The notes under the pieces are model-generated. The model did no database searches and was not told the origin of the DNA. It worked only from the letters and a program-made list of their open reading frames with translations. Both the position numbers and the translations under genes were made by a program. Shown here piece after piece: positions 1 to 64,000 of a stretch of DNA of 64,000 nt. This DNA is from Aneurinibacillus terranovensis DSM 18919. Its GTDB lineage: Bacteria; Bacillota; Bacilli; Aneurinibacillales; Aneurinibacillaceae. Position 1 is the stretch's first letter, and every line of letters starts with the position of its first letter. The stretch covers positions 123,281 through 187,280 of the forward strand of contig NZ_KE387172.1 in NCBI RefSeq assembly GCF_000430625.1, given 5' to 3'.

Positions 1-63
1 AAAAAAATAAGGACATGCATTCCAAACATGCTCAAGTAACTGTGCTCCACTGCAGGAACACAG

Positions 64-476
64 TTAACTGGGCGTACTGTAGGTGATGTCCGTTACCCAC
101 TTCTCGTTCGGCTTGCTTGCTGTAAACTCACGGTTTAGCACGTTCTCTTGAACTGGCAAGGAGTGCTTAGAGTTGGTTGTCGCTTTGTATTTCTTTACCG
201 TCTTGGAACGAATACCGTTCTCCTTCATGATACGAGTGACGGTACGCCGAGAGATGGATATGCCTTTTTGATGCAATCGTTCGGTCACCTTTGGGCTTCC
301 GTAAAGCTGCCTGGACTGGTCATACACTTCCTTGACTTGCTCTGTCCATTCCTTGTGCTGACGTTCACGATTACTCTCAGGGCGCCTTAGCCACTTGTAA
401 TAGCCGCTACGAGAAACTTCCATTACGCTGCACATCTTCTCCAGTCGGTACTCGGAGCGGTGTTCGTAGATGAACC
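64..476 (-). pseudogene. IS3-family transposase OrfB, C-terminally truncated
   Basis: The reading frame carries the HTH_21-like N-terminal region typical of IS3 OrfB (SRSGYYKW, then LYGSPKVTERLHQKG) and reaches the start of the rve integrase core at WVTDITY, which contains the first Asp of the DDE triad. A stop codon follows four residues later. The second Asp and the Glu are absent, so only about half of a normal OrfB of roughly 280 residues remains. The open frame extends upstream of the first Met to about position 476, overlapping the end of orfA as expected for frameshift expression. The product cannot be an active transposase. Confidence 0.85.
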
Positions 477-482
477 TATATT

Positions 483-767
483 TTACCGACGGTCTTTCGC
501 AAAGAAGTGCATCGCCTTTTTTAGAATGTCGTTCTCCTCCTGGAGATCACGAATCTGTTTTTGGAGTTCCTTCAGCCGGTTGTCTTCTGACTTTGGCCCT
601 TGTACTGCAATGATTTCTGGCTCACTGCCATACCTTTTCACCCAGCCGTACAGGGTATTGGCGTTAATCTTTAACTCACGGCTAATCTCCGCTACCGCCT
701 TCCCACTCTCCTTTATATATTGAACTGTTTGCTTCTTGTACTCCTCATCATGCTCGATCTTTTTCAT
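483..767 (-). CDS. IS3-family transposase OrfA (HTH protein)
   Basis: A 94-residue protein with an N-terminal HTH_Tnp_1 domain (EISRELKINANTLYGWVKRYG) that binds the ends of the element, followed by a C-terminal coiled coil rich in Leu, Glu and Gln (about residues 55-85) as in IS3 OrfA dimerisation regions. The ATG at 767 is preferred because an AAGGAG lies nine bases upstream; an in-frame ATG at 785 lacks this spacing. The gene looks intact, but its partner orfB is truncated, so the element is dead unless complemented in trans. Confidence 0.8.
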   Translation of the reverse strand: MKKIEHDEEYKKQTVQYIKESGKAVAEISRELKINANTLYGWVKRYGSEPEIIAVQGPKSEDNRLKELQKQIRDLQEENDILKKAMHFFAKDRR

Positions 768-835
768 AGACACAGACTCCTTCATTCAGGTTGGTGAATC
801 TAGTATAATCTGTGTCTACTATTCAGTCTAACTGC

Positions 836-1650
836 ACAGCGTGGTGTTCCGTTAGATGAAAATCCCGTTGGTGGTTCTTTTTCATTTCGTAAATTAAGTG
901 GAATGATCGCTTGTGCGTTCAGTTCATGAGCAGCTTCATAATTCTTTAGCTGGTCATAGCCAGCATCCATCATGATAAATTCGATGTCGGTATTTGAAAC
1001 TTCAGCCGCTTTATTCATCAATGCGGGTCCCATGTCGCCGTCATTTACATGAGCAGGTGTGACTTCTACAGCAATGGGAAGTTCACTTTCCGTATCAACG
1101 GCAAGATGAATTTTGTAGCCAAACCAGGTGATTTTGTTGCCATACGTATCGAACTTGGCACCCCACGTGGCATTTCCTGTGGTTTCAGACTTCTTCTTCG
1201 GCTGTTTTCGTTCATAAGCTTTAATAGCTGTACTATCAATAGCAAGATGATGGGTGGTCATCAAACCTTCGGTCTGACAAGAAGATACGAGACCATGAAA
1301 TAACTGCTCAGCAATCTGTTTTTCCACCATATCCGCGAATACACGGCTGAGTGTAGAGACAGATGGAGCATCTTCATCCAGACGAAAGCCACATTGGTAG
1401 CGAAAGCGTACGTCCGTTGTAAGCGACGATGCAGCATAGTAAATGTCGTAATGCCTTCCATAGGTGCAGCCAGAAAAGCGCGTAGAATGGCTTCGCGGCA
1501 ATATCCTGGTGCTCCTTGTGGGGTACGGCTTTTTAATTGTTTGGCATATGGACGTAAGTCCAAAGAAGAGAAAAAAATTTCTAGTCGCTCTTTTGATTCA
1601 AGTTGTAGCCATTCTTCAAAGGAAAATAGTGATTCTTGTAGAATATACAT
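836..1650 (-). pseudogene. IS1182-like (DUF772/DDE) transposase, frameshifted and truncated
   Basis: The N-terminal part (MYILQESLFSFEEW, then an AILRAFLA segment) is read in one frame from the ATG at 1650, behind an AGAGGAGG ribosome site. Homology then continues in another frame from roughly 1400-1425 (FRYQCGFRLDEDAPSVST). This frame holds the DDE-transposase motifs HLAIDSTAIKAYE, YKIHLAVDTE and MMDAGYDQ. The reading is cut at about 836, just after the NLRNEKEPP segment, where the IS3-family sequence begins. The catalytic Glu region at the C-terminus is therefore missing. One frameshift plus one truncation make it a pseudogene. The IS1182-like assignment rests on remembered family motifs. 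Confidence 0.8.
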
Positions 1651-1885
1651 AGTGGACTTCCTCCTCTTTAGTGGAAGGGTTTAGTCACCTGTATTTCTTC
1701 TACAAGTTGGGGTGAAGTCCTTTTTTGTGGCTAAAAGAGCCTTGCGGCTCTAAGAGCGAAAATTATGCAAAACGCTCAACATATTAAACCATAAATTATT
1801 GAATACTTAATTAATTATAAATTAAAAGAAAAAATATGTATTTGTAAAATTTACACAAAAATATATAGTATTTAAGTTTGTTTTT

Positions 1886-2422
1886 TTGGTTATTTTTATA
1901 GCCGGGTGCTCCCATACGACCATTTACATTTACTTCAAAGATAAAGAACCGCTGCTTTATCAACTTTTAATGGGACCGCTACAATCACTTCGACAACAGA
2001 TGAAGTCTGTACTGCGCAACACGGAGTTATCTTCTGACGACAGACTGAAATCCATCAGTAGGGTATTTATCCAATTCTGTCTCTTGAATCAGAATATGTA
2101 TACCATCTTTTTCATGACGAGAGCAACACGAGTCGATGAGGAAGACCCGGTATTGGAGGTTAATAAGTTACGGAACCAGTTGTTTGGACTGATAAGGCAA
2201 GCGATTCAAGAGTGTCTGCAGGTATGGCAAGCAGACGACCTGGTGTTGGCGTACGCCCGCATACATTTCTTTACTTTGCATGGCATCGTTGGTACTTACA
2301 CGAATTCCGACGAACCGTTCGACATACTGATGGAGAGGCTGACACCAACTTTTGATCTTGCAGTGGAAGTATTGTTGTTTGGATTCAAACAAACCGTGAA
2401 AATCGGGGCTGAACTTAAATGA
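1886..2422 (+). pseudogene. TetR-family regulator, N-terminus lost
   Basis: The product begins inside the recognition helix of a TetR/AcrR DNA-binding domain: GCSHTTIYIYFKDKEPLL matches the usual ending of that domain (A-G-V-S-x-x-T-I-Y-x-Y-F-x-x-K-E-x-L). About 30-40 residues that should precede it, including the first helices of the HTH, are absent. The remaining roughly 150 residues look like an intact ligand-binding and dimerisation domain. The apparent start is a TTG in an AT-rich stretch without a ribosome site. The break lies beside the insertion-sequence scar, so the gene was probably destroyed by transposition or a later deletion. Its former target genes are not identifiable. Confidence 0.75.
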
Positions 2423-2587
2423 AGATTGAACAGGTTTCGGAACAACCGCCGCCTCATTTTCCATCCCAAGCAGTGTGTTGGAGTAGGGGTACGAGAGAAT
2501 GGTCAAAGGTAGTCCTATTCATATGAATTTACAATATTTATTCCGTTTGGAAGTAATTGCAATCTCGCTACTAAAGGGTGCATTTAT

Positions 2588-2932
2588 ATGGTGATTATGG
2601 TGATAAAATTAGCCAACCTGGCTTTACGGTTCCTCTTGGAACTGTGCGTCCTCGCAGCGTTGGGTTACTGGGGTTTCCAGACCGGAAGAGGACTGATTGT
2701 GAAGATCGGATTGGGCATCGGAGCTTCGCTGCTGGCTGCGCTGGTTTGGGGCACGTTCGGGGCACCCGGCGCCCAGGTTCCGGTGCGTGGACCGTTGCTC
2801 CTGGTTCTGGAGTTAGTTATCTTCGGGTTAGCCGCCGCAGCGCTGTACGCCACTCGACATCCTGTCCTGGCTGGGGCCTTTCTGCTGGCCGTGGTGATCA
2901 ACCGTACCCTGATGTATGTGTGGGGGCAATGA
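2588..2932 (+). CDS. yrdB: YrdB-like small membrane protein (DUF2568)
   Basis: A 114-residue, very hydrophobic protein with about four predicted membrane segments (roughly residues 7-27, 34-53, 67-87 and 91-110) and the Trp-Gly-x-Phe-Gly-Ala-Pro motif (WGTFGAP) that I associate with the YrdB/DUF2568 family. The function of the family is unknown. The ATG at 2588 has AAAGGGTG eight bases upstream; an ATG three codons later is an alternative. It stands alone between the truncated TetR gene and the glucan synthase. Its GC content looks higher than that of the OsmC and aldehyde dehydrogenase genes further on. Confidence 0.7.
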   Translation: MVIMVIKLANLALRFLLELCVLAALGYWGFQTGRGLIVKIGLGIGASLLAALVWGTFGAPGAQVPVRGPLLLVLELVIFGLAAAALYATRHPVLAGAFLLAVVINRTLMYVWGQ

Positions 2933-3483
2933 TAAAAGGGAGCTGCCGGCATGAGGCAGTGTTTATATTAGCCACCCGACCACGCATTACGTGTCAAGAC
3001 GAGCGTCTCTAGGCTTTGGACACTCGTAACCAAGCATCCATCAAGCTGCCTACACCTTGTTTGACGTAGGTTATGCTCATGCTTCTATGAAGGACATTCC
3101 TCTAAAACCCCTATCCATTGAAATGGAATTTGTTTTAGAGGAAACAGCTAACGGGCCATTAGGAATAGCCTTCTAGAATTTTCCCGTTTTATCATCAAAA
3201 AAAATTTCGAAGGTCATCTTTGCTTAGTCAAAGGTGGCCATTTTATTTTGAGGAAAATAGAATATTTCCTTGCGTTAAAAGGGAATACCGTACTTTCCCG
3301 TTTACCACAACTGTTTGTCGGTACTGTCAAGGAGGTCAAGGGTTATGCACCCTCCCTAACCGAATTGTATCTAAATCAAACATGCTGATTTATAAAAAGA
3401 CGTGCTTAAGGGAATATTTTCATATATTACTGTTGTACTTATTTTTCAGCCACCAACAGGTTACCCAAACTCAGGAGGCTTCT
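2933..3483 (+). other. Structured intergenic region upstream of the glucan synthase
   Basis: No convincing gene is visible. The stretch is rich in inverted repeats. CTGCC/GGCAG flanks 2942-2962. AGACGAGCGTCT (about 2997-3008) is a perfect palindrome. A nested structure CCTCTAAAAC/GTTTTAGAGG (about 3100-3143) encloses TCCATTGAAATGGA, and AACGGG/CCCGTT (about 3150-3190) follows. Then comes a terminator-like hairpin at 3212-3250. An open frame runs from 3220 into the glucan synthase, but it lacks a ribosome site and is probably untranslated leader. Confidence 0.5.
3212..3250 (+). terminator. Rho-independent terminator-like hairpin
   Basis: GGTCATCTTTG (3212-3222) pairs with CAAAGGTGGCC (3229-3239) over 11 bp with two G-U pairs and a six-base loop, followed by ATTTTATTTT. 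It lies about 235 bases before the glucan synthase start, so it could end an upstream transcript or act as an attenuator in the leader. Confidence 0.6.
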
Positions 3484-6400
3484 ATGATTCTTAACAACGA
3501 CCAACTACAAACCCGCGCACGCGAGTTTGCCTTGACAAATGAATTATGTGCAACCAATCGCCTAAACGTCCGATTCTGGCCAGCTTTTCGATCCGATATG
3601 TCCAGCCTGCGTACATTTGCCGAGCGACTAGCCAACAGCAGAGTTGAATGTATGCAACCTGCTGAAGACTGGTTGCTTGACCATATTGCCTTCTTGGAGA
3701 TACAAGCGCAAGTGGTCATTGGAAAATTGCCGCGAGCTACCCTTCACCAGTTACCAAAGTTGCGGGATACTGGAATGCCACGCATCTATGCCATCTGTGA
3801 TGATTATCTAGAGCATGTGGATGGGCATTATGAAGTACACTCGTTTGAGACGTACCTGCATTCGTACCAGGAAGTGTCTGTCCTCACGATTATGGAATGT
3901 TGGGCATTACCGACCGCCATGCGAGTTGTTATCATTCGTCGTCTTGCACAAGCTATGCGTGAGGTACGACACCGACACGAGGTATGCGATTCCGTTGCAT
4001 CCTTACTAGAACGTATGGGCTCAACGGACATGTCGGATGACAAAATTCGCGCGTTATTGGAGCGCGAAACACGTAAACGCACCTTCAGTTCTACCGAAGT
4101 TGTTCATCTCGTGCTGCACCTGAGCGAATGGGAACCAGATATCCGAATAGTTCGGGACTGGCTAGCTGCATATGTGGAGAATAGTGAATCGAGCCTTGAG
4201 CAGATGGTCTCCTTTGAACACCAGCTTCAGGCGGAACTGCAGGTCACTTGTGGCAACCTGGTGCAAAGTCTGCATATTTTGGAGCGACAGCCGTGGCGTT
4301 TAACGTTCACAAAGATTTCCCACGTGGAACAAATCCTTCTATCTGACACAAGCAGTGAATATGAACGCATGGACTTTGCAAGCCGGGACTTGCTCCGTGG
4401 ACGCGTTGCGGAAATTGCTCATCAGCTGAACGTTCCGGAAACCTTGGTTGCACAAACTGTCGTGTTGCTCGCAAAGCGCCGTCAGTCGGATACGTGTTCA
4501 CCGGATGTACCATCGCGAGACGCATGTCTTGCGTATTACTTGCTCGATTCACACGGAATTGCGGCCACGCGCAGAGCGCTCTGCGAGGTGGCGCGCCCTC
4601 GCCGCTTACCGTACATTTCCATTCGCCGCCACCCATTATCCGTGTATTTATCGAGCGCAACTCTTTTATTTATCGGTTTGATGATGCTCGCTGGTGTCTG
4701 GATATCCTTCGGAATCACGAGTCGACCTCTGTCTTATCTAGCGATCTTTGTTGCGCTTGCTTTGCCTGTGAGTGAATGGGTTGTTACCATCGTGCACGAA
4801 ATGATTGGTAAATGCTGTCGGCCCACCACGCTCCTGCGCTACGACTTTTCTGATGGTTTGCCCGAAGATGCCCGTACGATGGTAGTCAAGCCAGTCATTT
4901 GGTCGAATATCGAAGAAGTAGATGATGTGGTGGATCGACTGCTGGTTCACTACCTCGCGAACCGACAGCAGCATATCCATTTCGCAATCTTGGCGGACTT
5001 TCCTGATGCACCGACCGAAACGCGGGCAGATGATGAGAAGCTCCTAGCGCACGCTGTCGCTCGAATTCAGGCATTGCGGGCGAAATATGGGTCAGATCGA
5101 TTTTTTCTATTTCATCGATCCCGTCGTTATAACTCAGTCGATGACGTGTATATGGGGTGGGAGCGTAAGCGTGGCAAATTGGTTGAGTTCGTTGAACTCT
5201 TGTCGGGTAGCGACGAGACCAGTTTTACGACAGTGTACGGACAAGCGGATGTCCTGCGAGATATCCGGTACGTGTTTACGGTCGATCACGACACACAACT
5301 CCCGATAGGCGTCGTGAGCCGCATGGCTGGTACCATCCACTTTCCGTATAATCGACCGCGGCTCAATGACGCAGAGACTCGTGTCATCGAAGGATTTGGT
5401 GTGCTGCAGCCCCGCATTGGGGTCAGTCTTGAATCTACACAAAAATCCCGTTTTGCGGCACTGTGGGCGGGGCGGCCGGGCATTGACCCGTATGCTTTTG
5501 CGGTCTCCAACCCATATCAAGATTTGTTTGGCCAGGCCATCTTTGTTGGCAAAGGCATCTTTGACGTCGAGGCGTTTCGAAAGACACTGGTCAACCGTAT
5601 TCCGGATAATCATGTGCTCAGCCATGATTTACTTGAGGGTGGTTTTCTTCGCGCTGGGTTGACTTCCGACATCGAAGTTGTAGAAGAGCACCCAAGCACT
5701 TTTTACGCGTATGAGCGCCGTGCACATCGGTGGATGCGAGGCGACTGGCAACTCATCAAGTGGTTGGGTCGAACGTGTAATGGCCGCCATTGCGATGGGC
5801 AGCGCATTGATTTATGCGGACTGACACGTTGGCAAATCATTGATAATTTGCGCCGAAGTCTCATCGCTCCTGCACTTTTGCTCGTCGCGCTGCTTGGTGT
5901 GTGTGTGCTGCCTGGCCGGGAAGTGGTGTGGGAAACGATTGTGCTGTTGACAATTTTCCTCCCGTTCCTGCGTGCTATCGCGCATGGATTTCTAGGCCGC
6001 GGCGACATGCAGACGATTGGCGTCACTTTCCTACAGAGTGTCGTGCAACTCATGACCTTACCGTTTGCCGCCGTGCTTGCATCAGACGCCGTGCTACGCA
6101 CCCTCTACCGAATGTTCGTGAGTCACCGCAAATTGCTGGAGTGGGTTCCGGCTGCACAGATGGATCGCCGTCCCGTAAACAGGCGAGTGTTTGCGTATGA
6201 GCCGGCTGGCTTCGTCGTCATTGCTCTATTTGTCGTGCTAACGTGGCTGTCCGGCGGGCCTACGAATTACGTCATCGGATTTGTTGCTTTGATTATTTGG
6301 CTCCTGTCTCGGCCGTTCATTCAGTACTTGAACCGTCCGAGAATCGAAGAGGGACGCACGTGGTTGGATGCTGCACGTCCGGAGCTAAGAGAATTGGCGC

Positions 6401-9400
6401 GACAAATATGGTCGTTTTATGAGCGGTATGTCACCGAGAACGAATCATGGTTGCCGCCTGACAATGTGCAGTATTATCCGCAGGAGACAATTGCGCATCG
6501 TACGTCGCCGACCAATATCGGGTTGTACTTGGCTTGTGTTATTGCTGCACGTGATCTAGAGTTCATTGACACCGCCATGATGGTGGAGCGCCTAGAAGCG
6601 TCGATGAAAACCCTCGTTGAAATGGAAAAGTGGAATGGGCACCTGTTTAACTGGTATGATACACGTTCAGCCAAACCGCTTGCGCCTCGGTACGTATCCA
6701 CAGTTGATTCCGGAAACTTGGTCGCATATCTGATGGTTGTACAGCAGGGGCTTCGTCAGTGGGGCCAGCGGGATTCGGCATTGCAATCCCGCATTGAGCG
6801 GCTCCTGGAAGAAATTGATCAGTTCACCGAACAAACCAATTTTGAGTCATTGTACAACGCGGATGAACGCTTGTTCTGTTTGGGGTACCATGTCGACGCA
6901 AATCGAAAAGAGACCGTTCTGTACGATTTATTGGCTTCAGAGGCACGTCAAGCCAGCTTCGTCGCAATTGCCTTAGGGCAAATTCCGGTTTCTCACTGGT
7001 TTACCTTAGCTCGTACAATGACGTTGGCTGGAGGCTGCAAAACGTTCTTGTCTTGGTTCGGCACGATGTTTGAGTATTTGATGCCGAGTCTCATTATGCG
7101 GACATACCGGAACACCGTTTGGGACTCCACATATCGAGGAGTCATTTACCGCCAGCGGGAGTATGCCGATAGACATAGCGTGCCATTTGGCATTTCCGAA
7201 AGTGGCTACTATGCGTTTGACTATCAACTGAACTACCAATATCGGGCTTTCGGTGTCCCGGGTCTTGGATTGGAACGGGGCCTAGAACGGAACCTGGTCG
7301 TTGCGCCGTATGCCACTATCATGACCTTACCGTTTTCAGGGGAAGCAGGCATGGCAGCCTTGCGTAAGTTTGAAGATTTTGGTGCGAAGGGCGAGTACGG
7401 CTTTTACGAAGCGGTTGACTTCACCGTTCAACGACTGCCAGCCGGCAGTCGTCACGAGGTCGTTCAGAGTTTTATGGCGCACCATCAGGGCATGAGTATG
7501 CTGACGATTGTCAATTTGTTAGTGAATGATATCATGATCGAGCGATTCCATGCCGATCCACACGTGCGCGCAGCGAATTTGCTTCTGCAAGAGCGAATCC
7601 CGGTAAAGGCGGCACTGATTGAAGAGCCCCTCAGGCTTCATGAGGAGTTGCCGGAATTCAATGGACAGACAGACGATGCAGAGCGGACGTTTACCGAACC
7701 GACTCCTGTACCGGAAGTAAACGTGTTGTCCAACGGCCGTATGACCAGTGTCACCACAAATGACGGAAATGGCTTGCTTACATGGAATGGGCTTGCTGTT
7801 ACGAGGTGGCGGGAAGATCCGGTTGTTGACACATCCGGTGTAATTGTTTATCTTCACGACGTCACTTCAGAGAAAACATGGAGCACGACGCGATTCCCAT
7901 GTCGGACGGCAGAGGACTCCATCGCTGTGTTTCGGCTTGATAAAACGACCTACGAGGGGAATTATCAGGGTATTTCGTCCAAATTGGAATTGGCCGTATC
8001 CCCGGAGGTCGATGCCGAGGTACGGCGGGTTCAACTGATCAACAACAGCGATAAGGAGCGCACGCTTGAGGTGACGTCGTTCTTGGAGTTGGCGTTGGCG
8101 AGCCAATCAGCAGATAGGGCCCATCCGGCTTTCAACAAGTTGTTTATTCAAACGAGCCACGACGCTAAAGCGCAGTGCTTGTTGGCTAAGCGGAGACCTC
8201 GCGAAGAGGACGAGCAGGAGCTGTGGGCAGTTCACACTGTATACGTTGATCGCCACGAGGTAGGGGATTACGAGTTTGAAACGGACCGGGAGGCATTCAT
8301 TGGCCGCGGCCATTCGTTACAAGCACCGAAGGCGATGTTCATGCGGCTGCGCGGCTCCGTCGGTTCTGTTACTGATCCGGCGTTTGCCATGTGCCGTCGT
8401 ATCCACCTTGCACCACAGGAGACTGCCACTGTTTATATCGTGACGGGTGTTGCGGAAAGTCGGGAACAGGCGATCGAGATCATTCATCGTCTATGCGAGC
8501 CGGCGCAAGCGGACCGTACTTTTCACTTAGCATGGGTACGCACGCAAATCGATCTTCGGCATCTCCACCTGTCGCCAGTACAAGCCTCTGCTGCTCAGCA
8601 CTTGGCGGGACGGCTTCTTTATACTCCGCCTCTGTCACGAGTGCGTCGGAATGCGATTGCTCACAATGCTTTAGGCCAGTCTGCCTTGTGGTCACATGGG
8701 ATTAGTGGTGACGCACCGATCGTCACGGTGTGGATCAGTAACTTGGCGGATTTACCGTTTGTCACGCTTGTGGCCCGCCAACACCAGTACTTGTGTGCAT
8801 TGGGGTTGGCAGTAGATCTCGTCGTGCTCGACGAGACCAATGATGGTTATCAGGATGAGATTATGCAACGGTTGCGTGAGAATCTCGCTGTTCGGGGGAT
8901 TGGGGAGATGAAACGTATCGTGGGGCTCAAATTTTCTCAACTGTCAGAGGCTGAACGAACGCTCCTTTTTGCGGTATCCCGTGTCCTTTTACGAGCAGGT
9001 GGCCCAAGCTTACACGCACAATTGCAAATCAGCGAAGGTGAATTACGGCCATTGCCTGGCCTGCCATTGCAGCGCGACGCGAAACGTCAACATGTACCAC
9101 ATTTTCCGGACCAAGGCGAATTTTTCAATGGATGGGGTAGTTTTGTTGAAGACGGTCGAGCGTACCAGATTTATGTGCGGAGTGGAGAATATCTACCGAG
9201 ACCGTGGAGTAATGTATTGGCCAATCCGAGATTTGGTTGCATCCTGACTGAACTTGGTACCGGTTACAGCTGGTGGCGTAACTCACGTGAGTGTAAACTC
9301 ACGCCTTGGAATAACGACCCGGTGCTCGATCAGCCAGGGGAGTGTCTCTACTTGTGTGACCTCGACACCAACAGTATCTGGTCGGCAGCCCCCAAACCAG

Positions 9401-11550
9401 CTGGTGGGGAACGGACATATAAAGTCACACACGGGTGGGGGTTTAGTCGGATCGAACAAATGGATGGCGAAATTGTACACACGATGGAGACGACGGTTCC
9501 ACTGGACGATCCGCTGAAAGTCATCAGACTCAAGCTACGCAATACGGGAGAAGACACGAAGCGAATTTCCGTCACGTATTACGCCGAGTGGGTTCTTGGG
9601 GTAATGCGGGAAAAACAGGCCCCCTTTGTCGTAACCGAGTGGGATAAGGAACATTGTACGTTACTTGCCAGGAACACGTACCAAGAGGAGTTTCGAGATG
9701 CTGTTGGTTTCCTGCACATGAACACAGGTGTGCTGGATAGTACATCGTATACCTGGACGGGGGACCGGACGGAGTTTATCGGCCGCGGCGGAACACAGGA
9801 ATGTCCTGCAGCGCTATATAACAGAAAACTGTCCAGGCGTACGGGCACATTCTCCGATACGTGCGGCGCGGTTCAGACAGTTGTCGAACTGCCTGCAAAG
9901 GGTGACGCGACGATAACCATTTTGTTTGGCTGTGCATCCTCGAGAGAAGAGGTGAATTCGCTTATTCGTCAGTACGGTAGAGCATCTGCCTACGAGGATA
10001 CGCTTGCAAGCGTGACGCGTTATTGGGAGCGCATCACCGGTCAGGTTAAGGTAAAAACACCAGATCGAGCGATGGACTTGATGATGAACGGTTGGCTTTT
10101 GTACCAAACGCTCACTTGTCGGTTGTGGGCCCGAACGGCGTTTTATCAAGCTGGCGGTGCATTCGGATTTCGTGATCAATTGCAGGACTCCCTTGCGTTC
10201 CTGCATACAGACTCATCCATCACCCGGCAGCAAATATTGCATAACGCTGCCCATCAGTATCAGGAAGGGGACGTTCAACATTGGTGGCACGATGAAACAA
10301 ACAAAGGAATACGTACGCGGTTTTCCGATGATTTATTGTGGCTTCCGTATGCTGTATCCCGTTATCTGGAACACACGGGCGATGTCAATATTCTGAATGA
10401 AATCGTGCCATTCCTCCACAGCGACGTGCTTAAAGAGGGGGAATTGGAGCGGTATGAAGACACTGTGGTATCTGACGAGCGAGGTTCACTGTTGGAGCAT
10501 TGCCTGCGGGCCATTCGCCATGCCCTTCGATTCGGAGAACACGGCATTCCGCTCATTGGCATCGGTGACTGGAACGACGGTATGAACCGCGTCGGTGCAA
10601 AGGGGCTTGGAGAGAGTGTCTGGCTGGGCTGGTTTCTACTCGATATCCTGAAGCGGTTTACGCAAATGGAGAAGGACGTTGTTCCCTGTCATCTAGTTGA
10701 CAAGTTTAAGCAAACGTTGTGCGAATTAGAGCAGCACCTAAACGATCACGCATGGGACGGTGCTTGGTTTCGCCGCGCGTTTACCGACTCCGGGAAGTGG
10801 CTTGGGTCAAGGGAGAACAAGGAGTGTCGAATTGACGCCATCGCGCAGTCGTGGGCAGTGATATCGCAGGGAACATCGGCCGATCGACAAATGCGTGCGA
10901 TGCGCTCGTTTGATCGTGAACTGGTGGACCGGGAATTGGACCTTGCGCGGCTATTGACAAAGGCGTTTGATGAAACGCAGCCAAGCCCGGGGTATATACA
11001 GGGCTATCCACCTGGGATTCGCGAGAACGGTGGACAATACACGCACGGCGTCATTTGGGGCATTGTCGCTTGGGCGATGTTGGATCGTCGTGATAAGGCG
11101 TTTGAGCTTTTTTCTATGCTCAACCCAATTTCACACACGCGAACATCACGTGAAGTCCGGACGTACGCAAATGAACCGTATGTGATGTCGGCTGATGTGT
11201 ATACGGCGGATCCGCATCAAGGTCGGGCCGGCTGGTCTTGGTATACAGGAGCAGCCGGTTGGATGTACCAAGCAGGACTAGAGTATGTGTTAGGCGTGAC
11301 ACGCCGAGGAGATCGACTGTATGTTCAACCGTGTGTGCCGCCCGAGTGGGATTCGTTCACCATAGAGTACAGATATGGTGGTTCGACGTATTGCATTGAG
11401 GTAAACTGTGGGCAGTGTGGTAAAGTTCCATCAACATGGGTGGTTGACGGCCAGGAAACAATGAATCAGTCGTACTTGCGCCTTGTAGATGATGGCAAGG
11501 ATCACAAAGTTCGGTTGGTATGGGAAGAAAATTGGAAGTTGATACGCTAA
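3484..11550 (+). CDS. ndvB: Cyclic beta-1,2-glucan synthase (NdvB/ChvB-like)
   Basis: A 2688-residue membrane enzyme expected to build, cyclise and trim beta-1,2-glucan from UDP-glucose. The order matches NdvB. The N-terminal region leads into a GT84 glycosyltransferase with FLFHRSRRYN and MGWERKRGK (about residues 541-565), DHDTQLP near 600 and SHDLLEGG plus HRWMRGDWQ (about 715-760). Membrane segments lie near 383-440, 793-850 and 908-945. A glycoamylase-like middle domain (cyclisation, GH189) covers about 1190-1350 and includes MAHHQGMSML. The C-terminal GH94 phosphorylase-like part has the catalytic-loop motif GIGDWNDGMN near 2360. The start is the ATG at 3484 with CAGGAGG upstream; the frame is open for 88 further codons but without a ribosome site. 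No transporter or succinylation partner lies beside it. Best known from Proteobacteria, it is less common in Firmicutes, so transfer is plausible. Confidence 0.9.
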   Translation: MILNNDQLQTRAREFALTNELCATNRLNVRFWPAFRSDMSSLRTFAERLANSRVECMQPAEDWLLDHIAFLEIQAQVVIGKLPRATLHQLPKLRDTGMPRIYAICDDYLEHVDGHYEVHSFETYLHSYQEVSVLTIMECWALPTAMRVVIIRRLAQAMREVRHRHEVCDSVASLLERMGSTDMSDDKIRALLERETRKRTFSSTEVVHLVLHLSEWEPDIRIVRDWLAAYVENSESSLEQMVSFEHQLQAELQVTCGNLVQSLHILERQPWRLTFTKISHVEQILLSDTSSEYERMDFASRDLLRGRVAEIAHQLNVPETLVAQTVVLLAKRRQSDTCSPDVPSRDACLAYYLLDSHGIAATRRALCEVARPRRLPYISIRRHPLSVYLSSATLLFIGLMMLAGVWISFGITSRPLSYLAIFVALALPVSEWVVTIVHEMIGKCCRPTTLLRYDFSDGLPEDARTMVVKPVIWSNIEEVDDVVDRLLVHYLANRQQHIHFAILADFPDAPTETRADDEKLLAHAVARIQALRAKYGSDRFFLFHRSRRYNSVDDVYMGWERKRGKLVEFVELLSGSDETSFTTVYGQADVLRDIRYVFTVDHDTQLPIGVVSRMAGTIHFPYNRPRLNDAETRVIEGFGVLQPRIGVSLESTQKSRFAALWAGRPGIDPYAFAVSNPYQDLFGQAIFVGKGIFDVEAFRKTLVNRIPDNHVLSHDLLEGGFLRAGLTSDIEVVEEHPSTFYAYERRAHRWMRGDWQLIKWLGRTCNGRHCDGQRIDLCGLTRWQIIDNLRRSLIAPALLLVALLGVCVLPGREVVWETIVLLTIFLPFLRAIAHGFLGRGDMQTIGVTFLQSVVQLMTLPFAAVLASDAVLRTLYRMFVSHRKLLEWVPAAQMDRRPVNRRVFAYEPAGFVVIALFVVLTWLSGGPTNYVIGFVALIIWLLSRPFIQYLNRPRIEEGRTWLDAARPELRELARQIWSFYERYVTENESWLPPDNVQYYPQETIAHRTSPTNIGLYLACVIAARDLEFIDTAMMVERLEASMKTLVEMEKWNGHLFNWYDTRSAKPLAPRYVSTVDSGNLVAYLMVVQQGLRQWGQRDSALQSRIERLLEEIDQFTEQTNFESLYNADERLFCLGYHVDANRKETVLYDLLASEARQASFVAIALGQIPVSHWFTLARTMTLAGGCKTFLSWFGTMFEYLMPSLIMRTYRNTVWDSTYRGVIYRQREYADRHSVPFGISESGYYAFDYQLNYQYRAFGVPGLGLERGLERNLVVAPYATIMTLPFSGEAGMAALRKFEDFGAKGEYGFYEAVDFTVQRLPAGSRHEVVQSFMAHHQGMSMLTIVNLLVNDIMIERFHADPHVRAANLLLQERIPVKAALIEEPLRLHEELPEFNGQTDDAERTFTEPTPVPEVNVLSNGRMTSVTTNDGNGLLTWNGLAVTRWREDPVVDTSGVIVYLHDVTSEKTWSTTRFPCRTAEDSIAVFRLDKTTYEGNYQGISSKLELAVSPEVDAEVRRVQLINNSDKERTLEVTSFLELALASQSADRAHPAFNKLFIQTSHDAKAQCLLAKRRPREEDEQELWAVHTVYVDRHEVGDYEFETDREAFIGRGHSLQAPKAMFMRLRGSVGSVTDPAFAMCRRIHLAPQETATVYIVTGVAESREQAIEIIHRLCEPAQADRTFHLAWVRTQIDLRHLHLSPVQASAAQHLAGRLLYTPPLSRVRRNAIAHNALGQSALWSHGISGDAPIVTVWISNLADLPFVTLVARQHQYLCALGLAVDLVVLDETNDGYQDEIMQRLRENLAVRGIGEMKRIVGLKFSQLSEAERTLLFAVSRVLLRAGGPSLHAQLQISEGELRPLPGLPLQRDAKRQHVPHFPDQGEFFNGWGSFVEDGRAYQIYVRSGEYLPRPWSNVLANPRFGCILTELGTGYSWWRNSRECKLTPWNNDPVLDQPGECLYLCDLDTNSIWSAAPKPAGGERTYKVTHGWGFSRIEQMDGEIVHTMETTVPLDDPLKVIRLKLRNTGEDTKRISVTYYAEWVLGVMREKQAPFVVTEWDKEHCTLLARNTYQEEFRDAVGFLHMNTGVLDSTSYTWTGDRTEFIGRGGTQECPAALYNRKLSRRTGTFSDTCGAVQTVVELPAKGDATITILFGCASSREEVNSLIRQYGRASAYEDTLASVTRYWERITGQVKVKTPDRAMDLMMNGWLLYQTLTCRLWARTAFYQAGGAFGFRDQLQDSLAFLHTDSSITRQQILHNAAHQYQEGDVQHWWHDETNKGIRTRFSDDLLWLPYAVSRYLEHTGDVNILNEIVPFLHSDVLKEGELERYEDTVVSDERGSLLEHCLRAIRHALRFGEHGIPLIGIGDWNDGMNRVGAKGLGESVWLGWFLLDILKRFTQMEKDVVPCHLVDKFKQTLCELEQHLNDHAWDGAWFRRAFTDSGKWLGSRENKECRIDAIAQSWAVISQGTSADRQMRAMRSFDRELVDRELDLARLLTKAFDETQPSPGYIQGYPPGIRENGGQYTHGVIWGIVAWAMLDRRDKAFELFSMLNPISHTRTSREVRTYANEPYVMSADVYTADPHQGRAGWSWYTGAAGWMYQAGLEYVLGVTRRGDRLYVQPCVPPEWDSFTIEYRYGGSTYCIEVNCGQCGKVPSTWVVDGQETMNQSYLRLVDDGKDHKVRLVWEENWKLIR

Positions 11551-11657
11551 ACGTAATTTCCCAAATGACGTTTGTTTAATTTAATTCATGTAGAAATTAC
11601 ACTGATTGAAATTTCACACCAGAAATGAACGAGATAAGTTAAATAAACCTATTTAAC

Positions 11658-11706
11658 AAGGAGCTGTCCCATCGGTAGAAAAAACTACTTGTTGGGACAG
11701 CTCCTT
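11658..11706 (+). terminator. 14-bp perfect inverted repeat, terminator-like
   Basis: AAGGAGCTGTCCCA (11658-11671) is perfectly complementary to TGGGACAGCTCCTT (11693-11706) across a 21-base loop. It lies about 100 bases after the ndvB stop. There is no strong U-tract, so it may be a bidirectional terminator or a leftover inverted repeat from an insertion sequence. Confidence 0.5.
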
Positions 11707-11884
11707 CAATTCATTCTGAGTCATTCCTTTGCCCACAATCCCAAAAATATAGTTCTGACCGAGTATAAAAAGAATGACATTACTTACATCATCTGCAATT
11801 TCAAGTTTAAATTTTCAATTCACAAAATTTGTCGTGATGTTTAAAGCATCTGATTCGAAAAAAATGGGTTTTGAAAATTTTTTC

Positions 11885-11913
11885 TTTACACTTAATTCTT
11901 GTTCTAATATAAT
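11885..11913 (+). promoter_or_regulatory. Sigma-A type promoter of the OsmC-family gene
   Basis: TTTACA (11885-11890) and TATAAT (11908-11913) are separated by 17 bases, close to the housekeeping consensus. They place the transcription start about 40 bases before the OsmC start codon. Confidence 0.65.
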
Positions 11914-11957
11914 TTCTTTAATTCTTATAAATTTACTTTGTTTAAGGAGTGGAAAAC

Positions 11958-12413
11958 ATGGCTCAGACTTCTACATTGGTTAAAGTTTCTGCTGCAGGTA
12001 AGTGGGAATCCGGTGTCAAAACTAATATTTCTGTACGAAATTTCCCTACTTTTTCTATGGATGAACCCGTACAATTAGGAGGGGGTGATGCAGGGCCAAT
12101 GCCACTGGAATATGTAGTTGCGGCTCTTAATGGTTGTAAGGGTGTTATGATTCCATTAATAGCCAAAGAATTAGATTTCACCTTCTCGGGAATCGATTTT
12201 GAAACCACTGGCATTGTTGATACCCGGGGACTACTGGGGGAAGAAGGCGTTTGCACGCATTTTCAAAAAATTCGTTTCCAAGTGAATATACAAACAGAAG
12301 AAAGTGAAGAGAGAATTGAACAACTGAAAAATGAAGTAGAGCGTAGATGCCCTGTACTTAATCTTTTTGTTGATGCCGGGATTAAAGTTGATACAAAATG
12401 GACTAAGAATTAA
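11958..12413 (+). CDS. OsmC/YhfA-family redox protein
   Basis: A 151-residue OsmC-like protein. Members reduce organic or fatty-acid hydroperoxides using a pair of Cys residues, although some small OsmC proteins have other or unknown roles. Both expected Cys positions are present, in LNGCKG (about residue 60) and RRCPVL (about residue 133). The central segment PLEYVVAALNGC fits the family helix. The ATG at 11958 has AAGGAG eight bases upstream; a GTG three codons earlier overlaps that site and is unlikely. It is monocistronic, with its own promoter and a strong terminator at 12482-12520. Confidence 0.85.
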   Translation: MAQTSTLVKVSAAGKWESGVKTNISVRNFPTFSMDEPVQLGGGDAGPMPLEYVVAALNGCKGVMIPLIAKELDFTFSGIDFETTGIVDTRGLLGEEGVCTHFQKIRFQVNIQTEESEERIEQLKNEVERRCPVLNLFVDAGIKVDTKWTKN

Positions 12414-12481
12414 ATACGATAATCCTAAGAAGTAGGGTGATTGTAGGATCTAAAATTGAATAAGGTCAATCATTAAAAAAA

Positions 12482-12520
12482 GGGTGGTACCCGTCGAATG
12501 AGTACCACCCCTTTGTTTTT
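12482..12520 (+). terminator. Rho-independent terminator after the OsmC gene
   Basis: GGGTGGTAC (12482-12490) pairs with GTACCACCC (12502-12510), followed by CTTTGTTTTT. The hairpin could also serve the convergent alcohol dehydrogenase remnant. Confidence 0.85.
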
Positions 12521-12582
12521 CCAACATGCAGATTTTGATATGGATATAGTTTTTTTTCTAATTGCGGGTAGAAAAAAATACC

Positions 12583-12828
12583 TTATCTAAATTGTGTAAT
12601 TACATTAAAGCCAAATGTGTTGTAATTCGTCATGTCGTCAAGAATAGCAGATGCATCATCAAGTGCAACCTTCCGTGAAACGAGCGACTTTGGATTTAGT
12701 TTTCCACGGGCGATTAGCGCTAGTAAGCCATCATATGCCGAACGGGGATTGCCAAGGCTTCCAACAATCTCTAATTCCATCGCAGTAATTGCATCGATCG
12801 GGAGGCCAACTAATCCACCCTCGTCCTC
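12583..12828 (-). pseudogene. Zinc-type alcohol dehydrogenase, C-terminal remnant
   Basis: The frame encodes only the last 80 or so residues of a medium-chain NAD-dependent alcohol dehydrogenase: GGLVGLPI, then MELEIVGSLGNPRSAYDGLLALIARGKLNPK and a tail ending GFNVITQF. The N-terminal catalytic domain with the zinc ligands and most of the Rossmann fold are missing. An AAGGAGGA ribosome site is still present at about 12826-12833, directly joined to the C-terminal coding sequence without a usable start codon, which suggests an internal deletion that removed the start and about three quarters of the gene. It lies just downstream of the aldehyde dehydrogenase on the same strand and was probably once its operon partner. 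Confidence 0.75.
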
Positions 12829-12859
12829 CTTATTTATAAAAAATATAGTTTAGCATTAA

Positions 12860-14362
12860 TTAGTCAAGGTTTATCCAGATGGACTTCACTTGTGTGTATA
12901 ACTCAAGTGCGTAGGAGCCCATTTCACGACCAAAGCCGGACTGTTTATAACCACCAAACGGGACTGCTGCATCGAATGCATTGTAGCAGTTTACCCATAC
13001 GGTACCTGCTTCAAGTGCATGGGCAACTTTATGTGCTTTCCGTATATCTGTAGTCCATACCCCGGCGGCAAGACCATACTCGCTATCGTTTGCCCGCCGA
13101 ATTATATCAGTAATATGTTCCTCATCATCAAATGGCATTGCGGCAACAACGGGCCCAAAAATTTCTTCCCTGGCGATTGACATATGATCTTGGACATCTG
13201 CAAAAATGGTGGGGGGTATAAAGAAGCCGTTAGTGTCTAATGGCTGTCCTCCGGTGAGCGGACTGGCTCCCTCTTCCACCCCTCTTTGCAAATAATTGGA
13301 TACCCGTGTAAATTGCTTATCCGATACAAGGGGTCCAATTCGAGTAGACTCATCCATACCAGGTCCCTGTTTTAATTTAGACGCATAGCTTGTCATATCA
13401 GACAATACATTATCAAACACTTTTTTATGCACAAATAGACGTGATCCCGCACAACATACCTGACCCTGGTTAAAGAAAATACCCATCAAAGCGCCAGGAA
13501 TCGCTTTTGTAAAATCAGCGTCTGGGAAAATAATATTTGGTGATTTTCCGCCTAATTCAAGTGACACACGCTTCAGATTGCTCGACGCCTGCTGCATAAT
13601 TACCTTTCCGACTTCCGTTGAACCGGTGAATGCTACTTTACGTATTCTTTGATGTTGGACAATCGCTGCCCCGGCTGTTGGGCCATAGCCTGTAATAATA
13701 TTGACAACTCCCTCTGGGAAGCCAGCTTCTTGAATCAACTCTGCCAGATAAATCGCCGAAAGTGGTGTTTGTTCGGCAGTTTTTAAGATAACGACGTTGC
13801 CGGTTGCCAGAGCAGCACCTAGTTTCCATGTGGCCATTAGTAAAGGGAAGTTCCATGGAATAATTTGGCCTACTATTCCGACTGGTTCGCGACGTGTGTA
13901 CGTAAACAGGTTGACGCCAGCTGAATTATCGATTACTTCACCATGAATTTTTGTTGCCCACCCGGCATAATATCGAAAATGATCAATTGCAAGTGGAATG
14001 TCAGCATGACGTGTCTCTTGAATTGGCTTTCCGTTATCAAGTGTTTCAAGTTGGGCCAACGCTTCTGCATGTTCCTCCATTAAATCGGCTAGTTTCCATA
14101 GCAACTTGCCTCTTTCACTTGCCGTAACCTTTGACCATGAGCCTTTCAATGCACGTTCTGCTGCCTCGACCGCCCGGCTCACATCCTCTTTATCCGCTTC
14201 ATATACGGTGGTAATAACCTCACCTGTGGCCGGATTTGTAGTATCAAACGTTCTACCCGAGAGCGACTCAACAAATTCTCCACCAATAAATAACTTTTTC
14301 GGACCATCATGCAGAAAAACTTCTACACGTGAGTCAACTGCAACTGTAGTCGTTTTTTCCAT
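12860..14362 (-). CDS. NAD(P)-dependent aldehyde dehydrogenase
   Basis: A 500-residue ALDH-superfamily enzyme that oxidises an aldehyde to a carboxylic acid. The coenzyme-binding motif FTGSTEVGK, the catalytic-Glu motif LELGGKSPN and the catalytic Cys region GQVCCAGSR (Cys303 aligns with the nucleophile) are all present, and the length is normal. Overall it resembles acetaldehyde or phenylacetaldehyde dehydrogenases of the AldA/DhaS type; the substrate cannot be read from sequence. The ATG at 14362 has AGGAGG upstream. A -24/-12 promoter lies at 14412-14428 and an AcoR-like sigma-54 activator is divergently encoded, so the gene is probably induced by that activator in response to an alcohol, aldehyde or ketone. 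The downstream alcohol dehydrogenase partner is deleted. Confidence 0.9.
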   Translation of the reverse strand: MEKTTTVAVDSRVEVFLHDGPKKLFIGGEFVESLSGRTFDTTNPATGEVITTVYEADKEDVSRAVEAAERALKGSWSKVTASERGKLLWKLADLMEEHAEALAQLETLDNGKPIQETRHADIPLAIDHFRYYAGWATKIHGEVIDNSAGVNLFTYTRREPVGIVGQIIPWNFPLLMATWKLGAALATGNVVILKTAEQTPLSAIYLAELIQEAGFPEGVVNIITGYGPTAGAAIVQHQRIRKVAFTGSTEVGKVIMQQASSNLKRVSLELGGKSPNIIFPDADFTKAIPGALMGIFFNQGQVCCAGSRLFVHKKVFDNVLSDMTSYASKLKQGPGMDESTRIGPLVSDKQFTRVSNYLQRGVEEGASPLTGGQPLDTNGFFIPPTIFADVQDHMSIAREEIFGPVVAAMPFDDEEHITDIIRRANDSEYGLAAGVWTTDIRKAHKVAHALEAGTVWVNCYNAFDAAVPFGGYKQSGFGREMGSYALELYTQVKSIWINLD

Positions 14363-14411
14363 TCTGTTTCCTCCTCGTGAATTTTTTCTTTGTACCTCTG
14401 CTACTTTTCAA

Positions 14412-14428
14412 TGCATTTTTTATGCCAA
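14412..14428 (-). promoter_or_regulatory. Sigma-54 (-24/-12) promoter of the aldehyde dehydrogenase
   Basis: On the minus strand TTGGCAT is followed by ATGCAT, with the invariant GG and GC exactly 10 bases apart, as sigma-54 requires. The -24 GG is at 14425-14426 and the -12 GC at 14413-14414. The predicted start near 14401 gives a leader of about 40 bases. The adjacent divergent gene encodes a sigma-54 activator. The enhancer sites are probably in 14450-14530, where imperfect repeats around AACTGTTTC and AGAACAG occur. Confidence 0.65.
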
Positions 14429-14591
14429 TTGAAAAGGCTTTCATGAAAAGGAACTAAACGATAGAACTGTTTCATAATGGGACTGTTATTTATTTTTATG
14501 GCACAGAACAGCCATTTCAATCTATCAAAAATTACTAAAGTTATAGTAAAATATTTTTAATAATTTTAATTTTTTGATAAGGAGTGGGAAA

Positions 14592-16445
14592 ATGTTGAAG
14601 CCAATTGATACTTGGCTAAAAAAATCATGGGAACGAAGTAAAATGTACAATGTAGATCCATCAGTAGCCAAGTACGCCATACTCGAAGCCGGTGAATTCA
14701 AACAGTATAAAGAACAAAAAGAAATGTTCCTCAGGGAAATTAGTCCACGGTTCGAACGTTTGGATAGTTGGTTGAAAGCTTCTCATTCAGTTGCAGTAAT
14801 CTCTGATAATGCAGGATATATTTTGGAAAGTATAGGCGATCCTATATTTTTAAAAGATGCTGAAAAAATTTATGTACGCAAAGGAGCCTGCTGGTCTGAA
14901 CAGGCAAGGGGCACCAATTCGGCAGGAACCGTGATTGTCGAGCAAAAACCACTTGCTATCGTAGGAAAAAATCATTATCTAGAAACAAACCATATGCTGT
15001 ACTGTGCTGCTTCGCCAATCTTTGATCCGAAAGGCGATTTGCTTGCCGTTCTTAATGTTAGCGGTTACTATGAAAAATACCATTCTTCTATCCTTGGGAT
15101 GGTAGATGTCATTGCAAGGGAAATTGAGGACTGGATTCTCATCCAACGTTCCGATAAACAACTGATTATTTCCCTTCAATCTGAATACGAAAGCAAACAA
15201 CGAGCGCTGCTTTCGGTAAATACCGAGGGAGTTTTGACTGGAGCCAGTCGTGAGGCACGAACGCTGTTGCAACTTACTAATGAAATCATTGGAAATGTTC
15301 AACTTTCGGAACTGATTTCCGGTGTTCAACCGCTGCTCCACCGATCAGACCAAATATCTTCACGTAATTCCTTTGCTCTTCACAGTAAAACGAAGGAAGA
15401 GAACAAGCTCCTAGGCACGGTATTGTTTGATACGCGACCCTATTTTAACGCGCCTTCCAAAAAACGAAGCGTAAAACCTGTAGCCTCGAGCGGAACGGCT
15501 CTATATACTTTTGATGATATATACGGTACCGACAAAGGTTTTCTAGACGCCATTCACCTTGCAAAAAAAGCAGCGGCAACCGATTATACCATTCTGATTA
15601 CGGGTGAAAGCGGCACCGGTAAGGATATGGTCAGCCAGGCGATACACCAGGCAAGTTCCCGTTCGGGCAACCCCTTTGTCGCCATTAATTGCGGTGCCAT
15701 TACGAAAAGCTTGCTGGAAAGCGAATTGTTCGGGTATGAGGCAGGGGCTTTTACAGGGGCCAGGCAGTCCGGCCAGCTCGGAAAATTTGAATTGGCCCAT
15801 GGTGGAACGCTCTTTCTTGATGAGATTGCGGAGATGCCGCTAGAGATGCAGGTAGCGCTGCTGCGAGTGCTACAGAACTTCAGCGTTGTTCGGATTGGCG
15901 GCTCGAAGCCAATCCAGGTCGATGTACGGATTATTACCGCAACGCATACGGATGTATGGAAAAAGGTACAAGACGGCAGCTTTCGAGCCGATCTTTTCTA
16001 CCGCCTGCAGGGTATACGCATTACACTTCCTCCACTCCGCGAACGGGAAGATCGTCTGCAAACCGCCCGGCTTTTGCTGAAAGACATTCAAAAAGAGCTA
16101 CGGAAGGAATCGATCTCCTTTTCTTCTGAGACGGAGCGGTTCATTGAGAATTACTTATGGCCTGGAAACATTCGTCAAATGGTTGGTGCGATACGTGAAG
16201 CTACCTTTTTAGAGGATAATGGAGTCATTGAACCTGATAATTTTCCGTCATATATGCTTTCTGAGTATCTAGCTGACTGTGATAAATTCGATGGTTTGCT
16301 TAAACAATCAGAAAATCGTGTGATTATAGAAACCCTTCGAAAAACAGAAGGAAATGTTTCACAGGCCGCTCTAGCTCTTGGTATTGGGCGCAGTACCCTA
16401 TATCGTAAATTAAAAAAGTTGTTTATTTCAAATGACTTCAAATGA
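14592..16445 (+). CDS. Sigma-54-dependent transcriptional activator, AcoR-like
   Basis: A 617-residue bacterial enhancer-binding protein. The N-terminal region (about residues 55-200) resembles the GAF-type sensor of AcoR/DhaR regulators. The AAA+ domain has Walker A GESGTGKD (about 336-343), the sigma-54-contacting GAFTGAR loop (about 384-390), and a downstream arginine-rich segment. A Fis-type HTH (NVSQAALALGIGRSTLYRKL) occupies roughly 585-605. The ATG at 14592 has AAGGAG upstream; an in-frame TTG six codons earlier precedes that site and is unlikely. The presence of GAFTGAR means it can activate sigma-54 promoters; the divergent -24/-12 promoter of the aldehyde dehydrogenase is the obvious target. 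The inducer is unknown. Confidence 0.9.
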   Translation: MLKPIDTWLKKSWERSKMYNVDPSVAKYAILEAGEFKQYKEQKEMFLREISPRFERLDSWLKASHSVAVISDNAGYILESIGDPIFLKDAEKIYVRKGACWSEQARGTNSAGTVIVEQKPLAIVGKNHYLETNHMLYCAASPIFDPKGDLLAVLNVSGYYEKYHSSILGMVDVIAREIEDWILIQRSDKQLIISLQSEYESKQRALLSVNTEGVLTGASREARTLLQLTNEIIGNVQLSELISGVQPLLHRSDQISSRNSFALHSKTKEENKLLGTVLFDTRPYFNAPSKKRSVKPVASSGTALYTFDDIYGTDKGFLDAIHLAKKAAATDYTILITGESGTGKDMVSQAIHQASSRSGNPFVAINCGAITKSLLESELFGYEAGAFTGARQSGQLGKFELAHGGTLFLDEIAEMPLEMQVALLRVLQNFSVVRIGGSKPIQVDVRIITATHTDVWKKVQDGSFRADLFYRLQGIRITLPPLREREDRLQTARLLLKDIQKELRKESISFSSETERFIENYLWPGNIRQMVGAIREATFLEDNGVIEPDNFPSYMLSEYLADCDKFDGLLKQSENRVIIETLRKTEGNVSQAALALGIGRSTLYRKLKKLFISNDFK

Positions 16446-16892
16446 CTATAAAGACCTATCGTGATGCGTTAACGTTTCAGACATTCGTTTCTCTGCAGGG
16501 CCTGTTTTCGACATCATAAAAAGAGTTTACGCAGCCTGAGTCCAAAACTCAATGAGACTCAGGTTGATTAATTTGCCTTTAGATACCCGATGCAGTTGTG
16601 GTGTAATGGTTCCGTACAACCAGCAAAAACCACTAACAGCAAAAAAAACCAAAAATCACTCCTGATTTTAGGGCAGTTGCTCAGATTAGTAAAGTTGAAG
16701 TAGGTGGTTTAGGTTCAAATATGAAGTTAAAAATAGTAAAATGGCAACCCGCTTTGGGACCGAATTGATTTAAGGATGTATGGAAAATGTTTTTATAACG
16801 CATGCTTGAGGAAAAATATAATATGAAGTGCTCTTGTTTCAACTTCAACTTCAACTTCAACTTTACAAATACTGGAGGTGTCGCACGATAAA
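16446..16892 (+). other. Intergenic region with hairpin and CAACTT repeats before odhA
   Basis: No gene is supported. A hairpin CCTGAGTC/GACTCAGG (16535-16542/16556-16563) may end the activator transcript. A TATAAT-like -10 box lies at 16817-16822. Directly before the odhA ribosome site are four tandem copies of a hexamer (about 16839-16863). Confidence 0.6.
16839..16863 (+). repeat. Tandem hexamer repeat (TCAACT-type, four copies) in the odhA leader
   Basis: The unit TTCAAC is repeated four times just upstream of CTGGAGG, the odhA ribosome site. A 13-base inverted copy of its right end (GTAAAGTTGAAGT) is found at 16689-16701. Short tandem repeats of this kind can change copy number by slippage. 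Confidence 0.8.
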
Positions 16893-19727
16893 ATGGGAAG
16901 CAAAACACCGTGGCAGGACTTCTATGGTCCGAATTTGGGGTATGTGCAGCAATTATATGAACAATATCTCCAAGACCGGGCGTCTATTGACCAAGAAGTG
17001 AGATCGTTGTTTGACCGCTGGGGAGCACCGCCAGAGTATCCAGACGGCGAGTCTTATCCGGAAAAGATGCAGCAAAGTTCAGATGATCTGGCGATTATGA
17101 AAAAAGTAGTTGCAGCGTTTAAATTAGTACAAAACATTCGCATTAATGGGCACTTGGCTGCAAAAACCAATCCATTCGCAAACGAAGAACAAGTGTTTAA
17201 TCTTTCAAAATATGGCCTTAGCAAAGAAGATTTACAGGCAATTCCCGCAAAAATTGTCTGGTCAAAGGCACCGGACGAATTTCACACAGCATGGGATGTC
17301 ATGATGCATCTTCGCGACGCGTACATAGGCTCAACCGCCTACCAGTTTATGCATATTAATAACGTAGAGGAACGACACTGGCTGAACCATATGGTCGTAA
17401 CCGGTGCGCTCAAACGTATACTTACCAATGAAGAACAGGTTTCCTTATTGAAAAAGCTGACAGAAGCCGACGAATTTGAACAGTTTCTTCACCGAACGTT
17501 CGTAGGCCAAAAACGGTTTTCCATCGAAGGACTTGAAATGCTTGTACCGATGATCGATGAGCTTATTCGCCAGGGTGCCCATGATGGAGTGCGCCATGTG
17601 TTGATAGGTATGGCTCATCGTGGGCGTTTAAATGTCCTTGCCCACATTTTGGGAAAACCATATGAAAAGATTTTTTCAGAATTTCACCATTCACCTAATA
17701 AAGAGCTCGTTCCATCGGAAGGATCGATAGGGATGAATTATGGCTGGACGGGAGATGTAAAATATCACCTGGGGGCTGACCGGGAAATAGAGGAAGATCA
17801 TTCCGCCCGCCTTCGGGTAACACTGGCCAACAATCCAAGCCACCTGGAATTTGTCGATTCCGTTGTAGAGGGCTATACACGGGCAGCTCAGGAAGACAGA
17901 CAAGTAGCGGGACCGCCTCAGCAGGATATCACCAAAGCTTTTGCGATTTTAGTTCATGGTGACGCAGCCTTTCCCGGAGAAGGAATCGTTGCGGAAACAC
18001 TCAATTTAAGCCGATTAAGGGGCTATCATACCGGGGGCACCATTCATATCATTGCCAACAACCAAATCGGATTTACAACGGAGAGCGAAGATTCGAGGTC
18101 TACACGATATGCGAGCGACCTGGCAAAAGGCTTTGAAATTCCGATCGTACATGTCAACGCGGATGATCCAAATGCTTGCATCCAGGCGATCTATCTTGCG
18201 TATGAATACCGGAAAACATTTAAAAAGGATTTCTTAATTGATTTAATCGGTTATCGCCGGTATGGCCACAACGAAATGGATGATCCGAATGTTACCCAGC
18301 CGCTCCTCTACGCTAAAGTAGCCAAGCATCCGCGGATTCCGGCTCTGTATATAGATAAGCTGCTGCAGAACGGTATCATCAGCGAACAGGCAGTCAACGA
18401 AATGAAACAAAATGTTCGGGAGCAGTTAAACTACGCGTATGAAAAAATGAAGAACGAGGAAAAAGAGCAGGAAACGCAAGTACAGATCAATCAAGACGTA
18501 GAAGAGTTTAATGTGAATACAAGTGTTCCGGCCGCCAAACTGACTGAACTAAACAAAGAGATCTTGGCGTCACCGGAAGGGTTTTCCGTCTATCCTAAAT
18601 TAGAGAAAATTTTACAGCGCAGAGTAGATGCGCTTCACGGCAGTATTGATTGGGCCCATGCGGAAACGCTCGCTTTTGCTACGATTTTAGCGGATGGCAT
18701 ACCAATTCGTATGACTGGCCAGGATACGGAGCGAGGAACCTTTGCCCAGCGCCATGTTGTTCTGCATGATTACCGGACCGGGAAGTCGTTCACTCCGCTC
18801 CAACATCTTTCTCAAGCACGCGCTTCATTTGCGGTTTATAACAGTCCTCTATCAGAAGCATCTGTCTTAGGATTTGAATACGGCTACGATGTACTGGCTA
18901 GAGATACGCTCGTGCTGTGGGAGGCGCAATTCGGTGATTTTGCCAATGCGGCGCAGGTTCACATTGACACATTTCTCGCCCCTGGCAGAGCGAAATGGAG
19001 ACAAAATTCGAATCTGGTTCTTCTTTTGCCCCATGGGTACGAAGGACAGGGGGCAGAACATTCCAATGCTCGCCCGGAACGCTTTCTTCAGCTTTCAGGG
19101 GAACAAAACTGGACGGTTGCCAATCTGACCAGTGCGGCTCAATACTTTCATCTCCTGCGCTGGCAGGCGTCCAGGGTAGGAACAGAGGATGCCCGTCCGT
19201 TAATTCTCATGACACCGAAGAGCTTACTCCGCAACCCCCGCGCCGCTTCACGTTTGACGGAATTTAGTGAAGGAGGCTTTAAACAGCTATTGGAACAGCC
19301 CGGTCTTGAAGGAAACGCAAAGTCTGCGGAGCGCCTTATCCTGTGCTCCGGGAAAATTGCGATTGATTTGGAGGCCGAATGGGAGAAACTGCAATTAAAC
19401 AATAAAACTATCCATATCGTTCGTGTAGAGCAACTTTATCCGTTCCCGGCAAAAGCCTTACGACAATTGATTACCCGCTGTAAACAGTTTAAAGAAATCG
19501 TCTGGGTGCAAGAAGAACCACAAAATATGGGGGCCTGGTCGTATATAGAACCGCAGTTAAGGACGTTGTCCCAGGTGCCTGTGCGCTACATTGGACGCCC
19601 CGTACGTTCCAGTCCGGCTGAAGGGTCACCGGAGGTCCATAAAGCAGAACAGCATCGAATCCTGAAGGAAGCCTTTCTTCTTACCGAATCTAATGCTGTC
19701 AAGGCAGGAGGTCAAGCTTATGAGTGA
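16893..19727 (+). CDS. odhA: 2-oxoglutarate dehydrogenase E1 component
   Basis: A 944-residue thiamine-diphosphate enzyme that decarboxylates 2-oxoglutarate in the TCA cycle and passes the succinyl group to OdhB. The N-terminal signature [13 protein letters not shown] and the WGAPP segment match Bacillus Odh[14 protein letters not shown], the ThDP region with [10 protein letters not shown] (about residues 355-365) and NNQIGFTT are conserved, as is the transketolase-like pyrimidine domain with [13 protein letters not shown]. The ATG at 16893 is chosen because the protein begins as in relatives; GGAGGTG lies about 12-14 bases upstream, slightly far, so the in-frame GTG at 16878 cannot be excluded. 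The gene overlaps odhB by eight bases, indicating an operon. Confidence 0.95.
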
Positions 19728-20976
19728 AGTAAGAGTGCCGGAATTAGCAGAATCGATAACAGAAGCAACAATAATAAATTGGTTAAAGTCAGAAGGTGAT
19801 CAGGTTGCGCAAGGGGACGTTCTGGCTGAATTAGAGACGGATAAAGTAAATGTGGAACTTAACGCGGAACAGTCTGGTAGGCTGGCGAAAATCCTGCGTG
19901 AACCGGGCGATACCGTGCAGGTGGGAGAGGTTATCGCTATCCTTGATGAAGGCAAAGGCACTGCCCTTTCCGGGGAAGCGATAGCTTCTCCGGAAATAGA
20001 GGCCGTTCAAGCTGATGTAAAGGCTGCTTCACCCGTTGAAATACCGGCCACTCCCGCCGCACGAAGATTGGCAAGGGAACGCGGCATTGACTTAAATCTT
20101 ATAAAAAGCCAGGATCCTCTTGGAAGGGTTACAGTGGAAGATCTGAAGGCAGACAGCCCAGCCAAGCCGGAATCGCCTGCGACAAAATCGTTTGCAGAAT
20201 CGCGTGCAGGCAAGAAGCGGGCAGGTGGCGGACAGCAAACTGCTGCGACTAATACAAAGCCAGCCAACATGGAAAAGTCTGTGGAGCACATGCCGATGTC
20301 GAAGCGCCGCCAGACCATTGCCAACAGGTTAGTCCAAGCACAGCATAATGCAGCAATGCTAACAACCTTTAATGAAGTAGACATGACCGCGATTCTTGAT
20401 GTTCGCAAGCGCCGTCAAGAAAAATTCATGAAAGAGCATAACATAAAGCTTGGCTTTATGTCCTTCTTTACAAAAGCGGTTGTAGGTGCACTAAAGGCTT
20501 TTCCTCTGCTCAACGCAGAAATTAAGGGAGACGAGATTCTGATTAAGAAATACTATGACATCGGGATTGCAGTTGCTGCCAATGAGGGACTGGTTGTGCC
20601 GGTCGTTCGGGAGGCGGATCGACTCAATTTTGCCGAATTGGAACTTGAGATTGCAAATCTGGCGGAAAAAGCGAGAAACAACCAACTTCATTTATCCGAC
20701 CTGCAGGGAGGCACATTTACCATCACCAATGGTGGCGTTTTCGGTTCCCTTTTATCTACTCCGATCCTCAATGCTCCCCAGGTTGGTATTCTGGGCATGC
20801 ATAAGATTCAGTTAAGGCCCGTTGCCATCGATAAAGAACGGTCGGAGAACAGGCCGATGATGTATATTGCGCTGTCCTATGACCACCGGATTGTCGATGG
20901 GAAAGAAGCCGTTAGCTTTTTGGTAAGAGTAAAGGAACTCTTAGAAGATCCCGAAACATTGTTGCTTGAAGGTTAA
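19720..20976 (+). CDS. odhB: Dihydrolipoyl succinyltransferase, E2 of 2-oxoglutarate dehydrogenase
   Basis: A 418-residue E2 subunit that transfers succinyl from the lipoyl arm to CoA. Domains in order: a lipoyl domain with the modified Lys in ETDKVNVE (about residue 43), an Ala/Pro-rich linker, a peripheral-subunit binding domain ([15 protein letters not shown], about 110-140), another flexible linker rich in Ala, Lys and Ser, and the catalytic domain ending in [15 protein letters not shown] with the active His and Asp. The ATG at 19720 has AGGAGG nine bases upstream and overlaps the odhA stop. OdhA and OdhB share the E3 subunit (lipoamide dehydrogenase), which is not in the window. Confidence 0.95.
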
Positions 20977-21282
20977 TTTTTGATTCTTTGCCGGGCAGCT
21001 TAGAAAACAAGGACTATCTTGAAATAAAGTTATTTCATGATTGTTAAAAACCTTTATTTAACTAAACTGCCAGATAGCTGACGATGGAGTGGTTTGTTCA
21101 CTAAATAAACATACAATAGTGTGAGCACAGCCGAACGAAAACCTCAGAGGAATTGTGGAATGGCATGGAGCCCTTCCATTCGGTACCGACTTCGACGTGA
21201 TCATAATCACTGCTATTTTTCTGCCGGTCAAGTATGATTGAACTGTAGAAAAAAGGTTCATATCAAACAGGAGGCCGAGCCT
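20977..21282 (+). other. Intergenic region odhB-cupin
   Basis: Holds an 18-base palindrome (TGAAATAA-AG-TTATTTCA, 21020-21037) that could be an operator, and the Fnr-type promoter of the cupin gene. No classical terminator for odhB is obvious. Confidence 0.55.
21196..21238 (+). promoter_or_regulatory. Fnr/Crp-type box and -10 element of the cupin gene
   Basis: CGTGA-TCATAA-TCACT (21196-21211) matches the Bacillus Fnr consensus TGTGA-N6-TCACT at nine of ten fixed positions. A -10 box TATGAT lies at 21233-21238, and no good -35 is present. The box centre (21203.5) is 41.5 bases before the start predicted at about 21245, which is the classic position for class II activation by Fnr/Crp proteins. 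Confidence 0.6.
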
Positions 21283-21600
21283 ATGAAAATCATTCAAACA
21301 CAAAACCTGCTGGCAGAAAAGAAAGTTGCCCGTGCGAAAGCATTATCGTTCAGCCAGGGAGATGTGATGAATCTTCAGATTAAAGCCGGTGAGAAGGTTG
21401 CACGCCACCATACGCCCTGTGATGCTATCGTTGTTATCATTAAAGGCAAAGTGTTGTTTACCGGGGGAGACGAACAAGTGGATGTAAAACCGGGTATGTT
21501 TCTACACCTGGATCCGGGTGAAGAACATGAGCTTGAAGGAGTAGAAGACGCCAGTTTATTGGTTGTTAAAGTTGGTGGCAATACATCTTGTACCGTATAA
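21283..21600 (+). CDS. Small single-domain cupin
   Basis: A 105-residue protein forming one cupin barrel. The first cupin motif is recognisable as ARHHTPCDAIVVIIKGKVLFTGG, with the metal-ligand type His pair (HH) and a following acidic position. The second motif is HLDPGEEHELEG with a further His. Such proteins bind a metal and may be dioxygenases, isomerases or sensors; the substrate is unknown. The ATG at 21283 has CAGGAGG upstream. It is monocistronic, between an Fnr-type promoter (21196-21238) and a terminator (21627-21668), which suggests expression at low oxygen. Confidence 0.8.
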   Translation: MKIIQTQNLLAEKKVARAKALSFSQGDVMNLQIKAGEKVARHHTPCDAIVVIIKGKVLFTGGDEQVDVKPGMFLHLDPGEEHELEGVEDASLLVVKVGGNTSCTV

Positions 21601-21626
21601 AAAATAAATATAGCGAACAAGTAAAA

Positions 21627-21668
21627 AACCTCGTCTGCCGCGATGATAAAGCAGATGAGGTTTTTTTT
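21627..21668 (+). terminator. Rho-independent terminator after the cupin gene
   Basis: AACCTCGTCTGC (21627-21638) pairs with GCAGATGAGGTT (21651-21662) and is followed by a run of eight T. Confidence 0.9.
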
Positions 21669-21691
21669 GTGTGATTTTTTATCATGCACAG

Positions 21692-21722
21692 GTATATAAT
21701 TCCAAACCTGCGGGCGAAAATA
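21692..21722 (+). promoter_or_regulatory. Sigma-F/sigma-G type promoter of dacF
   Basis: GTATA (21692-21696) and GGCGAAAATA (21713-21722) are separated by 16 bases. Both fit the B. subtilis sigma-F consensus (GYWTA and GGNRANANTW) without mismatch. In B. subtilis dacF is transcribed in the forespore and reads into spoIIA. Confidence 0.75.
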
Positions 21723-21753
21723 AAAAAGAGTATGAATGGAGGGGTTCAATTTT

Positions 21754-22938
21754 ATGATAAAAAAGTTGCCGATCATAGTATTATCCATGATTTTATTTTT
21801 GTCCGGAACTACCGCCGCCTTTGCCGCCGAGGCGAAGCCGCCCCAGGGAACGCATGTTTCAGATCTGGCACCGCATGCGGCGTCCGCTGTTCTGATGGAT
21901 CGTGATACGGGTACGATCATCTACGAGAAAAATGGTCACAAAAAACTTCCGCCAGCCAGCATTACCAAGGTAATGACGATGCTGCTTATTATGGAAGCGC
22001 TCGACCGTGGTGAAATGAAGCCTACGGACAAAGTTAGCACGAGCGAATATGCCGCTTCTATGGGAGGTTCGCAAATCTTTCTCGAACCCGGGGAACAAAT
22101 GACGGTCAGTGATATGTTAAAAGGAATTGCTGTTGCATCAGGCAATGATGCGTCTGTCGCGATAGCGGAACATATGGCAGGCACGGAAGAGTCGTTTGTC
22201 GCGAAAATGAATGAGCGGGCGAAACAGCTTGGCATGGATGACACAACATTTAAAAACGCAAATGGGCTGCCTGTGCCGGGGCATGTGTCATCGGCGCACG
22301 ATATCGCCATTATGTCCCGTGAATTACTCAAACACGAGGAGATTACAAAATACACAGGCATCTACCAGGACTATTTACGGAAGGATTCCACGAAACCATT
22401 CTGGCTGGTTAATACAAATAAACTCGTCCGTTTCTTTCAAGGGGCAGACGGTTTAAAAACAGGATACACAAGCGAAGCGAAGTTTTGCCTGACGGCTACG
22501 GCCAAACGAGGCAGTATGCGGATGATCGCGGTCGTTTTAGGAGAACCCGATTCCAAGACTCGAAATCAGGAAGTGAGCGCTATGCTTAACTATGCGTTTA
22601 GCCAGTATACAAGCCTGCCATTATATAGGGAGCGTCAGGTTGTGCAGAAGGTAAAAATTGATAAAGGGAAAGAGGAAACGGTTGACGTCGTTGTTCCTTA
22701 TCATTTTAGCCTGCTCCTTAAAAAAGGTGAAAAAGCCGAGCATTTTGACCGCATCGTCAGCATTCGTCCCAATCTGGCAGCACCGATTAAAAAGGGCGAC
22801 AAGCTCGGTCAGATTACCATCAAGAAGGATGGTAAAGAAGTTAGCACCGTTGATTTGATCGCTGCAAAAAGCGTAGAAAAAGCAACCTGGTGGGAGCTGT
22901 TTATGCGTACAGCGCGTTGGATGTTTGGCGGCGCGTGA
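21754..22938 (+). CDS. dacF: D-alanyl-D-alanine carboxypeptidase DacF
   Basis: A 394-residue penicillin-binding protein of the S11 family that trims the terminal D-Ala of peptidoglycan stem peptides, in the spore cortex during sporulation. A signal peptide ends near residue 24 (AAFA-AE). The active-site motifs are SITK (Ser69), SGN in ASGNDAS, and KTG in GLKTGYT. A C-terminal beta domain and an amphipathic tail with Trp residues (membrane anchor) follow, as in PBP5-type enzymes. The ATG at 21754 has GGAGGGG upstream; the in-frame ATG at 21736 overlaps that site. Located directly before spoIIAA as in B. subtilis and served by a sigma-F type promoter. Confidence 0.95.
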   Translation: MIKKLPIIVLSMILFLSGTTAAFAAEAKPPQGTHVSDLAPHAASAVLMDRDTGTIIYEKNGHKKLPPASITKVMTMLLIMEALDRGEMKPTDKVSTSEYAASMGGSQIFLEPGEQMTVSDMLKGIAVASGNDASVAIAEHMAGTEESFVAKMNERAKQLGMDDTTFKNANGLPVPGHVSSAHDIAIMSRELLKHEEITKYTGIYQDYLRKDSTKPFWLVNTNKLVRFFQGADGLKTGYTSEAKFCLTATAKRGSMRMIAVVLGEPDSKTRNQEVSAMLNYAFSQYTSLPLYRERQVVQKVKIDKGKEETVDVVVPYHFSLLLKKGEKAEHFDRIVSIRPNLAAPIKKGDKLGQITIKKDGKEVSTVDLIAAKSVEKATWWELFMRTARWMFGGA

Positions 22939-22946
22939 GTGTAAAT

Positions 22947-22986
22947 CGGGAGAGGGGAATTCTGTCTCATTCTCCCGGTTTTTTTC
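22947..22986 (+). terminator. Terminator between dacF and spoIIAA
   Basis: CGGGAGA (22947-22953) pairs with TCTCCCG (22971-22977), followed by GTTTTTTTC. It would limit, but may not abolish, read-through into spoIIA. Confidence 0.75.
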
Positions 22987-23001
22987 TAGTTTTGTCGGGG
23001 G

Positions 23002-23029
23002 GCAGGAAACGGAAGTTTACCCGTAGAAT
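23002..23029 (+). promoter_or_regulatory. Sigma-H promoter of the spoIIA operon
   Basis: GCAGGAAAC (23002-23010) and GTAGAAT (23023-23029) are separated by 12 bases, matching the sigma-H consensus RNAGGAWWW-N12-RNNGAAT with a single mismatch. In B. subtilis spoIIA is transcribed by sigma-H with Spo0A. Confidence 0.75.
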
Positions 23030-23067
23030 CACCCATTTATCACCTAATGTGAAGGAGTGGGCCTATC

Positions 23068-23418
23068 TTGAGTTTACGAGTCGATTTGGAAACGATAAAT
23101 GATGTCTTAATTGTTCGTTTGGATGGTGAACTGGATCACCATACGGCGGACGTTTTGCGCCAGCAGATGGAACAGGAATTAAGCCGGAACAGCACACAGC
23201 ATATCGTTTTAAGCTTGAAAAATCTCCACTTTATGGACAGTTCCGGCCTTGGGGTGATTCTTGGCCGCTACAAGCAGATTACCGCACGTGGCGGCGATAT
23301 GGTTGTCTGTTCCATAAACCCGGTGATTTACCGTTTATTCGAACTCTCCGGTCTATTTAAGATTATGAAAATCAGAGAGTCTGAACATGAAGCACTCCTC
23401 TTTCTGGGGGTGGCGTAA
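23068..23418 (+). CDS. spoIIAA: Anti-sigma F factor antagonist SpoIIAA
   Basis: A 116-residue STAS-domain protein. When dephosphorylated it binds SpoIIAB and frees sigma-F in the forespore; SpoIIAB phosphorylates it. The phosphorylation site [15 protein letters not shown] is intact, and the Ser at position 58 corresponds to Ser58 of B. subtilis. The N-terminal [12 protein letters not shown] segment is characteristic. The start is a TTG at 23068 with GAAGGAG upstream, giving the usual MSL start. First gene of the spoIIA operon behind the sigma-H promoter. Confidence 0.95.
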
Positions 23419-23419
23419 C

Positions 23420-23872
23420 ATGGCTAAAAGCGAACGTAACTTCATGTCTCTCCAGTTTGCCGCCCGCAGTGAAAATGAAGGATTTGCCCGGGTGGCAGTC
23501 GCTTCGTTTCTTTCCCGCCTCAGTATTACATTCGACGAAATTGAAGAAATTAAAACGGTTGTGTCGGAGGCCGTAACGAATTGCATCATTCACGGATATG
23601 AAGGGAACGAGAATGGCGTTGTTACCATTGTTACAGCATATGACCAGTCCATGATTGAAATCATCGTAGAAGACAACGGTATTGGGATTGCGGACCTTGA
23701 TGAAGCAAGACAGCCATTGTTTACAACAAAGCCGGAATTGGAACGATCGGGGATGGGTTTCACCATTATGGAAAACTTCACGGACAGTATGGAAGTAACA
23801 ACGGCCATTAATAGGGGCACACGCATTCGTCTCGTTAAGAACCTAGCAAAAAACGAAGCGTTATGTAATTAG
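23420..23872 (+). CDS. spoIIAB: Anti-sigma F factor and kinase SpoIIAB
   Basis: A 150-residue GHKL-type Ser kinase that holds sigma-F inactive and phosphorylates SpoIIAA. The N box [14 protein letters not shown], the G1 box [10 protein letters not shown] and the G2 region [10 protein letters not shown] are present. The ATG at 23420 starts one base after the spoIIAA stop and is preceded by GGGGGTGG, so the two are translationally linked; an in-frame ATG at 23387 lies inside spoIIAA and is less likely. Confidence 0.95.
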
Positions 23873-23883
23873 GAGACATGCCT

Positions 23884-24639
23884 ATGGAAACCGATGTAAG
23901 GAATGCGAATCATCCCTATTTAACCGATAAACAAGTAAAACAACTACTGGCTGCAAGTCAGGCGGGAGATGTCACAGCACGAGATACATTGGTCAACAGC
24001 AACATTCGTCTGGTCTGGTCTGTCGTCCAGCGTTTTATGAACCGGGGCTATGAAGCCGATGACCTTTTTCAAATCGGCTCTATCGGTTTGTTGAAGGCAA
24101 TCGACAAGTTTGATTTGAATTATGATGTTAAATTTTCTACGTATGCGGTGCCTATGATTATTGGAGAAATCCAGCGTTTTCTTCGCGATGATGGAACGGT
24201 AAAGGTGAGCCGCTCACTCAAGGAAACGGCTCATAAAGTAAGGCGCATGAAAGAAGAATTATCGAAATCACTTGGCCGCCTGCCTACAGTGAGTGAAGTA
24301 GCTGACGCGCTTGCGATTACGCCGGAAGAAGTAGTCTACGCCCAGGAAGCCAACCGGGCTCCGTCTTCCATTCATGAAACCGTATTTGAAAACGATGGGG
24401 ATCCCATTACGCTTATGGATCAAATCGCGGATAAAGAGGAAGACAGGTGGTTTGACCAGCTTGCGTTACGGGAAGCGATCAATAAGCTGACTGAAAGAGA
24501 ACAGCTTATCGTTTATTTGCGGTATTACAAGGATCAGACACAATCTGAAGTGGCTGACCGGCTTGGAATTTCCCAGGTGCAGGTATCGCGCCTTGAAAAA
24601 AAGATACTCCGTACGATGAAAGACCAGATTGAGCGGTAA
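23884..24639 (+). CDS. sigF: RNA polymerase sigma-F factor
   Basis: A 251-residue sporulation sigma factor, the first forespore-specific one. Region 2 reads DTLVNSNIRLVWSVVQRF and then YEADDLFQIGSIGLLKAIDKFD, with FSTYAVPMIIGEIQRFLRDDGTVKVSRS typical of SigF/SigG. Region 4 has the HTH QSEVADRLGISQVQVSRLEKKIL. The ATG at 23884 lies eight bases after AGGAG and is preferred to the ATG at 23878, which is only two bases from it. Third gene of spoIIA; a terminator overlaps its 3' end. Confidence 0.95.
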   Translation: METDVRNANHPYLTDKQVKQLLAASQAGDVTARDTLVNSNIRLVWSVVQRFMNRGYEADDLFQIGSIGLLKAIDKFDLNYDVKFSTYAVPMIIGEIQRFLRDDGTVKVSRSLKETAHKVRRMKEELSKSLGRLPTVSEVADALAITPEEVVYAQEANRAPSSIHETVFENDGDPITLMDQIADKEEDRWFDQLALREAINKLTEREQLIVYLRYYKDQTQSEVADRLGISQVQVSRLEKKILRTMKDQIER

Positions 24640-24659
24640 CGCTTAATCCGGTCTTTTTT
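24622..24659 (+). terminator. Terminator overlapping the end of sigF
   Basis: GACCAGATTGAGCG (24622-24635) pairs imperfectly with CGCTTAATCCGGTC (24639-24652) around the stop codon, followed by TTTTTTC. Confidence 0.8.
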
Positions 24660-24688
24660 CTGTGATGCGAACCAGGCGAAAAGGAATA

Positions 24689-24718
24689 GAATAGCAGCGG
24701 ACCTTTTTCCACATAATA
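24689..24718 (+). promoter_or_regulatory. Sigma-G promoter of the spoVA operon
   Basis: GAATA (24689-24693) and CATAATA (24712-24718) are separated by 18 bases and match the sigma-G consensus GHATR-N18-CATWHTA fully. spoVA is sigma-G dependent in B. subtilis. Confidence 0.75.
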
Positions 24719-24804
24719 GGGAATGGATAGTAAATGCAGTGCAAGGTGATAACAGCTGATCATCACTGACCGCAATAGGTCTGTGCGCGGAAGGAGGGAG
24801 CAGG

Positions 24805-25425
24805 GTGGATAGCAGTGAACAAATCTATGTGAAACTCCACAGTAAAGCCATTATTGCACCAGGCCGGGATATCCGTATTCGCGATGTTGCTGATTTGCTC
24901 GCGGAAGGAGGGCTGGAGGCAGAGCTCCGCGAATTGGTGCTTCACTCGCTGGACGCCTCAGATGGAAATCGCTATGTTATCCATATAATGGATGTTATTA
25001 ATGCTGTGCGTACGTACGACAGCAGCTTATCCGTTCACTGCGTCGGCCCGGAACAAACCCTTATTTATGTGCAAGGGCCAAAGAAAAAACCTAATTTTTT
25101 ACTGATAGCCGTTGTTTGGATTATCTTATTTATCGGTTCAGGGCTCGCTATTATGAACTTTCATATCGATGTAAGTATGCTGCGAACGCATCAACGGATT
25201 TATGAGTTGATGACCGGGAGGAAAAGTGAGCATCCACTGCTCCTGCAAATTTCCTATTCAATTGGGGTGGGGGCAGGGATGGTGCTTTTTTTCAACCACC
25301 TGTTTCGCAAGCGTTTTAACGATGAGCCAAGCCCGCTGGAACTTGAAATGTTTTTATATCAGCAGAGTATTGACCAATATGTACTGACCCATGAAACAAA
25401 CCGGGAGCTGAGGCGGGATGAGTAA
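24805..25425 (+). CDS. spoVAA: Stage V sporulation protein AA
   Basis: A 206-residue membrane protein of the SpoVA complex, which moves dipicolinic acid into the forespore and out during germination. The N-terminal half (about residues 1-90) is soluble; two membrane segments follow at about 96-118 and 148-164, then a hydrophilic tail, as in SpoVAA. The start is a GTG at 24805 behind AAGGAGGG. It overlaps spoVAB by eight bases. A sigma-G promoter lies upstream. Confidence 0.92.
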   Translation: MDSSEQIYVKLHSKAIIAPGRDIRIRDVADLLAEGGLEAELRELVLHSLDASDGNRYVIHIMDVINAVRTYDSSLSVHCVGPEQTLIYVQGPKKKPNFLLIAVVWIILFIGSGLAIMNFHIDVSMLRTHQRIYELMTGRKSEHPLLLQISYSIGVGAGMVLFFNHLFRKRFNDEPSPLELEMFLYQQSIDQYVLTHETNRELRRDE

Positions 25426-25831
25426 TCTTGTGCTTATTTTGATTGGTGTAAGCGGCGGTTTAATCGTTGGCAGCGGGATTGTTGCGTTTTTAACGGTACT
25501 GGACTTAATTCCGCGGCTTACACAAATCACGAAAGCCAGTCCATATATTTTATATTTTCAGTGGGCCGTTGTGTCAGGGGCTACATGCTTCACCGTTATT
25601 GACCTGTTTAACCTGCACATGGATCTGGGGAATGTGTGGACGATCCTTCCCGGTATTTTTACAGGCCTTTTCGTAGGTTTGTTGGCTGCAGCCCTGACGG
25701 AAGTGCTCAATGTGATACCGATTTTAATAAAACGCCTCCATATGTATGAATATCTTCCGGCCTTTATTGCGGCGCTCGCGTTCGGCAAGATGGCGGGTTC
25801 TTTGTTCCACTGGCTCATTTATCTAAAGTAA
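25418..25831 (+). CDS. spoVAB: Stage V sporulation protein AB
   Basis: A 137-residue integral membrane protein with about four predicted helices (LVLILIGVSGGLIVGSGIVAF, then segments near 42-60, 75-98 and 110-135), the expected size and profile of SpoVAB. Its ATG overlaps the spoVAA stop, so the genes are coupled. It acts with SpoVAA in the inner spore membrane. In B. subtilis spoVAC, AD and AEB would come next; here the operon goes directly to the spoVAEA-type gene. Confidence 0.92.
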   Translation: MSNLVLILIGVSGGLIVGSGIVAFLTVLDLIPRLTQITKASPYILYFQWAVVSGATCFTVIDLFNLHMDLGNVWTILPGIFTGLFVGLLAAALTEVLNVIPILIKRLHMYEYLPAFIAALAFGKMAGSLFHWLIYLK

Positions 25832-25842
25832 GGGGTCATACT

Positions 25843-26427
25843 ATGAAAAAGCAAAGAAAACGGAAAATCATCGTTGTCACGGACGGGGATTATGTAGCGC
25901 GCCGCACGCTTGAAGGGATCGCGCGCAAGATTGGCGGACACTGTATTTCCAGTTCCGCGGGCAACCCTACTCCGCTCAATGGAGAGCAAATTGTAACCCA
26001 CATCAAGCGGGCGGAAAACGATCCGGTGCTGGTGATGTTCGATGACAATGGAAACGCGCAGATGGGCCATGCCGAAAAAGCTATGTATTACGTGTGCACG
26101 CATCCTGATATTGAAGTGCTTGGTGCGGTGGCCGTTGCTTCAAAGACGGAAGGGGCGCTCGGGGTCTACGTAGATGTTTGCCTTGATCGTTTCTGCCGCG
26201 AAGTTAACCAGCGAGTGAACAAAAGGGGTCTGATCGAGTTTGGCCAGGATCGTTATATTATCGGGGATACTGTCGATGTGCTTAATATGCTCTATATTCC
26301 TTTTATCGTAGGGATAGGGGATATCGGTAAAATGCGCGGCCGGGAAGGGAGAACGAGGGAGTGTCCTGTGACGATGCGGGCGATTGAAATCATCCTGAAC
26401 CGCAGCGGGTATCACGTGAATAGGTGA
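25843..26427 (+). CDS. spoVAEA: Stage V sporulation protein AE (SpoVAEA type)
   Basis: A 194-residue soluble protein of the SpoVA operon. IVVTDGDYVARRTLEGIARKIGG at the N-terminus, CISSSAGNP, the VLVMFDDNG segment, THPDIEVLGAVAVASKTEG and GDTVDVLN followed by IVGIGDIGKMRGR all match the SpoVAEA family. ATG at 25843 has AAGGGG upstream. It follows spoVAB by 11 bases. The function of SpoVAEA is unclear; it is not essential for dipicolinate transport in B. subtilis. Confidence 0.9.
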   Translation: MKKQRKRKIIVVTDGDYVARRTLEGIARKIGGHCISSSAGNPTPLNGEQIVTHIKRAENDPVLVMFDDNGNAQMGHAEKAMYYVCTHPDIEVLGAVAVASKTEGALGVYVDVCLDRFCREVNQRVNKRGLIEFGQDRYIIGDTVDVLNMLYIPFIVGIGDIGKMRGREGRTRECPVTMRAIEIILNRSGYHVNR

Positions 26428-26485
26428 ACTTCTTATTGTCGGTGACGGCGGATTATGATATGGTTAAAGAAATTCAAAATCATAG

Positions 26486-26520
26486 GCAACTGGCGCAATT
26501 ATCGTCAGTTGCTTTCTTTC
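26486..26520 (+). terminator. Terminator between spoVAEA and lysA
   Basis: GCAACTGGCG (26486-26495) pairs with CGTCAGTTGC (26503-26512) with a mismatch, then TTTCTTTC. It separates the spore operon from lysA. Confidence 0.65.
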
Positions 26521-26567
26521 ATTATAAATTCGGAACGTCTTAGGATACACACAAGGGGAGATGAACG

Positions 26568-27893
26568 ATGTATCTACACGGAACCAGCCGTATTAATCAA
26601 TATGGCCACCTGGAAATCGGTGGTTGCGATACAACGGAACTGGCCAGAAAATATGGAACCCCGCTCTATGTATATGATGAAGCATTGATTCGGGAAAAAT
26701 GCCGTTCGTACGTTCAGGCTTTCAATGGAACAGGCTTTTCCTTTCAGGTGGCTTATGCCAGCAAAGCATTTTTGTGCATGGCAATGTGTGAACTGATTGC
26801 CGACGAAGGTTTGTCCCTGGATGTTGTATCCGGCGGTGAGCTGTATACAGCACTCAAGGCGGGTTTTCCCGCAGAGCGAATTCATTTTCACGGGAACAAT
26901 AAAACGCCGGATGAACTGGCTTTCGCGCTCGATGCCGGAATTGGCTGTTTTGTCGTCGATAATTTCTTCGAACTTGAAATCCTGCATGATCTGGCCTATC
27001 AGCGCGGTAAGCGGGTGCCGATTCTGCTCCGCCTTACCCCGGGTATTGAAGCCCATACGCATGACTATATTTCGACGGGGCAGGATGATTCTAAATTCGG
27101 GTTCACCATTTCCAATGGCCAGGCGCTTCATGCTGTGAAAAACGCGCTTAATAAACCGTTTTATAAATGGCTGGGGATTCATTCCCATATTGGTTCACAG
27201 ATTTTCGAAACCGCAGGCTTTGTAGGGGCTGTCGAAGTACTTGGCAAATTTCTGCAAACCGTTCGTAACGAAACCGGTTATACGGCGGAAGTGCTAAACC
27301 TGGGTGGCGGATTTGGCATTCGCTACACAGAAGAGGATGATCCTTTGCCTCTCGGCCACTATGTTAAGGCCATTACCGATGAGGTACGGAGTCAATTCAA
27401 TGCTTTGGAATACCCGCTGCCATCCATCTGGATTGAACCAGGTCGAAGCATTGCAGGGGAAGCAGGTACCACCCTTTATCAAGTCGGTTCCATTAAAGAT
27501 ATCCCGGGGATCCGCAAGTACGTCGCGATTGACGGGGGAATGACAGATAATATCCGACCTGCTCTGTACCAGGCTAAGTATGAGGCTATGCTTGCAAACC
27601 GCGGGCGGGATGAAGCGACGGACGTCGTCTCGATTGCCGGCAAATGCTGCGAGAGCGGCGACATGCTTATATGGGATTGCGAGCTTCCGGAGACAAGACC
27701 AGGAGACTTGCTAGCCATTTCCTGCACAGGCGCGTACGGCTATTCCATGGCGAATAATTATAACCGGATTCGACGGCCGGCCGTGATATTTGTAAAAAAT
27801 GGAGAGGCTCAGGTTGTCGTGCAGCGGGAAACGTATGATGATTTAATAAAAAACGACCGGATGCGCCAGTGTGTTGCCACCCGGGATTTATAA
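26568..27893 (+). CDS. lysA: Diaminopimelate decarboxylase
   Basis: A 441-residue PLP enzyme of the alanine-racemase fold that makes L-lysine from meso-diaminopimelate. The PLP Lys is in QVAYASKAF (Lys66). The phosphate-binding glycine loop GGGFGIRYTEEDDP and the EPGRSI segment are present, and CCESGDML supplies the catalytic Cys and substrate Glu. The ATG at 26568 is preceded by AGGGGAGATGAACG. lysA follows the spoVA genes as in many Bacillales. No lysine riboswitch is recognisable in the 140 bases upstream. Confidence 0.95.
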   Translation: MYLHGTSRINQYGHLEIGGCDTTELARKYGTPLYVYDEALIREKCRSYVQAFNGTGFSFQVAYASKAFLCMAMCELIADEGLSLDVVSGGELYTALKAGFPAERIHFHGNNKTPDELAFALDAGIGCFVVDNFFELEILHDLAYQRGKRVPILLRLTPGIEAHTHDYISTGQDDSKFGFTISNGQALHAVKNALNKPFYKWLGIHSHIGSQIFETAGFVGAVEVLGKFLQTVRNETGYTAEVLNLGGGFGIRYTEEDDPLPLGHYVKAITDEVRSQFNALEYPLPSIWIEPGRSIAGEAGTTLYQVGSIKDIPGIRKYVAIDGGMTDNIRPALYQAKYEAMLANRGRDEATDVVSIAGKCCESGDMLIWDCELPETRPGDLLAISCTGAYGYSMANNYNRIRRPAVIFVKNGEAQVVVQRETYDDLIKNDRMRQCVATRDL

Positions 27894-27910
27894 GCTAATG
27901 CAGCCTGCCA

Positions 27911-27997
27911 GTGAATAAAGAACTGGCCGAATTTGCCAAAATTTCAAATGAGAAATATGCCGCGCTTAGTGCCGCAATAAACATTCATCAAAAATAG
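27911..27997 (+). CDS. Possible 28-residue peptide or gene remnant
   Basis: A GTG-started frame of 28 codons ends inside the left arm of the lysA terminator. The peptide (ELAEFAKISNEKYAALSAA in its middle) has protein-like, helix-friendly composition. There is no clear ribosome site, and it may be the tail of a lost gene. I do not recognise it. Confidence 0.2.
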   Translation: MNKELAEFAKISNEKYAALSAAINIHQK

Positions 27998-28032
27998 CTC
28001 GTATCACTTTTATTGTGATTATGAGCTATTTT
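27991..28032 (+). terminator. Rho-independent terminator after lysA
   Basis: AAAATAGCTCGTATCAC (27991-28007) pairs with GTGATTATGAGCTATTTT (28015-28032) with a one-base bulge, continuing into a T-run. Confidence 0.85.
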
Positions 28033-28126
28033 TTTGATGTAATATATCACACGTATGCATGACTTCTTCCTTATTTAGTGCATCTGCACAGGATATTTTA
28101 GTCCTATGTAATTAAGTTAAGTTTTC

Positions 28127-28156
28127 TTTACCATGAAACGTTTATTCAAGTATAAT
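28127..28156 (+). promoter_or_regulatory. Sigma-A type promoter of the GGDEF/EAL gene
   Basis: TTTACC (28127-28132) and TATAAT (28151-28156) are 18 bases apart. The -10 box covers the first in-frame ATG (28155), which argues that translation begins at the GTG at 28200 instead. Confidence 0.6.
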
Positions 28157-28199
28157 GAGAGAAATAACCCATCTGAAATGGAGAGAAAGAAGGGTCGCA

Positions 28200-30164
28200 G
28201 TGGAGAATCGTAGACCTGCTACATTATGGATGTCCAACCGCTTTATTTCCTTTAAATTTGTCATTATATATTTATTCATTGGAATCATATGGGTTTTACT
28301 TTCAGATAAATTGATAGATTTATTCGCCGTCAATGCGAATAGATCTTTACTTTTTAAAATCGGGAAGGATTTAGTTTTCGTTGCAGGAACTTCTCTCCTG
28401 TTTTATCTAGTTGTATGGCACTATTCAAGACAGGTTATTGTCTGGAATCAAGTGCTGGAAGAAAACCGGAAGAAATATAAAGAGTTGTTTGAAAACGCTG
28501 AGGAAGGTGAGCAGCGTTTTAAATCCTTGTTTGATTATAATCCTGATGGTGTGTTATCCATCAATTGGCGAGGCCATATTATCAATGCGAATGCCATGTG
28601 TGAACGTATAACCGGGTATACGGTTGAGGAGTTAAAAAATCGGACCTGTTATGACTTTGTTGCCCCGGAAGAAGTGAAACGAATGATGCGCAATATTAAA
28701 AGGACGTTGGCCTGGGAGATGCTCGATTATGAACTGGCGATCGTGCATAAAACAGGCCATTCCATTCAAGTGGCTGTGAAAAGTGTGCCGATTGTTTATC
28801 GCGGCAAAATTACCGGTATTTATGTGATTATTAAGGATATAACAGAACAGAAGCAGACAACGGCTTTAATTGAACATATGTCTTATCATGACGCGCTCAC
28901 CAAACTACCCAATCGGAGGTACTTTAAAGAAAGATTATCGGAATCGTTAACCGCAAGCGAGCAGGGCGGACACAGGGTGGCGGTTATGTTTCTTGATATC
29001 GACCGGTTTAAACTTGTTAACGACACACTTGGGCATGCGGTGGGAGACCGGTTGCTGGAAGAAGCAGCTGATCGGCTCAGCAGAATCGTGCGCAGAAGAA
29101 ATCTTGTGGCCCGCAGCGGTGGGGATGAGTACATGGTTCTTCTGCCGGTAATTCATCAGCAGGAGGAGGCGGAGATCATAGTGAACCGCATTCTCCAGGT
29201 AATGCAGTCCCCTTTTCTTATGGATGACCAGGAGTTTCATTTAACGGTGAGCATTGGGATCGCTATCTCATCTGAAGGGGAGAAAATCGAATCCATTATG
29301 CGGCATGCGGATATCGCTATGTATCATGCGAAGGAGCACGGAAATTGTGCTATGTATTATTCCCCATCGATGCAGGAAACGACCCGCTACAGCCTTGCGA
29401 TTGAAAATGATTTGCGAAAAGCTATCGCGCGAGATGAGTTTGTTGTATATTATCAGCCCCAGATTAGCATTGACACGGGTGAAATCACCAGAATGGAGGC
29501 GCTGATACGCTGGAACCACCCGGAAAAGGGCCAAATCCCCCCCGGACAGTTTATTCCCGTTGCAGAAGAAACCGGGTTAATTCTGCCGATTGGTGAGTGG
29601 GTACTGAGAACTGCCTGCAGACAGAATAAAGCGTGGCACGACTCCGGCTTTAAGAAGCTTCCTGTATCGGTTAATTTATCCATTCGCCAATTTCTTCAAC
29701 CGGATCTCACGAAAAACGTTGCGCAAATTCTGATGGAAACACAGCTGCCTCCCGAATACCTGGAGTTTGAAATTACGGAAAGCATGACTATTAATGTTGA
29801 GCGGGCCCTTTCTATTCTGCATGAATTAAAAAGCCTTGGTGTTAAAATTAGCATGGATGATTTTGGCACGGGATACAGTTCACTGGCGTATCTTAAAAAA
29901 TTCCCCCTGGATAAGCTCAAAATCGACCGTTCTTTTGTAACGGAGGTTTCGACCGATATCCGGGATGCTTCCATAGTAAAAACAATTATTGATATGGCTC
30001 ACAATCTGAATCTGCGGGTCATTGCAGAGGGAGTAGAGACAAAGGAACAACATGATTTTTTACATAGGAAGCGGTGCGATGATATACAGGGTTATTTTTT
30101 CAGCCCGCCTGTTTCGGTGGAAGAAATAGAGAAGAAATGGTTTACCGTTCTTCAAAAAGGATAA
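28200..30164 (+). CDS. Membrane PAS-GGDEF-EAL cyclic-di-GMP protein
   Basis: A 654-residue protein that may make or degrade c-di-GMP. Two membrane helices lie near residues 18-38 and 52-75. A short coiled segment leads to a PAS domain (about 103-215) containing DYNPDGVLSINWRGHI. The GGDEF domain (about 225-390) has YHDALTKLPNRRYF and the signature RSGGDEYMV, with Tyr in place of the final Phe. The EAL domain (about 400-650) keeps EALIRW, DDFGTGYSSL and IAEGVET, so phosphodiesterase residues look intact. The start is placed at GTG 28200 behind AGAAGG, because an upstream ATG falls inside the -10 box. Confidence 0.9.
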   Translation: MENRRPATLWMSNRFISFKFVIIYLFIGIIWVLLSDKLIDLFAVNANRSLLFKIGKDLVFVAGTSLLFYLVVWHYSRQVIVWNQVLEENRKKYKELFENAEEGEQRFKSLFDYNPDGVLSINWRGHIINANAMCERITGYTVEELKNRTCYDFVAPEEVKRMMRNIKRTLAWEMLDYELAIVHKTGHSIQVAVKSVPIVYRGKITGIYVIIKDITEQKQTTALIEHMSYHDALTKLPNRRYFKERLSESLTASEQGGHRVAVMFLDIDRFKLVNDTLGHAVGDRLLEEAADRLSRIVRRRNLVARSGGDEYMVLLPVIHQQEEAEIIVNRILQVMQSPFLMDDQEFHLTVSIGIAISSEGEKIESIMRHADIAMYHAKEHGNCAMYYSPSMQETTRYSLAIENDLRKAIARDEFVVYYQPQISIDTGEITRMEALIRWNHPEKGQIPPGQFIPVAEETGLILPIGEWVLRTACRQNKAWHDSGFKKLPVSVNLSIRQFLQPDLTKNVAQILMETQLPPEYLEFEITESMTINVERALSILHELKSLGVKISMDDFGTGYSSLAYLKKFPLDKLKIDRSFVTEVSTDIRDASIVKTIIDMAHNLNLRVIAEGVETKEQHDFLHRKRCDDIQGYFFSPPVSVEEIEKKWFTVLQKG

Positions 30165-30195
30165 AAAACGTAAAGATGGCTTATTGTGATAAACA

Positions 30196-30232
30196 GGAAG
30201 GCAGAGGAATGGATAAAATTCCTCTGCCTTCC
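30196..30232 (+). terminator. 15-bp perfect hairpin between convergent genes
   Basis: GGAAGGCAGAGGAAT (30196-30210) pairs perfectly with ATTCCTCTGCCTTCC (30218-30232). It lies between the GGDEF/EAL gene and the convergent hit gene and probably stops both, although the U-tracts are poor. Confidence 0.65.
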
Positions 30233-30259
30233 GTGATTTCTGAGATTTCTAAGTATGTA

Positions 30260-30697
30260 CTAGCTACTTTGCAATTGCTGAGCAATAGCGGTGCTAATGT
30301 CCTGTAATTGCTCCCTCGTGTATTTCCCGTCGTGCGCTTCCCATAAGAATCCGAAGCCGTCCTCTTTCCCATAGCGCGGGATAATATGCATGTGAAAGTG
30401 GAAGACGGTTTGTCCCGCTGCTTTTCGGTTATTGTTTAACAGATTCAGGCCCGTAGGCTGGAACGCCTTTTGTATGGCGTTGGCAATCGTTGGTACCGTT
30501 GCAAACAAGTGAGCCGCTGTTTCAGAAGGAAGCTCGAACAAATCAACGTGGTGTTGTTTTGGGATAATAAGCGTATGTCCTTTTGTTACCTGGCTTATGT
30601 CGAGGAATGCAAGGACATGTTCATCCTCGTACACTTTTGCCGAAGGAATCTCACTTTGAATGATTTTGCAAAAAATACAATCAGATTGTAGTGCCAC
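30260..30697 (-). CDS. hit: HIT-family nucleotide-binding hydrolase
   Basis: A 145-residue histidine-triad protein of the Hint branch, which hydrolyses adenosine phosphoramidates or related nucleotides. The signature HFHMHIIPR (about residues 100-108) holds the His triad with the nucleophile. CIFCKII at the N-terminus has the paired Cys that bind zinc in many Hint proteins, and the third ligand region (KQHHVDLFEL) is present. The ATG at 30697 is the only good start. The gene is convergent with the GGDEF/EAL gene and appears monocistronic. Confidence 0.9.
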   Translation of the reverse strand: MALQSDCIFCKIIQSEIPSAKVYEDEHVLAFLDISQVTKGHTLIIPKQHHVDLFELPSETAAHLFATVPTIANAIQKAFQPTGLNLLNNNRKAAGQTVFHFHMHIIPRYGKEDGFGFLWEAHDGKYTREQLQDISTAIAQQLQSS

Positions 30698-30937
30698 CTC
30701 GTGTCATCCTTTCTTGGTAAATGGTTGTCTTTTATTTTACCATATTTGTCTGACATCGGGAGCGCATACATCTAATGAAATAATTTTGGCGGCATCGTTT
30801 GAAAGGTTTTTATTTTTTTTAATAAGATAATCATAATTTGGTTACAAAATCGTTACATTTACACGGTATGATTTGTAAGGGTTATGGATCAGCTTCCATA
30901 ATTTATATCAACCAGAAGAAATGGAGGAAGTGAAGGT

Positions 30938-31669
30938 TTGAAGGGCTTAGTAAAGAAGACGCTTATTATAGCCGGACTGGCGTGCGTAATTCCTTTCGCG
31001 GCGTCCGCGCAGGCATCGGCCAGCACGATTCTGAAAACAGGCAGCAAAGGCACTGAAGTTATCTCACTCCAACAGCATCTCAAAAACCTTGGTTTCTATA
31101 CATACGGTAAGGTAACAGGTTATTTTGGCACATATACAGAGAAAGCGGTGAAGACGTTTCAACAGGCCCACCATCTTAAAGCAGATGGAATTGTGGGGTC
31201 AAATACCCGCAGATATTTAACAAAAAGCCTGTCCCCATCCGAGAAGAAAACAGTTTCCGCACAGCAGGCAAAAACACTAAAAACCGCTTCCACAAACACA
31301 AAGGGAGCTTCAGCAGCCAATCTTGTTAACACGGCCAATCAACTTGTTGGCGTGCGCTATAAATATGGCGGCACTAGTCAGTCGGGCTTCGATTGTTCCG
31401 GATTTGTCCGGTATGTGTACGGCAAACAGGGGGTAAATCTGCCGCGAACGGCAAAGGATATGTACAGCCAGGGCAAATCCGTATCAAATCCGAAACCAGG
31501 TGACCTCGTTTTCTTTAATACGGATGGATCCGGGATCAGCCACGTTGGTATGTACATCGGCAATGACAAATTTATTTCCGCTACAACAAGCCGGGGTGTA
31601 AAAGTCTACAGTATGGACAACAGCTATTGGCGCCCGAGATATCAAGGTGCTAAGAGTCTTTACCTATAA
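30938..31669 (+). CDS. Secreted NlpC/P60 peptidoglycan endopeptidase
   Basis: A 243-residue cell-wall hydrolase of the D,L-endopeptidase type. A signal peptide ends near residue 27 (ASA or AQA sites). A peptidoglycan-binding domain follows (about 32-90: GSKGTEVISLQQHLKNLGFY and DGIVGSNTRRYL). After a Lys/Thr/Ala-rich linker comes the NlpC/P60 domain (about 128-240) with catalytic Cys in FDCSGFVRYVY, His in GISHVGMYIG, and the third polar position in the following strand. The start is a TTG at 30938 with GGAGG about 10 bases upstream. It is monocistronic, with a terminator at 31689-31742. Confidence 0.9.
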   Translation: MKGLVKKTLIIAGLACVIPFAASAQASASTILKTGSKGTEVISLQQHLKNLGFYTYGKVTGYFGTYTEKAVKTFQQAHHLKADGIVGSNTRRYLTKSLSPSEKKTVSAQQAKTLKTASTNTKGASAANLVNTANQLVGVRYKYGGTSQSGFDCSGFVRYVYGKQGVNLPRTAKDMYSQGKSVSNPKPGDLVFFNTDGSGISHVGMYIGNDKFISATTSRGVKVYSMDNSYWRPRYQGAKSLYL

Positions 31670-31688
31670 AAAAGAATAGCTAAATAAG

Positions 31689-31742
31689 AAACAAGGCTTT
31701 CAAAGGATAATTTTTTTATCCGGCGAATCCTTGTTTTTTTCG
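31689..31742 (+). terminator. Terminator after the NlpC/P60 gene
   Basis: An outer stem AACAAGG/CCTTGTT and an inner GGATAA/TTATCC form a branched hairpin followed by a T-run near 31735. Confidence 0.7.
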
Positions 31743-31894
31743 TACCATTGTCAGATCTGATATTTTTACGTAAGCCGTGGAAATATGAACAGGGTAACAA
31801 TTCGGTGCAAGCGTTACTTATGGTATGATTATTTTCGGATACAGGCTGTTCAATACATGGGACACCGAGGAAAAAAGTAGGAGGAAATAAATCT

Positions 31895-32869
31895 ATGAAA
31901 AAAGTAATGGCACTGGGTGAAATGTTGATTGATTTTGTACCTGAAACGAACGGGCTGCCGCTTGATGAGGTGCCTTCTTTTAAAAAGGCTCCGGGCGGTG
32001 CTCCCGCAAACGTGGCAGCCGCCGTGGCGCGGCTGGGAGGCTCTGCATCTTTCGTTGGTAAAGTAGGCAGGGACCACTTCGGATTATTTTTAAAGAATAC
32101 ACTGCAGGATATCGGCGTGGATACACAACATATGCTGCAGACGGACGAAGCAAAAACAGCGCTTGCTTTTGTGTCATTGAAGCAGGACGGGGAGCGAGAT
32201 TTTCTTTTTTACCGTGATCCTTCAGCCGATATGCTACTGCGCGAAGAGGAAATCGATGCGGCCATGTTTAATGATGTGAGTATATACCATTTCGGATCCA
32301 TTTCATTAATCAGTGACCCGTCGCGCAATGCAACGGTGAAAGGGGCCAAACTGGCACGGGAAAAAGGTGTTCTTGTCAGTTATGACCCGAATTTGCGCCT
32401 GGCTCTCTGGAAAGATGCTGAAGAGGCAAAACGGGTGATCATGGAGCATGTATCGCTCGCCGATATGGTGAAAGTAAGTGAGGAAGAGCTTGAGTTTCTC
32501 ACAGGAGAAACGGACCCGCTGGCGGGGGCTGACTTTTTCCTGAACAAAGGAGTACGGTTGCTGCTTGTTACATACGGCAAAGAGGGCAGCGTCTACGTCT
32601 GGGATGGGGAAGCAAGAAAAGTAGAAGGCCGCGCGGTGCAAGCGGTTGATACAACCGGCGCCGGAGACGGATTTACCGGCGGGATATTATATCAGATGGC
32701 CCGGGCGGGAAATACAGTGGAGGAGATGTTTGGCACCCTTACGTTTGAACGGCTTGATTCCATTGTGCGGTTTGCCAATACGGTTGGAGCCCTCACAACA
32801 ACGAAGCGGGGCGCGATTTCCGCGCTGCCGACCCTCGAAGAAGTTACATCCCGGCTGGGCTCTTTGTGA
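31895..32869 (+). CDS. scrK: Fructokinase (PfkB/ribokinase family)
   Basis: A 324-residue sugar kinase that phosphorylates fructose, probably at C6 with ATP. It starts with LGEMLIDFVPE, has the substrate-side GGAPANVAAAVARLGG motif (about residues 33-49), and the anion hole and catalytic Asp in DTTGAGDGFTGG (about 255-267). The closest resemblance is to ScrK-type fructokinases, although related PfkB enzymes for other sugars cannot be excluded. The ATG at 31895 has AGGAGG upstream. No sucrose gene is adjacent, but the fructose PTS genes lie 0.5 kb away on the other strand. Confidence 0.85.
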   Translation: MKKVMALGEMLIDFVPETNGLPLDEVPSFKKAPGGAPANVAAAVARLGGSASFVGKVGRDHFGLFLKNTLQDIGVDTQHMLQTDEAKTALAFVSLKQDGERDFLFYRDPSADMLLREEEIDAAMFNDVSIYHFGSISLISDPSRNATVKGAKLAREKGVLVSYDPNLRLALWKDAEEAKRVIMEHVSLADMVKVSEEELEFLTGETDPLAGADFFLNKGVRLLLVTYGKEGSVYVWDGEARKVEGRAVQAVDTTGAGDGFTGGILYQMARAGNTVEEMFGTLTFERLDSIVRFANTVGALTTTKRGAISALPTLEEVTSRLGSL

Positions 32870-32942
32870 GAAGGGGAGAATGCCAAAAAAAGGGGGGGAT
32901 GCTGACCGTCCGATATCTTTGTTTCGAGATACCCGGATGTTC

Positions 32943-32980
32943 GGACAGGCCTTCCTTTTGGCTGTCCACAAGCTTTTTTT
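32943..32980 (+). terminator. Terminator between the fructokinase and the SelW-like gene
   Basis: GGACAG (32943-32948) pairs with CTGTCC (32962-32967), with additional GCC/GGC pairing inside, followed by a T-run at 32974-32980. It would end the fructokinase transcript. The T-run overlaps the stop region of the convergent SelW-like gene. Confidence 0.6.
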
Positions 32981-33224
32981 ATTCGTTTCTTTGCTGGCGA
33001 ATCGCCGCGCTTACTTCTCCCGCCCTGGGAAAACGGTCCAGCTCCTTTTTCGAAAAGATGAGCTGTTCGTCCATGCTTACCTCAAATACACCTCCTCTAG
33101 ACGGGATAACAACGAACTCCTGGATGTCAAAACGAAAATTATCGTCCTGCATAAGCTCTTCCATCAAACTGATGGCTTTAGGCAGGTAGTTTCACATATT
33201 GCAGTATTCGATACGGATATGCAT
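32979..33224 (-). CDS. SelW-like (Rdx family) selenoprotein with in-frame UGA
   Basis: Read through a TGA at 33192-33194, the frame gives an 81-residue protein starting MHIRIEYCNMU. The TGA falls exactly at U of the C-x-x-U redox motif (Cys8, U11) of SelW/SelT/SelH-like thioredoxin-fold proteins. Downstream of the TGA the frame stays open and matches the family: NYLPKA after the U, then a central SRGGVFEVSMDEQLIFSKKE segment and RFPRAGEV near the C-terminus. The ATG at 33224 has AAAGGAG eight bases upstream and a promoter at 33256-33284. A SECIS-like hairpin begins 16 bases after the TGA. A role in thiol redox is inferred from the family. The alternative is a Cys-to-stop mutation, but its exact place in the motif and the hairpin argue against that. 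Confidence 0.82.
33161..33175 (-). promoter_or_regulatory. Candidate bacterial SECIS hairpin
   Basis: In the mRNA, CCAUC-AGUUU-GAUGG forms a 5-bp stem with a five-base loop starting 16 bases after the UGA. The loop has a G at its second position, 23 bases after the UGA; bacterial SECIS elements usually carry a G in the first two loop bases at about this distance. CCUGC and GCAGG further out can also pair. Confidence 0.6.
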
Positions 33225-33255
33225 AAACAACACTCCTTTATAGGGGAAATTCTAG

Positions 33256-33284
33256 TTTATACTATATATATAATTTTAACACAA
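33256..33284 (-). promoter_or_regulatory. Promoter of the SelW-like gene
   Basis: On the minus strand TTGTGT (33284-33279) and TATAAA (33261-33256) are 17 bases apart, about 30 bases before the start codon. Confidence 0.5.
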
Positions 33285-33342
33285 ACCAGGTGCAACCATG
33301 CAATGTAAAGTAAATCAGAAGAATATTTTTCAGCGGGAATAA

Positions 33343-33394
33343 GAAAAAAGGAAGAATTCCATTCTAAGGTAGAATGAAGATATCTTCCTTTTTT
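33343..33394 (-). terminator. Terminator of the fruRKA operon
   Basis: AAAAAAGGAAGA (33343-33354) pairs with TCTTCCTTTTTT (33383-33394), with an inner CATTCTA/TAGAATG stem. The A- and T-runs on both sides make it bidirectional. Confidence 0.85.
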
Positions 33395-33406
33395 GTTTCT
33401 ATTCTT

Positions 33407-35338
33407 TTATTCTTCGACTCTCTTTTTAAGAGCGTTGACCGTTAAGGCCGTAACAATCGTTCCGGCAATAATGGACACAATATACCAGCCAACGTTACCG
33501 ACAACCGGCAGAACGAAAATTCCTCCGTGCGGCGCCGGCAGCGTACACCTGAAAAACATCGATAATCCACCGGCAACAGCGGAACCAAGCATTGCTGCAG
33601 GGATGACGCGCGTCGGGTCTGCAGCCGCGAATGGAATCGCTCCTTCGGTAATAAACGTTGCGCCGAGTACATATGCGGTTTTTCCGGCTTCCCGTTCCTG
33701 CGGGGTAAACTTGTGTTTAAATAAGGTCGTGGCAAGCGCGAGCCCAAGCGGCGGTGTCATACCGGCTGCCATAATCGCCGCATGAGGCAGATAGTTTTTA
33801 TTGGCAATCATGGCGATGCCAAAGGTGTAGGCCGCTTTATTAATCGGTCCGCCCATATCAAACGCCATCATCGCACCGAGTATGATTCCCAGAATCACGG
33901 CATTTCCAGTGCCCATATTTTGCAGCCAAACGCTGAGTGCCTGGTTAATATAAGCGACAGGAGGCGAAATAAGATAGATCATGCACAGGCCTGTAAGTAA
34001 AATACCAAAGAGCGGGTACAGCAGCATCGGCTTAATCCCTTCAAGCGTGGAAGGAAGGCCGGCAAATATTTTTTTAAGTCCTACGACGATGTAACCGGCA
34101 AGAAAACCGGCAATTAGCCCTCCGATAAATCCGGCGCCGGAAGTAGCCGCTAACAACCCGCCAACCATACCGGGAGCCAGACCAGGCCGATCAGCAATAC
34201 TCATGGCAATAAATCCGGCCAGAACGGGAATCATTAAACCAAAGGCGGTTCCTCCGCCAATATCGTGCAAAGCCTTGGCAAACGCGTTAAAACTTGGGTC
34301 TTTCGGGTCAAACGATTTGATACCAAACATAAAGCCAACGGCAATAATAATCCCGCCGCCTACTACGAAAGGCAGCATGTTCGATACCCCGTTCATTAAA
34401 TGCTTGTAGAAGGCCGATTGCTTGCTTTTGCGCGCAGCTTTTGATTCGGAAATTTGATCTTGGTACGACTTGCTTGCCTGTTTGCCCGCATTCGTGCCAT
34501 AAACGGGAGCATCCTGTTTTTCTGCCTGCAAGAGCAGCCTTTTTGGATTTCGAATCGCTTCCGCAACGGGGACTTCAATTAACACCTTGCCCGCGAACCG
34601 TTCCATCTCAACCTGCTTATCTGCAGCTACGATAACAGCAGTTGCGCTTGCAATGTCTTCCTCGGTCAGCAGGTTTTTAACCCCACCCGATCCGTTTGTC
34701 TCCACTTTAATATCGTACCCCATCGCCTCTGCCTGTTTTTTCAGCGAATCGGCAGCCATATACGTATGGGCAATCCCGGTCGGACAGGCGGTAACAGCCA
34801 CAATCTTCACGCGATGAGTAGCGGCGGGAGACTGATTTTCAGGGACGGCTTGTCGTGGCTCTCCCGATTCCTCAGCTAATAAAGCGTTTTCTTTTTCGGT
34901 AATCAGGGTGAGAATCTCCTGTTCATCCAGTGCCTGCATAATCTTCTGGCGCAGATCTTCGTCCATGAGAAGCATAGAGAGGCGGGCCAATGCTTCCAGG
35001 TGGGTATCGTTTGAACCATTTGGTACCGCAATCATAAAGAAAAGGTGAGCTTTTTGCCCGTCAAGTGAGTCGTAATCGACCCCTTCTTTTGAACGTCCGA
35101 AAGCGATGTGCGGTTCCCGCACGGCCTCCGTCTTGGCGTGCGGGATGGCAATGCCTTCACCAACACCGGTTGTGCTTTGCGCTTCCCGGGCGAGGATGGC
35201 TTCTTTCATCTTTACTCTGTCAGCAAGATAACCGCCCTTATGAAGGACTTCAATTAGTTCGTCAAGCACACTTTCTTTTGTGTTTGTCGTGAGACTCATC
35301 TTCATCGTATCCGTTGTCAATAATTCCGTAATTCTCAT
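33407..35338 (-). CDS. fruA: PTS fructose-specific transporter, EIIABC
   Basis: A 643-residue phosphotransferase permease that imports fructose as fructose 1-phosphate. Domains in order: EIIA with the phospho-His in GIAIPHAKTE (about residues 60-70), EIIB with the phospho-Cys in VTACPTGIAHTYMAA (about 180-195), and a C-terminal EIIC domain with eight or more membrane helices (about 310-640). The start is the ATG at 35338, ten bases after AGGTGG; an ATG three codons earlier is too close to that site. Third gene of fruR-fruK-fruA, following fruK by five bases. Confidence 0.95.
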   Translation of the reverse strand: MRITELLTTDTMKMSLTTNTKESVLDELIEVLHKGGYLADRVKMKEAILAREAQSTTGVGEGIAIPHAKTEAVREPHIAFGRSKEGVDYDSLDGQKAHLFFMIAVPNGSNDTHLEALARLSMLLMDEDLRQKIMQALDEQEILTLITEKENALLAEESGEPRQAVPENQSPAATHRVKIVAVTACPTGIAHTYMAADSLKKQAEAMGYDIKVETNGSGGVKNLLTEEDIASATAVIVAADKQVEMERFAGKVLIEVPVAEAIRNPKRLLLQAEKQDAPVYGTNAGKQASKSYQDQISESKAARKSKQSAFYKHLMNGVSNMLPFVVGGGIIIAVGFMFGIKSFDPKDPSFNAFAKALHDIGGGTAFGLMIPVLAGFIAMSIADRPGLAPGMVGGLLAATSGAGFIGGLIAGFLAGYIVVGLKKIFAGLPSTLEGIKPMLLYPLFGILLTGLCMIYLISPPVAYINQALSVWLQNMGTGNAVILGIILGAMMAFDMGGPINKAAYTFGIAMIANKNYLPHAAIMAAGMTPPLGLALATTLFKHKFTPQEREAGKTAYVLGATFITEGAIPFAAADPTRVIPAAMLGSAVAGGLSMFFRCTLPAPHGGIFVLPVVGNVGWYIVSIIAGTIVTALTVNALKKRVEE

Positions 35339-35343
35339 GGTTA

Positions 35344-36258
35344 TCATTCCACCTTTGTAAGTATAATCGAAGGCAGATACGCTTCAATTTTTTCCGGCGT
35401 GCAGAATCCTTCCGATAAGGCGGTTGCACTTCCAGCTGCCACCGCGTATAAAAATGCAGACGGGATGGGTACTTGTCCAGCGTGTTTGAATAAAAATCCC
35501 GCCACCACTGAGTCACCTGCTCCGATGGAATTGACAGGGTTGGCTTTTGGAATGTGAGCGATATAAGCTTCCGTCTCGTTGACAAATACCGCACCAGCGC
35601 CTGCCAGAGAAACAATAACATTCCGGGCGCCCATCGGCAGGGTTTTCCTTGCATACGCGATAGCTTGTTCCGGTGATTCGATTTTTACATTAAACAGTTC
35701 GCCAAGTTCATGGTGGTTCGGTTTGATTAAAAACGGCTGCTCGGCAAGCCCATTGCGAAGGGCTTCACCGCGGGCATCGAGAAAAATCCGGACGCCTTTC
35801 GGGCGAAGGGCGCGCATAATCCGCTCATAAATAGCCGGCTCCACACTTGCTGGAACGCTGCCTGAAAGAACGAGATAATCTCCTTCCGTAAGGCTGTTAA
35901 GCTGGTCAAAAAGAGCATCGATATCCTGCTTCGAGATAGCGGGAGAAGCCCCGGATATTTCGGTTTCCACAGGTATCTGGGCCTTAATGTTAATGCGGGA
36001 ATCGCCTTCCACAGGCAGGAAACGTGTGGAGATGCCTGCATCTTTAAGCTTGTCTTCAATAAATCGCCCGGTGAACCCCCCGATAAAACCAAATGCTGTA
36101 CTTTCTGTACCAAGATTTTTAAGCACCTGCGAAACGTTAATTCCTTTTCCTCCAGGCCTTTTCCACTCATGCTGGACACGGTTGATCGTGCCAACTTTGA
36201 AGGTGGGAAGTTGAATAAAGTAGTCGAGAGAAGGGTTTAGTGTCAGTGTGTAGATCAT
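35344..36258 (-). CDS. fruK: 1-phosphofructokinase
   Basis: A 304-residue PfkB-family kinase that phosphorylates fructose 1-phosphate to fructose 1,6-bisphosphate. The N-terminal MIYTLTLNPSLDYF start is typical of FruK. GGKGINVSQVLKNLG binds the sugar phosphate and GAGDSVVAGF (about residues 250-260) contains the catalytic Asp. The start overlaps the fruR stop by four bases, showing translational coupling. Its substrate is the product of the FruA transporter encoded next. Confidence 0.95.
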   Translation of the reverse strand: MIYTLTLNPSLDYFIQLPTFKVGTINRVQHEWKRPGGKGINVSQVLKNLGTESTAFGFIGGFTGRFIEDKLKDAGISTRFLPVEGDSRINIKAQIPVETEISGASPAISKQDIDALFDQLNSLTEGDYLVLSGSVPASVEPAIYERIMRALRPKGVRIFLDARGEALRNGLAEQPFLIKPNHHELGELFNVKIESPEQAIAYARKTLPMGARNVIVSLAGAGAVFVNETEAYIAHIPKANPVNSIGAGDSVVAGFLFKHAGQVPIPSAFLYAVAAGSATALSEGFCTPEKIEAYLPSIILTKVE

Positions 36259-37007
36259 AAATTCACCACTTTGATGTTTGTCATATGTTTGTATTCCTGC
36301 AGCAAATCATCCAAATCGTCATTCGTAATAATCGTATGTTCAGATATATCCGCTACCTTAGCAAACGTAACCTGTGAAAACTTACTTGTGTCCGAAAGAA
36401 TATAACTCTTATCCGAATGGGCCAAGGCCAGCTGTTTAATATAGGCTTCGCCAGGATCGGGTGTGGTAAGGCCGAAGCGTGTATCAATCCCGTTTATCCC
36501 AAGAAAGCATTTATCAAACCGGTACTGTTGAACGGCGGTAATGGCACCCGGGCCAATCATTGATAATGTAGACGGTTTCAAATCCCCGCCAAGCAGAATG
36601 GTTTTTATATTATGTGCGAGCAACTCGGTCGCTATGTTTAGCCCGTTCGTGACAGCAATGATATGTGCGGCGGACAGAAAGGGAACCATATGGAGAGTTG
36701 TTGTACCCGCGTCAATGAAAATGCAGTCCTTGTCCTTCACCAGCGAGGCGGCATACCGGCCGATAGCTGTCTTTTCCCGGTCATTTTTAGTCGTTTTTTC
36801 CCCGATGGTAGGTTCCTCGATTTTGCGGTGTAGGTATGTGGCGCCGCCGTGTACCCGTTTAAGAAGCTTTTTTTCCTCCAGTTCGCTTAAATCCCTCCGA
36901 ATCGTTGATTCTGAAGCACCGGTTGCATCGACAAGCTCCTGAATTCGCACAACCGTTTTGTCCTGAACTAAGGAGAGTATAAGAAGATGGCGCTCCGGTG
37001 TAAGCAA
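36255..37007 (-). CDS. fruR: DeoR-family fructose operon repressor
   Basis: A 250-residue DeoR-type regulator. The N-terminal HTH contains TGASESTIRRDLSELEE (about residues 28-45) and the effector domain has the DeoR signature IFIDAGTTTLHM plus TNGLNIATEL. By position it is FruR, which would repress the operon until fructose 1-phosphate accumulates. The start is a TTG at 37007 with AGGAGG upstream. The gene overlaps fruK. Confidence 0.92.
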   Translation of the reverse strand: MLTPERHLLILSLVQDKTVVRIQELVDATGASESTIRRDLSELEEKKLLKRVHGGATYLHRKIEEPTIGEKTTKNDREKTAIGRYAASLVKDKDCIFIDAGTTTLHMVPFLSAAHIIAVTNGLNIATELLAHNIKTILLGGDLKPSTLSMIGPGAITAVQQYRFDKCFLGINGIDTRFGLTTPDPGEAYIKQLALAHSDKSYILSDTSKFSQVTFAKVADISEHTIITNDDLDDLLQEYKHMTNIKVVNL

Positions 37008-37583
37008 ATGGCCTTCTCCTCCTTTCGTGTCCGCATAAAGTTATTATAAGGTGCTTAGTACTGTTCTATTGCCTTTGTTTAGCGTTTACCCTGACAAGGG
37101 TTTTTATCGTCTGTAAATGAATTATAGAACTAAAAACAATTAATTTCAATCATAAATAATCAAAAAATGTCACAAACGCTCGAAAATAGTTAGGGATTGT
37201 GAAGAATTATTAAAAATTGTGAAGACAGTTTTTGGAGTATAATAGATAGTATAGGTTCAGCTACCGATTCCTGCGTTTATTTTAAGATTACTGAACCATG
37301 GACCAGCAAAGTAATCATAAGCTTAAAAACTATTTCCCCGCTTATTTACGATTAGCCGCGAAAACGCCCTTTTTCTTTAGAGAGGGATGAAAACTTTGGA
37401 CAAGAAGGGGATCATCCCCTGCTACCGTCCGACTTTTTGTTTAAAACAGAACGAAAGTTTGGTGTACGAATCATGATTATTTATGGTACAACGAAATCGT
37501 AGAGGCTGTACGAAGTCTGGGTGGCGAAGCGAATGAATCGAGAAGAATTAGCGATCAAATCTGAACCATGGAGGCGATGCTGA
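37008..37583 (+). other. Long intergenic region with repeats and possible promoters
   Basis: Upstream of fruR, a GTAAACGCTAAAC-like palindrome (minus strand, 37078-37090) resembles a weak CcpA cre site. On the plus strand, ATTGTGAAGA occurs twice (37196-37205 and 37216-37225), 20 bases apart, just before a TATAAT (37238-37243). GGTTCAG/CTGAACC (37253-37259/37291-37297) and AGGGGATCATCCCCT (37416-37430) are palindromic. CTGAACCATGGA occurs at 37291 and 37561. A 30-codon protein-like frame without a start ends at about 37564. Confidence 0.5.
37487..37564 (+). pseudogene. Possible degraded HTH-like gene fragment
   Basis: A frame reading YNEIVEAVRSLGGEANES and then RRISDQI, followed by a stop, looks like the N-terminal helix-turn-helix start of a larger protein. 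There is no start codon in frame after the preceding stop and no ribosome site. I cannot name the family. It lies just before the RQC/zinc-ribbon gene. Confidence 0.3.
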
Positions 37584-38405
37584 GTGAAACACGCCAGACC
37601 GAAATCACAGGAATTGGTTTCGTGGGAAAATAATCCTTCTTTGTTCCAAAATGAAATTCGCCTTATTTTACGTGCTGCCGATGATATCATCGCTTCAGGA
37701 GGACGGACTCTTCTTTCCAAAATTCTAAAAGGCTCGAAAGAAAAGAAATTACTTGAGCTTGGACTTGAAAAGAACCCGTCTTACGGTTGTTTCCGGTCAC
37801 TGACGATGGCTGAAATTATGGGTAAAATCGACTGGATGATTGATCATAACTTCTTGGAAATTCAGTATAGCGGTAAACTCCCCATGATTGTTTTCACGGA
37901 ACGGGGATGGACCATCGAACGGGACCAATACGCGGATGAACTGCTTCATGAATGGGACCAATGGATAGCCGACGGGATTACCGATGTAAACATGGAATAT
38001 TTAAAGGATAGGAATAGGGGAATGATCCTGCTGTTCCTGCAAAAAATCAAAAACACAGGGAATATAAAATACCTTCCATTTCTAAAGCAGTGGGAAAAAA
38101 CTGATTACAAAAAAGTACGGCAAATAGTCGGAAAAGTGATCGACCATCTTGAGCAACAAAGAGAAATCAACACCAAGGCTATGGCAGAGATGAAAGAGGA
38201 GGTAACTAAAGCGTTCGAGTTCACGCCTAACGAACCTGAAATATTAAAATGTTGGGAATGTGGTGAACGGTTCATTTTTACCGTGGAGGAAGAAAAATTT
38301 TTCAAATTGCGTGGTTTTGTTCCGCCTAAACGATGCCCGGCGTGCCGCGAGAAAAAGCGGTTAGAGGAATTGGGGGTTGGGGATGAGCTCGAGTTTGACG
38401 AATAA
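37584..38405 (+). CDS. RQC-domain and zinc-ribbon protein
   Basis: A 273-residue protein. Residues 15-115 (NEIRLILRAADDIIASGGRTLLSKILKG, then the segment ending FTERGW) resemble the winged-helix RQC domain found at the C-terminus of RecQ helicases, here without any helicase part. The middle (about 120-200) is helical. The C-terminus (about 225-262) is a zinc ribbon with CWECGERFIFT and RCPACREKK, like the family often called zf-trcl. This suggests a nucleic-acid-binding protein of unknown role. The GTG start at 37584 follows GGAGGCG. The next gene overlaps its end. Confidence 0.75.
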   Translation: MKHARPKSQELVSWENNPSLFQNEIRLILRAADDIIASGGRTLLSKILKGSKEKKLLELGLEKNPSYGCFRSLTMAEIMGKIDWMIDHNFLEIQYSGKLPMIVFTERGWTIERDQYADELLHEWDQWIADGITDVNMEYLKDRNRGMILLFLQKIKNTGNIKYLPFLKQWEKTDYKKVRQIVGKVIDHLEQQREINTKAMAEMKEEVTKAFEFTPNEPEILKCWECGERFIFTVEEEKFFKLRGFVPPKRCPACREKKRLEELGVGDELEFDE

Positions 38406-38784
38406 AAGGAAAAAATCATCTGTCCCACGGCACAAACGATTGAACCGGGCGAGCCGACTGCAGGCCGCAAAACAATGGATTCTCAACTACAACGGAAAAA
38501 ACATTATACGAGGGTACAAGAACCATTTTGGTGTGGACCTGGCATGCGCTCTTCATGAACTTGAAATGCTTGGAATTCAGCTTTCAGCCGATTACATCAA
38601 CCAGATAAAACGGAGTGAGGAAGCCCGGTTGCAGAATAGGCAGAAACATAAGTTAATAAAGCAGAAAACATTTGTGGAACAGTTACCTGGTTCGGATGAT
38701 GTTTATTACTTTATTGCCGGCTATACCGAGAATGAATTCTCATATGGGATTACATGGGATGATAATTTTTTTGACTTAATATGA
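38383..38784 (+). CDS. Conserved hypothetical protein next to the RQC gene
   Basis: A 133-residue basic protein. It starts with a Lys/Arg-rich segment (NKRKKSS), then LQAAKQWILNYNGKNIIRGY and a FGVDLACALHELEMLG helix, a charged stretch with many Lys and Gln, and an acidic end (FSYGITWDDNFFDLI). I recall similar proteins as unannotated Bacillus genes but cannot give a domain name. The ATG at 38383 lies within the end of the preceding gene behind GGGGTTGGGG, so the two are probably translated together. Confidence 0.7.
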   Translation: MSSSLTNKRKKSSVPRHKRLNRASRLQAAKQWILNYNGKNIIRGYKNHFGVDLACALHELEMLGIQLSADYINQIKRSEEARLQNRQKHKLIKQKTFVEQLPGSDDVYYFIAGYTENEFSYGITWDDNFFDLI

Positions 38785-38834
38785 ATAAGCAGGGGGAAGA
38801 AGTAATTAATGAAAGTTTGAGAAGGAGGATGGAT

Positions 38835-39440
38835 ATGGTAAAAATAGATTACAAAAAAGAGTTGAAAAATCTCTATAATAGCCCGAAACAAAAAAATATA
38901 ATGGTTGAGGTTCCTGAAATGAACTATGTAATGATTGATGGCGCAGGAAACCCCAATACTTCACCAGATTATAAGGACGCTGTGGAAGCATTGTTTTCGG
39001 TATCGTATGCAGTTAAATTCCTGTCTAAAAATAGGGGAACAGATTACATGGTATTGCCTTTGGAAGGTCTCTGGTATGCGGATGATATGAATACATTTGA
39101 CCCCGATGACAAGAATAGCTGGAAATGGACTATGATGATCATGCAGCCCAACCACATCACAAATGGAATGGTTGAGACTGCAATGGAAGTCGCTCAGAAA
39201 AAGAAAAATCCAAGAGCGCTTTCAAAAATCAGATTTGAAAGCTACGTCGAGGGTTTATCCGCTCAAATTTTGTATATAGGTCCGTACGCTAATGAACATC
39301 CTACGATAATGAAACTCCATGATTTTATTCGCGAGAACGGGTATAGTCGTAAAGGACACCACCATGAAATTTATCTAAGTGATCCAAGAAAAACTCACCC
39401 GGAAAAATTAAAAACAATTTTAAGGCAGTCGGTCCAATAA
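38835..39440 (+). CDS. GyrI-like small-molecule-binding domain protein
   Basis: A 201-residue protein of the GyrI-like/SOUL-type fold, related to the effector-binding domains of AraC and MerR regulators. EVPEMNYVMIDGAGNPN (about residues 25-41) and the LPLEGLWY strand (about 76-83) are typical. The C-terminus has GHHHEIYLSDPRKTHPEKLKTIL. It lacks a DNA-binding domain, so it may bind or hydrolyse a small molecule. The ATG at 38835 is six bases after GAAGGAGG; ATG 38829 is too close. It follows the unknown protein by 50 bases. Confidence 0.8.
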   Translation: MVKIDYKKELKNLYNSPKQKNIMVEVPEMNYVMIDGAGNPNTSPDYKDAVEALFSVSYAVKFLSKNRGTDYMVLPLEGLWYADDMNTFDPDDKNSWKWTMMIMQPNHITNGMVETAMEVAQKKKNPRALSKIRFESYVEGLSAQILYIGPYANEHPTIMKLHDFIRENGYSRKGHHHEIYLSDPRKTHPEKLKTILRQSVQ

Positions 39441-39447
39441 CTCCAGA

Positions 39448-39477
39448 GAATCTAATGTTTGCAAACAGGGCAAACTA
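39448..39477 (+). promoter_or_regulatory. Sigma-G-like promoter of the spore protein gene
   Basis: GAATC (39448-39452) and CAAACTA (39471-39477) are separated by 18 bases, matching the sigma-G consensus with one mismatch per element. Confidence 0.45.
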
Positions 39478-39496
39478 ACCTTCGGAGGTGATCACC

Positions 39497-39667
39497 GTGT
39501 CGAAACGAGTGAAATTTAATTTGAACCGTGAAGGTGTCCATCAGCAAACGAATCAGGCGTCCCCCGGGAAACTAGACAGTGAATTTGCAAGTGAGACTGA
39601 TACCCAGGCAGTTCGGCTGGCCAAAAGCAGGGCTCTTGATAACCAACCGGAACCGCCAAAGAAATAA
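39497..39667 (+). CDS. Small gamma-type acid-soluble spore protein
   Basis: A 56-residue protein, too short for usual ORF filters. Residues 28-40 read SEFASETDTQAVR, the repeat that occurs in gamma-type SASP (SspE: EFASETDAQQVR). Here the repeat occurs only once, and the protein is rich in Gln, Asn, Ser and Lys with no Cys or Trp, as expected for a storage SASP degraded during germination. The GTG at 39497 has GGAGGTG eight bases upstream. A sigma-G-like promoter lies at 39448-39477. The single repeat makes it shorter than SspE of B. subtilis (84 residues). Confidence 0.75.
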   Translation: MSKRVKFNLNREGVHQQTNQASPGKLDSEFASETDTQAVRLAKSRALDNQPEPPKK

Positions 39668-39774
39668 TTTTCAGGGGACAATGTAAATGGATGATACCTC
39701 GTGGCTTTGATGGTTACGAGGCATCAGTCCGACTTCATATTTTTGGTCCATAAAGCTGATGCATCCAGATTTAT

Positions 39775-39963
39775 CTACCTTCCGTGTCTCACAATGCAGG
39801 AAAGCATTGGCCAATGCATCCGGATCGATAAAGCGAAGAGCTTTCCTGTCACTTCGGAATGCGGATTCTTTGCTTTTCCGGCATCAAGGCCCTCGGTTAG
39901 TAGAGATTCAATAAGTTGGTAGCGCTGTGCAGCTGTTTCTTCTGCTTTTTTCTGATCTCTCAT
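39775..39963 (-). pseudogene. Transposase N-terminal fragment
   Basis: A 62-residue frame, translationally coupled (ATGA) to the DUF6431 gene, with EETAAQRYQLIESLLTEGLDAGKAK resembling the N-terminus of the DDE transposase that accompanies DUF6431 proteins (usual form: ALFRYGLIxPLLxEEL). The frame then runs into unrelated residues and stops; the HTH and catalytic core are missing. A ribosome site (GAGGAG) is still present. The rest of the element has been deleted. Confidence 0.65.
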
Positions 39964-40322
39964 GATAACACTCCTCTCTTTAGACAACCAACCCAGTAAT
40001 CTACGAAACTTTTAAACCAGTCAAACCACCGGAATAAAGTAGATTCATCTGCAGGAACATCATGATGAGAAGGTCTCGACAGAACCATTTCAATGCATGA
40101 TGATTCGTACCGCTTGTAAGGCACCAGAAAGTACGGTAATTCATGATGAATCTTCCCACAAAGATTACAGCTAAGACGACGAATATTATAAACCTTTGTC
40201 TCCCCTGATCTTTCTTTACATTTCCGGTTTCTCGTTCCGATGATCCTCATGTTTTTTCGACAACAAGGAGAAGGGATTCTCCCCGCACCCCTAACGAAAA
40301 ACGCCCGTAAGGGTGCTTTCAA
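39960..40322 (-). CDS. DUF6431 transposon-associated protein
   Basis: A frame of up to 120 residues with a zinc-binding look: SPCCRKN near residue 19, then IRRLSCNLCGKIHHELPYFLVPYKRY, the signature of the DUF6431 family found beside a DDE transposase in Bacillales mobile elements. Its function is unknown, probably accessory to transposition. The true start is uncertain; TTG at 40322 has no ribosome site. The coupled transposase downstream is truncated, so this is part of a dead element. Confidence 0.7.
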   Translation of the reverse strand: MKAPLRAFFVRGAGRIPSPCCRKNMRIIGTRNRKCKERSGETKVYNIRRLSCNLCGKIHHELPYFLVPYKRYESSCIEMVLSRPSHHDVPADESTLFRWFDWFKSFVDYWVGCLKRGVLS

Positions 40323-40371
40323 TTAGTTTGTAATTTGATACAATAACCATAATTGTTTTTTTTGTGGGATC

Positions 40372-40415
40372 GTCTCCTGTGTAACTGTGGGCAAGTTACA
40401 CAGGAGACGTCTTTT
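40372..40415 (+). terminator. 15-bp perfect hairpin with T-run
   Basis: GTCTCCTGTGTAACT pairs perfectly with AGTTACACAGGAGAC across a seven-base loop, followed by GTCTTTTT. Either a terminator or an end of the lost mobile element. Confidence 0.6.
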
Positions 40416-40659
40416 TCCTTTCTCCGGAATGATACGAGGACATGATACGCGTCAACTTTTAGTCATTTTGGGGTATCAATAACAACAGTAAATATAATAG
40501 TAATTTCATTTTCACCCTTTAAATCATTCCAAATATATTTTGTTTTCATCATAACTTCTCTACCTCGTACTCGTCCAAAATATTAACGAAATAATCCGAA
40601 ATGTACAATTAGTGAACGATAAAACCTGTTAAGAACGAGGAATAGGTAGTGTTTTAAGG

Positions 40660-40676
40660 TTGGCATGCATATTGCA
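40660..40676 (+). promoter_or_regulatory. Sigma-54 (-24/-12) promoter of the chemoreceptor
   Basis: TTGGCATG-CATA-TTGCA: the GG (40662-40663) and GC (40674-40675) are exactly 10 bases apart and all but one consensus base matches. Predicted start near 40687, 134 bases before the ATG. No activator gene is adjacent. Confidence 0.65.
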
Positions 40677-40820
40677 CTACATAGCCGCAGGGTAATAGCA
40701 AAGGAGGAGATATAGGATGGAGGAACTTTGAATAAAAGGAAATGAAAGTACTTTCTTTTATACATAAATAAGTGATCAAGAAAAAGAGAACTAGTTCGGT
40801 TTATCTTAGGGGAGGTTGCT

Positions 40821-42797
40821 ATGGTAAAGTATATTGCAAATTTAGGTATAAAAACAAAAATAATCGCTTCCTTTCTTTTTATTCTACTTCTTCCAAATCT
40901 GACGATAGGGTATTTTTCTTATTACACACTCAAAGCGAATGTAGAACAACAAATTATAAATAGTGCAAGCGGGAATATAGAGTTGCTGAATAATAGTGTT
41001 AACGAGATGATAAACAACGCAATGAATGGGACAAACTTTTTGGCGAAAAGCATTCAGGCGGGTACGATTACAAACCCCAATGATGTATACGTTAATTCAC
41101 TACTTAACCGATTCAAAAATGAACAACCTCAATTAGGGGACATATATATAGGGACGGAAGCGGGGTTGTTTATTCATGCACCCAAGTTGAAAATGCCAAA
41201 GGATTATGATGCAAGAAAAAGACCGTGGTATCAAGGGGCGATGCAACGAAAAGGGCAAGCTGTGATTAGCGATCCGTATATTTCAAAAACGACAGGCAAT
41301 ATCGTTATCACGATTTCTAAAGTGACAAGTGACGGAAAAGGCGTCGTAGGGGTAGATCTTAGCTTAAAAGCTCTTTCTGATCTTGTGAAAAAGATTCAGG
41401 TTGGAAAAAAAGGCTACGCTTTTGTCTTTGACGCGAAGGGTAAAGTCCTTGTCTATCCGAATGTAAAAGCAGGAGAGGATGGAAAAATTGAATCCGGGTT
41501 ACAATCAATGTTTCAGTCTGAATCCGGACAATTTCAATACAAATATAACGAGCAAACCAAAAAGGTAGTGTTTACTACCAATTTATTAACCGGTTGGAAA
41601 CTTGGCGGAACGATATTTTTGCAAGAAATTACAGATACAGCGAAACCCATTTTTTATAAAACAGCAATGATGATTGTTATCTCGATTTTAGTAGGGAGTT
41701 TATTAGCATACATGATTGTCCTCTCTATCGTTCGATTGTTAAAAAAATTGGTGGAAGCGTCAGAGAAAATTAGTAATGGAGATTTAACAGTAATACTTGA
41801 GGTCAAGTCCAATGATGAATTAGGACAGTTGGGTAAATGTTTTAATAAAATGAGCGAATCCCTGCGTTCTATGGTTACTCATGTGAATGAAACCGCGGAA
41901 CAATTGGCGGCTTCTTCTGAAGAATTGACCGCGAGCTCAGAGCAAACAGGGAAGGCAAGTGGAAATATTGCCGAAACCCTTCAGGAAGTGGCGGTCGGTG
42001 CTCAAACACAGTCGCATCGACTAAATGAAAGTACACAAATTGTAAAGAAAATGTCCGACGCGATTACTCATATTGCTGCCAATACACATAATGTTTCCAA
42101 ATCTGCGGTGGAAGCTTCTACCGCATCCTTAAAAGGGAAGCAGGAGATTAAAAGCGTTTCCGAACAAATGACCACTATTTATGAGACCATCGAACAAATT
42201 GACCATATGATCAAGAGGTTAGGAGAGCGTTCAAAAGAAATTAGTACTATTGTTGCGCTTATTACTGGCATTGCGGATCAGACAAATTTGTTATCCTTAA
42301 ATGCGGCAATTGAAGCGGCTCGCGCGGGAGAACATGGGAAAGGATTTGCAGTTGTGGCTGATGAAGTTAGAAAACTGGCTGAACAAGCAAGTTTTTCTTC
42401 ACAACAAATTGCAGACGAAATTCATACGATCCAAAAGGAAATAGAAGAAGCGGTAAAATCTATGGAAAAAGGGACGATGGAAGTTGCAGAAGGAATGAAT
42501 ACAGTTTCCATTGCCGGAAACTCGTTTGAGAAAATCTACGAAGTTGTGAATATGGTAACCAGTCAAATAGAGGAAGTATCCGCCTCTACCGCCGAATTGT
42601 CTGCTAATGCAAAACAGTTTGCTATCTCTATGGACGAAATTGACTACATTACAGGGACTACAGTCGCCAGTGTTCAACATATATCCGCTGCAACGCAAGA
42701 ACAATTGGCATCAGTAGAGGAAATTGCTTCTTCCTCTGCCTCTCTTTCACATACAGCGGAAGAATTACAAACATTGATTAAGAAGTTTAAAATATAA
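40821..42797 (+). CDS. Methyl-accepting chemotaxis protein with dCache sensor
   Basis: A 658-residue transmembrane chemoreceptor. TM1 (about residues 13-33) and TM2 (about 281-305) enclose an extracellular double-Cache domain. Its first lobe has the pattern [12 protein letters not shown] followed by DPYIS and a later GVDLS, which resembles the amino-acid-binding dCache motif, so an amino-acid ligand is inferred. A HAMP domain follows (about 306-358). The signalling domain (about 400-655) has the tip motif with [34 protein letters not shown]. The ATG at 40821 follows GGGGAGG. The upstream -24/-12 promoter implies control by a sigma-54 activator, unusual for a Bacillales chemoreceptor. Confidence 0.92.
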
Positions 42798-43015
42798 AAA
42801 GTTCCCCATCCAAGCGGGAGAAAGGGTATTATCCCTAGCCTTTGCTTCGTAAATATTCAATGACCTTTGGAACTTTTGTTAACGTGAACGATTAACATGC
42901 TTCTGTTGAAGAAGTGGTAAGGCCTAGAAGAAAAGCAGAATTAGCAATTGGGCGACTTATCCTGTAAAATGATAAAATAGTGAAGTTATATGACGTACAT
43001 ACATGGAGGTACTAC

Positions 43016-43450
43016 ATGAAAAAAGGCTTGATTAGTATGGAAAATGGTGACCAAATCACAATTGAATTCTTCCCGAATGAAGCGCCGAATACGGTAGCGA
43101 ACTTTGAAAAATTAGCGAATGAAGGGTTTTATAATGGCCTTACATTTCACCGTGTCATTCCGGGATTTGTTGCACAGGGAGGCTGCCCCCATGGCACCGG
43201 AACAGGCGGAGCCGGGTATACGATTAAATGTGAGACAGAAGGAAACCCGCATAAACATGTCGCAGGCTCATTATCGATGGCCCACGCGGGACGTGATACC
43301 GGAAGCAGCCAGTTCTTTATTGTACATGAACCGCAACCCCATTTAAACGGTGTGCATACGGTTTTTGGCCAGGTTATTGAAGGTATGGACAATGTGTACA
43401 AAATTAAGCAAGGCGATAAGATGAAAGAAGTAAAAGTCTGGGAAGAATAG
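43016..43450 (+). CDS. ppiB: Peptidyl-prolyl cis-trans isomerase (cyclophilin)
   Basis: A 144-residue cytoplasmic cyclophilin that helps proline-limited folding. [13 protein letters not shown] (catalytic Arg), the [18 protein letters not shown] core and [12 protein letters not shown] are conserved. There is no signal peptide. The ATG at 43016 has TGGAGG seven bases upstream; an earlier in-frame ATG at 42980 lacks a site. Position between lysA and scpAB agrees with other Bacillales. A terminator follows. Confidence 0.95.
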
Positions 43451-43464
43451 ATTGAATGTGTGAT

Positions 43465-43511
43465 AAAAAGCTGATGATTGTCTCCGTATTAGAGGCGTCA
43501 TCGGCTTTTTT
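43465..43511 (+). terminator. Terminator after ppiB
   Basis: AAAAAGCTGATGA (43465-43477) pairs with TCATCGGCTTTTT (43498-43510), with an inner CTCCGTATTAGAG loop. Confidence 0.8.
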
Positions 43512-43602
43512 ACCGTTAAAGAAAGTATAAACTCTCTTACACGCGACAATTTTATAAAGGAAACGGAAGTTTAGCCGGCATCATCCTTTAACGGATTAAT
43601 AA

Positions 43603-44628
43603 CTACAAGTGGATCAAGAGAAAATATGAAATATTGGTTCCCGGATATATGCCGATGCGGTGCAGTTCGTACGGGCCTTGTTGTACATAGTTGGAATTTC
43701 CGAATTTTGTTGTAAACGCCAGACCATACCCTGCCTGTTGAACCAATTTTACCGCTTCAGCCGAGTACTCTCCATACGGATAACAAAAAGCTTCAACCCG
43801 TTTGTGTAAATGAGATTCCAATATTTTTTTGGATAGCATAATTTCATTTTTTAAAGTAGAAGGCGGGAGTTTCTTCAAGTTAGGATGACTAATGGTATGG
43901 GATTCGAAGTCGATTAACCCGCTTCGCTGCATCGTGTTCATCTGTGACCAGGTTAAATACGCCGGATAACGGCTAATTGTATTCGTGATAACAAAAATGG
44001 TGGCTTTGACCCTGTATTTTTTTAATATGGGATACGCATACGTGAAATTGTCTTTATACCCGTCATCGAGTGTGAGAAGAATTGGCCGTTTCGGAAGCGG
44101 AGTTCCTCTTTTTAAAGCGTTCTGCAGTTCGGTTGTTGTGATGGGAGTATACCCTTTTTTAAGAATCGTTCGTATATGTTCTTCAAACTCCAGCGGAGAG
44201 ATGCGAAATTTATTTGTCGGTTGGGGCGCAATCGAGTGATACATGAGCACGGGTATGAGATTTCGTTGATTTTTTTTCATCATTAAGGCAGAAGCTCTGC
44301 CCCGCTTCATCGCTGTATTTGGTCTTGCTTTAATTATCTTAGCTTGCCGAGGTTGTGTTACACGAGGAACCCCCTTTTGTGATCCCTGATGCATGTCTTG
44401 ATTAGAATTGTAAAGCATGTGTTCATGCGTACTTGGGTGCTGGGAATGACGCCCTGGGTGATGTGTATCAGGATGCAGGTCAGAGTTTGCCGCTGGATAT
44501 GTACCCGGGTGTGACCCGGGATATGCTGACTCATGTGTATCCTGTAGCGAAGGAGAGGTTGTTGAGCAGGCAGTAAAAAGCAGGCAGTATAATGCGATAA
44601 CAATGGAGCGTGTGTTTTTTTTAATCAT
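43603..44628 (-). CDS. Polysaccharide deacetylase lipoprotein with His-rich linker
   Basis: A 341-residue exported lipoprotein with a lipobox LFTAC at residues 17-21. Residues 22-90 form a low-complexity linker rich in His, Pro, Ser and Thr (for example HPDTHHPGRHSQHP), which could bind metal or span the wall. The NodB/CE4 domain (about 125-340) has LTLDDGY with the paired Asp, and SHTISHPNL with the two metal-binding His. It probably deacetylates a cell-wall or exported polysaccharide; the substrate is unknown (PgdA- or IcaB-like). The ATG at 44628 has GGGAGG upstream. It is monocistronic and divergent from the site-2-like protease gene. Confidence 0.85.
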   Translation of the reverse strand: MIKKNTRSIVIALYCLLFTACSTTSPSLQDTHESAYPGSHPGTYPAANSDLHPDTHHPGRHSQHPSTHEHMLYNSNQDMHQGSQKGVPRVTQPRQAKIIKARPNTAMKRGRASALMMKKNQRNLIPVLMYHSIAPQPTNKFRISPLEFEEHIRTILKKGYTPITTTELQNALKRGTPLPKRPILLTLDDGYKDNFTYAYPILKKYRVKATIFVITNTISRYPAYLTWSQMNTMQRSGLIDFESHTISHPNLKKLPPSTLKNEIMLSKKILESHLHKRVEAFCYPYGEYSAEAVKLVQQAGYGLAFTTKFGNSNYVQQGPYELHRIGIYPGTNISYFLLIHL

Positions 44629-44820
44629 TTTCTCGAACCTCCCGTGAAATCTTCATACGTTTAATGTAAGAAACAAGCAAGGTTTATATGAGTTGAAATC
44701 ATTACCATTGCCTTTTCAAAAGTTAGACCGGATCCTTCCAAATTTGAGATTTTTCTCGCACCCACAGGGTACATATGATAAAATTAAATGCAGCTTTATT
44801 CGGAGAAAGGGGAACCTTCT

Positions 44821-45462
44821 TTGTTTAATTTTGATTGGAATAGCCTCCTATATCGTGTGATTGCTTTTGTCATTGCTTTTTCGATTCATGAATGGGCACA
44901 TGCCTTTGTTGCGTATAAGCTCGGCGATAACACGGCCAAAAATCAGGGGCGTCTGACATTGAATCCGTTAAGTCATCTGGAGCCGATTGGACTGCTTATG
45001 ATCCTCTTCGGCCCGTTCGGCTGGGCGCGTCCTGTCCCGGTGAACGCGTTTTATTTTAAAGGGAACCGGCGGTTGGGTATGGTGCTCGTGTCCGCGGCGG
45101 GGCCGGTTACGAATCTGATTCTAGCGTTGCTGTTTTATAAAGCAGGCGGCATTCTTTTAAATTCGTCGATAATGGCCACGTGGCCGGATTGGGCGTCCTT
45201 GCTTACGATTGATATCATCAGATGGAGTTTTTTCATAAATGTCGCTTTATTTGTGTTTAATCTGCTGCCTATTTCACCGCTTGACGGTTCGCAGATTCTC
45301 CGTTATTTATTGCCGCGCCGTTTTGACGGTTTCTTTGACAAAATTGAACCATATGGCACGTTTGCGCTGCTTCTGATGATCTTTATTCCAAGTGTGGGTA
45401 ACATCATCCTGAGCGGGCCTTACATCTGGGTGCAGCATATGATCATGCGGATGTTAGGGTAG
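44821..45462 (+). CDS. Site-2-protease-like M50 membrane protease
   Basis: A 213-residue membrane protein with the zinc motif HEWAH (about residues 26-30) in the first helix, and NLLPISPLDG (about 150-160) supplying the third ligand Asp, typical of compact M50B proteases such as YwhC. About five helices are predicted. The TTG at 44821 is preferred: AAAGGGG is eight bases upstream, and the ATG at 44788 lies only about 10 bases after a TATGAT box. Its place just before scpA is common in Bacillales. The substrate is unknown. Confidence 0.85.
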   Translation: MFNFDWNSLLYRVIAFVIAFSIHEWAHAFVAYKLGDNTAKNQGRLTLNPLSHLEPIGLLMILFGPFGWARPVPVNAFYFKGNRRLGMVLVSAAGPVTNLILALLFYKAGGILLNSSIMATWPDWASLLTIDIIRWSFFINVALFVFNLLPISPLDGSQILRYLLPRRFDGFFDKIEPYGTFALLLMIFIPSVGNIILSGPYIWVQHMIMRMLG

Positions 45463-45475
45463 AAAGGAGGGGGCT

Positions 45476-46240
45476 ATGATGACCGTTGATATTAAGTTGG
45501 ATATGTTTGAAGGCCCCCTTGATTTGCTGCTTCATTTGCTCGAGCGGTCGGAAGTTGATATTTACGATATTCCAATCGCCGATATAACCGACCAGTACAT
45601 GCGCCATATTTATGTCATGCAGGAACTCCAGCTTGATATTGCTAGCGAATTTCTGGTGATGGCAGCGACTCTTCTGGCTATTAAGAGCAAAATGCTGCTT
45701 CCCCAGCGTCTGGAAACCTCTGATGATTATCTGCTGGATATGGAGGAAGAACCGGAAGACCCTCGTGAAGAATTAGTGCAGCGCCTGCTGGAATACCGAA
45801 AATATAAAATACTGGCCGATACACTGCGTGAAATCGAAAGCGTCCAGCGCCAGATTTATACCAAATCCGCGGAGGATTTGTCGGGTTTTCTAAAATCCGA
45901 GGATGAAAATCCCGTCGCCAATGTGACATTGTATGACCTGGTTGAAGCCCTGCAAAAAACATTGAAACGCGTAAAAAAGGCGGAGCAAAAGGCAATGGTA
46001 CGACGGGATGAGATTTCGCTTACGGAACGCATGAATGATATTGAGACCATGCTTTCGATTAGCGGCGGGCGCCTTTATTTTACAGATTTATTTGCAGACC
46101 ATCACTCTAAAACAGAAGTAGTTACAACCTTCCTTGCTATTCTCGAACTGATGAAGAAACGGACGATTTGGTGCGAGCAGGATGGATTGTTTCTTGATAT
46201 TGTTGTCACGCTGCAGGGGGATTCGATTACGAATGATTGA
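45476..46240 (+). CDS. scpA: Segregation and condensation protein A
   Basis: A 254-residue kleisin that bridges the Smc head domains and binds ScpB in the condensin complex, needed for chromosome segregation. The N-terminal [24 protein letters not shown] is the kleisin helix that contacts the Smc neck. The acidic middle ([23 protein letters not shown]) and the C-terminal winged helix (about residues 175-250) are normal. The ATG at 45476 follows AGGAGG. It overlaps scpB by eight bases. Confidence 0.95.
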
Positions 46241-46820
46241 TGTTGAACGATTAAAAGCCATCGTAGAGGGTTTGTTATTTGTAGCGGGTGATCAGGGGAT
46301 TGAGGTTAAGCAATTGGCGGCGGTGCTGAGTCTGGATGCGGATGAAGTCATAGCGTTAATGGATGAAATAAAGCGGGATTACATAGAACAAAATCGCGGG
46401 TTGCAAATTGTGGAAATTGCGCAGGCGTATCACTTTACAACGCGCCCGGAATTCGCTGAGTACTTTGAGAAGCTGGCACAGACTCCTTCCCATGCTACTC
46501 TTTCACAGGCTGCCCTTGAGACGCTGGCAATCATTGCCTATAAGCAGCCGATTACGCGAATGGAGATTGAAGAAATTCGGGGGGTAAAGTGTGAGCATGC
46601 GATCAGCACTCTTTCCGGAAAACATTTGATCCGTGAAACAGGCCGGGCTGAGGCGGTGGGACGGCCCATTCTCTATGGGACAACGAAGGAATTTCTTGAG
46701 TACTTTGGATTGCGAAGCCTTGATGAATTGCCGCCGGCGCCGGAGTTTCCTGTTGAGGAAGAACTGGTTGACGAGTATTTGTTTGCGGCTTCTCCAACCG
46801 AGGAAACGATCGGGGAATAA
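46233..46820 (+). CDS. scpB: Segregation and condensation protein B
   Basis: A 195-residue dimeric winged-helix protein that stabilises ScpA in the Smc-ScpAB complex. [15 protein letters not shown] at the start, the [23 protein letters not shown] segment in the second winged helix, and GRPILYGTT near residue 145 are typical. The ATG at 46233 overlaps the scpA stop, indicating coupled translation and balanced amounts. Confidence 0.95.
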
Positions 46821-46840
46821 TTTTATTTTACTATATGTCT

Positions 46841-46876
46841 AACACTCTTCGCGTACTGGAAAGAGTGTTTTCTTTT
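46841..46876 (+). terminator. Terminator after scpB
   Basis: AACACTCTT (46841-46849) pairs with AAGAGTGTT (46861-46869), then TTCTTTTC. Confidence 0.8.
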
Positions 46877-46911
46877 CGCAAATATAATAACGAACGAAAT
46901 GAGGCGAGCGA

Positions 46912-47715
46912 ATGAGTGATATCACTGTACGGGTCCGGAATGTATCTAAACGTTTTGGTGATTTTTATGCCGTCCGTAACGTGAATTTTGAAGTGCAGCG
47001 CGGGGAATGCTTTGGGTTATTGGGACCGAACGGGGCTGGAAAATCAACCACGATTAAAATGATGACCACCCTTCTGCCCATTGATGAAGGCGATATCGAG
47101 ATTGCCGGGTATCATTATGCGAAGAACCCGACCCGCATTCGGGAATCCATTGGGTACGTACCGCAGATGCTTTCTGTGGACGGAACATTAACAGGCTATG
47201 AAAATTTGCTCTTATTCGCCAAACTGTTTGGCCTGCAAAAGAAAGAAAGGGAGCGGCGGATTGAGGAAATTTTGCAGCTGATTGACCTGGAAGAAGCGGC
47301 AGACCAGCCTGTGAAGAGCTATTCAGGAGGAATGATCCGCCGGCTTGAAATTGGGCAGGCGATTTTACACCGTCCCCAGGTTCTGTTTCTTGACGAACCA
47401 ACCGTGGGATTAGACCCGGTGGCGCGCAGAGGGGTGTGGGAGCATATTGAAAAACTACAGCATGAGCACAATATGACGATAATCCTTACGACCCACTATA
47501 TGGATGAAGCCGAATCACTTTGTTCGAGGATCGCAATGATGAACAAAGGGCAGATTGCGGCGCTCGGAACGATTGAAGAACTTCGCGAGCAGATGGGCAA
47601 GCCGGATGCGACGATGGACGATATTTTCGCCTATTTTGCCGGCCATTTTGACAATCAGGAGGGGGGAATGAAAAATGTCGCTCGAAGCCGCCGTACAGCA
47701 AAGAGACTCGGATAA
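46912..47715 (+). CDS. ABC transporter ATP-binding protein (DrrA-type)
   Basis: A 267-residue ATPase of a drug or lipid exporter. Walker A GPNGAGKST (about residues 39-47), Q-loop near VPQML, signature SYSGGMIRRLEIG (about 137-149), Walker B VLFLDEPTVGLDP and H-loop THYMDEAE are all present. The C-terminal extension with a DDIFAYFAGH segment is typical of DrrA-like proteins. The ATG at 46912 has GAGGCGAG upstream. The 3' end overlaps the permease gene by 41 bases, so both form one transporter. Confidence 0.92.
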   Translation: MSDITVRVRNVSKRFGDFYAVRNVNFEVQRGECFGLLGPNGAGKSTTIKMMTTLLPIDEGDIEIAGYHYAKNPTRIRESIGYVPQMLSVDGTLTGYENLLLFAKLFGLQKKERERRIEEILQLIDLEEAADQPVKSYSGGMIRRLEIGQAILHRPQVLFLDEPTVGLDPVARRGVWEHIEKLQHEHNMTIILTTHYMDEAESLCSRIAMMNKGQIAALGTIEELREQMGKPDATMDDIFAYFAGHFDNQEGGMKNVARSRRTAKRLG

Positions 47716-48496
47716 AGGACGAAATCGCTTTCTGCTGTATTTTTATCATGTATGGACGATCATTGAAGTAGAGGCAAGGAAACTTCGCAAAGATCCGTCC
47801 GAACTAATCATGCGGGGGATTCAGCCCGCCCTGTGGCTGCTTATTTTTGGGCAGACGTTCAGCCGAATCCGCGCGATTCCTACAGGAAGTGTTAGCTACA
47901 AGGCTTTTTTGACGCCCGGGATTCTGGCCCAATCCATCACATTTATTTCAATTTTTTACGGCATCACGATTATTTGGGAGCGCGACATGGGGCTGCTGCA
48001 TAAAATCCTGTCTACACCGATTCGTCGTTCCGCATTTATTCTCGGCAAGATGCTGTCCGCCTCCCTGCGCTCTTTTAGCCAGGCGGTAATTATCCTGATA
48101 CTGGCTGTCATTCTTGGAATCCATTTAAACTTCTCTGTCGTTCATATCATCGGCGTATTGTTCACGGTCATCCTCGGGGGCACCTTTTTTTCTGGTATGT
48201 CCATGGTGATCGCATCGCTTATGCGTACCCGTGAACGCATGATGGGCATCGGCCAGTTGATCACGATGCCGCTTTTCTTCTCATCCAATGCATTGTATCC
48301 GATTTCAATTATGCCTGGCTGGTTGAAAGTAGTGGCCATGATTAACCCGATGAGCTACCTGGTCGACGGGCTGCGCAACCTTTTGCTTTCGGTAGGAGAA
48401 ACCCACCTTCTGTTTGATTGGGGCATACTCATTGTTGCGTCGGGACTCATGCTGCTGTTAAGCAGTGTTTTATTTTCCCGTATACTGAATAGTTAA
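47675..48496 (+). CDS. ABC-2 type transporter permease
   Basis: A 273-residue membrane protein with six predicted helices (about residues 47-62, 76-96, 122-142, 150-177, 187-205 and 243-265), the ABC2 membrane fold. The amphipathic coupling segment ERDMGLLHKILSTPIRRSAFILGK is characteristic. The ATG at 47675 follows AGGAGGGGG within the ATPase gene. Substrate unknown: antibiotics, lipids or polysaccharides are possible. Confidence 0.9.
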   Translation: MSLEAAVQQRDSDKGRNRFLLYFYHVWTIIEVEARKLRKDPSELIMRGIQPALWLLIFGQTFSRIRAIPTGSVSYKAFLTPGILAQSITFISIFYGITIIWERDMGLLHKILSTPIRRSAFILGKMLSASLRSFSQAVIILILAVILGIHLNFSVVHIIGVLFTVILGGTFFSGMSMVIASLMRTRERMMGIGQLITMPLFFSSNALYPISIMPGWLKVVAMINPMSYLVDGLRNLLLSVGETHLLFDWGILIVASGLMLLLSSVLFSRILNS

Positions 48497-48799
48497 TCAT
48501 TTACGGTTACTGAATCGTTAAGGTCGAGACAGACCCAAAGTTGTAAAAAAAAGTATAGCTCCTCATTTGAGGACGAGCCACTTTTTGAATAGGATACCTT
48601 TGCAGGTAGCTGTTCGGTTAGGCGTTCGTCCCTTTTTTATTTGGGGACTCGCCAGTGGGAGTCAGCAGCACCTCCTTACAAGGAAAGACTTTGCAAAAAA
48701 TAAAAATGATCATTCCATCACATCCGTTGACATACTCTTGACATAAACAAAAAGTATGATAGATTCGGTTGATTTTTTGTTACTTTTGGAGGAATGGAC
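48497..48799 (+). other. Intergenic region before the RND operon
   Basis: Holds an imperfect hairpin (GCTC-CTCA/TGAG-GAGC, 48558-48578, then CACTTTTT) that may end the ABC operon, and the RND promoter region. Nothing else is recognisable. Confidence 0.55.
48727..48765 (+). promoter_or_regulatory. Promoter of the RND efflux operon with tandem TTGACATA
   Basis: TTGACATA occurs at 48727-48734 and 48738-48745, 11 bases apart. The second copy is 16 bases from TAGATT (48760-48765). The helical-turn spacing of the copies suggests that a regulator could bind there. Confidence 0.5.
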
Positions 48800-50152
48800 A
48801 TGAGAAAAGGGATGGTTTTATCTTCCGCATTATGGATGACAGCAGCCGTGTTTTTTTTGCCGGCATGCTCCGCAAAACCGACGGCCGCTAAAAAAAACAG
48901 TCAGGCAATTCCTGTGGTAACCTCTGTAGTCAAAGTAGGGAACCTTACAGATCAGGTTATTCTTAACGGGCAGTGCAGCCCGGCTTTATTGACGAAAGTT
49001 ACGTCGAAGCAAAGCGGTAAAGTATCCCAGGTGTATGTGCAGATGGGGGATGTGGTTCATGTTGGACAGCCTCTCATACAATTAGACACTTCAGATTTGC
49101 AGATTCAGTTGGAACAGCAGCAGGCGGCTCTCCAGGTCGCACAGGCGCAGGCGGAAAAAGCCAAAGTGGAGGCGCAAAGGAGCTTTACACAATCGAACAA
49201 CAGCTGGTCGAAGGAAAAAGCAGCCGCTTATTCTACGTTAAATCAAGAAAAAGCGAATGTAGCAGATGCACAGTCGAAATTAAACCAAGATCAAGCGCTT
49301 TATGCCGAGGGAGCGATTCCAAAGCAGGACGTTGATAACGCCGCACTGACATTAAAAAACGCCCAAACAAGGTATGAAGCGGCACAGAAACAGTACCAGG
49401 TAGCATTGGCGGATCAGACGCCTTATGACCAGGAGTCGATCAATGTAGCCGAGGCGCAGGTTACACAGGCGCAGGCAAGTGTCGATTCCACCAAACACCT
49501 AATACAGGAAATGAGCATTACTTCGCCGGTTAACGGGATTGTCGTCTCCAGGGATGTGGAAGTGGGAGGGTTTTCCGGAACACAAGGGTCCGTCGTGACC
49601 ATTGCACAATTGAATCCGATAAAAATCAACGTCAATGTTCCTGAATCACTCATCGATAAAATCCGGACGGGTTCCGCAGTCAGCATGACCATTCCGGCGA
49701 TAAATCAACAACGTATGCAGGGAACCATTGCCAGGATTAACCCGGTAGAAGACAGCACAACAAAAACATATAATGTCGAGGTGGATGTCCAAAATAATAA
49801 CCAGCAAATAAAGCCGGGCATGGTAGCACAGGTAACCGTGGGCGGTTTGCAGCCGAGACAGGCCATTGTGATTCCTGCCAACGCGTTAATTCAAACTCCC
49901 GATGGGCCAAAGGTATTCACTGTAGAAAACAATGTGGCACATCAACATCTTGTTAAAATTGGCGTAATGAAACCGGACGTGGTAGAAATTAAAGACGGCA
50001 TACATACAGGGGATGTCCTCGTTACGCAGGGACAGGACTTCCTAAGCGAAGGAAAAACGGTAGAAATAACAGGGCCAGGCAAACAGGATCAGCACACGAA
50101 AGCAGGTAAATCAGGAAGGAAAAAGAGTGCACAAGGAGACCAATCGCAATGA
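48800..50152 (+). CDS. RND efflux adaptor lipoprotein (membrane fusion protein)
   Basis: A 450-residue extracytoplasmic adaptor of the HlyD/AcrA family, anchored as a lipoprotein (FLPAC, Cys at residue 25). A biotinyl-lipoyl-like domain (KVTSKQSGKVSQVYVQMGDVVHVGQ, about 70-95) flanks a long alpha hairpin (about 100-240) rich in Gln, Ala and Lys. Beta-barrel and membrane-proximal domains follow, and then a basic tail (KSGRKKS). The ATG at 48800 is eight bases after GGAGG; the ATG at 48794 is too close. It overlaps the pump gene by four bases. In Gram-positive bacteria these adaptors work with SwrC-like pumps without an outer-membrane channel. Confidence 0.92.
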   Translation: MRKGMVLSSALWMTAAVFFLPACSAKPTAAKKNSQAIPVVTSVVKVGNLTDQVILNGQCSPALLTKVTSKQSGKVSQVYVQMGDVVHVGQPLIQLDTSDLQIQLEQQQAALQVAQAQAEKAKVEAQRSFTQSNNSWSKEKAAAYSTLNQEKANVADAQSKLNQDQALYAEGAIPKQDVDNAALTLKNAQTRYEAAQKQYQVALADQTPYDQESINVAEAQVTQAQASVDSTKHLIQEMSITSPVNGIVVSRDVEVGGFSGTQGSVVTIAQLNPIKINVNVPESLIDKIRTGSAVSMTIPAINQQRMQGTIARINPVEDSTTKTYNVEVDVQNNNQQIKPGMVAQVTVGGLQPRQAIVIPANALIQTPDGPKVFTVENNVAHQHLVKIGVMKPDVVEIKDGIHTGDVLVTQGQDFLSEGKTVEITGPGKQDQHTKAGKSGRKKSAQGDQSQ

Positions 50153-53100
50153 AAATCGCTAATTTTTCTGTTGAACGCCCGGCAACGATCACTGTGATTA
50201 TGATGCTCCTCCTGCTGCTTGGTTTTGTAGCGATCCCGCTCTTACGGGTTGATTTGTATCCGAATATGACCATTCCTGTGGCATCGGTCACGACCACGTG
50301 GCAGGGAGCCTCCCCGGAAGAAGTTGAGCAGCAGATCAGCAAGCCTATTGAAGCGGCGATGTCGACGGTTTCTAATGTTATGGAGGTTGATTCCCGCTCC
50401 AGGCAGAATTCCTCTCAGGTTACGGTCCGGTTTAATTACGGGGTAAACATGGACCAGGCCCTCCTATCGATGCGGGATAAAATGGAACGTGTCCGCCGAG
50501 GGCTGCCGCAGGACGCCGATGCCCCGACCATTACGAAAATGGACCCGAATAGCCGGCCGGTTATGACGCTTTCCCTTTCAGGTAATATTGACCCGCTGGA
50601 ATTAAAACGTTTGGCCTCGGATGTAATTGAACCCCGCTTACAAACGGTGGACGGGGTGGCATCCACGAACGTTACGGGTGGAAGAACCCGGCAAATTGAA
50701 ATCCAGCTCGACCCTGTAAAAATGCAGGGATACGGCCTGTCGATTACTCAAGTGGTTCAGGCCCTGCAGCAGGACAATATCTCCAATGACGGGGGATTGA
50801 TTCAACAGGGAGATAAGCGGCTTAATTTACATATCAACGGTGACTTTTTAACTGTAAACGACATCGGAAATGTACCGATCCATACGGGAAGCGGGTCGAA
50901 TGCATCCACTCTCTATGTGAAAGACATTGCAACGATTCAGGATACGTTTCAAGATGTCACCCAGATTGCGAGATTGAATAATAAAGCAAGCGTAAGCATC
51001 GATATTACAAAAGCGCCGGATGCCAATACGGTGCAGGTTTCGAAAAATGTCCAGCAGGTGATGGCCCAATTGAAGCCGCAGCTGCCGCAAAATACGAAAT
51101 TGCTCGTTGTTACGGATCAAGCTAAGTATATTATCCAATCGATTACGACGGTCGTTCAACATACCGTAATAGGGGCTCTTCTGGCGATTGTCGTCCTGTT
51201 CCTGTTTTTACAAAGGCTCAGTACTACCTTAATCATCGGGATTGTTATCCCTATTTCTATCATCAGCACATTTTCGCTTATGTATTTTTCGAACCAGACG
51301 ATTAATACCGTTACCCTTGGCGGTCTTGCGCTCGGCATGGGCTCACTCGTCGATTTTGCCATTGTTGTCATTGAAAGTATCTTCCGGTACAGCAACCAGG
51401 GGTACACCCCAAAAGAAGCAGCCAAGTTAGGGACTACAGAAGTGGGGGCAGCCGTGCTCGCATCCGCACTGTCACAAATCGCTGTATTCGCGCCGATTGT
51501 GTTCACGCAGGGCCTGGCTTCACAGATGTTCTCTCCGCTTGCGTTAACGGTCAGTTTTTCGCATATCGCCGCTTTGTTTGGCGCGCTTACACTCGTTCCT
51601 ATGCTGTCATCGAAAATGATAAAAAGCATCGGGGAAAGCGAGAAAAAATCATTTTTTCAGCGTGGGATGGACCGGTTAAACCAGGCGTATGGAAAACTTC
51701 TCAGATGGGCGCTGCGCCACCGGAAAACAGTGATCACGGGTACCGTTATCCTGTTTGCGGCGAGTGCGCTGCTCATTCCTTATGTCGGGTTTGAATTAAC
51801 CCCGAGCACCGACCAGGGGGAATTCACCGTTTCCATTCAAACCGCGTCCGGGACGAATTTGCAGACAACGGATCAGGTCGCCAGCAGAGTCGAGAATATC
51901 ATCCGCAAAGTTCCTGAGGTTACAACGATCTTTACTCAGGTAGGAAGCGGTTCAAACAATTCCACCGACCAGGCGAACATTCATGTCACCCTTAAGCCGT
52001 TAGCTGAGCGGAAACGCTCGACAGACACTGTTGTCGAGGAGGTTCGGCAGAACGTCCGCTTTATCCCGGGGGCGAAAATTAACCTGTCCGCAGCTTCATC
52101 TACCTCATCTTTTGGACGAGGCGGATCGCCGATTCAGGTTCAAATCAGCGGGCAGGATATAAACATGCTGCAAAAATTGAGCACCAGTGTTGAAAAAGCA
52201 ATTGCTACCGTCCGGGGGACGCGCAATATTCAGAATTCTTCCGACAGGCTTGTTCCACAATACCAGCTCAATATTGACCGGCAGCGCGCTTCCCAATACG
52301 GCCTGGCTGTCGGGCAAATCGCTTCTGCAGTACGGAATGCTTACCAGGGTGCGGTTGCTACTCAATTTCACGCGCTGGACAGTTCGATTGATATCATCGT
52401 AAAATATCCGAAAGCGTTCAGCCAGAACATTGATAACTTACCCAATTTAATGATACCAACCTCAAACGGAGGGGAAGTTGCCTTATCAGATGTCGCCACG
52501 GTGTCGCTCGGTACAGGACCATCCATGATCGAACGGATTAACCAGACACGCCAAATTACCGTTTCCGCGGATTTGTTTAATGCGAACCAGGGGCAGGTTC
52601 AGCAGCTGGTTGCCAATAAAATTAACAATTTACCGCATCCTGATGGGTATACGATTACCATGGGCGGTCAGACGAAAGATATCAACCAGTCATATACAAG
52701 TTTAGCGATGGCTATGCCGCTTGCGATCGTTCTGGTTTACTTTGTAATGGTGAGCCAATTTGAATCGTTTTTTAGTCCGTTCATCATTATGTTTTCTCTG
52801 CCGCCAACATTTATCGGAGCGATGCTCGGCTTAATTGTGACGAACCGCTCTTTAAGTGTTAATGCCCTGATCGGTGTGCTTATGCTGATTGGGATTGTCG
52901 TTAACAACGCGATTGTTCTTGTCGATTATACCAACCAGTTAATTAAAAGAGGCCTGACCCGCGATGAGGCCATATTACAGGCGGGGCCGGTCCGTTTGCG
53001 TCCGATTTTAATGACAACGGCAACGACGGTTTTGGCGATGCTTCCTCTCGTCATCGGTTTTGGCGAAGGAGCGGAAGCGCAGGCTCCTATGGCTACGGTT

Positions 53101-53250
53101 GTTGCCTTTGGCCTGACGTTTTCCACTCTCGTTACTTTAATACTCGTTCCTGTCGTTTATACGCTGTTTGATGATTTTGGGAATTTTATCAGGAGGTCAT
53201 TTAAAAAAGCAAGTCCGCCAGCAGCCAAACATATAGATGTGGCGCCATAA
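50149..53250 (+). CDS. RND efflux transporter, AcrB/SwrC-like
   Basis: A 1033-residue proton-driven exporter with the duplicated RND layout: TM1 (about residues 11-31), a large external loop, TM2-TM6 (about 335-490), TM7 (about 527-547), a second loop and TM8-TM12 (about 855-1010). LYPNMTIP and SPEEVEQQISKPIE near the N-terminus and the LGxLVDFAIVVIE stretch with its charged residue in TM4 are typical. By comparison with B. subtilis SwrC it may export surfactants or toxic compounds; the substrate is not readable. Overlaps the adaptor gene (ATGA). A terminator at 53262-53294 ends the operon. Confidence 0.93.
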   Translation: MKIANFSVERPATITVIMMLLLLLGFVAIPLLRVDLYPNMTIPVASVTTTWQGASPEEVEQQISKPIEAAMSTVSNVMEVDSRSRQNSSQVTVRFNYGVNMDQALLSMRDKMERVRRGLPQDADAPTITKMDPNSRPVMTLSLSGNIDPLELKRLASDVIEPRLQTVDGVASTNVTGGRTRQIEIQLDPVKMQGYGLSITQVVQALQQDNISNDGGLIQQGDKRLNLHINGDFLTVNDIGNVPIHTGSGSNASTLYVKDIATIQDTFQDVTQIARLNNKASVSIDITKAPDANTVQVSKNVQQVMAQLKPQLPQNTKLLVVTDQAKYIIQSITTVVQHTVIGALLAIVVLFLFLQRLSTTLIIGIVIPISIISTFSLMYFSNQTINTVTLGGLALGMGSLVDFAIVVIESIFRYSNQGYTPKEAAKLGTTEVGAAVLASALSQIAVFAPIVFTQGLASQMFSPLALTVSFSHIAALFGALTLVPMLSSKMIKSIGESEKKSFFQRGMDRLNQAYGKLLRWALRHRKTVITGTVILFAASALLIPYVGFELTPSTDQGEFTVSIQTASGTNLQTTDQVASRVENIIRKVPEVTTIFTQVGSGSNNSTDQANIHVTLKPLAERKRSTDTVVEEVRQNVRFIPGAKINLSAASSTSSFGRGGSPIQVQISGQDINMLQKLSTSVEKAIATVRGTRNIQNSSDRLVPQYQLNIDRQRASQYGLAVGQIASAVRNAYQGAVATQFHALDSSIDIIVKYPKAFSQNIDNLPNLMIPTSNGGEVALSDVATVSLGTGPSMIERINQTRQITVSADLFNANQGQVQQLVANKINNLPHPDGYTITMGGQTKDINQSYTSLAMAMPLAIVLVYFVMVSQFESFFSPFIIMFSLPPTFIGAMLGLIVTNRSLSVNALIGVLMLIGIVVNNAIVLVDYTNQLIKRGLTRDEAILQAGPVRLRPILMTTATTVLAMLPLVIGFGEGAEAQAPMATVVAFGLTFSTLVTLILVPVVYTLFDDFGNFIRRSFKKASPPAAKHIDVAP

Positions 53251-53261
53251 ATGTATCCTAC

Positions 53262-53294
53262 AAGCACGGGAGAGCCCGTGCTTCTTCTTTTTTA
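53262..53294 (+). terminator. Terminator after the RND operon
   Basis: AAGCACGGG (53262-53270) and CCCGTGCTT (53275-53283) form a tight stem with an AGAG loop, followed by CTTCTTTTTT. Confidence 0.9.
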
Positions 53295-53399
53295 GTTGAA
53301 CGTATATTCCTGCATCATGCAGACAACGGATAAGGCCTGTCATACAACCCGTATACAAGCCATATAGATATACAAACAAGCTTGTAAAAGGGGGATAGG

Positions 53400-54524
53400 T
53401 TGTTGACGACTATTCGCTATCTTCTCATGTTCATTCTTATAGGAAGTTTGCTGGCAGCAGGGGTACCGAATAAGGGATACGCGGATGATACGGTGGCGCC
53501 GCCCCCGATTTCCGCCCAGACCGCGGCGCTTATCGACGTACAATCCGGCCGGATTCTTGCAGAAAAAGACGGCGATAAACGGATGCGCATTGCCAGTCTG
53601 ACAAAGATTATGACAGCCATTGTTGCGATTGAGGAAGGGAATATCAACGACATTGTTACAACTCCTAACCATGCATCGGGTACGGAAGGTTCCTCCATTT
53701 ATTTGAAGCGCGGCGAGAAAATGAAACTTGAGGATATGCTGTATGGACTTATGCTGCGTTCAGGGAACGATGCGGCGGTCGCGATCGCAGAGCATGTGGG
53801 CGGATCGGTAGAAGGATTTGTTCGGCTGATGAATGAAAAAGCGGAGTATATTGGAATGCAATCCACACATTTTATGAATCCGCACGGCCTTGATCACCCG
53901 GACCATTATTCAACCGCCAGTGATATGGCGCGCCTTACTGCGTATGCGCTGCGCAATCCTGTTTTTCAAAAAATCGTTGCTACCAAGGTTAAAATGATTC
54001 CATGGCAGGGGGAAGAGTGGGATCGCAAGCTTTTAAACAAAAATAAAATGCTTCGCCTGTATGAAGGGGCGGATGGAGTGAAAACCGGCTACACGAAACT
54101 GGCACGTCGCTGTCTGTCATCGTCCGCGACCCGCAATGGACAACAGTTGGCGATTGTCGTGCTGAATGCGCCGTCAGACTGGGAAGATTCTATGAACTGG
54201 ATGGATTACGGGTTCGCCCATTATCCACGTACAGAACTTGTCCGAATGAACCAGCGTGTGGCGGAAGAAAAAACGGAGTCGGGAATCACGGCTTACTATA
54301 GCCTGCGGCCTTTTTTCTATCCTTTAACGGCGGATGAGAAGGGGAGGGTTCGCACTGAACTTGTAAAACAACCCTCGGGTCCTGTACTTGAGGTGCTTAT
54401 AGACAGCCGGATTATCGGCCGTGTTCAGGTCAATGTTGTCCGGGAGACGATGGTGCAGGCAGTGGCAAGCCGGATCACGGATGAGTGGAAGTCGTTCTGG
54501 TACGTAATGCTGGGGGGTGTCTAA
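53400..54524 (+). CDS. dacB: Sporulation D-alanyl-D-alanine carboxypeptidase DacB
   Basis: A 374-residue S11-family carboxypeptidase (PBP5*) that controls cross-linking in the spore cortex. The signal peptide ends near residue 27 (GYADD). Active-site motifs are SLTK in IASLTKIM (about residues 65-68), SGN in RSGNDAAVA and KTG in GVKTGYT. Position before spmA-spmB is as in B. subtilis, where the operon is sigma-E dependent; no clear sigma-E promoter could be confirmed. The start is one of two consecutive TTG codons at 53400/53403 behind AGGGGG. Confidence 0.92.
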   Translation: MLTTIRYLLMFILIGSLLAAGVPNKGYADDTVAPPPISAQTAALIDVQSGRILAEKDGDKRMRIASLTKIMTAIVAIEEGNINDIVTTPNHASGTEGSSIYLKRGEKMKLEDMLYGLMLRSGNDAAVAIAEHVGGSVEGFVRLMNEKAEYIGMQSTHFMNPHGLDHPDHYSTASDMARLTAYALRNPVFQKIVATKVKMIPWQGEEWDRKLLNKNKMLRLYEGADGVKTGYTKLARRCLSSSATRNGQQLAIVVLNAPSDWEDSMNWMDYGFAHYPRTELVRMNQRVAEEKTESGITAYYSLRPFFYPLTADEKGRVRTELVKQPSGPVLEVLIDSRIIGRVQVNVVRETMVQAVASRITDEWKSFWYVMLGGV

Positions 54525-54526
54525 AG

Positions 54527-55114
54527 ATGGTGAACCTAATCTGGGCGGGGATGATTATCATCGGGATCGGTTTTGCCGCTATCTCCGGCAATCCAGAAGC
54601 GATTAATAAAGCCGTGTTTGCCGGTGCGGAAACAGGGGTGACCGTAAGTTTCGGGCTGATTAGTATCCTTATTTTTTGGATGGGTGTAATGAAAGTGGCG
54701 GAAGACGCGGGAATACTCGATAAATTGTCCGGTTTGCTCAGCCCGTTTGCACGCTGGCTGTTTCCGACGGTTCCAAAAGAACACCCGGCTTTTGGCTACA
54801 TTTTATCGAATATGAGCGCTAATTTACTCGGCCTTGGCAATGCGGCAACACCGATGGGGATCAAGGCGATGCAGGAATTACAGAAGCTCAACCCGGACCC
54901 CAAAACGGCAACACCCGGAATGTGTACGCTGCTTGCCTTGAATACAGCCAGTTTGACGCTTATTCCAACAACGATGATCGCAATTCGTATGAACTATAAA
55001 TCAGCTAACCCCGCTGAAATCGTTGGCAGCACGTTAATGGCCACGTTCATTGCTACGCTTGGGGCGATCATGATCGACAAATGGTATCAGTACCGGGAGC
55101 GAAGGAGGGGATAG
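54527..55114 (+). CDS. spmA: Spore maturation protein A
   Basis: A 195-residue membrane protein of the nucleoside-recognition (Gate) family, needed in B. subtilis for spore core dehydration. About five helices are predicted. The motifs NMSANLLGLGNAATPMGIKAM (about residues 92-112) and TLLALNTASLTLIPTT are typical of SpmA. The ATG at 54527 is two bases after the dacB stop; GGGGGGTG precedes it. It acts with SpmB. Confidence 0.93.
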   Translation: MVNLIWAGMIIIGIGFAAISGNPEAINKAVFAGAETGVTVSFGLISILIFWMGVMKVAEDAGILDKLSGLLSPFARWLFPTVPKEHPAFGYILSNMSANLLGLGNAATPMGIKAMQELQKLNPDPKTATPGMCTLLALNTASLTLIPTTMIAIRMNYKSANPAEIVGSTLMATFIATLGAIMIDKWYQYRERRRG

Positions 55115-55117
55115 CCC

Positions 55118-55651
55118 ATGTACGCGATTGTAACCCAGATTTCGATGTGGGCGATCCCTTTGCTTATTTCGTATGTACTCGTTTACGCCCTGTATAAAAA
55201 AGTCCCGGTGTATGAGTCATTCATTTCCGGAGCGAAAGGCGGATTTGGAACGGCCATTAAAATTATGCCGCATCTTGTTGGGATGATGGTGGCCATCACT
55301 GTCTTCCGTGAATCCGGAGCGATGGCAATGTTTTTAAACGTGCTCAAGCCTGTCCTTGTCATACTGCATTTTCCGCCTGAAATCGTTCCGCTTGCTCTTA
55401 TGCGCCCGATAACAGGATCGGGTTCTCTAGCGATAACGACCGATTTGATTGCGAACCATGGGCCGGATTCGTTTATCGGCCGGTTGGCCAGCACGATTCA
55501 GGGCAGTACGGATACAACATTATATGTACTCACCGTCTACTTTGGCGCGGTCGGCATTCGAAACACGAAGTATGCGCTCAAGGTTGGGCTGCTGTCGGAC
55601 CTTATCGGTGTGATTGCTTCTTTTCTTGTCGTCCTGCTCGTTTTCGGATAG
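55118..55651 (+). CDS. spmB: Spore maturation protein B
   Basis: A 177-residue membrane protein of the same family as SpmA, with about four helices. SFISGAKGGFGTAIKIMPHLVGMMVAI and RPITGSGSLAITTDLI with QGSTDTTLYVL are typical of SpmB. The ATG at 55118 follows spmA by three bases, preceded by AAGGAGGGG. Last gene of the dacB-spmA-spmB operon. Confidence 0.93.
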   Translation: MYAIVTQISMWAIPLLISYVLVYALYKKVPVYESFISGAKGGFGTAIKIMPHLVGMMVAITVFRESGAMAMFLNVLKPVLVILHFPPEIVPLALMRPITGSGSLAITTDLIANHGPDSFIGRLASTIQGSTDTTLYVLTVYFGAVGIRNTKYALKVGLLSDLIGVIASFLVVLLVFG

Positions 55652-55884
55652 AGCAAGCCCCGCGCGGACCATTAATTCATTAAATTCGTCAAAAAAATAG
55701 CACATACCACTTTTTTTAGTGTCCAACCATGGACAGTTGCCATGAGGTGTGCACGACTCCTTTCTGTCGAAAAGCAATAAGTCGAATGACCACGAGGCCA
55801 TCCTATAAGGGGTGGCCTCCCGTTCGTCTGCATTCCTAATTATTTCGCTCCAACTTTGGAGTTCATCTACTGAGCTTGCTTACA
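55652..55884. other. Intergenic region spmB to VOC gene
   Basis: Contains a hairpin GAGGCCA/TGGCCTC (55795-55801/55816-55822) that may terminate one or both of the converging transcripts, and short AT-rich stretches. No gene is visible. Confidence 0.5.
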
Positions 55885-56247
55885 TCATCCCTTCAGTAGA
55901 AACTGGTTTCCATCTTCGTCTTTAAATTGCACGAAGGTACCCCATTGCATCGTATTTGGTTCTCCCAAAAACTCAACACCATTTGATTTCAATTTTTCGT
56001 AAGTACCCATTATATCCTCGCATTCAAAAACGATGGATGCTTTCATACTTTCCCAACCTTGCATCATAGCTTTTGGATAAATAACCAAATGGGTCTCAGC
56101 GCCTTTAGGTGCTACTTCAAGCCAATATGCATTTGGCCCCATCGGGTGCTCTGCGGTAACTTCAAACTCCATTTTGTTTGTCCAAAACTCTTTTGCTTTT
56201 TGTTGATCATCAACATATACTGCAACCGTTGCTATTTTTTTAATCAT
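55885..56247 (-). CDS. VOC-family (glyoxalase/bleomycin-resistance-like) protein
   Basis: A 120-residue protein of the vicinal-oxygen-chelate superfamily. It starts IKKIATVAVYVDDQQKAKEFWTNK, typical of these small domains, and ends with GTFVQFKDEDGNQFLL, where the Glu or Asp/Gln positions near the end often bind metal. Function unknown; close relatives are annotated as glyoxalase-like or antibiotic-resistance-like. The ATG at 56247 follows AGGAGG by seven bases. It is a single gene inserted between spmB and rluB on the opposite strand. Confidence 0.85.
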   Translation of the reverse strand: MIKKIATVAVYVDDQQKAKEFWTNKMEFEVTAEHPMGPNAYWLEVAPKGAETHLVIYPKAMMQGWESMKASIVFECEDIMGTYEKLKSNGVEFLGEPNTMQWGTFVQFKDEDGNQFLLKG

Positions 56248-56587
56248 CAATTATCCTCCTTAATTTGTGCTTGCATTTGGAAGTTTATCAAAAACACTGC
56301 GATTTGTCTTAAAAAAATAACATACTTTTGCCTGTTACTCATCCTTTAGATATATCCATAATCCATTTTTCATAATCATTTGATGTGAGACCTGTCCTTT
56401 TCAAATTGCAATGGAGAAGCGGAGACTGTCTGTTCTTCGTCAAGTATGAGTGTAGCAGAATGAATCTTGGGGAAGTGTGCAACGGACCATTCCATTCACC
56501 GCTACTTATGTATCTTCTAATGCATCCTTTGCTCCAAACTGCCGGCGGACGGTATAATAAATGAAAGAAAAGACAAAGGTGGATAAC
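56248..56587. other. Intergenic region VOC gene to rluB
   Basis: On the minus strand a frame ending at 56339 reads TGLTSNDYEKWIMDISKG before its stop, which looks like a protein C-terminus but has no start. Otherwise only a TATAAT-like box near 56551 before rluB. Confidence 0.4.
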
Positions 56588-57301
56588 ATGGACAGATTAC
56601 AAAAAGTCATGGCAGAAGCGGGAGTGGCTTCGAGAAGAAAATGTGAACAGTTCATTGCGGAAGGCAGGGTCAAGGTAAACGGAACGACGATTACTGAACT
56701 TGGATATAAAGTAGACCCGACCCGGGATGACATTGAGGTAGACGGAAAGAAAATCGAGAAAGAACGCACGGTATATTACCTGCTTAATAAGCCGACCGGT
56801 GTGATTACGAGCGTAAGTGACCCGCAGAAACGGAAAACGGTAATCGACTTAATGAAAGGGGTAAAAGAACGCATTTATCCCGTCGGCCGTCTGGATTATG
56901 ACACTTCAGGGCTTTTGCTGCTTACGAATGACGGGGATTTTGCCAATCATATCGCCCACCCGAGTCACGAACTGGACAAGGTGTATGAAGCGACAGTGAA
57001 AGGGAGAATAGCCGAACCGGCGCTTGAACAACTGCGCAGGGGAGTCAGGCTTGAGGATGGAATGACTGCACCTGCCCTGGCAGAGTTCATCCGGTATCAG
57101 AAAAAAAATGACACCAGTATGATTCACCTGACCATTCACGAAGGAAGAAACAGGCAGGTACGCCGCATGTGTGAGGCGGTGGGGCACCATGTTGTACAGT
57201 TGAGAAGAATCCGGCTTGCCTTTCTTACGCTTGAAGGGACGGTCGAAGGAACTTATCGTTTGCTTACCCCGAGTGAAGTCAATCGTCTCCGCTCTATGTA
57301 G
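56588..57301 (+). CDS. rluB: 23S rRNA pseudouridine synthase B
   Basis: A 237-residue pseudouridine synthase of the RsuA family that modifies helix 80-type sites in 23S rRNA. An N-terminal S4 domain (MDRLQKVMAEAGVASRRKCEQFI) leads to the catalytic domain with VGRLDYDTSGLLLLTNDG, in which the Asp is the nucleophile, and the KVYEATVKG and HEGRNRQVRRM motifs. The ATG at 56588 has AAAGGTGG upstream; an earlier ATG at 56561 lacks a site. Its place between spmAB and res genes matches B. subtilis ypuL. Confidence 0.95.
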   Translation: MDRLQKVMAEAGVASRRKCEQFIAEGRVKVNGTTITELGYKVDPTRDDIEVDGKKIEKERTVYYLLNKPTGVITSVSDPQKRKTVIDLMKGVKERIYPVGRLDYDTSGLLLLTNDGDFANHIAHPSHELDKVYEATVKGRIAEPALEQLRRGVRLEDGMTAPALAEFIRYQKKNDTSMIHLTIHEGRNRQVRRMCEAVGHHVVQLRRIRLAFLTLEGTVEGTYRLLTPSEVNRLRSM

Positions 57302-57309
57302 CAAAAAAA

Positions 57310-57350
57310 GCAAGCCGCCGTCAGGCAGAAGTCGCGGGGCGGCGGCTTGC
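57310..57350 (+). terminator. 11-bp hairpin after rluB
   Basis: GCAAGCCGCCG (57310-57320) pairs perfectly with CGGCGGCTTGC (57340-57350). There is no U-tract on the plus strand, but the minus strand continues into a T-run, so it more likely terminates the convergent small gene. Confidence 0.7.
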
Positions 57351-57410
57351 CAGCGCCTTTGGCTTGGCACTAGCCAAGTTTTTTTCCCTATTCATTGTTT
57401 TATGCAGAGT

Positions 57411-57602
57411 CTACCAGAATATATCGGCGATTTCCGTTCGCTCCACCACTTCAAACAGTCCGTCTTTACTGGGGACGAGCAGGATAATCTGGCTATTCGT
57501 CAAGTTATATAAATCGCCTGTTACCTTCCGATCCGACGTTTGAATCGTGACGGTCGCATGGCGCTGTAACAGAGCGTTCCACTGGGTTTCAGTCGGCAAC
57601 AT
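57411..57602 (-). CDS. Small hypothetical protein, possibly Sm-like
   Basis: A 63-residue protein between rluB and resA on the opposite strand. ALLQRHATVTIQTSDRKVTGDLYNLTNSQIILLV and then a FEVVERTEIADIFW ending has the alternating strand pattern of an Sm/LSM-type barrel (strands then the final Val/Ile-Ala-Asp-Ile strand), but it is too short to be sure and there is no Hfq signature. AAGGAGTG lies 11 bases before the ATG. A hairpin with a T-run on this strand (57310-57350) follows. I do not recognise the gene. Confidence 0.6.
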   Translation of the reverse strand: MLPTETQWNALLQRHATVTIQTSDRKVTGDLYNLTNSQIILLVPSKDGLFEVVERTEIADIFW

Positions 57603-57911
57603 TCCTTATTTTCACTCCTTAACAACAATTCTAGAATGAACCAATTTTACAACGTATAATTACAAATGTAAATAAATATTTATTCATCAAGTTTCGTTTT
57701 TTGTTTTCTTGGCAAACTTTTTCATGAACCTGACTTTAGCGTGCATGAAAACGAAATAATATTCATCTACTGTAAGAGTAAGGTTGATTCTCTCACTTTC
57801 ACATAACGTTCATATTTAAAATGACATGCTATTTTCAATGAAGGTATAATGTTTATAGTTTAACCTTGATTTTACAATGATAATGGTAGCTTGGTGGTAA
57901 GGAGGGTGGCT
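57603..57911 (+). other. Intergenic region upstream of resA
   Basis: AT-rich, about 310 bases. Contains the resA promoter (57821-57850) and probably the sites of ResD, which activates resA in B. subtilis; no ResD site could be assigned with confidence. Confidence 0.5.
57821..57850 (+). promoter_or_regulatory. Promoter of the resABC operon
   Basis: ATGACA (57821-57826) and TATAAT (57845-57850) are 18 bases apart, about 55 bases before the resA start. Confidence 0.6.
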
Positions 57912-58433
57912 ATGAACGCGCACAAGGTGATGCGTAGTTCTATTCTGGCGGTCATCGCAATCGCGCTGGGGTGGACTTTTTATACTGCTTATATCAAAGA
58001 CAAATCCACTGTGCAGCAGGGGAAACCCTCGCCTGATTTTGCCGCAAAAGTTGCGGGTACGGATAAGCAAATACAGCTTAGTGCCCTGAAAGGAAAAGGT
58101 GTAGTACTGAATTTCTGGGGTACCTGGTGCCCGCCCTGTAAGCAGGAAATGCCCAATTTTGAGAAAGCAGCCGGAGAATTTGCAAACAAAGGGGTTGTTA
58201 TTATGGCTGTAAATGATGGGGAGTCGGAAGTTGCCGTCCGGTCATTTGCCAAACAGTACGGGTTAACTTTTCCGCTTGCCCTGGACCAGAGTCAGGATAT
58301 CACGCGATTGTATCAAATAGGACCTCTGCCTACAACTGTTTTTATCAAACCGGATGGCACCGTATACAAAAAAGTTGAGGGAGGAATGACTCTGGACACG
58401 ATGCGTGACAACATGCAGCAAATAGCTCCGTAG
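57912..58433 (+). CDS. resA: Thiol-disulfide oxidoreductase ResA
   Basis: A 173-residue membrane-anchored thioredoxin-like protein that reduces the apocytochrome c haem-binding Cys pair outside the membrane. An N-terminal signal-anchor helix (about residues 8-28) precedes the thioredoxin fold with the active site FWGTWCPPCKQEMP (about 74-87). Here the motif is CPPC rather than the CEPC of B. subtilis. The ATG at 57912 has AAGGAGGGTGG upstream; an earlier in-frame start overlaps that site. First gene of resABC. Confidence 0.93.
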   Translation: MNAHKVMRSSILAVIAIALGWTFYTAYIKDKSTVQQGKPSPDFAAKVAGTDKQIQLSALKGKGVVLNFWGTWCPPCKQEMPNFEKAAGEFANKGVVIMAVNDGESEVAVRSFAKQYGLTFPLALDQSQDITRLYQIGPLPTTVFIKPDGTVYKKVEGGMTLDTMRDNMQQIAP

Positions 58434-58451
58434 AAGAATTGAGGTGAAAAA

Positions 58452-60083
58452 ATGGAGAGTAAACAAGCAGAGAGTGTGAAGTGTGAGTGCGGCCATGCCA
58501 ATCCTGTCGGAACGGTACTGTGTGAGTCATGCGGTGTCCCGCTGAATAAAGATGCGGAAGACAGCCAGATTGACATGCGTTATGAAGGAGCTGCCCGCCG
58601 CTCGCAAATCTACAGTCGAACAATTGTCGATCAGGTATGGAATTTTTTTTCTTCCGTCAAAATTGCGGTTGTAATGATTGTCATTACTCTTATTGCATCG
58701 GCGATCGGAACGATTTTTCCCCAGGAAAATTTAATTGCAGAACCGCCGGAAATCTATTATCCGCACGCTTACGGTACACTCGGAGAAATCTATTACCGCC
58801 TCGGGCTGTCCCATATGTATGATTCGTGGTGGTTCGTTTCTTTGCTTTTGGCGATTGGAATATCACTTGTTGTCTGCAGCATTGACCGCGCTATCCCGCT
58901 GTACCGGGCGCTCCGGCTCCAGAAGGTGAAGCGAAATAAGCGTTTTCTGCAATTGCAGAAGGTCAGTACGGAATTTGTTCTCGGTCAGGAAGATGAGCAA
59001 TCCGCCATCAGCCGCCTCGAGGCAGCTCTGAAAAACAAAAGATACAAAGTGCGCAGAGAAGCGAATGCCCTGCTCGGCGAGAAAAACCGCTTTAGTCGCT
59101 GGGGTCCTTATATCAACCATATAGGCCTTATTATTTTTTTAATTGGCTGCTTAATGCGGCTTATTCCCGGAGATTACCTCGACCAGTTCGTATGGGTGCG
59201 GGAGGGGCAAACGGTTAAGCTTCCCGAAACGAATTACTATGTCAAAAATGAAAAATTCGATATTACATATTATCAGCAGAATGAGTTTCCGCAAAAGCTC
59301 GATATGCAGGGGGTAATCCCAAAAGAATACAGAACCCGAGCCGTTTTATATGAAGATCAAAATGCTGGAGTTCCGGGGGCGGAACCAAAATTAAAAGAGG
59401 TTCACAAACAGGATGTGCTGGTGAATCATCCCTTTGAATATCAGCATTTATTATTATATCAATCAGGGGAACAGCAGAATCAGTTAGAGGCGTTGAATTT
59501 GGCAATTGTCGATACGTCCACCCAGCAGCAAATGGGTACAATTAAACTTGACTTGTACAATCCCCCGGACCAGATTAAAATCAATGATAAGATGTCGGTT
59601 CGCGTTCTGCAGTATTTTCCTGATTTCACGCTGGATGAGAACACGAAGCAGCCGGCAACGAAATCGAAGGATCCGAATAACCCGGCATTTATTCTTGACT
59701 TAAAAAGCCCGAAAACACCAAACGGGGAGAAAGTCTGGGTCTTCCTCGGCCGGATTGTAACCGCTGACGGAAAAAACCCGGTGATGAACTATCAATTCCT
59801 GAAGCCGGATCTGGTAGATGTGTCCGGGTTGTTAGTCCGCATAGACCGCAGCTTACCGGTGATATATTTTGGCTGCTTTATCTGTATGATCGGTCTTATC
59901 ATGGGATTTTACTGGCAGCATCGGCGCATCTGGCTGCAGCTTGAAGACGGGAAAATGTATGTGGCAGCCCATACGAATAAAAACTGGTATGGCATAAAGA
60001 ACGAAGTGGTAGATGTTCTCAAGGCGATTGACTGCGACATTGCTATCTCGCAACTGGACAAAAAGGAGGGCAAAACAGCATAA
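58452..60083 (+). CDS. resB: Cytochrome c biogenesis protein ResB (CcsB-type)
   Basis: A 543-residue integral membrane protein of the System II haem-attachment complex. A short N-terminal zinc ribbon has two Cys pairs, CECGHANPVGTVLCESCG (about residues 11-28). Membrane helices lie near 75-95, 117-137 and 220-240, and a large external domain (about 245-475) leads to the last helix near 475-500. The ATG at 58452 follows GAGGTG. It overlaps resC (TAATG). ResB and ResC together move haem out and attach it to c-type apocytochromes. Confidence 0.93.
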   Translation: MESKQAESVKCECGHANPVGTVLCESCGVPLNKDAEDSQIDMRYEGAARRSQIYSRTIVDQVWNFFSSVKIAVVMIVITLIASAIGTIFPQENLIAEPPEIYYPHAYGTLGEIYYRLGLSHMYDSWWFVSLLLAIGISLVVCSIDRAIPLYRALRLQKVKRNKRFLQLQKVSTEFVLGQEDEQSAISRLEAALKNKRYKVRREANALLGEKNRFSRWGPYINHIGLIIFLIGCLMRLIPGDYLDQFVWVREGQTVKLPETNYYVKNEKFDITYYQQNEFPQKLDMQGVIPKEYRTRAVLYEDQNAGVPGAEPKLKEVHKQDVLVNHPFEYQHLLLYQSGEQQNQLEALNLAIVDTSTQQQMGTIKLDLYNPPDQIKINDKMSVRVLQYFPDFTLDENTKQPATKSKDPNNPAFILDLKSPKTPNGEKVWVFLGRIVTADGKNPVMNYQFLKPDLVDVSGLLVRIDRSLPVIYFGCFICMIGLIMGFYWQHRRIWLQLEDGKMYVAAHTNKNWYGIKNEVVDVLKAIDCDIAISQLDKKEGKTA

Positions 60084-61297
60084 TGAATTTAATTGAACTG
60101 AGCAGTAATTTGCTGCTGATTGCTTTTATTTTGTATGCCTTGTCTATGATCGTATTCTTTGTGTCTATTACCGGCCGCAGGTTCGGCCAGCGTGATCCGG
60201 AAGCGCATATGAAGAAATTCGGCAAAATCGGCTATATTTTCGCGCTTATCGGGGTTATTTTTCACGCTGTTTTTATCGGTCTGCGCTGGTATATCGGGGG
60301 GCATATCCCGACAAGTAACATGTTCGAATTTATGCAATTTCTTGCCTTTGCGATTACGCTCGCTTTTCTTGTGATTTTTCCTTTATACAGCATTCCGCTC
60401 ATCGGGGCGTTTGTGATGCCGTTTGTCGTTCTTATTCTGGCGTATGCCTCCGTATTCAGCAGGGAAATTACTCCACTTGTTCCAGCGCTGCAAAGTTATT
60501 GGCTGCAAATTCACGTAACGACCGCCGCTCTGGGGGAAGGCGCCTTCGCGATCGGATTTGCCGCCGGATTGATGTATTTGCTCCGCACCGTCAACCTGAA
60601 GGAGAATTCGAAATCTGCCAGGTGGCTGGAGTTTGTGATGTGGGGAATTCTCTGTCTTGTCAGCTTCGTTGTCCTCACGTTTGGTTTTAAAGCGGCCAAT
60701 TATGAGGCTGTTTTTAAAGCGAAGGTGGATATCATGGGAACGCCGACAGATACGACGATTTCCTATGATTTGCCGGCAATTGCGGGACCGCAAAACGGCA
60801 CGCTTCTTACGCAGGGCAAAATGCAGCCGGTATTTGAAACGCCTTCTTTTATGAAAGGACAGAATGCTGCGCATAAGTTGAATACGGTTATCTGGTCGAT
60901 GCTCGGCGGAACGATTCTCTACGTTCTTCTGCGCCTGGCCCTCCGCAAGCGTCTGGCCTTGCCGTTAAGCAGGTGGGTACAGGATCTTGACGCACCGTTA
61001 GTAGACGAAATCAGCTATCGGGCGATCGCGATTGGCTTTCCGATTTTTACGCTTGGGGCCCTTATCTTTGCCATGATTTGGGCGGCTGAAGCGTGGGGCC
61101 ATTTCTGGAGTTGGGACCCGAAGGAAGTATGGGCTCTTGTCACATGGCTATTCTACAGTGCGTATCTTCATTTGCGTCTTTCACGTGGCTGGGTCGGGCA
61201 GAAATCAGCCTGGATGGCAGTTATCGGCTTTATTATCGTTATGTTTAACCTCGTGTTTGTTAATATGGTAATTGCTGGTCTCCACTCGTACGCGTAA
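60083..61297 (+). CDS. resC: Cytochrome c biogenesis protein ResC (CcsA-type)
   Basis: A 404-residue membrane protein of the CcsA/CcmC haem-handling family. It has about eight to nine helices, and near the C-terminus (about residues 333-360) the tryptophan-rich WWD-type haem-binding motif AWGHFWSWDPKEVWALVTW, plus external His residues. The start codon overlaps the resB stop (TAATG), so the pair is translationally coupled. It is the last gene of resABC before the terminator at 61323-61363; resD has its own start site. Confidence 0.95.
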   Translation: MNLIELSSNLLLIAFILYALSMIVFFVSITGRRFGQRDPEAHMKKFGKIGYIFALIGVIFHAVFIGLRWYIGGHIPTSNMFEFMQFLAFAITLAFLVIFPLYSIPLIGAFVMPFVVLILAYASVFSREITPLVPALQSYWLQIHVTTAALGEGAFAIGFAAGLMYLLRTVNLKENSKSARWLEFVMWGILCLVSFVVLTFGFKAANYEAVFKAKVDIMGTPTDTTISYDLPAIAGPQNGTLLTQGKMQPVFETPSFMKGQNAAHKLNTVIWSMLGGTILYVLLRLALRKRLALPLSRWVQDLDAPLVDEISYRAIAIGFPIFTLGALIFAMIWAAEAWGHFWSWDPKEVWALVTWLFYSAYLHLRLSRGWVGQKSAWMAVIGFIIVMFNLVFVNMVIAGLHSYA

Positions 61298-61322
61298 ATG
61301 GAAAAAGAATAGCAAATAACTT

Positions 61323-61363
61323 CCCTCTGTATGGATATAAATAAACAAACAGAGGGATTTTTT
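61323..61363 (+). terminator. Terminator after resC
   Basis: CCCTCTGT (61323-61330) pairs with ACAGAGGG (61349-61356), followed by ATTTTTTA. It separates resABC from resDE. Confidence 0.8.
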
Positions 61364-61463
61364 ATGGTACAATAAAATGTAAAAGATGTGTGAACAAAGT
61401 AAAACATAGTACTAAAAAGATACACTTTTTTAGGAAGAGAAAAAGAATAAGGTGGGGAATAAA

Positions 61464-62177
61464 ATGGAACAAAATGCAAAGATACTGGTGGTCGATGATG
61501 AGGAGCGCATTCGCCGGCTGCTTCGTATGTATTTGGAGCGGGAAAAGTTCATCATTGATGAGGCGGAAGACGGGGAACAAGCCCTTCAGATGGCCATTGA
61601 CAACGATTATGATGTGATACTGCTTGATATTATGCTGCCGGGGATGGATGGAATTGAAGTATGCCAGCGCCTCCGCGAACAAAAGGCTACACCGGTTATT
61701 ATGCTCACCGCTAAAGGGGAGGAAGCCAATCGTGTGCAGGGGTTTGAATCGGGAACGGATGACTATGTCGTGAAACCGTTCAGCCCGCGTGAAGTTGTCT
61801 TTCGTGTGAAAGCGATTTTGCGCCGATCTTCTGCAACCGCCTTCTTAACCACTCCGAATAGTTCACATAATGTGCTTGTCTTCCCGGATCTTTCCATTGA
61901 CCATGATGCCCACCGGGTTGTCGTTAACGGGGAAGAAGTAGGATTAACACCGAAAGAATATGAACTTTTATACTATTTGGCCAAAAACCCTGACCGGGTA
62001 TTTTCCCGGGAAGACCTGCTCAAAGATGTGTGGCATTATGAATTTTTCGGGGATCTGCGGACGGTTGATACGCATATTAAACGCCTGCGGGAAAAATTGA
62101 ATAAAATCTCACCTTCCGCTGCCAATATGATCTCCACGGTTTGGGGGATTGGGTATAAATTAGAGGTGCCGAAATAA
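61464..62177 (+). CDS. resD: Redox response regulator ResD
   Basis: A 237-residue OmpR-family regulator that controls genes for respiration and low-oxygen life. The receiver domain (about residues 5-120) has the acidic pocket VVDDEERI, the phospho-Asp in LLDIMLPG (Asp55) and KPFSPREV. The winged-helix DNA-binding domain (about 135-235) has LTPKEYELLYYLAKNP and the recognition helix region RTVDTHIKRLREKL. The ATG at 61464 has AAGGTGGGG upstream; a GTG four codons earlier is inside that site. It is followed immediately by resE. Confidence 0.95.
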   Translation: MEQNAKILVVDDEERIRRLLRMYLEREKFIIDEAEDGEQALQMAIDNDYDVILLDIMLPGMDGIEVCQRLREQKATPVIMLTAKGEEANRVQGFESGTDDYVVKPFSPREVVFRVKAILRRSSATAFLTTPNSSHNVLVFPDLSIDHDAHRVVVNGEEVGLTPKEYELLYYLAKNPDRVFSREDLLKDVWHYEFFGDLRTVDTHIKRLREKLNKISPSAANMISTVWGIGYKLEVPK

Positions 62178-63989
62178 GTGTTTTACAATCGGGTCGTCGT
62201 AAAATTATGGTTCACGATTATCGGATTGGTTGCTGCTGTCTTGATGGTTCTGAGCCTGACGCTTATGCAGTTTCTCGACAATTTTTATGAAAAGCAGAGT
62301 ACTGCCAATCTTAAGCATCTCGCTCAGAATATGGCCGACGTACTGGAAGTGTACCATGACCAGGTGGGTGCGGTTCACATCGCACGTGAGCTGGTGGACG
62401 TATATAATACGCGAATGGTCGTGGTCAGCCCGAAAGGTGAGGTCGCCAAGACGAACTTTACAACCGTGAATCCGAAAATTCCTGAGATTTCCCTGAATGA
62501 ATTGCTGCAAAATCCTGAGATAAAGAAATCGCTAACCGGCAATATTAGTGTTACCCGCACTTTTTTTACCGTTAAAAGCTACAACAGCATACGGTATCCG
62601 GAAGAATTCCTTGTGGTTGCGGTACCTTTGCATATTGCAAACAGTAATAATGCCCTCATTTTATACCAGACGATGGATGACTTGAAGGAAACGACCAATA
62701 AAACCACATGGCTTATATTTTTAGCGGCGGTTATTGGAATTATACTTACGACATTCTTTGCCTTTTTCCTGTCCTCACGCATTACGCAGCCCCTGCGTTC
62801 GATGAAAAAGGCCGCGGATTCATACGCCCGCGGTGACTTTTCCGTGCAAATCTCAATCCGTTCAAACGATGAGATAGGCGACCTGTCCGGAACATTTAAC
62901 CACATGGCAAATAAGCTAAACGAGTTAATCCGGGCGCTGTCGCATGAGAAAGAGCAATTATCAAGCATTTTGCGCAGCATGGTCGACGGGGTAATTACGG
63001 TAAATAAAGAAGGCGGAATTATTGTCACGAATCCGCAAGCAGAGTCGATTCTGAGAATATGGGGGTATGAACTCCGTAACGGAAGTGACACCGGTGAAAT
63101 AGAGGATGGTGACGTTACCGACCGTCTTCCTGTTTCCATGAAGCCGATTCTTGAACAGGTTATCAAAAACGAGCAGGAAGTCATCTCGGATATTAAGGTG
63201 CAGGGACGGATTTATACCGTGATCATGGCGCCGCTGTACGAGCTGCAGCAGGTAAGCGGAGCGGTTGCGGTTCTGAGGGACATGACGGAAGAACGAACGC
63301 TCGATAAACTCCGCAAAGATTTTCTGGCTAACGTATCGCACGAATTGCGCACTCCACTTGCCATGTTGCAGGGTTACAGTGAAGCAATTATTGACGATAT
63401 TGCGGAGACAGGGGAAGAGAAAAAAGAGCTAGCGAGAATTATTTACGATGAATCGCTGCGCATGACTCGTCTGGTTAACGAACTGCTGGATCTTGCGAAA
63501 ATGGAAGCCGGGCACATCCATCTTCACCTCGATGAGAACAATCTATTACATCTGGCAGAAAAGGTGATCCACAAGTTTCATGGAGTTGCCCGGGAGCAGG
63601 GGATTCAGTTAAACCTTGACTGGCGGGAAGGGACACCTGAACTTGTCTATTTCGACCCGGATCGGATGGAGCAGGTGCTTACGAACTTGATTGACAACGC
63701 GCTTCGCCATACGCTTGAGGGGGGAAGTATTACCTTACGTACGTACGCGGCGAACGATAAACTCCATATTGAAATCGCAGATACGGGAACCGGGATTCCG
63801 GCGGATGATCTTCCATTCGTTTTTGAGCGTTTTTATAAGGCGGATAAAGCAAGAACCCGCGGGCGCTCGGGCACAGGGCTCGGGTTATCGATTGTCAAAA
63901 ACATCGTCGTTGCCCATGGCGCGTCGATTAGTGTACACAGTAAAGTAAACGAAGGAACGACGTTTTGTATTGAAATGCCAATCGGTTAG
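62178..63989 (+). CDS. resE: Sensor histidine kinase ResE
   Basis: A 603-residue membrane kinase partner of ResD. TM1 (about residues 10-31) and TM2 (about 176-198) flank an extracellular domain. A HAMP domain (about 199-252) and a PAS domain (about 262-370) follow. The phospho-acceptor His is in FLANVSHELRTPLAM (His388). The ATPase domain has LTNLIDNALRHT, DTGTGIPADD and GTGLGLSIVKNI. The GTG at 62178 begins directly after the resD stop. The complete reading frame ends at 63989, eleven bases before the window edge. Confidence 0.95.
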   Translation: MFYNRVVVKLWFTIIGLVAAVLMVLSLTLMQFLDNFYEKQSTANLKHLAQNMADVLEVYHDQVGAVHIARELVDVYNTRMVVVSPKGEVAKTNFTTVNPKIPEISLNELLQNPEIKKSLTGNISVTRTFFTVKSYNSIRYPEEFLVVAVPLHIANSNNALILYQTMDDLKETTNKTTWLIFLAAVIGIILTTFFAFFLSSRITQPLRSMKKAADSYARGDFSVQISIRSNDEIGDLSGTFNHMANKLNELIRALSHEKEQLSSILRSMVDGVITVNKEGGIIVTNPQAESILRIWGYELRNGSDTGEIEDGDVTDRLPVSMKPILEQVIKNEQEVISDIKVQGRIYTVIMAPLYELQQVSGAVAVLRDMTEERTLDKLRKDFLANVSHELRTPLAMLQGYSEAIIDDIAETGEEKKELARIIYDESLRMTRLVNELLDLAKMEAGHIHLHLDENNLLHLAEKVIHKFHGVAREQGIQLNLDWREGTPELVYFDPDRMEQVLTNLIDNALRHTLEGGSITLRTYAANDKLHIEIADTGTGIPADDLPFVFERFYKADKARTRGRSGTGLGLSIVKNIVVAHGASISVHSKVNEGTTFCIEMPIG

Positions 63990-64000
63990 GAAGGAAGAGG

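Follow-up and report, generated by a model that had tools for sequence, protein, structure and literature searches.

The minus strand of the window (the whole 64,000-nucleotide stretch of Aneurinibacillus terranovensis DSM 18919 DNA analyzed here) carries a gene for a SelW-like protein that is interrupted by a single TGA, and this is, with high confidence, a functional selW-like selenoprotein gene. The coding sequence (positions 32979 to 33224, minus strand) runs from an ATG at 33224 to 33222 to a TAA ending at 32979 and specifies an 81-residue Rdx/SelW protein once the TGA is decoded as selenocysteine. The TGA (33192 to 33194, minus strand) is codon 11 and the sole stop inside the frame. As the initial annotation had proposed, it falls at the selenocysteine position of SelW/Rdx proteins, forming the C-x-x-U motif (C8 and U11) of the N terminus MHIRIEYCNMUNYLPK... 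The expectation that standard annotation would call only the last 62 codons also agrees with the mechanical ORF list, in which the gene appears as 32979 to 33167 with a TTG start at 33167. A ribosome binding site, AAAGGAG, can be read at 33233 to 33239 (minus strand), 8 nt before the ATG, as claimed. The promoter claimed along with it was not recovered by a consensus promoter scan, which gave no match upstream of the gene and one match inside it, as many as shuffled sequences give on average (1.0). A search of Rfam around selW returned nothing relevant. The gene stands isolated in the window between a fructose-type PTS gene (33407 to 35347, minus strand) and a PfkB kinase gene (31895 to 32869, plus strand). 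Elsewhere in the window, positions 3220 to 11550 hold a 2,776-residue ORF with GH94 and glucoamylase-like domains, which by its domain content we take to be like a cyclic beta-glucan synthase.

The proposed relationship to SelW-like families is borne out by alignment of the read-through product, which matches Pfam Rdx over residues 2 to 77 (4.2e-19, 69 bits against a cutoff of 22.6), TIGR02174 (54.6 bits, cutoff 34.2), and the NCBIfam "(seleno)protein" model NF041051, the last at 88.9 bits, barely above its cutoff of 88. The Rdx and NF041051 matches span the TGA, and therefore the sequences on both sides of it belong to the SelW family. The structure predicted by AlphaFold2 with 30 relatives (pLDDT of 94.2; a single sequence gave a poor model with a pLDDT of 52) agrees with the thioredoxin-like SelW fold expected of the family and places C8-U11 between a strand (residues 2 to 8) and a helix (residues 14 to 25). 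Its best matches in the PDB, among them 2fa8 (TM score, 0.87), are SelW-related proteins. The Cys-type SelW-related structures 2fa8 (from Agrobacterium), 2obk, 3dex, and 2p0g resemble the window protein in fold and length, with TM scores of 0.83 to 0.87 over about 77 residues and identities of 27 to 38%, and they differ from it at the second motif position, where they presumably have Cys and the window gene has UGA. Mouse selenoprotein W (2npb) shares the CxxU arrangement and a profile match of 4.5e-7 with the window protein but is distant from it (23% identity; TM score, 0.56).

The initial annotation held that the genome must carry selA, selB, selC, and selD, and all four are present in the assembly (4.25 Mb in 98 contigs, rated 100% complete), so refutation of the selenoprotein by missing Sec genes is excluded. 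selA matches with 495 bits and selB with 338 bits; the selB product has the beta-barrel and winged-helix domains of SelB, and about 1.2 kb from selB lies a tRNA-Sec gene whose anticodon is UCA. selD immediately precedes selA and is divergent from a gene for a rhodanese-domain protein, which we assume to be the tRNA 2-selenouridine synthase MnmH. selD (L002:7182-8231) is itself a selenoprotein gene. Its frame contains a TGA at the selenocysteine position, in SKAGUGCKIGPAD, with a strong hairpin behind it (z score, -3.45), and standard ORF calls begin the gene at a TTG beyond this TGA. In the short list of families screened, selW and selD were the only selenocysteine-containing genes found in the genome. 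The two formate dehydrogenase alpha genes and the HesB-like and AhpC/TSA protein genes have no in-frame stop, and GrdB was not found in a search that had no control match.

A link between selW and selenium is supported independently of the selW sequence by gene order in other members of the class. In Halalkalibacter, Alkalihalobacillus, Neobacillus, and other Bacillaceae and their relatives, selA immediately follows selW (loci L091, L097, L100, L113, L114, L116, L128, and L132, and also L044 and L050). Where the locus includes selD, that gene is divergent from selW, and its product likewise reads GUGCK. Such an arrangement is compatible with the UGA acting as a selenium-sensing switch, which would set the amount of full-length protein or act on the neighboring selenium genes more than it would supply a catalytic residue; read-through of selW could be coupled to translation of selA, and recoding in Escherichia coli is partial and dependent on the selenium supply (PMC4513850). 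The window selW, however, stands alone, on a contig other than that of selA, and the whole protein, including C8 and the rest of the fold, is conserved as in an enzyme, which makes a primarily regulatory UGA improbable.

The distribution of the gene points to decoding as selenocysteine. The protein was found in 30 of 151 related genomes, in 29 of them in the TGA form with one TGA at the motif. A strong SelA match, defined by an E value below 1e-100 to drop weak matches to other PLP enzymes, is present in 29/29 genomes with the TGA form versus 17/122 of the others (Fisher's exact test, 1.8e-19, a value that serves as a guide only because the genomes are not independent). The thirtieth SelW-bearing genome (G131) has only a gene with a Cys codon and lacks a SelA match, and one genome (G015) contains both the Sec form and the Cys form. 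Among 399 sampled genomes of the class, 55 contained the protein. The initial annotation had described selenocysteine use as rare in Bacillales, and a survey from 2006 counted only three selenoproteins in this order (PMC1794560). By species, this use is not rare in the class, with full-strength SelA in 46 of the 151 related genomes, a sample centered on this genome and not a census. One congeneric genome (G001) has a strong SelA and no SelW-like match; selW was probably lost there while Sec decoding was retained, and selW is thus dispensable.

The codon itself is conserved well beyond these relatives. In a scan with one genome per species, the motif was found in 79 of the 80 best loci, and the codon was TGA in all 79, which belong to Bacilli, Clostridia, Chloroflexi, Poribacteria, Desulfobacterota, and others. 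TGA occupies the same codon in 110 retrieved loci, which comprise 105 distinct sequences, and its recurrence at this codon is therefore not due to chance.

In bacteria, the SECIS element is a stem-loop that closely follows the UGA and carries a guanosine in its small apical loop, whereas in eukaryotes it lies in the 3' UTR (PMC1088965). The window gene has a hairpin of the bacterial form inside its coding sequence, shortly behind the UGA (33161 to 33175, minus strand), with a 6-bp stem, CCAUCA/UGAUGG, and a GUU loop. The hairpin starts 16 nt and the loop 22 nt after the UGA, and the element occupies bases 19 to 33 when the T of the TGA is counted as 0. Taken by itself it is unremarkable, with a modest folding energy (z scores of -1.6 to -1.9) and all six pairs kept in about 26% of synonymous recodings of the window gene, and the case for it therefore rests on comparison. 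Across the 105 distinct sequences from many phyla, the six stem pairs are kept in 92% of cells, and pairing falls to 25 to 49% of cells when the partner is slid by 1 to 3 bases. Covariation amounts to 15 further pair types and 85 two-sided changes, and all six pairs occur together in 73% of the sequences versus an average of 10% (maximum, 19%) after synonymous codon shuffling. Two Cys homologs keep only two and none of the six pairs. The hairpin noted in the initial annotation is thus supported by covariation in a fixed register among relatives. Tissierella-type Clostridia (L059, L069, L072, L076, L079, L103, and L126) have the same UGA and no hairpin in the common register; their SECIS element may take a different form.

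Recoding is predicted here from sequence, and the TTG at 33167 opens a frame of 62 residues, so it can be asked whether the UGA is read by near-cognate suppression (e.g., as Trp or Cys) or whether only the 62-residue product is made, with no selenocysteine entering the protein. The conserved hairpin in its fixed register, the strict limitation of the TGA form to genomes with SelA, and the location of the UGA at the catalytic position argue against both, and the 62-residue form would miss strand 1 and the redox motif; we rejected these readings as very unlikely. The TGA might also have come from a Cys codon through gene decay or a sequencing error, since it is one base from TGC and TGT and the family has known Cys forms (L049 and L054). 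This is hardly credible and is refuted by the conservation of the TGA in the 110 loci of many phyla. Further evidence against it is the purifying selection seen when the window gene is compared with its closest relative (dN of 0.23 and dS of 1.96, the latter near saturation), the absence of any other stop from the frame, and the hairpin and the co-occurrence with SelA, both of which it would leave unexplained.

Selenocysteine insertion at the UGA in the cell is therefore strongly, if indirectly, supported by these comparisons. When a ribosome reaches codon 11, SelB carrying Sec-tRNA-Sec (UCA) would bind the hairpin that starts 16 nt after the UGA, and selenocysteine would be inserted instead of termination taking place. 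The product would be an 81-residue protein of the thioredoxin fold with its C-x-x-U redox motif at the turn between strand 1 and helix 1. It is most likely a small thiol/selenol oxidoreductase, which is predicted to cycle through a C8-U11 bond.

A SelW paralog with a U-x-x-U motif was observed outside the window in the same order, in Ammoniphilus sp. YIM 78166 (L052/L083; L083:4001-4228) and in a second Ammoniphilus species (L053), and it lies on the reverse strand in L052 and L053. This paralog was found in 2 of the 55 SelW-bearing genomes of the class sample. Its two in-frame UGAs are nine bases apart, and the only hairpin is in register with the second one. The two species have retained both UGAs, and the gene is under purifying selection (dN of 0.14 and dS of 1.55). 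If both codons are decoded, one hairpin would serve the two of them and the paralog would be a diselenide-type SelW, a proposal for and against which we see about equal reason. UxxU motifs are known in other bacterial families (PMC13188914, PMC2398784), and the SELENOW-like entry in PMC13188914 has only CxxU with one Sec.

Bacterial SelW-like selenoproteins with a CxxU motif have been described previously (PMC1088965, PMC1794560, PMC2398784), the family has been known since about 2004, and in both the Sargasso Sea and the GOS data sets it was the most abundant selenoprotein family (PMC1088965, PMC2398784). The window gene adds a new member to this family. Its product shares the profile (PF10262, TIGR02174/NF041051), length, and CxxU motif of the bacterial proteins, and the gene shares the SECIS-like hairpin with a G at the start of the loop; it differs from them in nothing of principle, and what is new is the host lineage, the family of Aneurinibacillus. 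No earlier report of SelW in Aneurinibacillus or Brevibacillus was found in open-access papers, and one may exist elsewhere.

The window selW adds a well-supported selenoprotein to the class Bacilli, and it illustrates how genes of this kind are cut short by automatic annotation. The alignment of 105 distinct genes with the hairpin in register across phyla helps to define the SECIS element of the SelW family, and the adjacency of selW and selA in Bacillaceae hints that SelW and selenocysteine synthesis are linked there.
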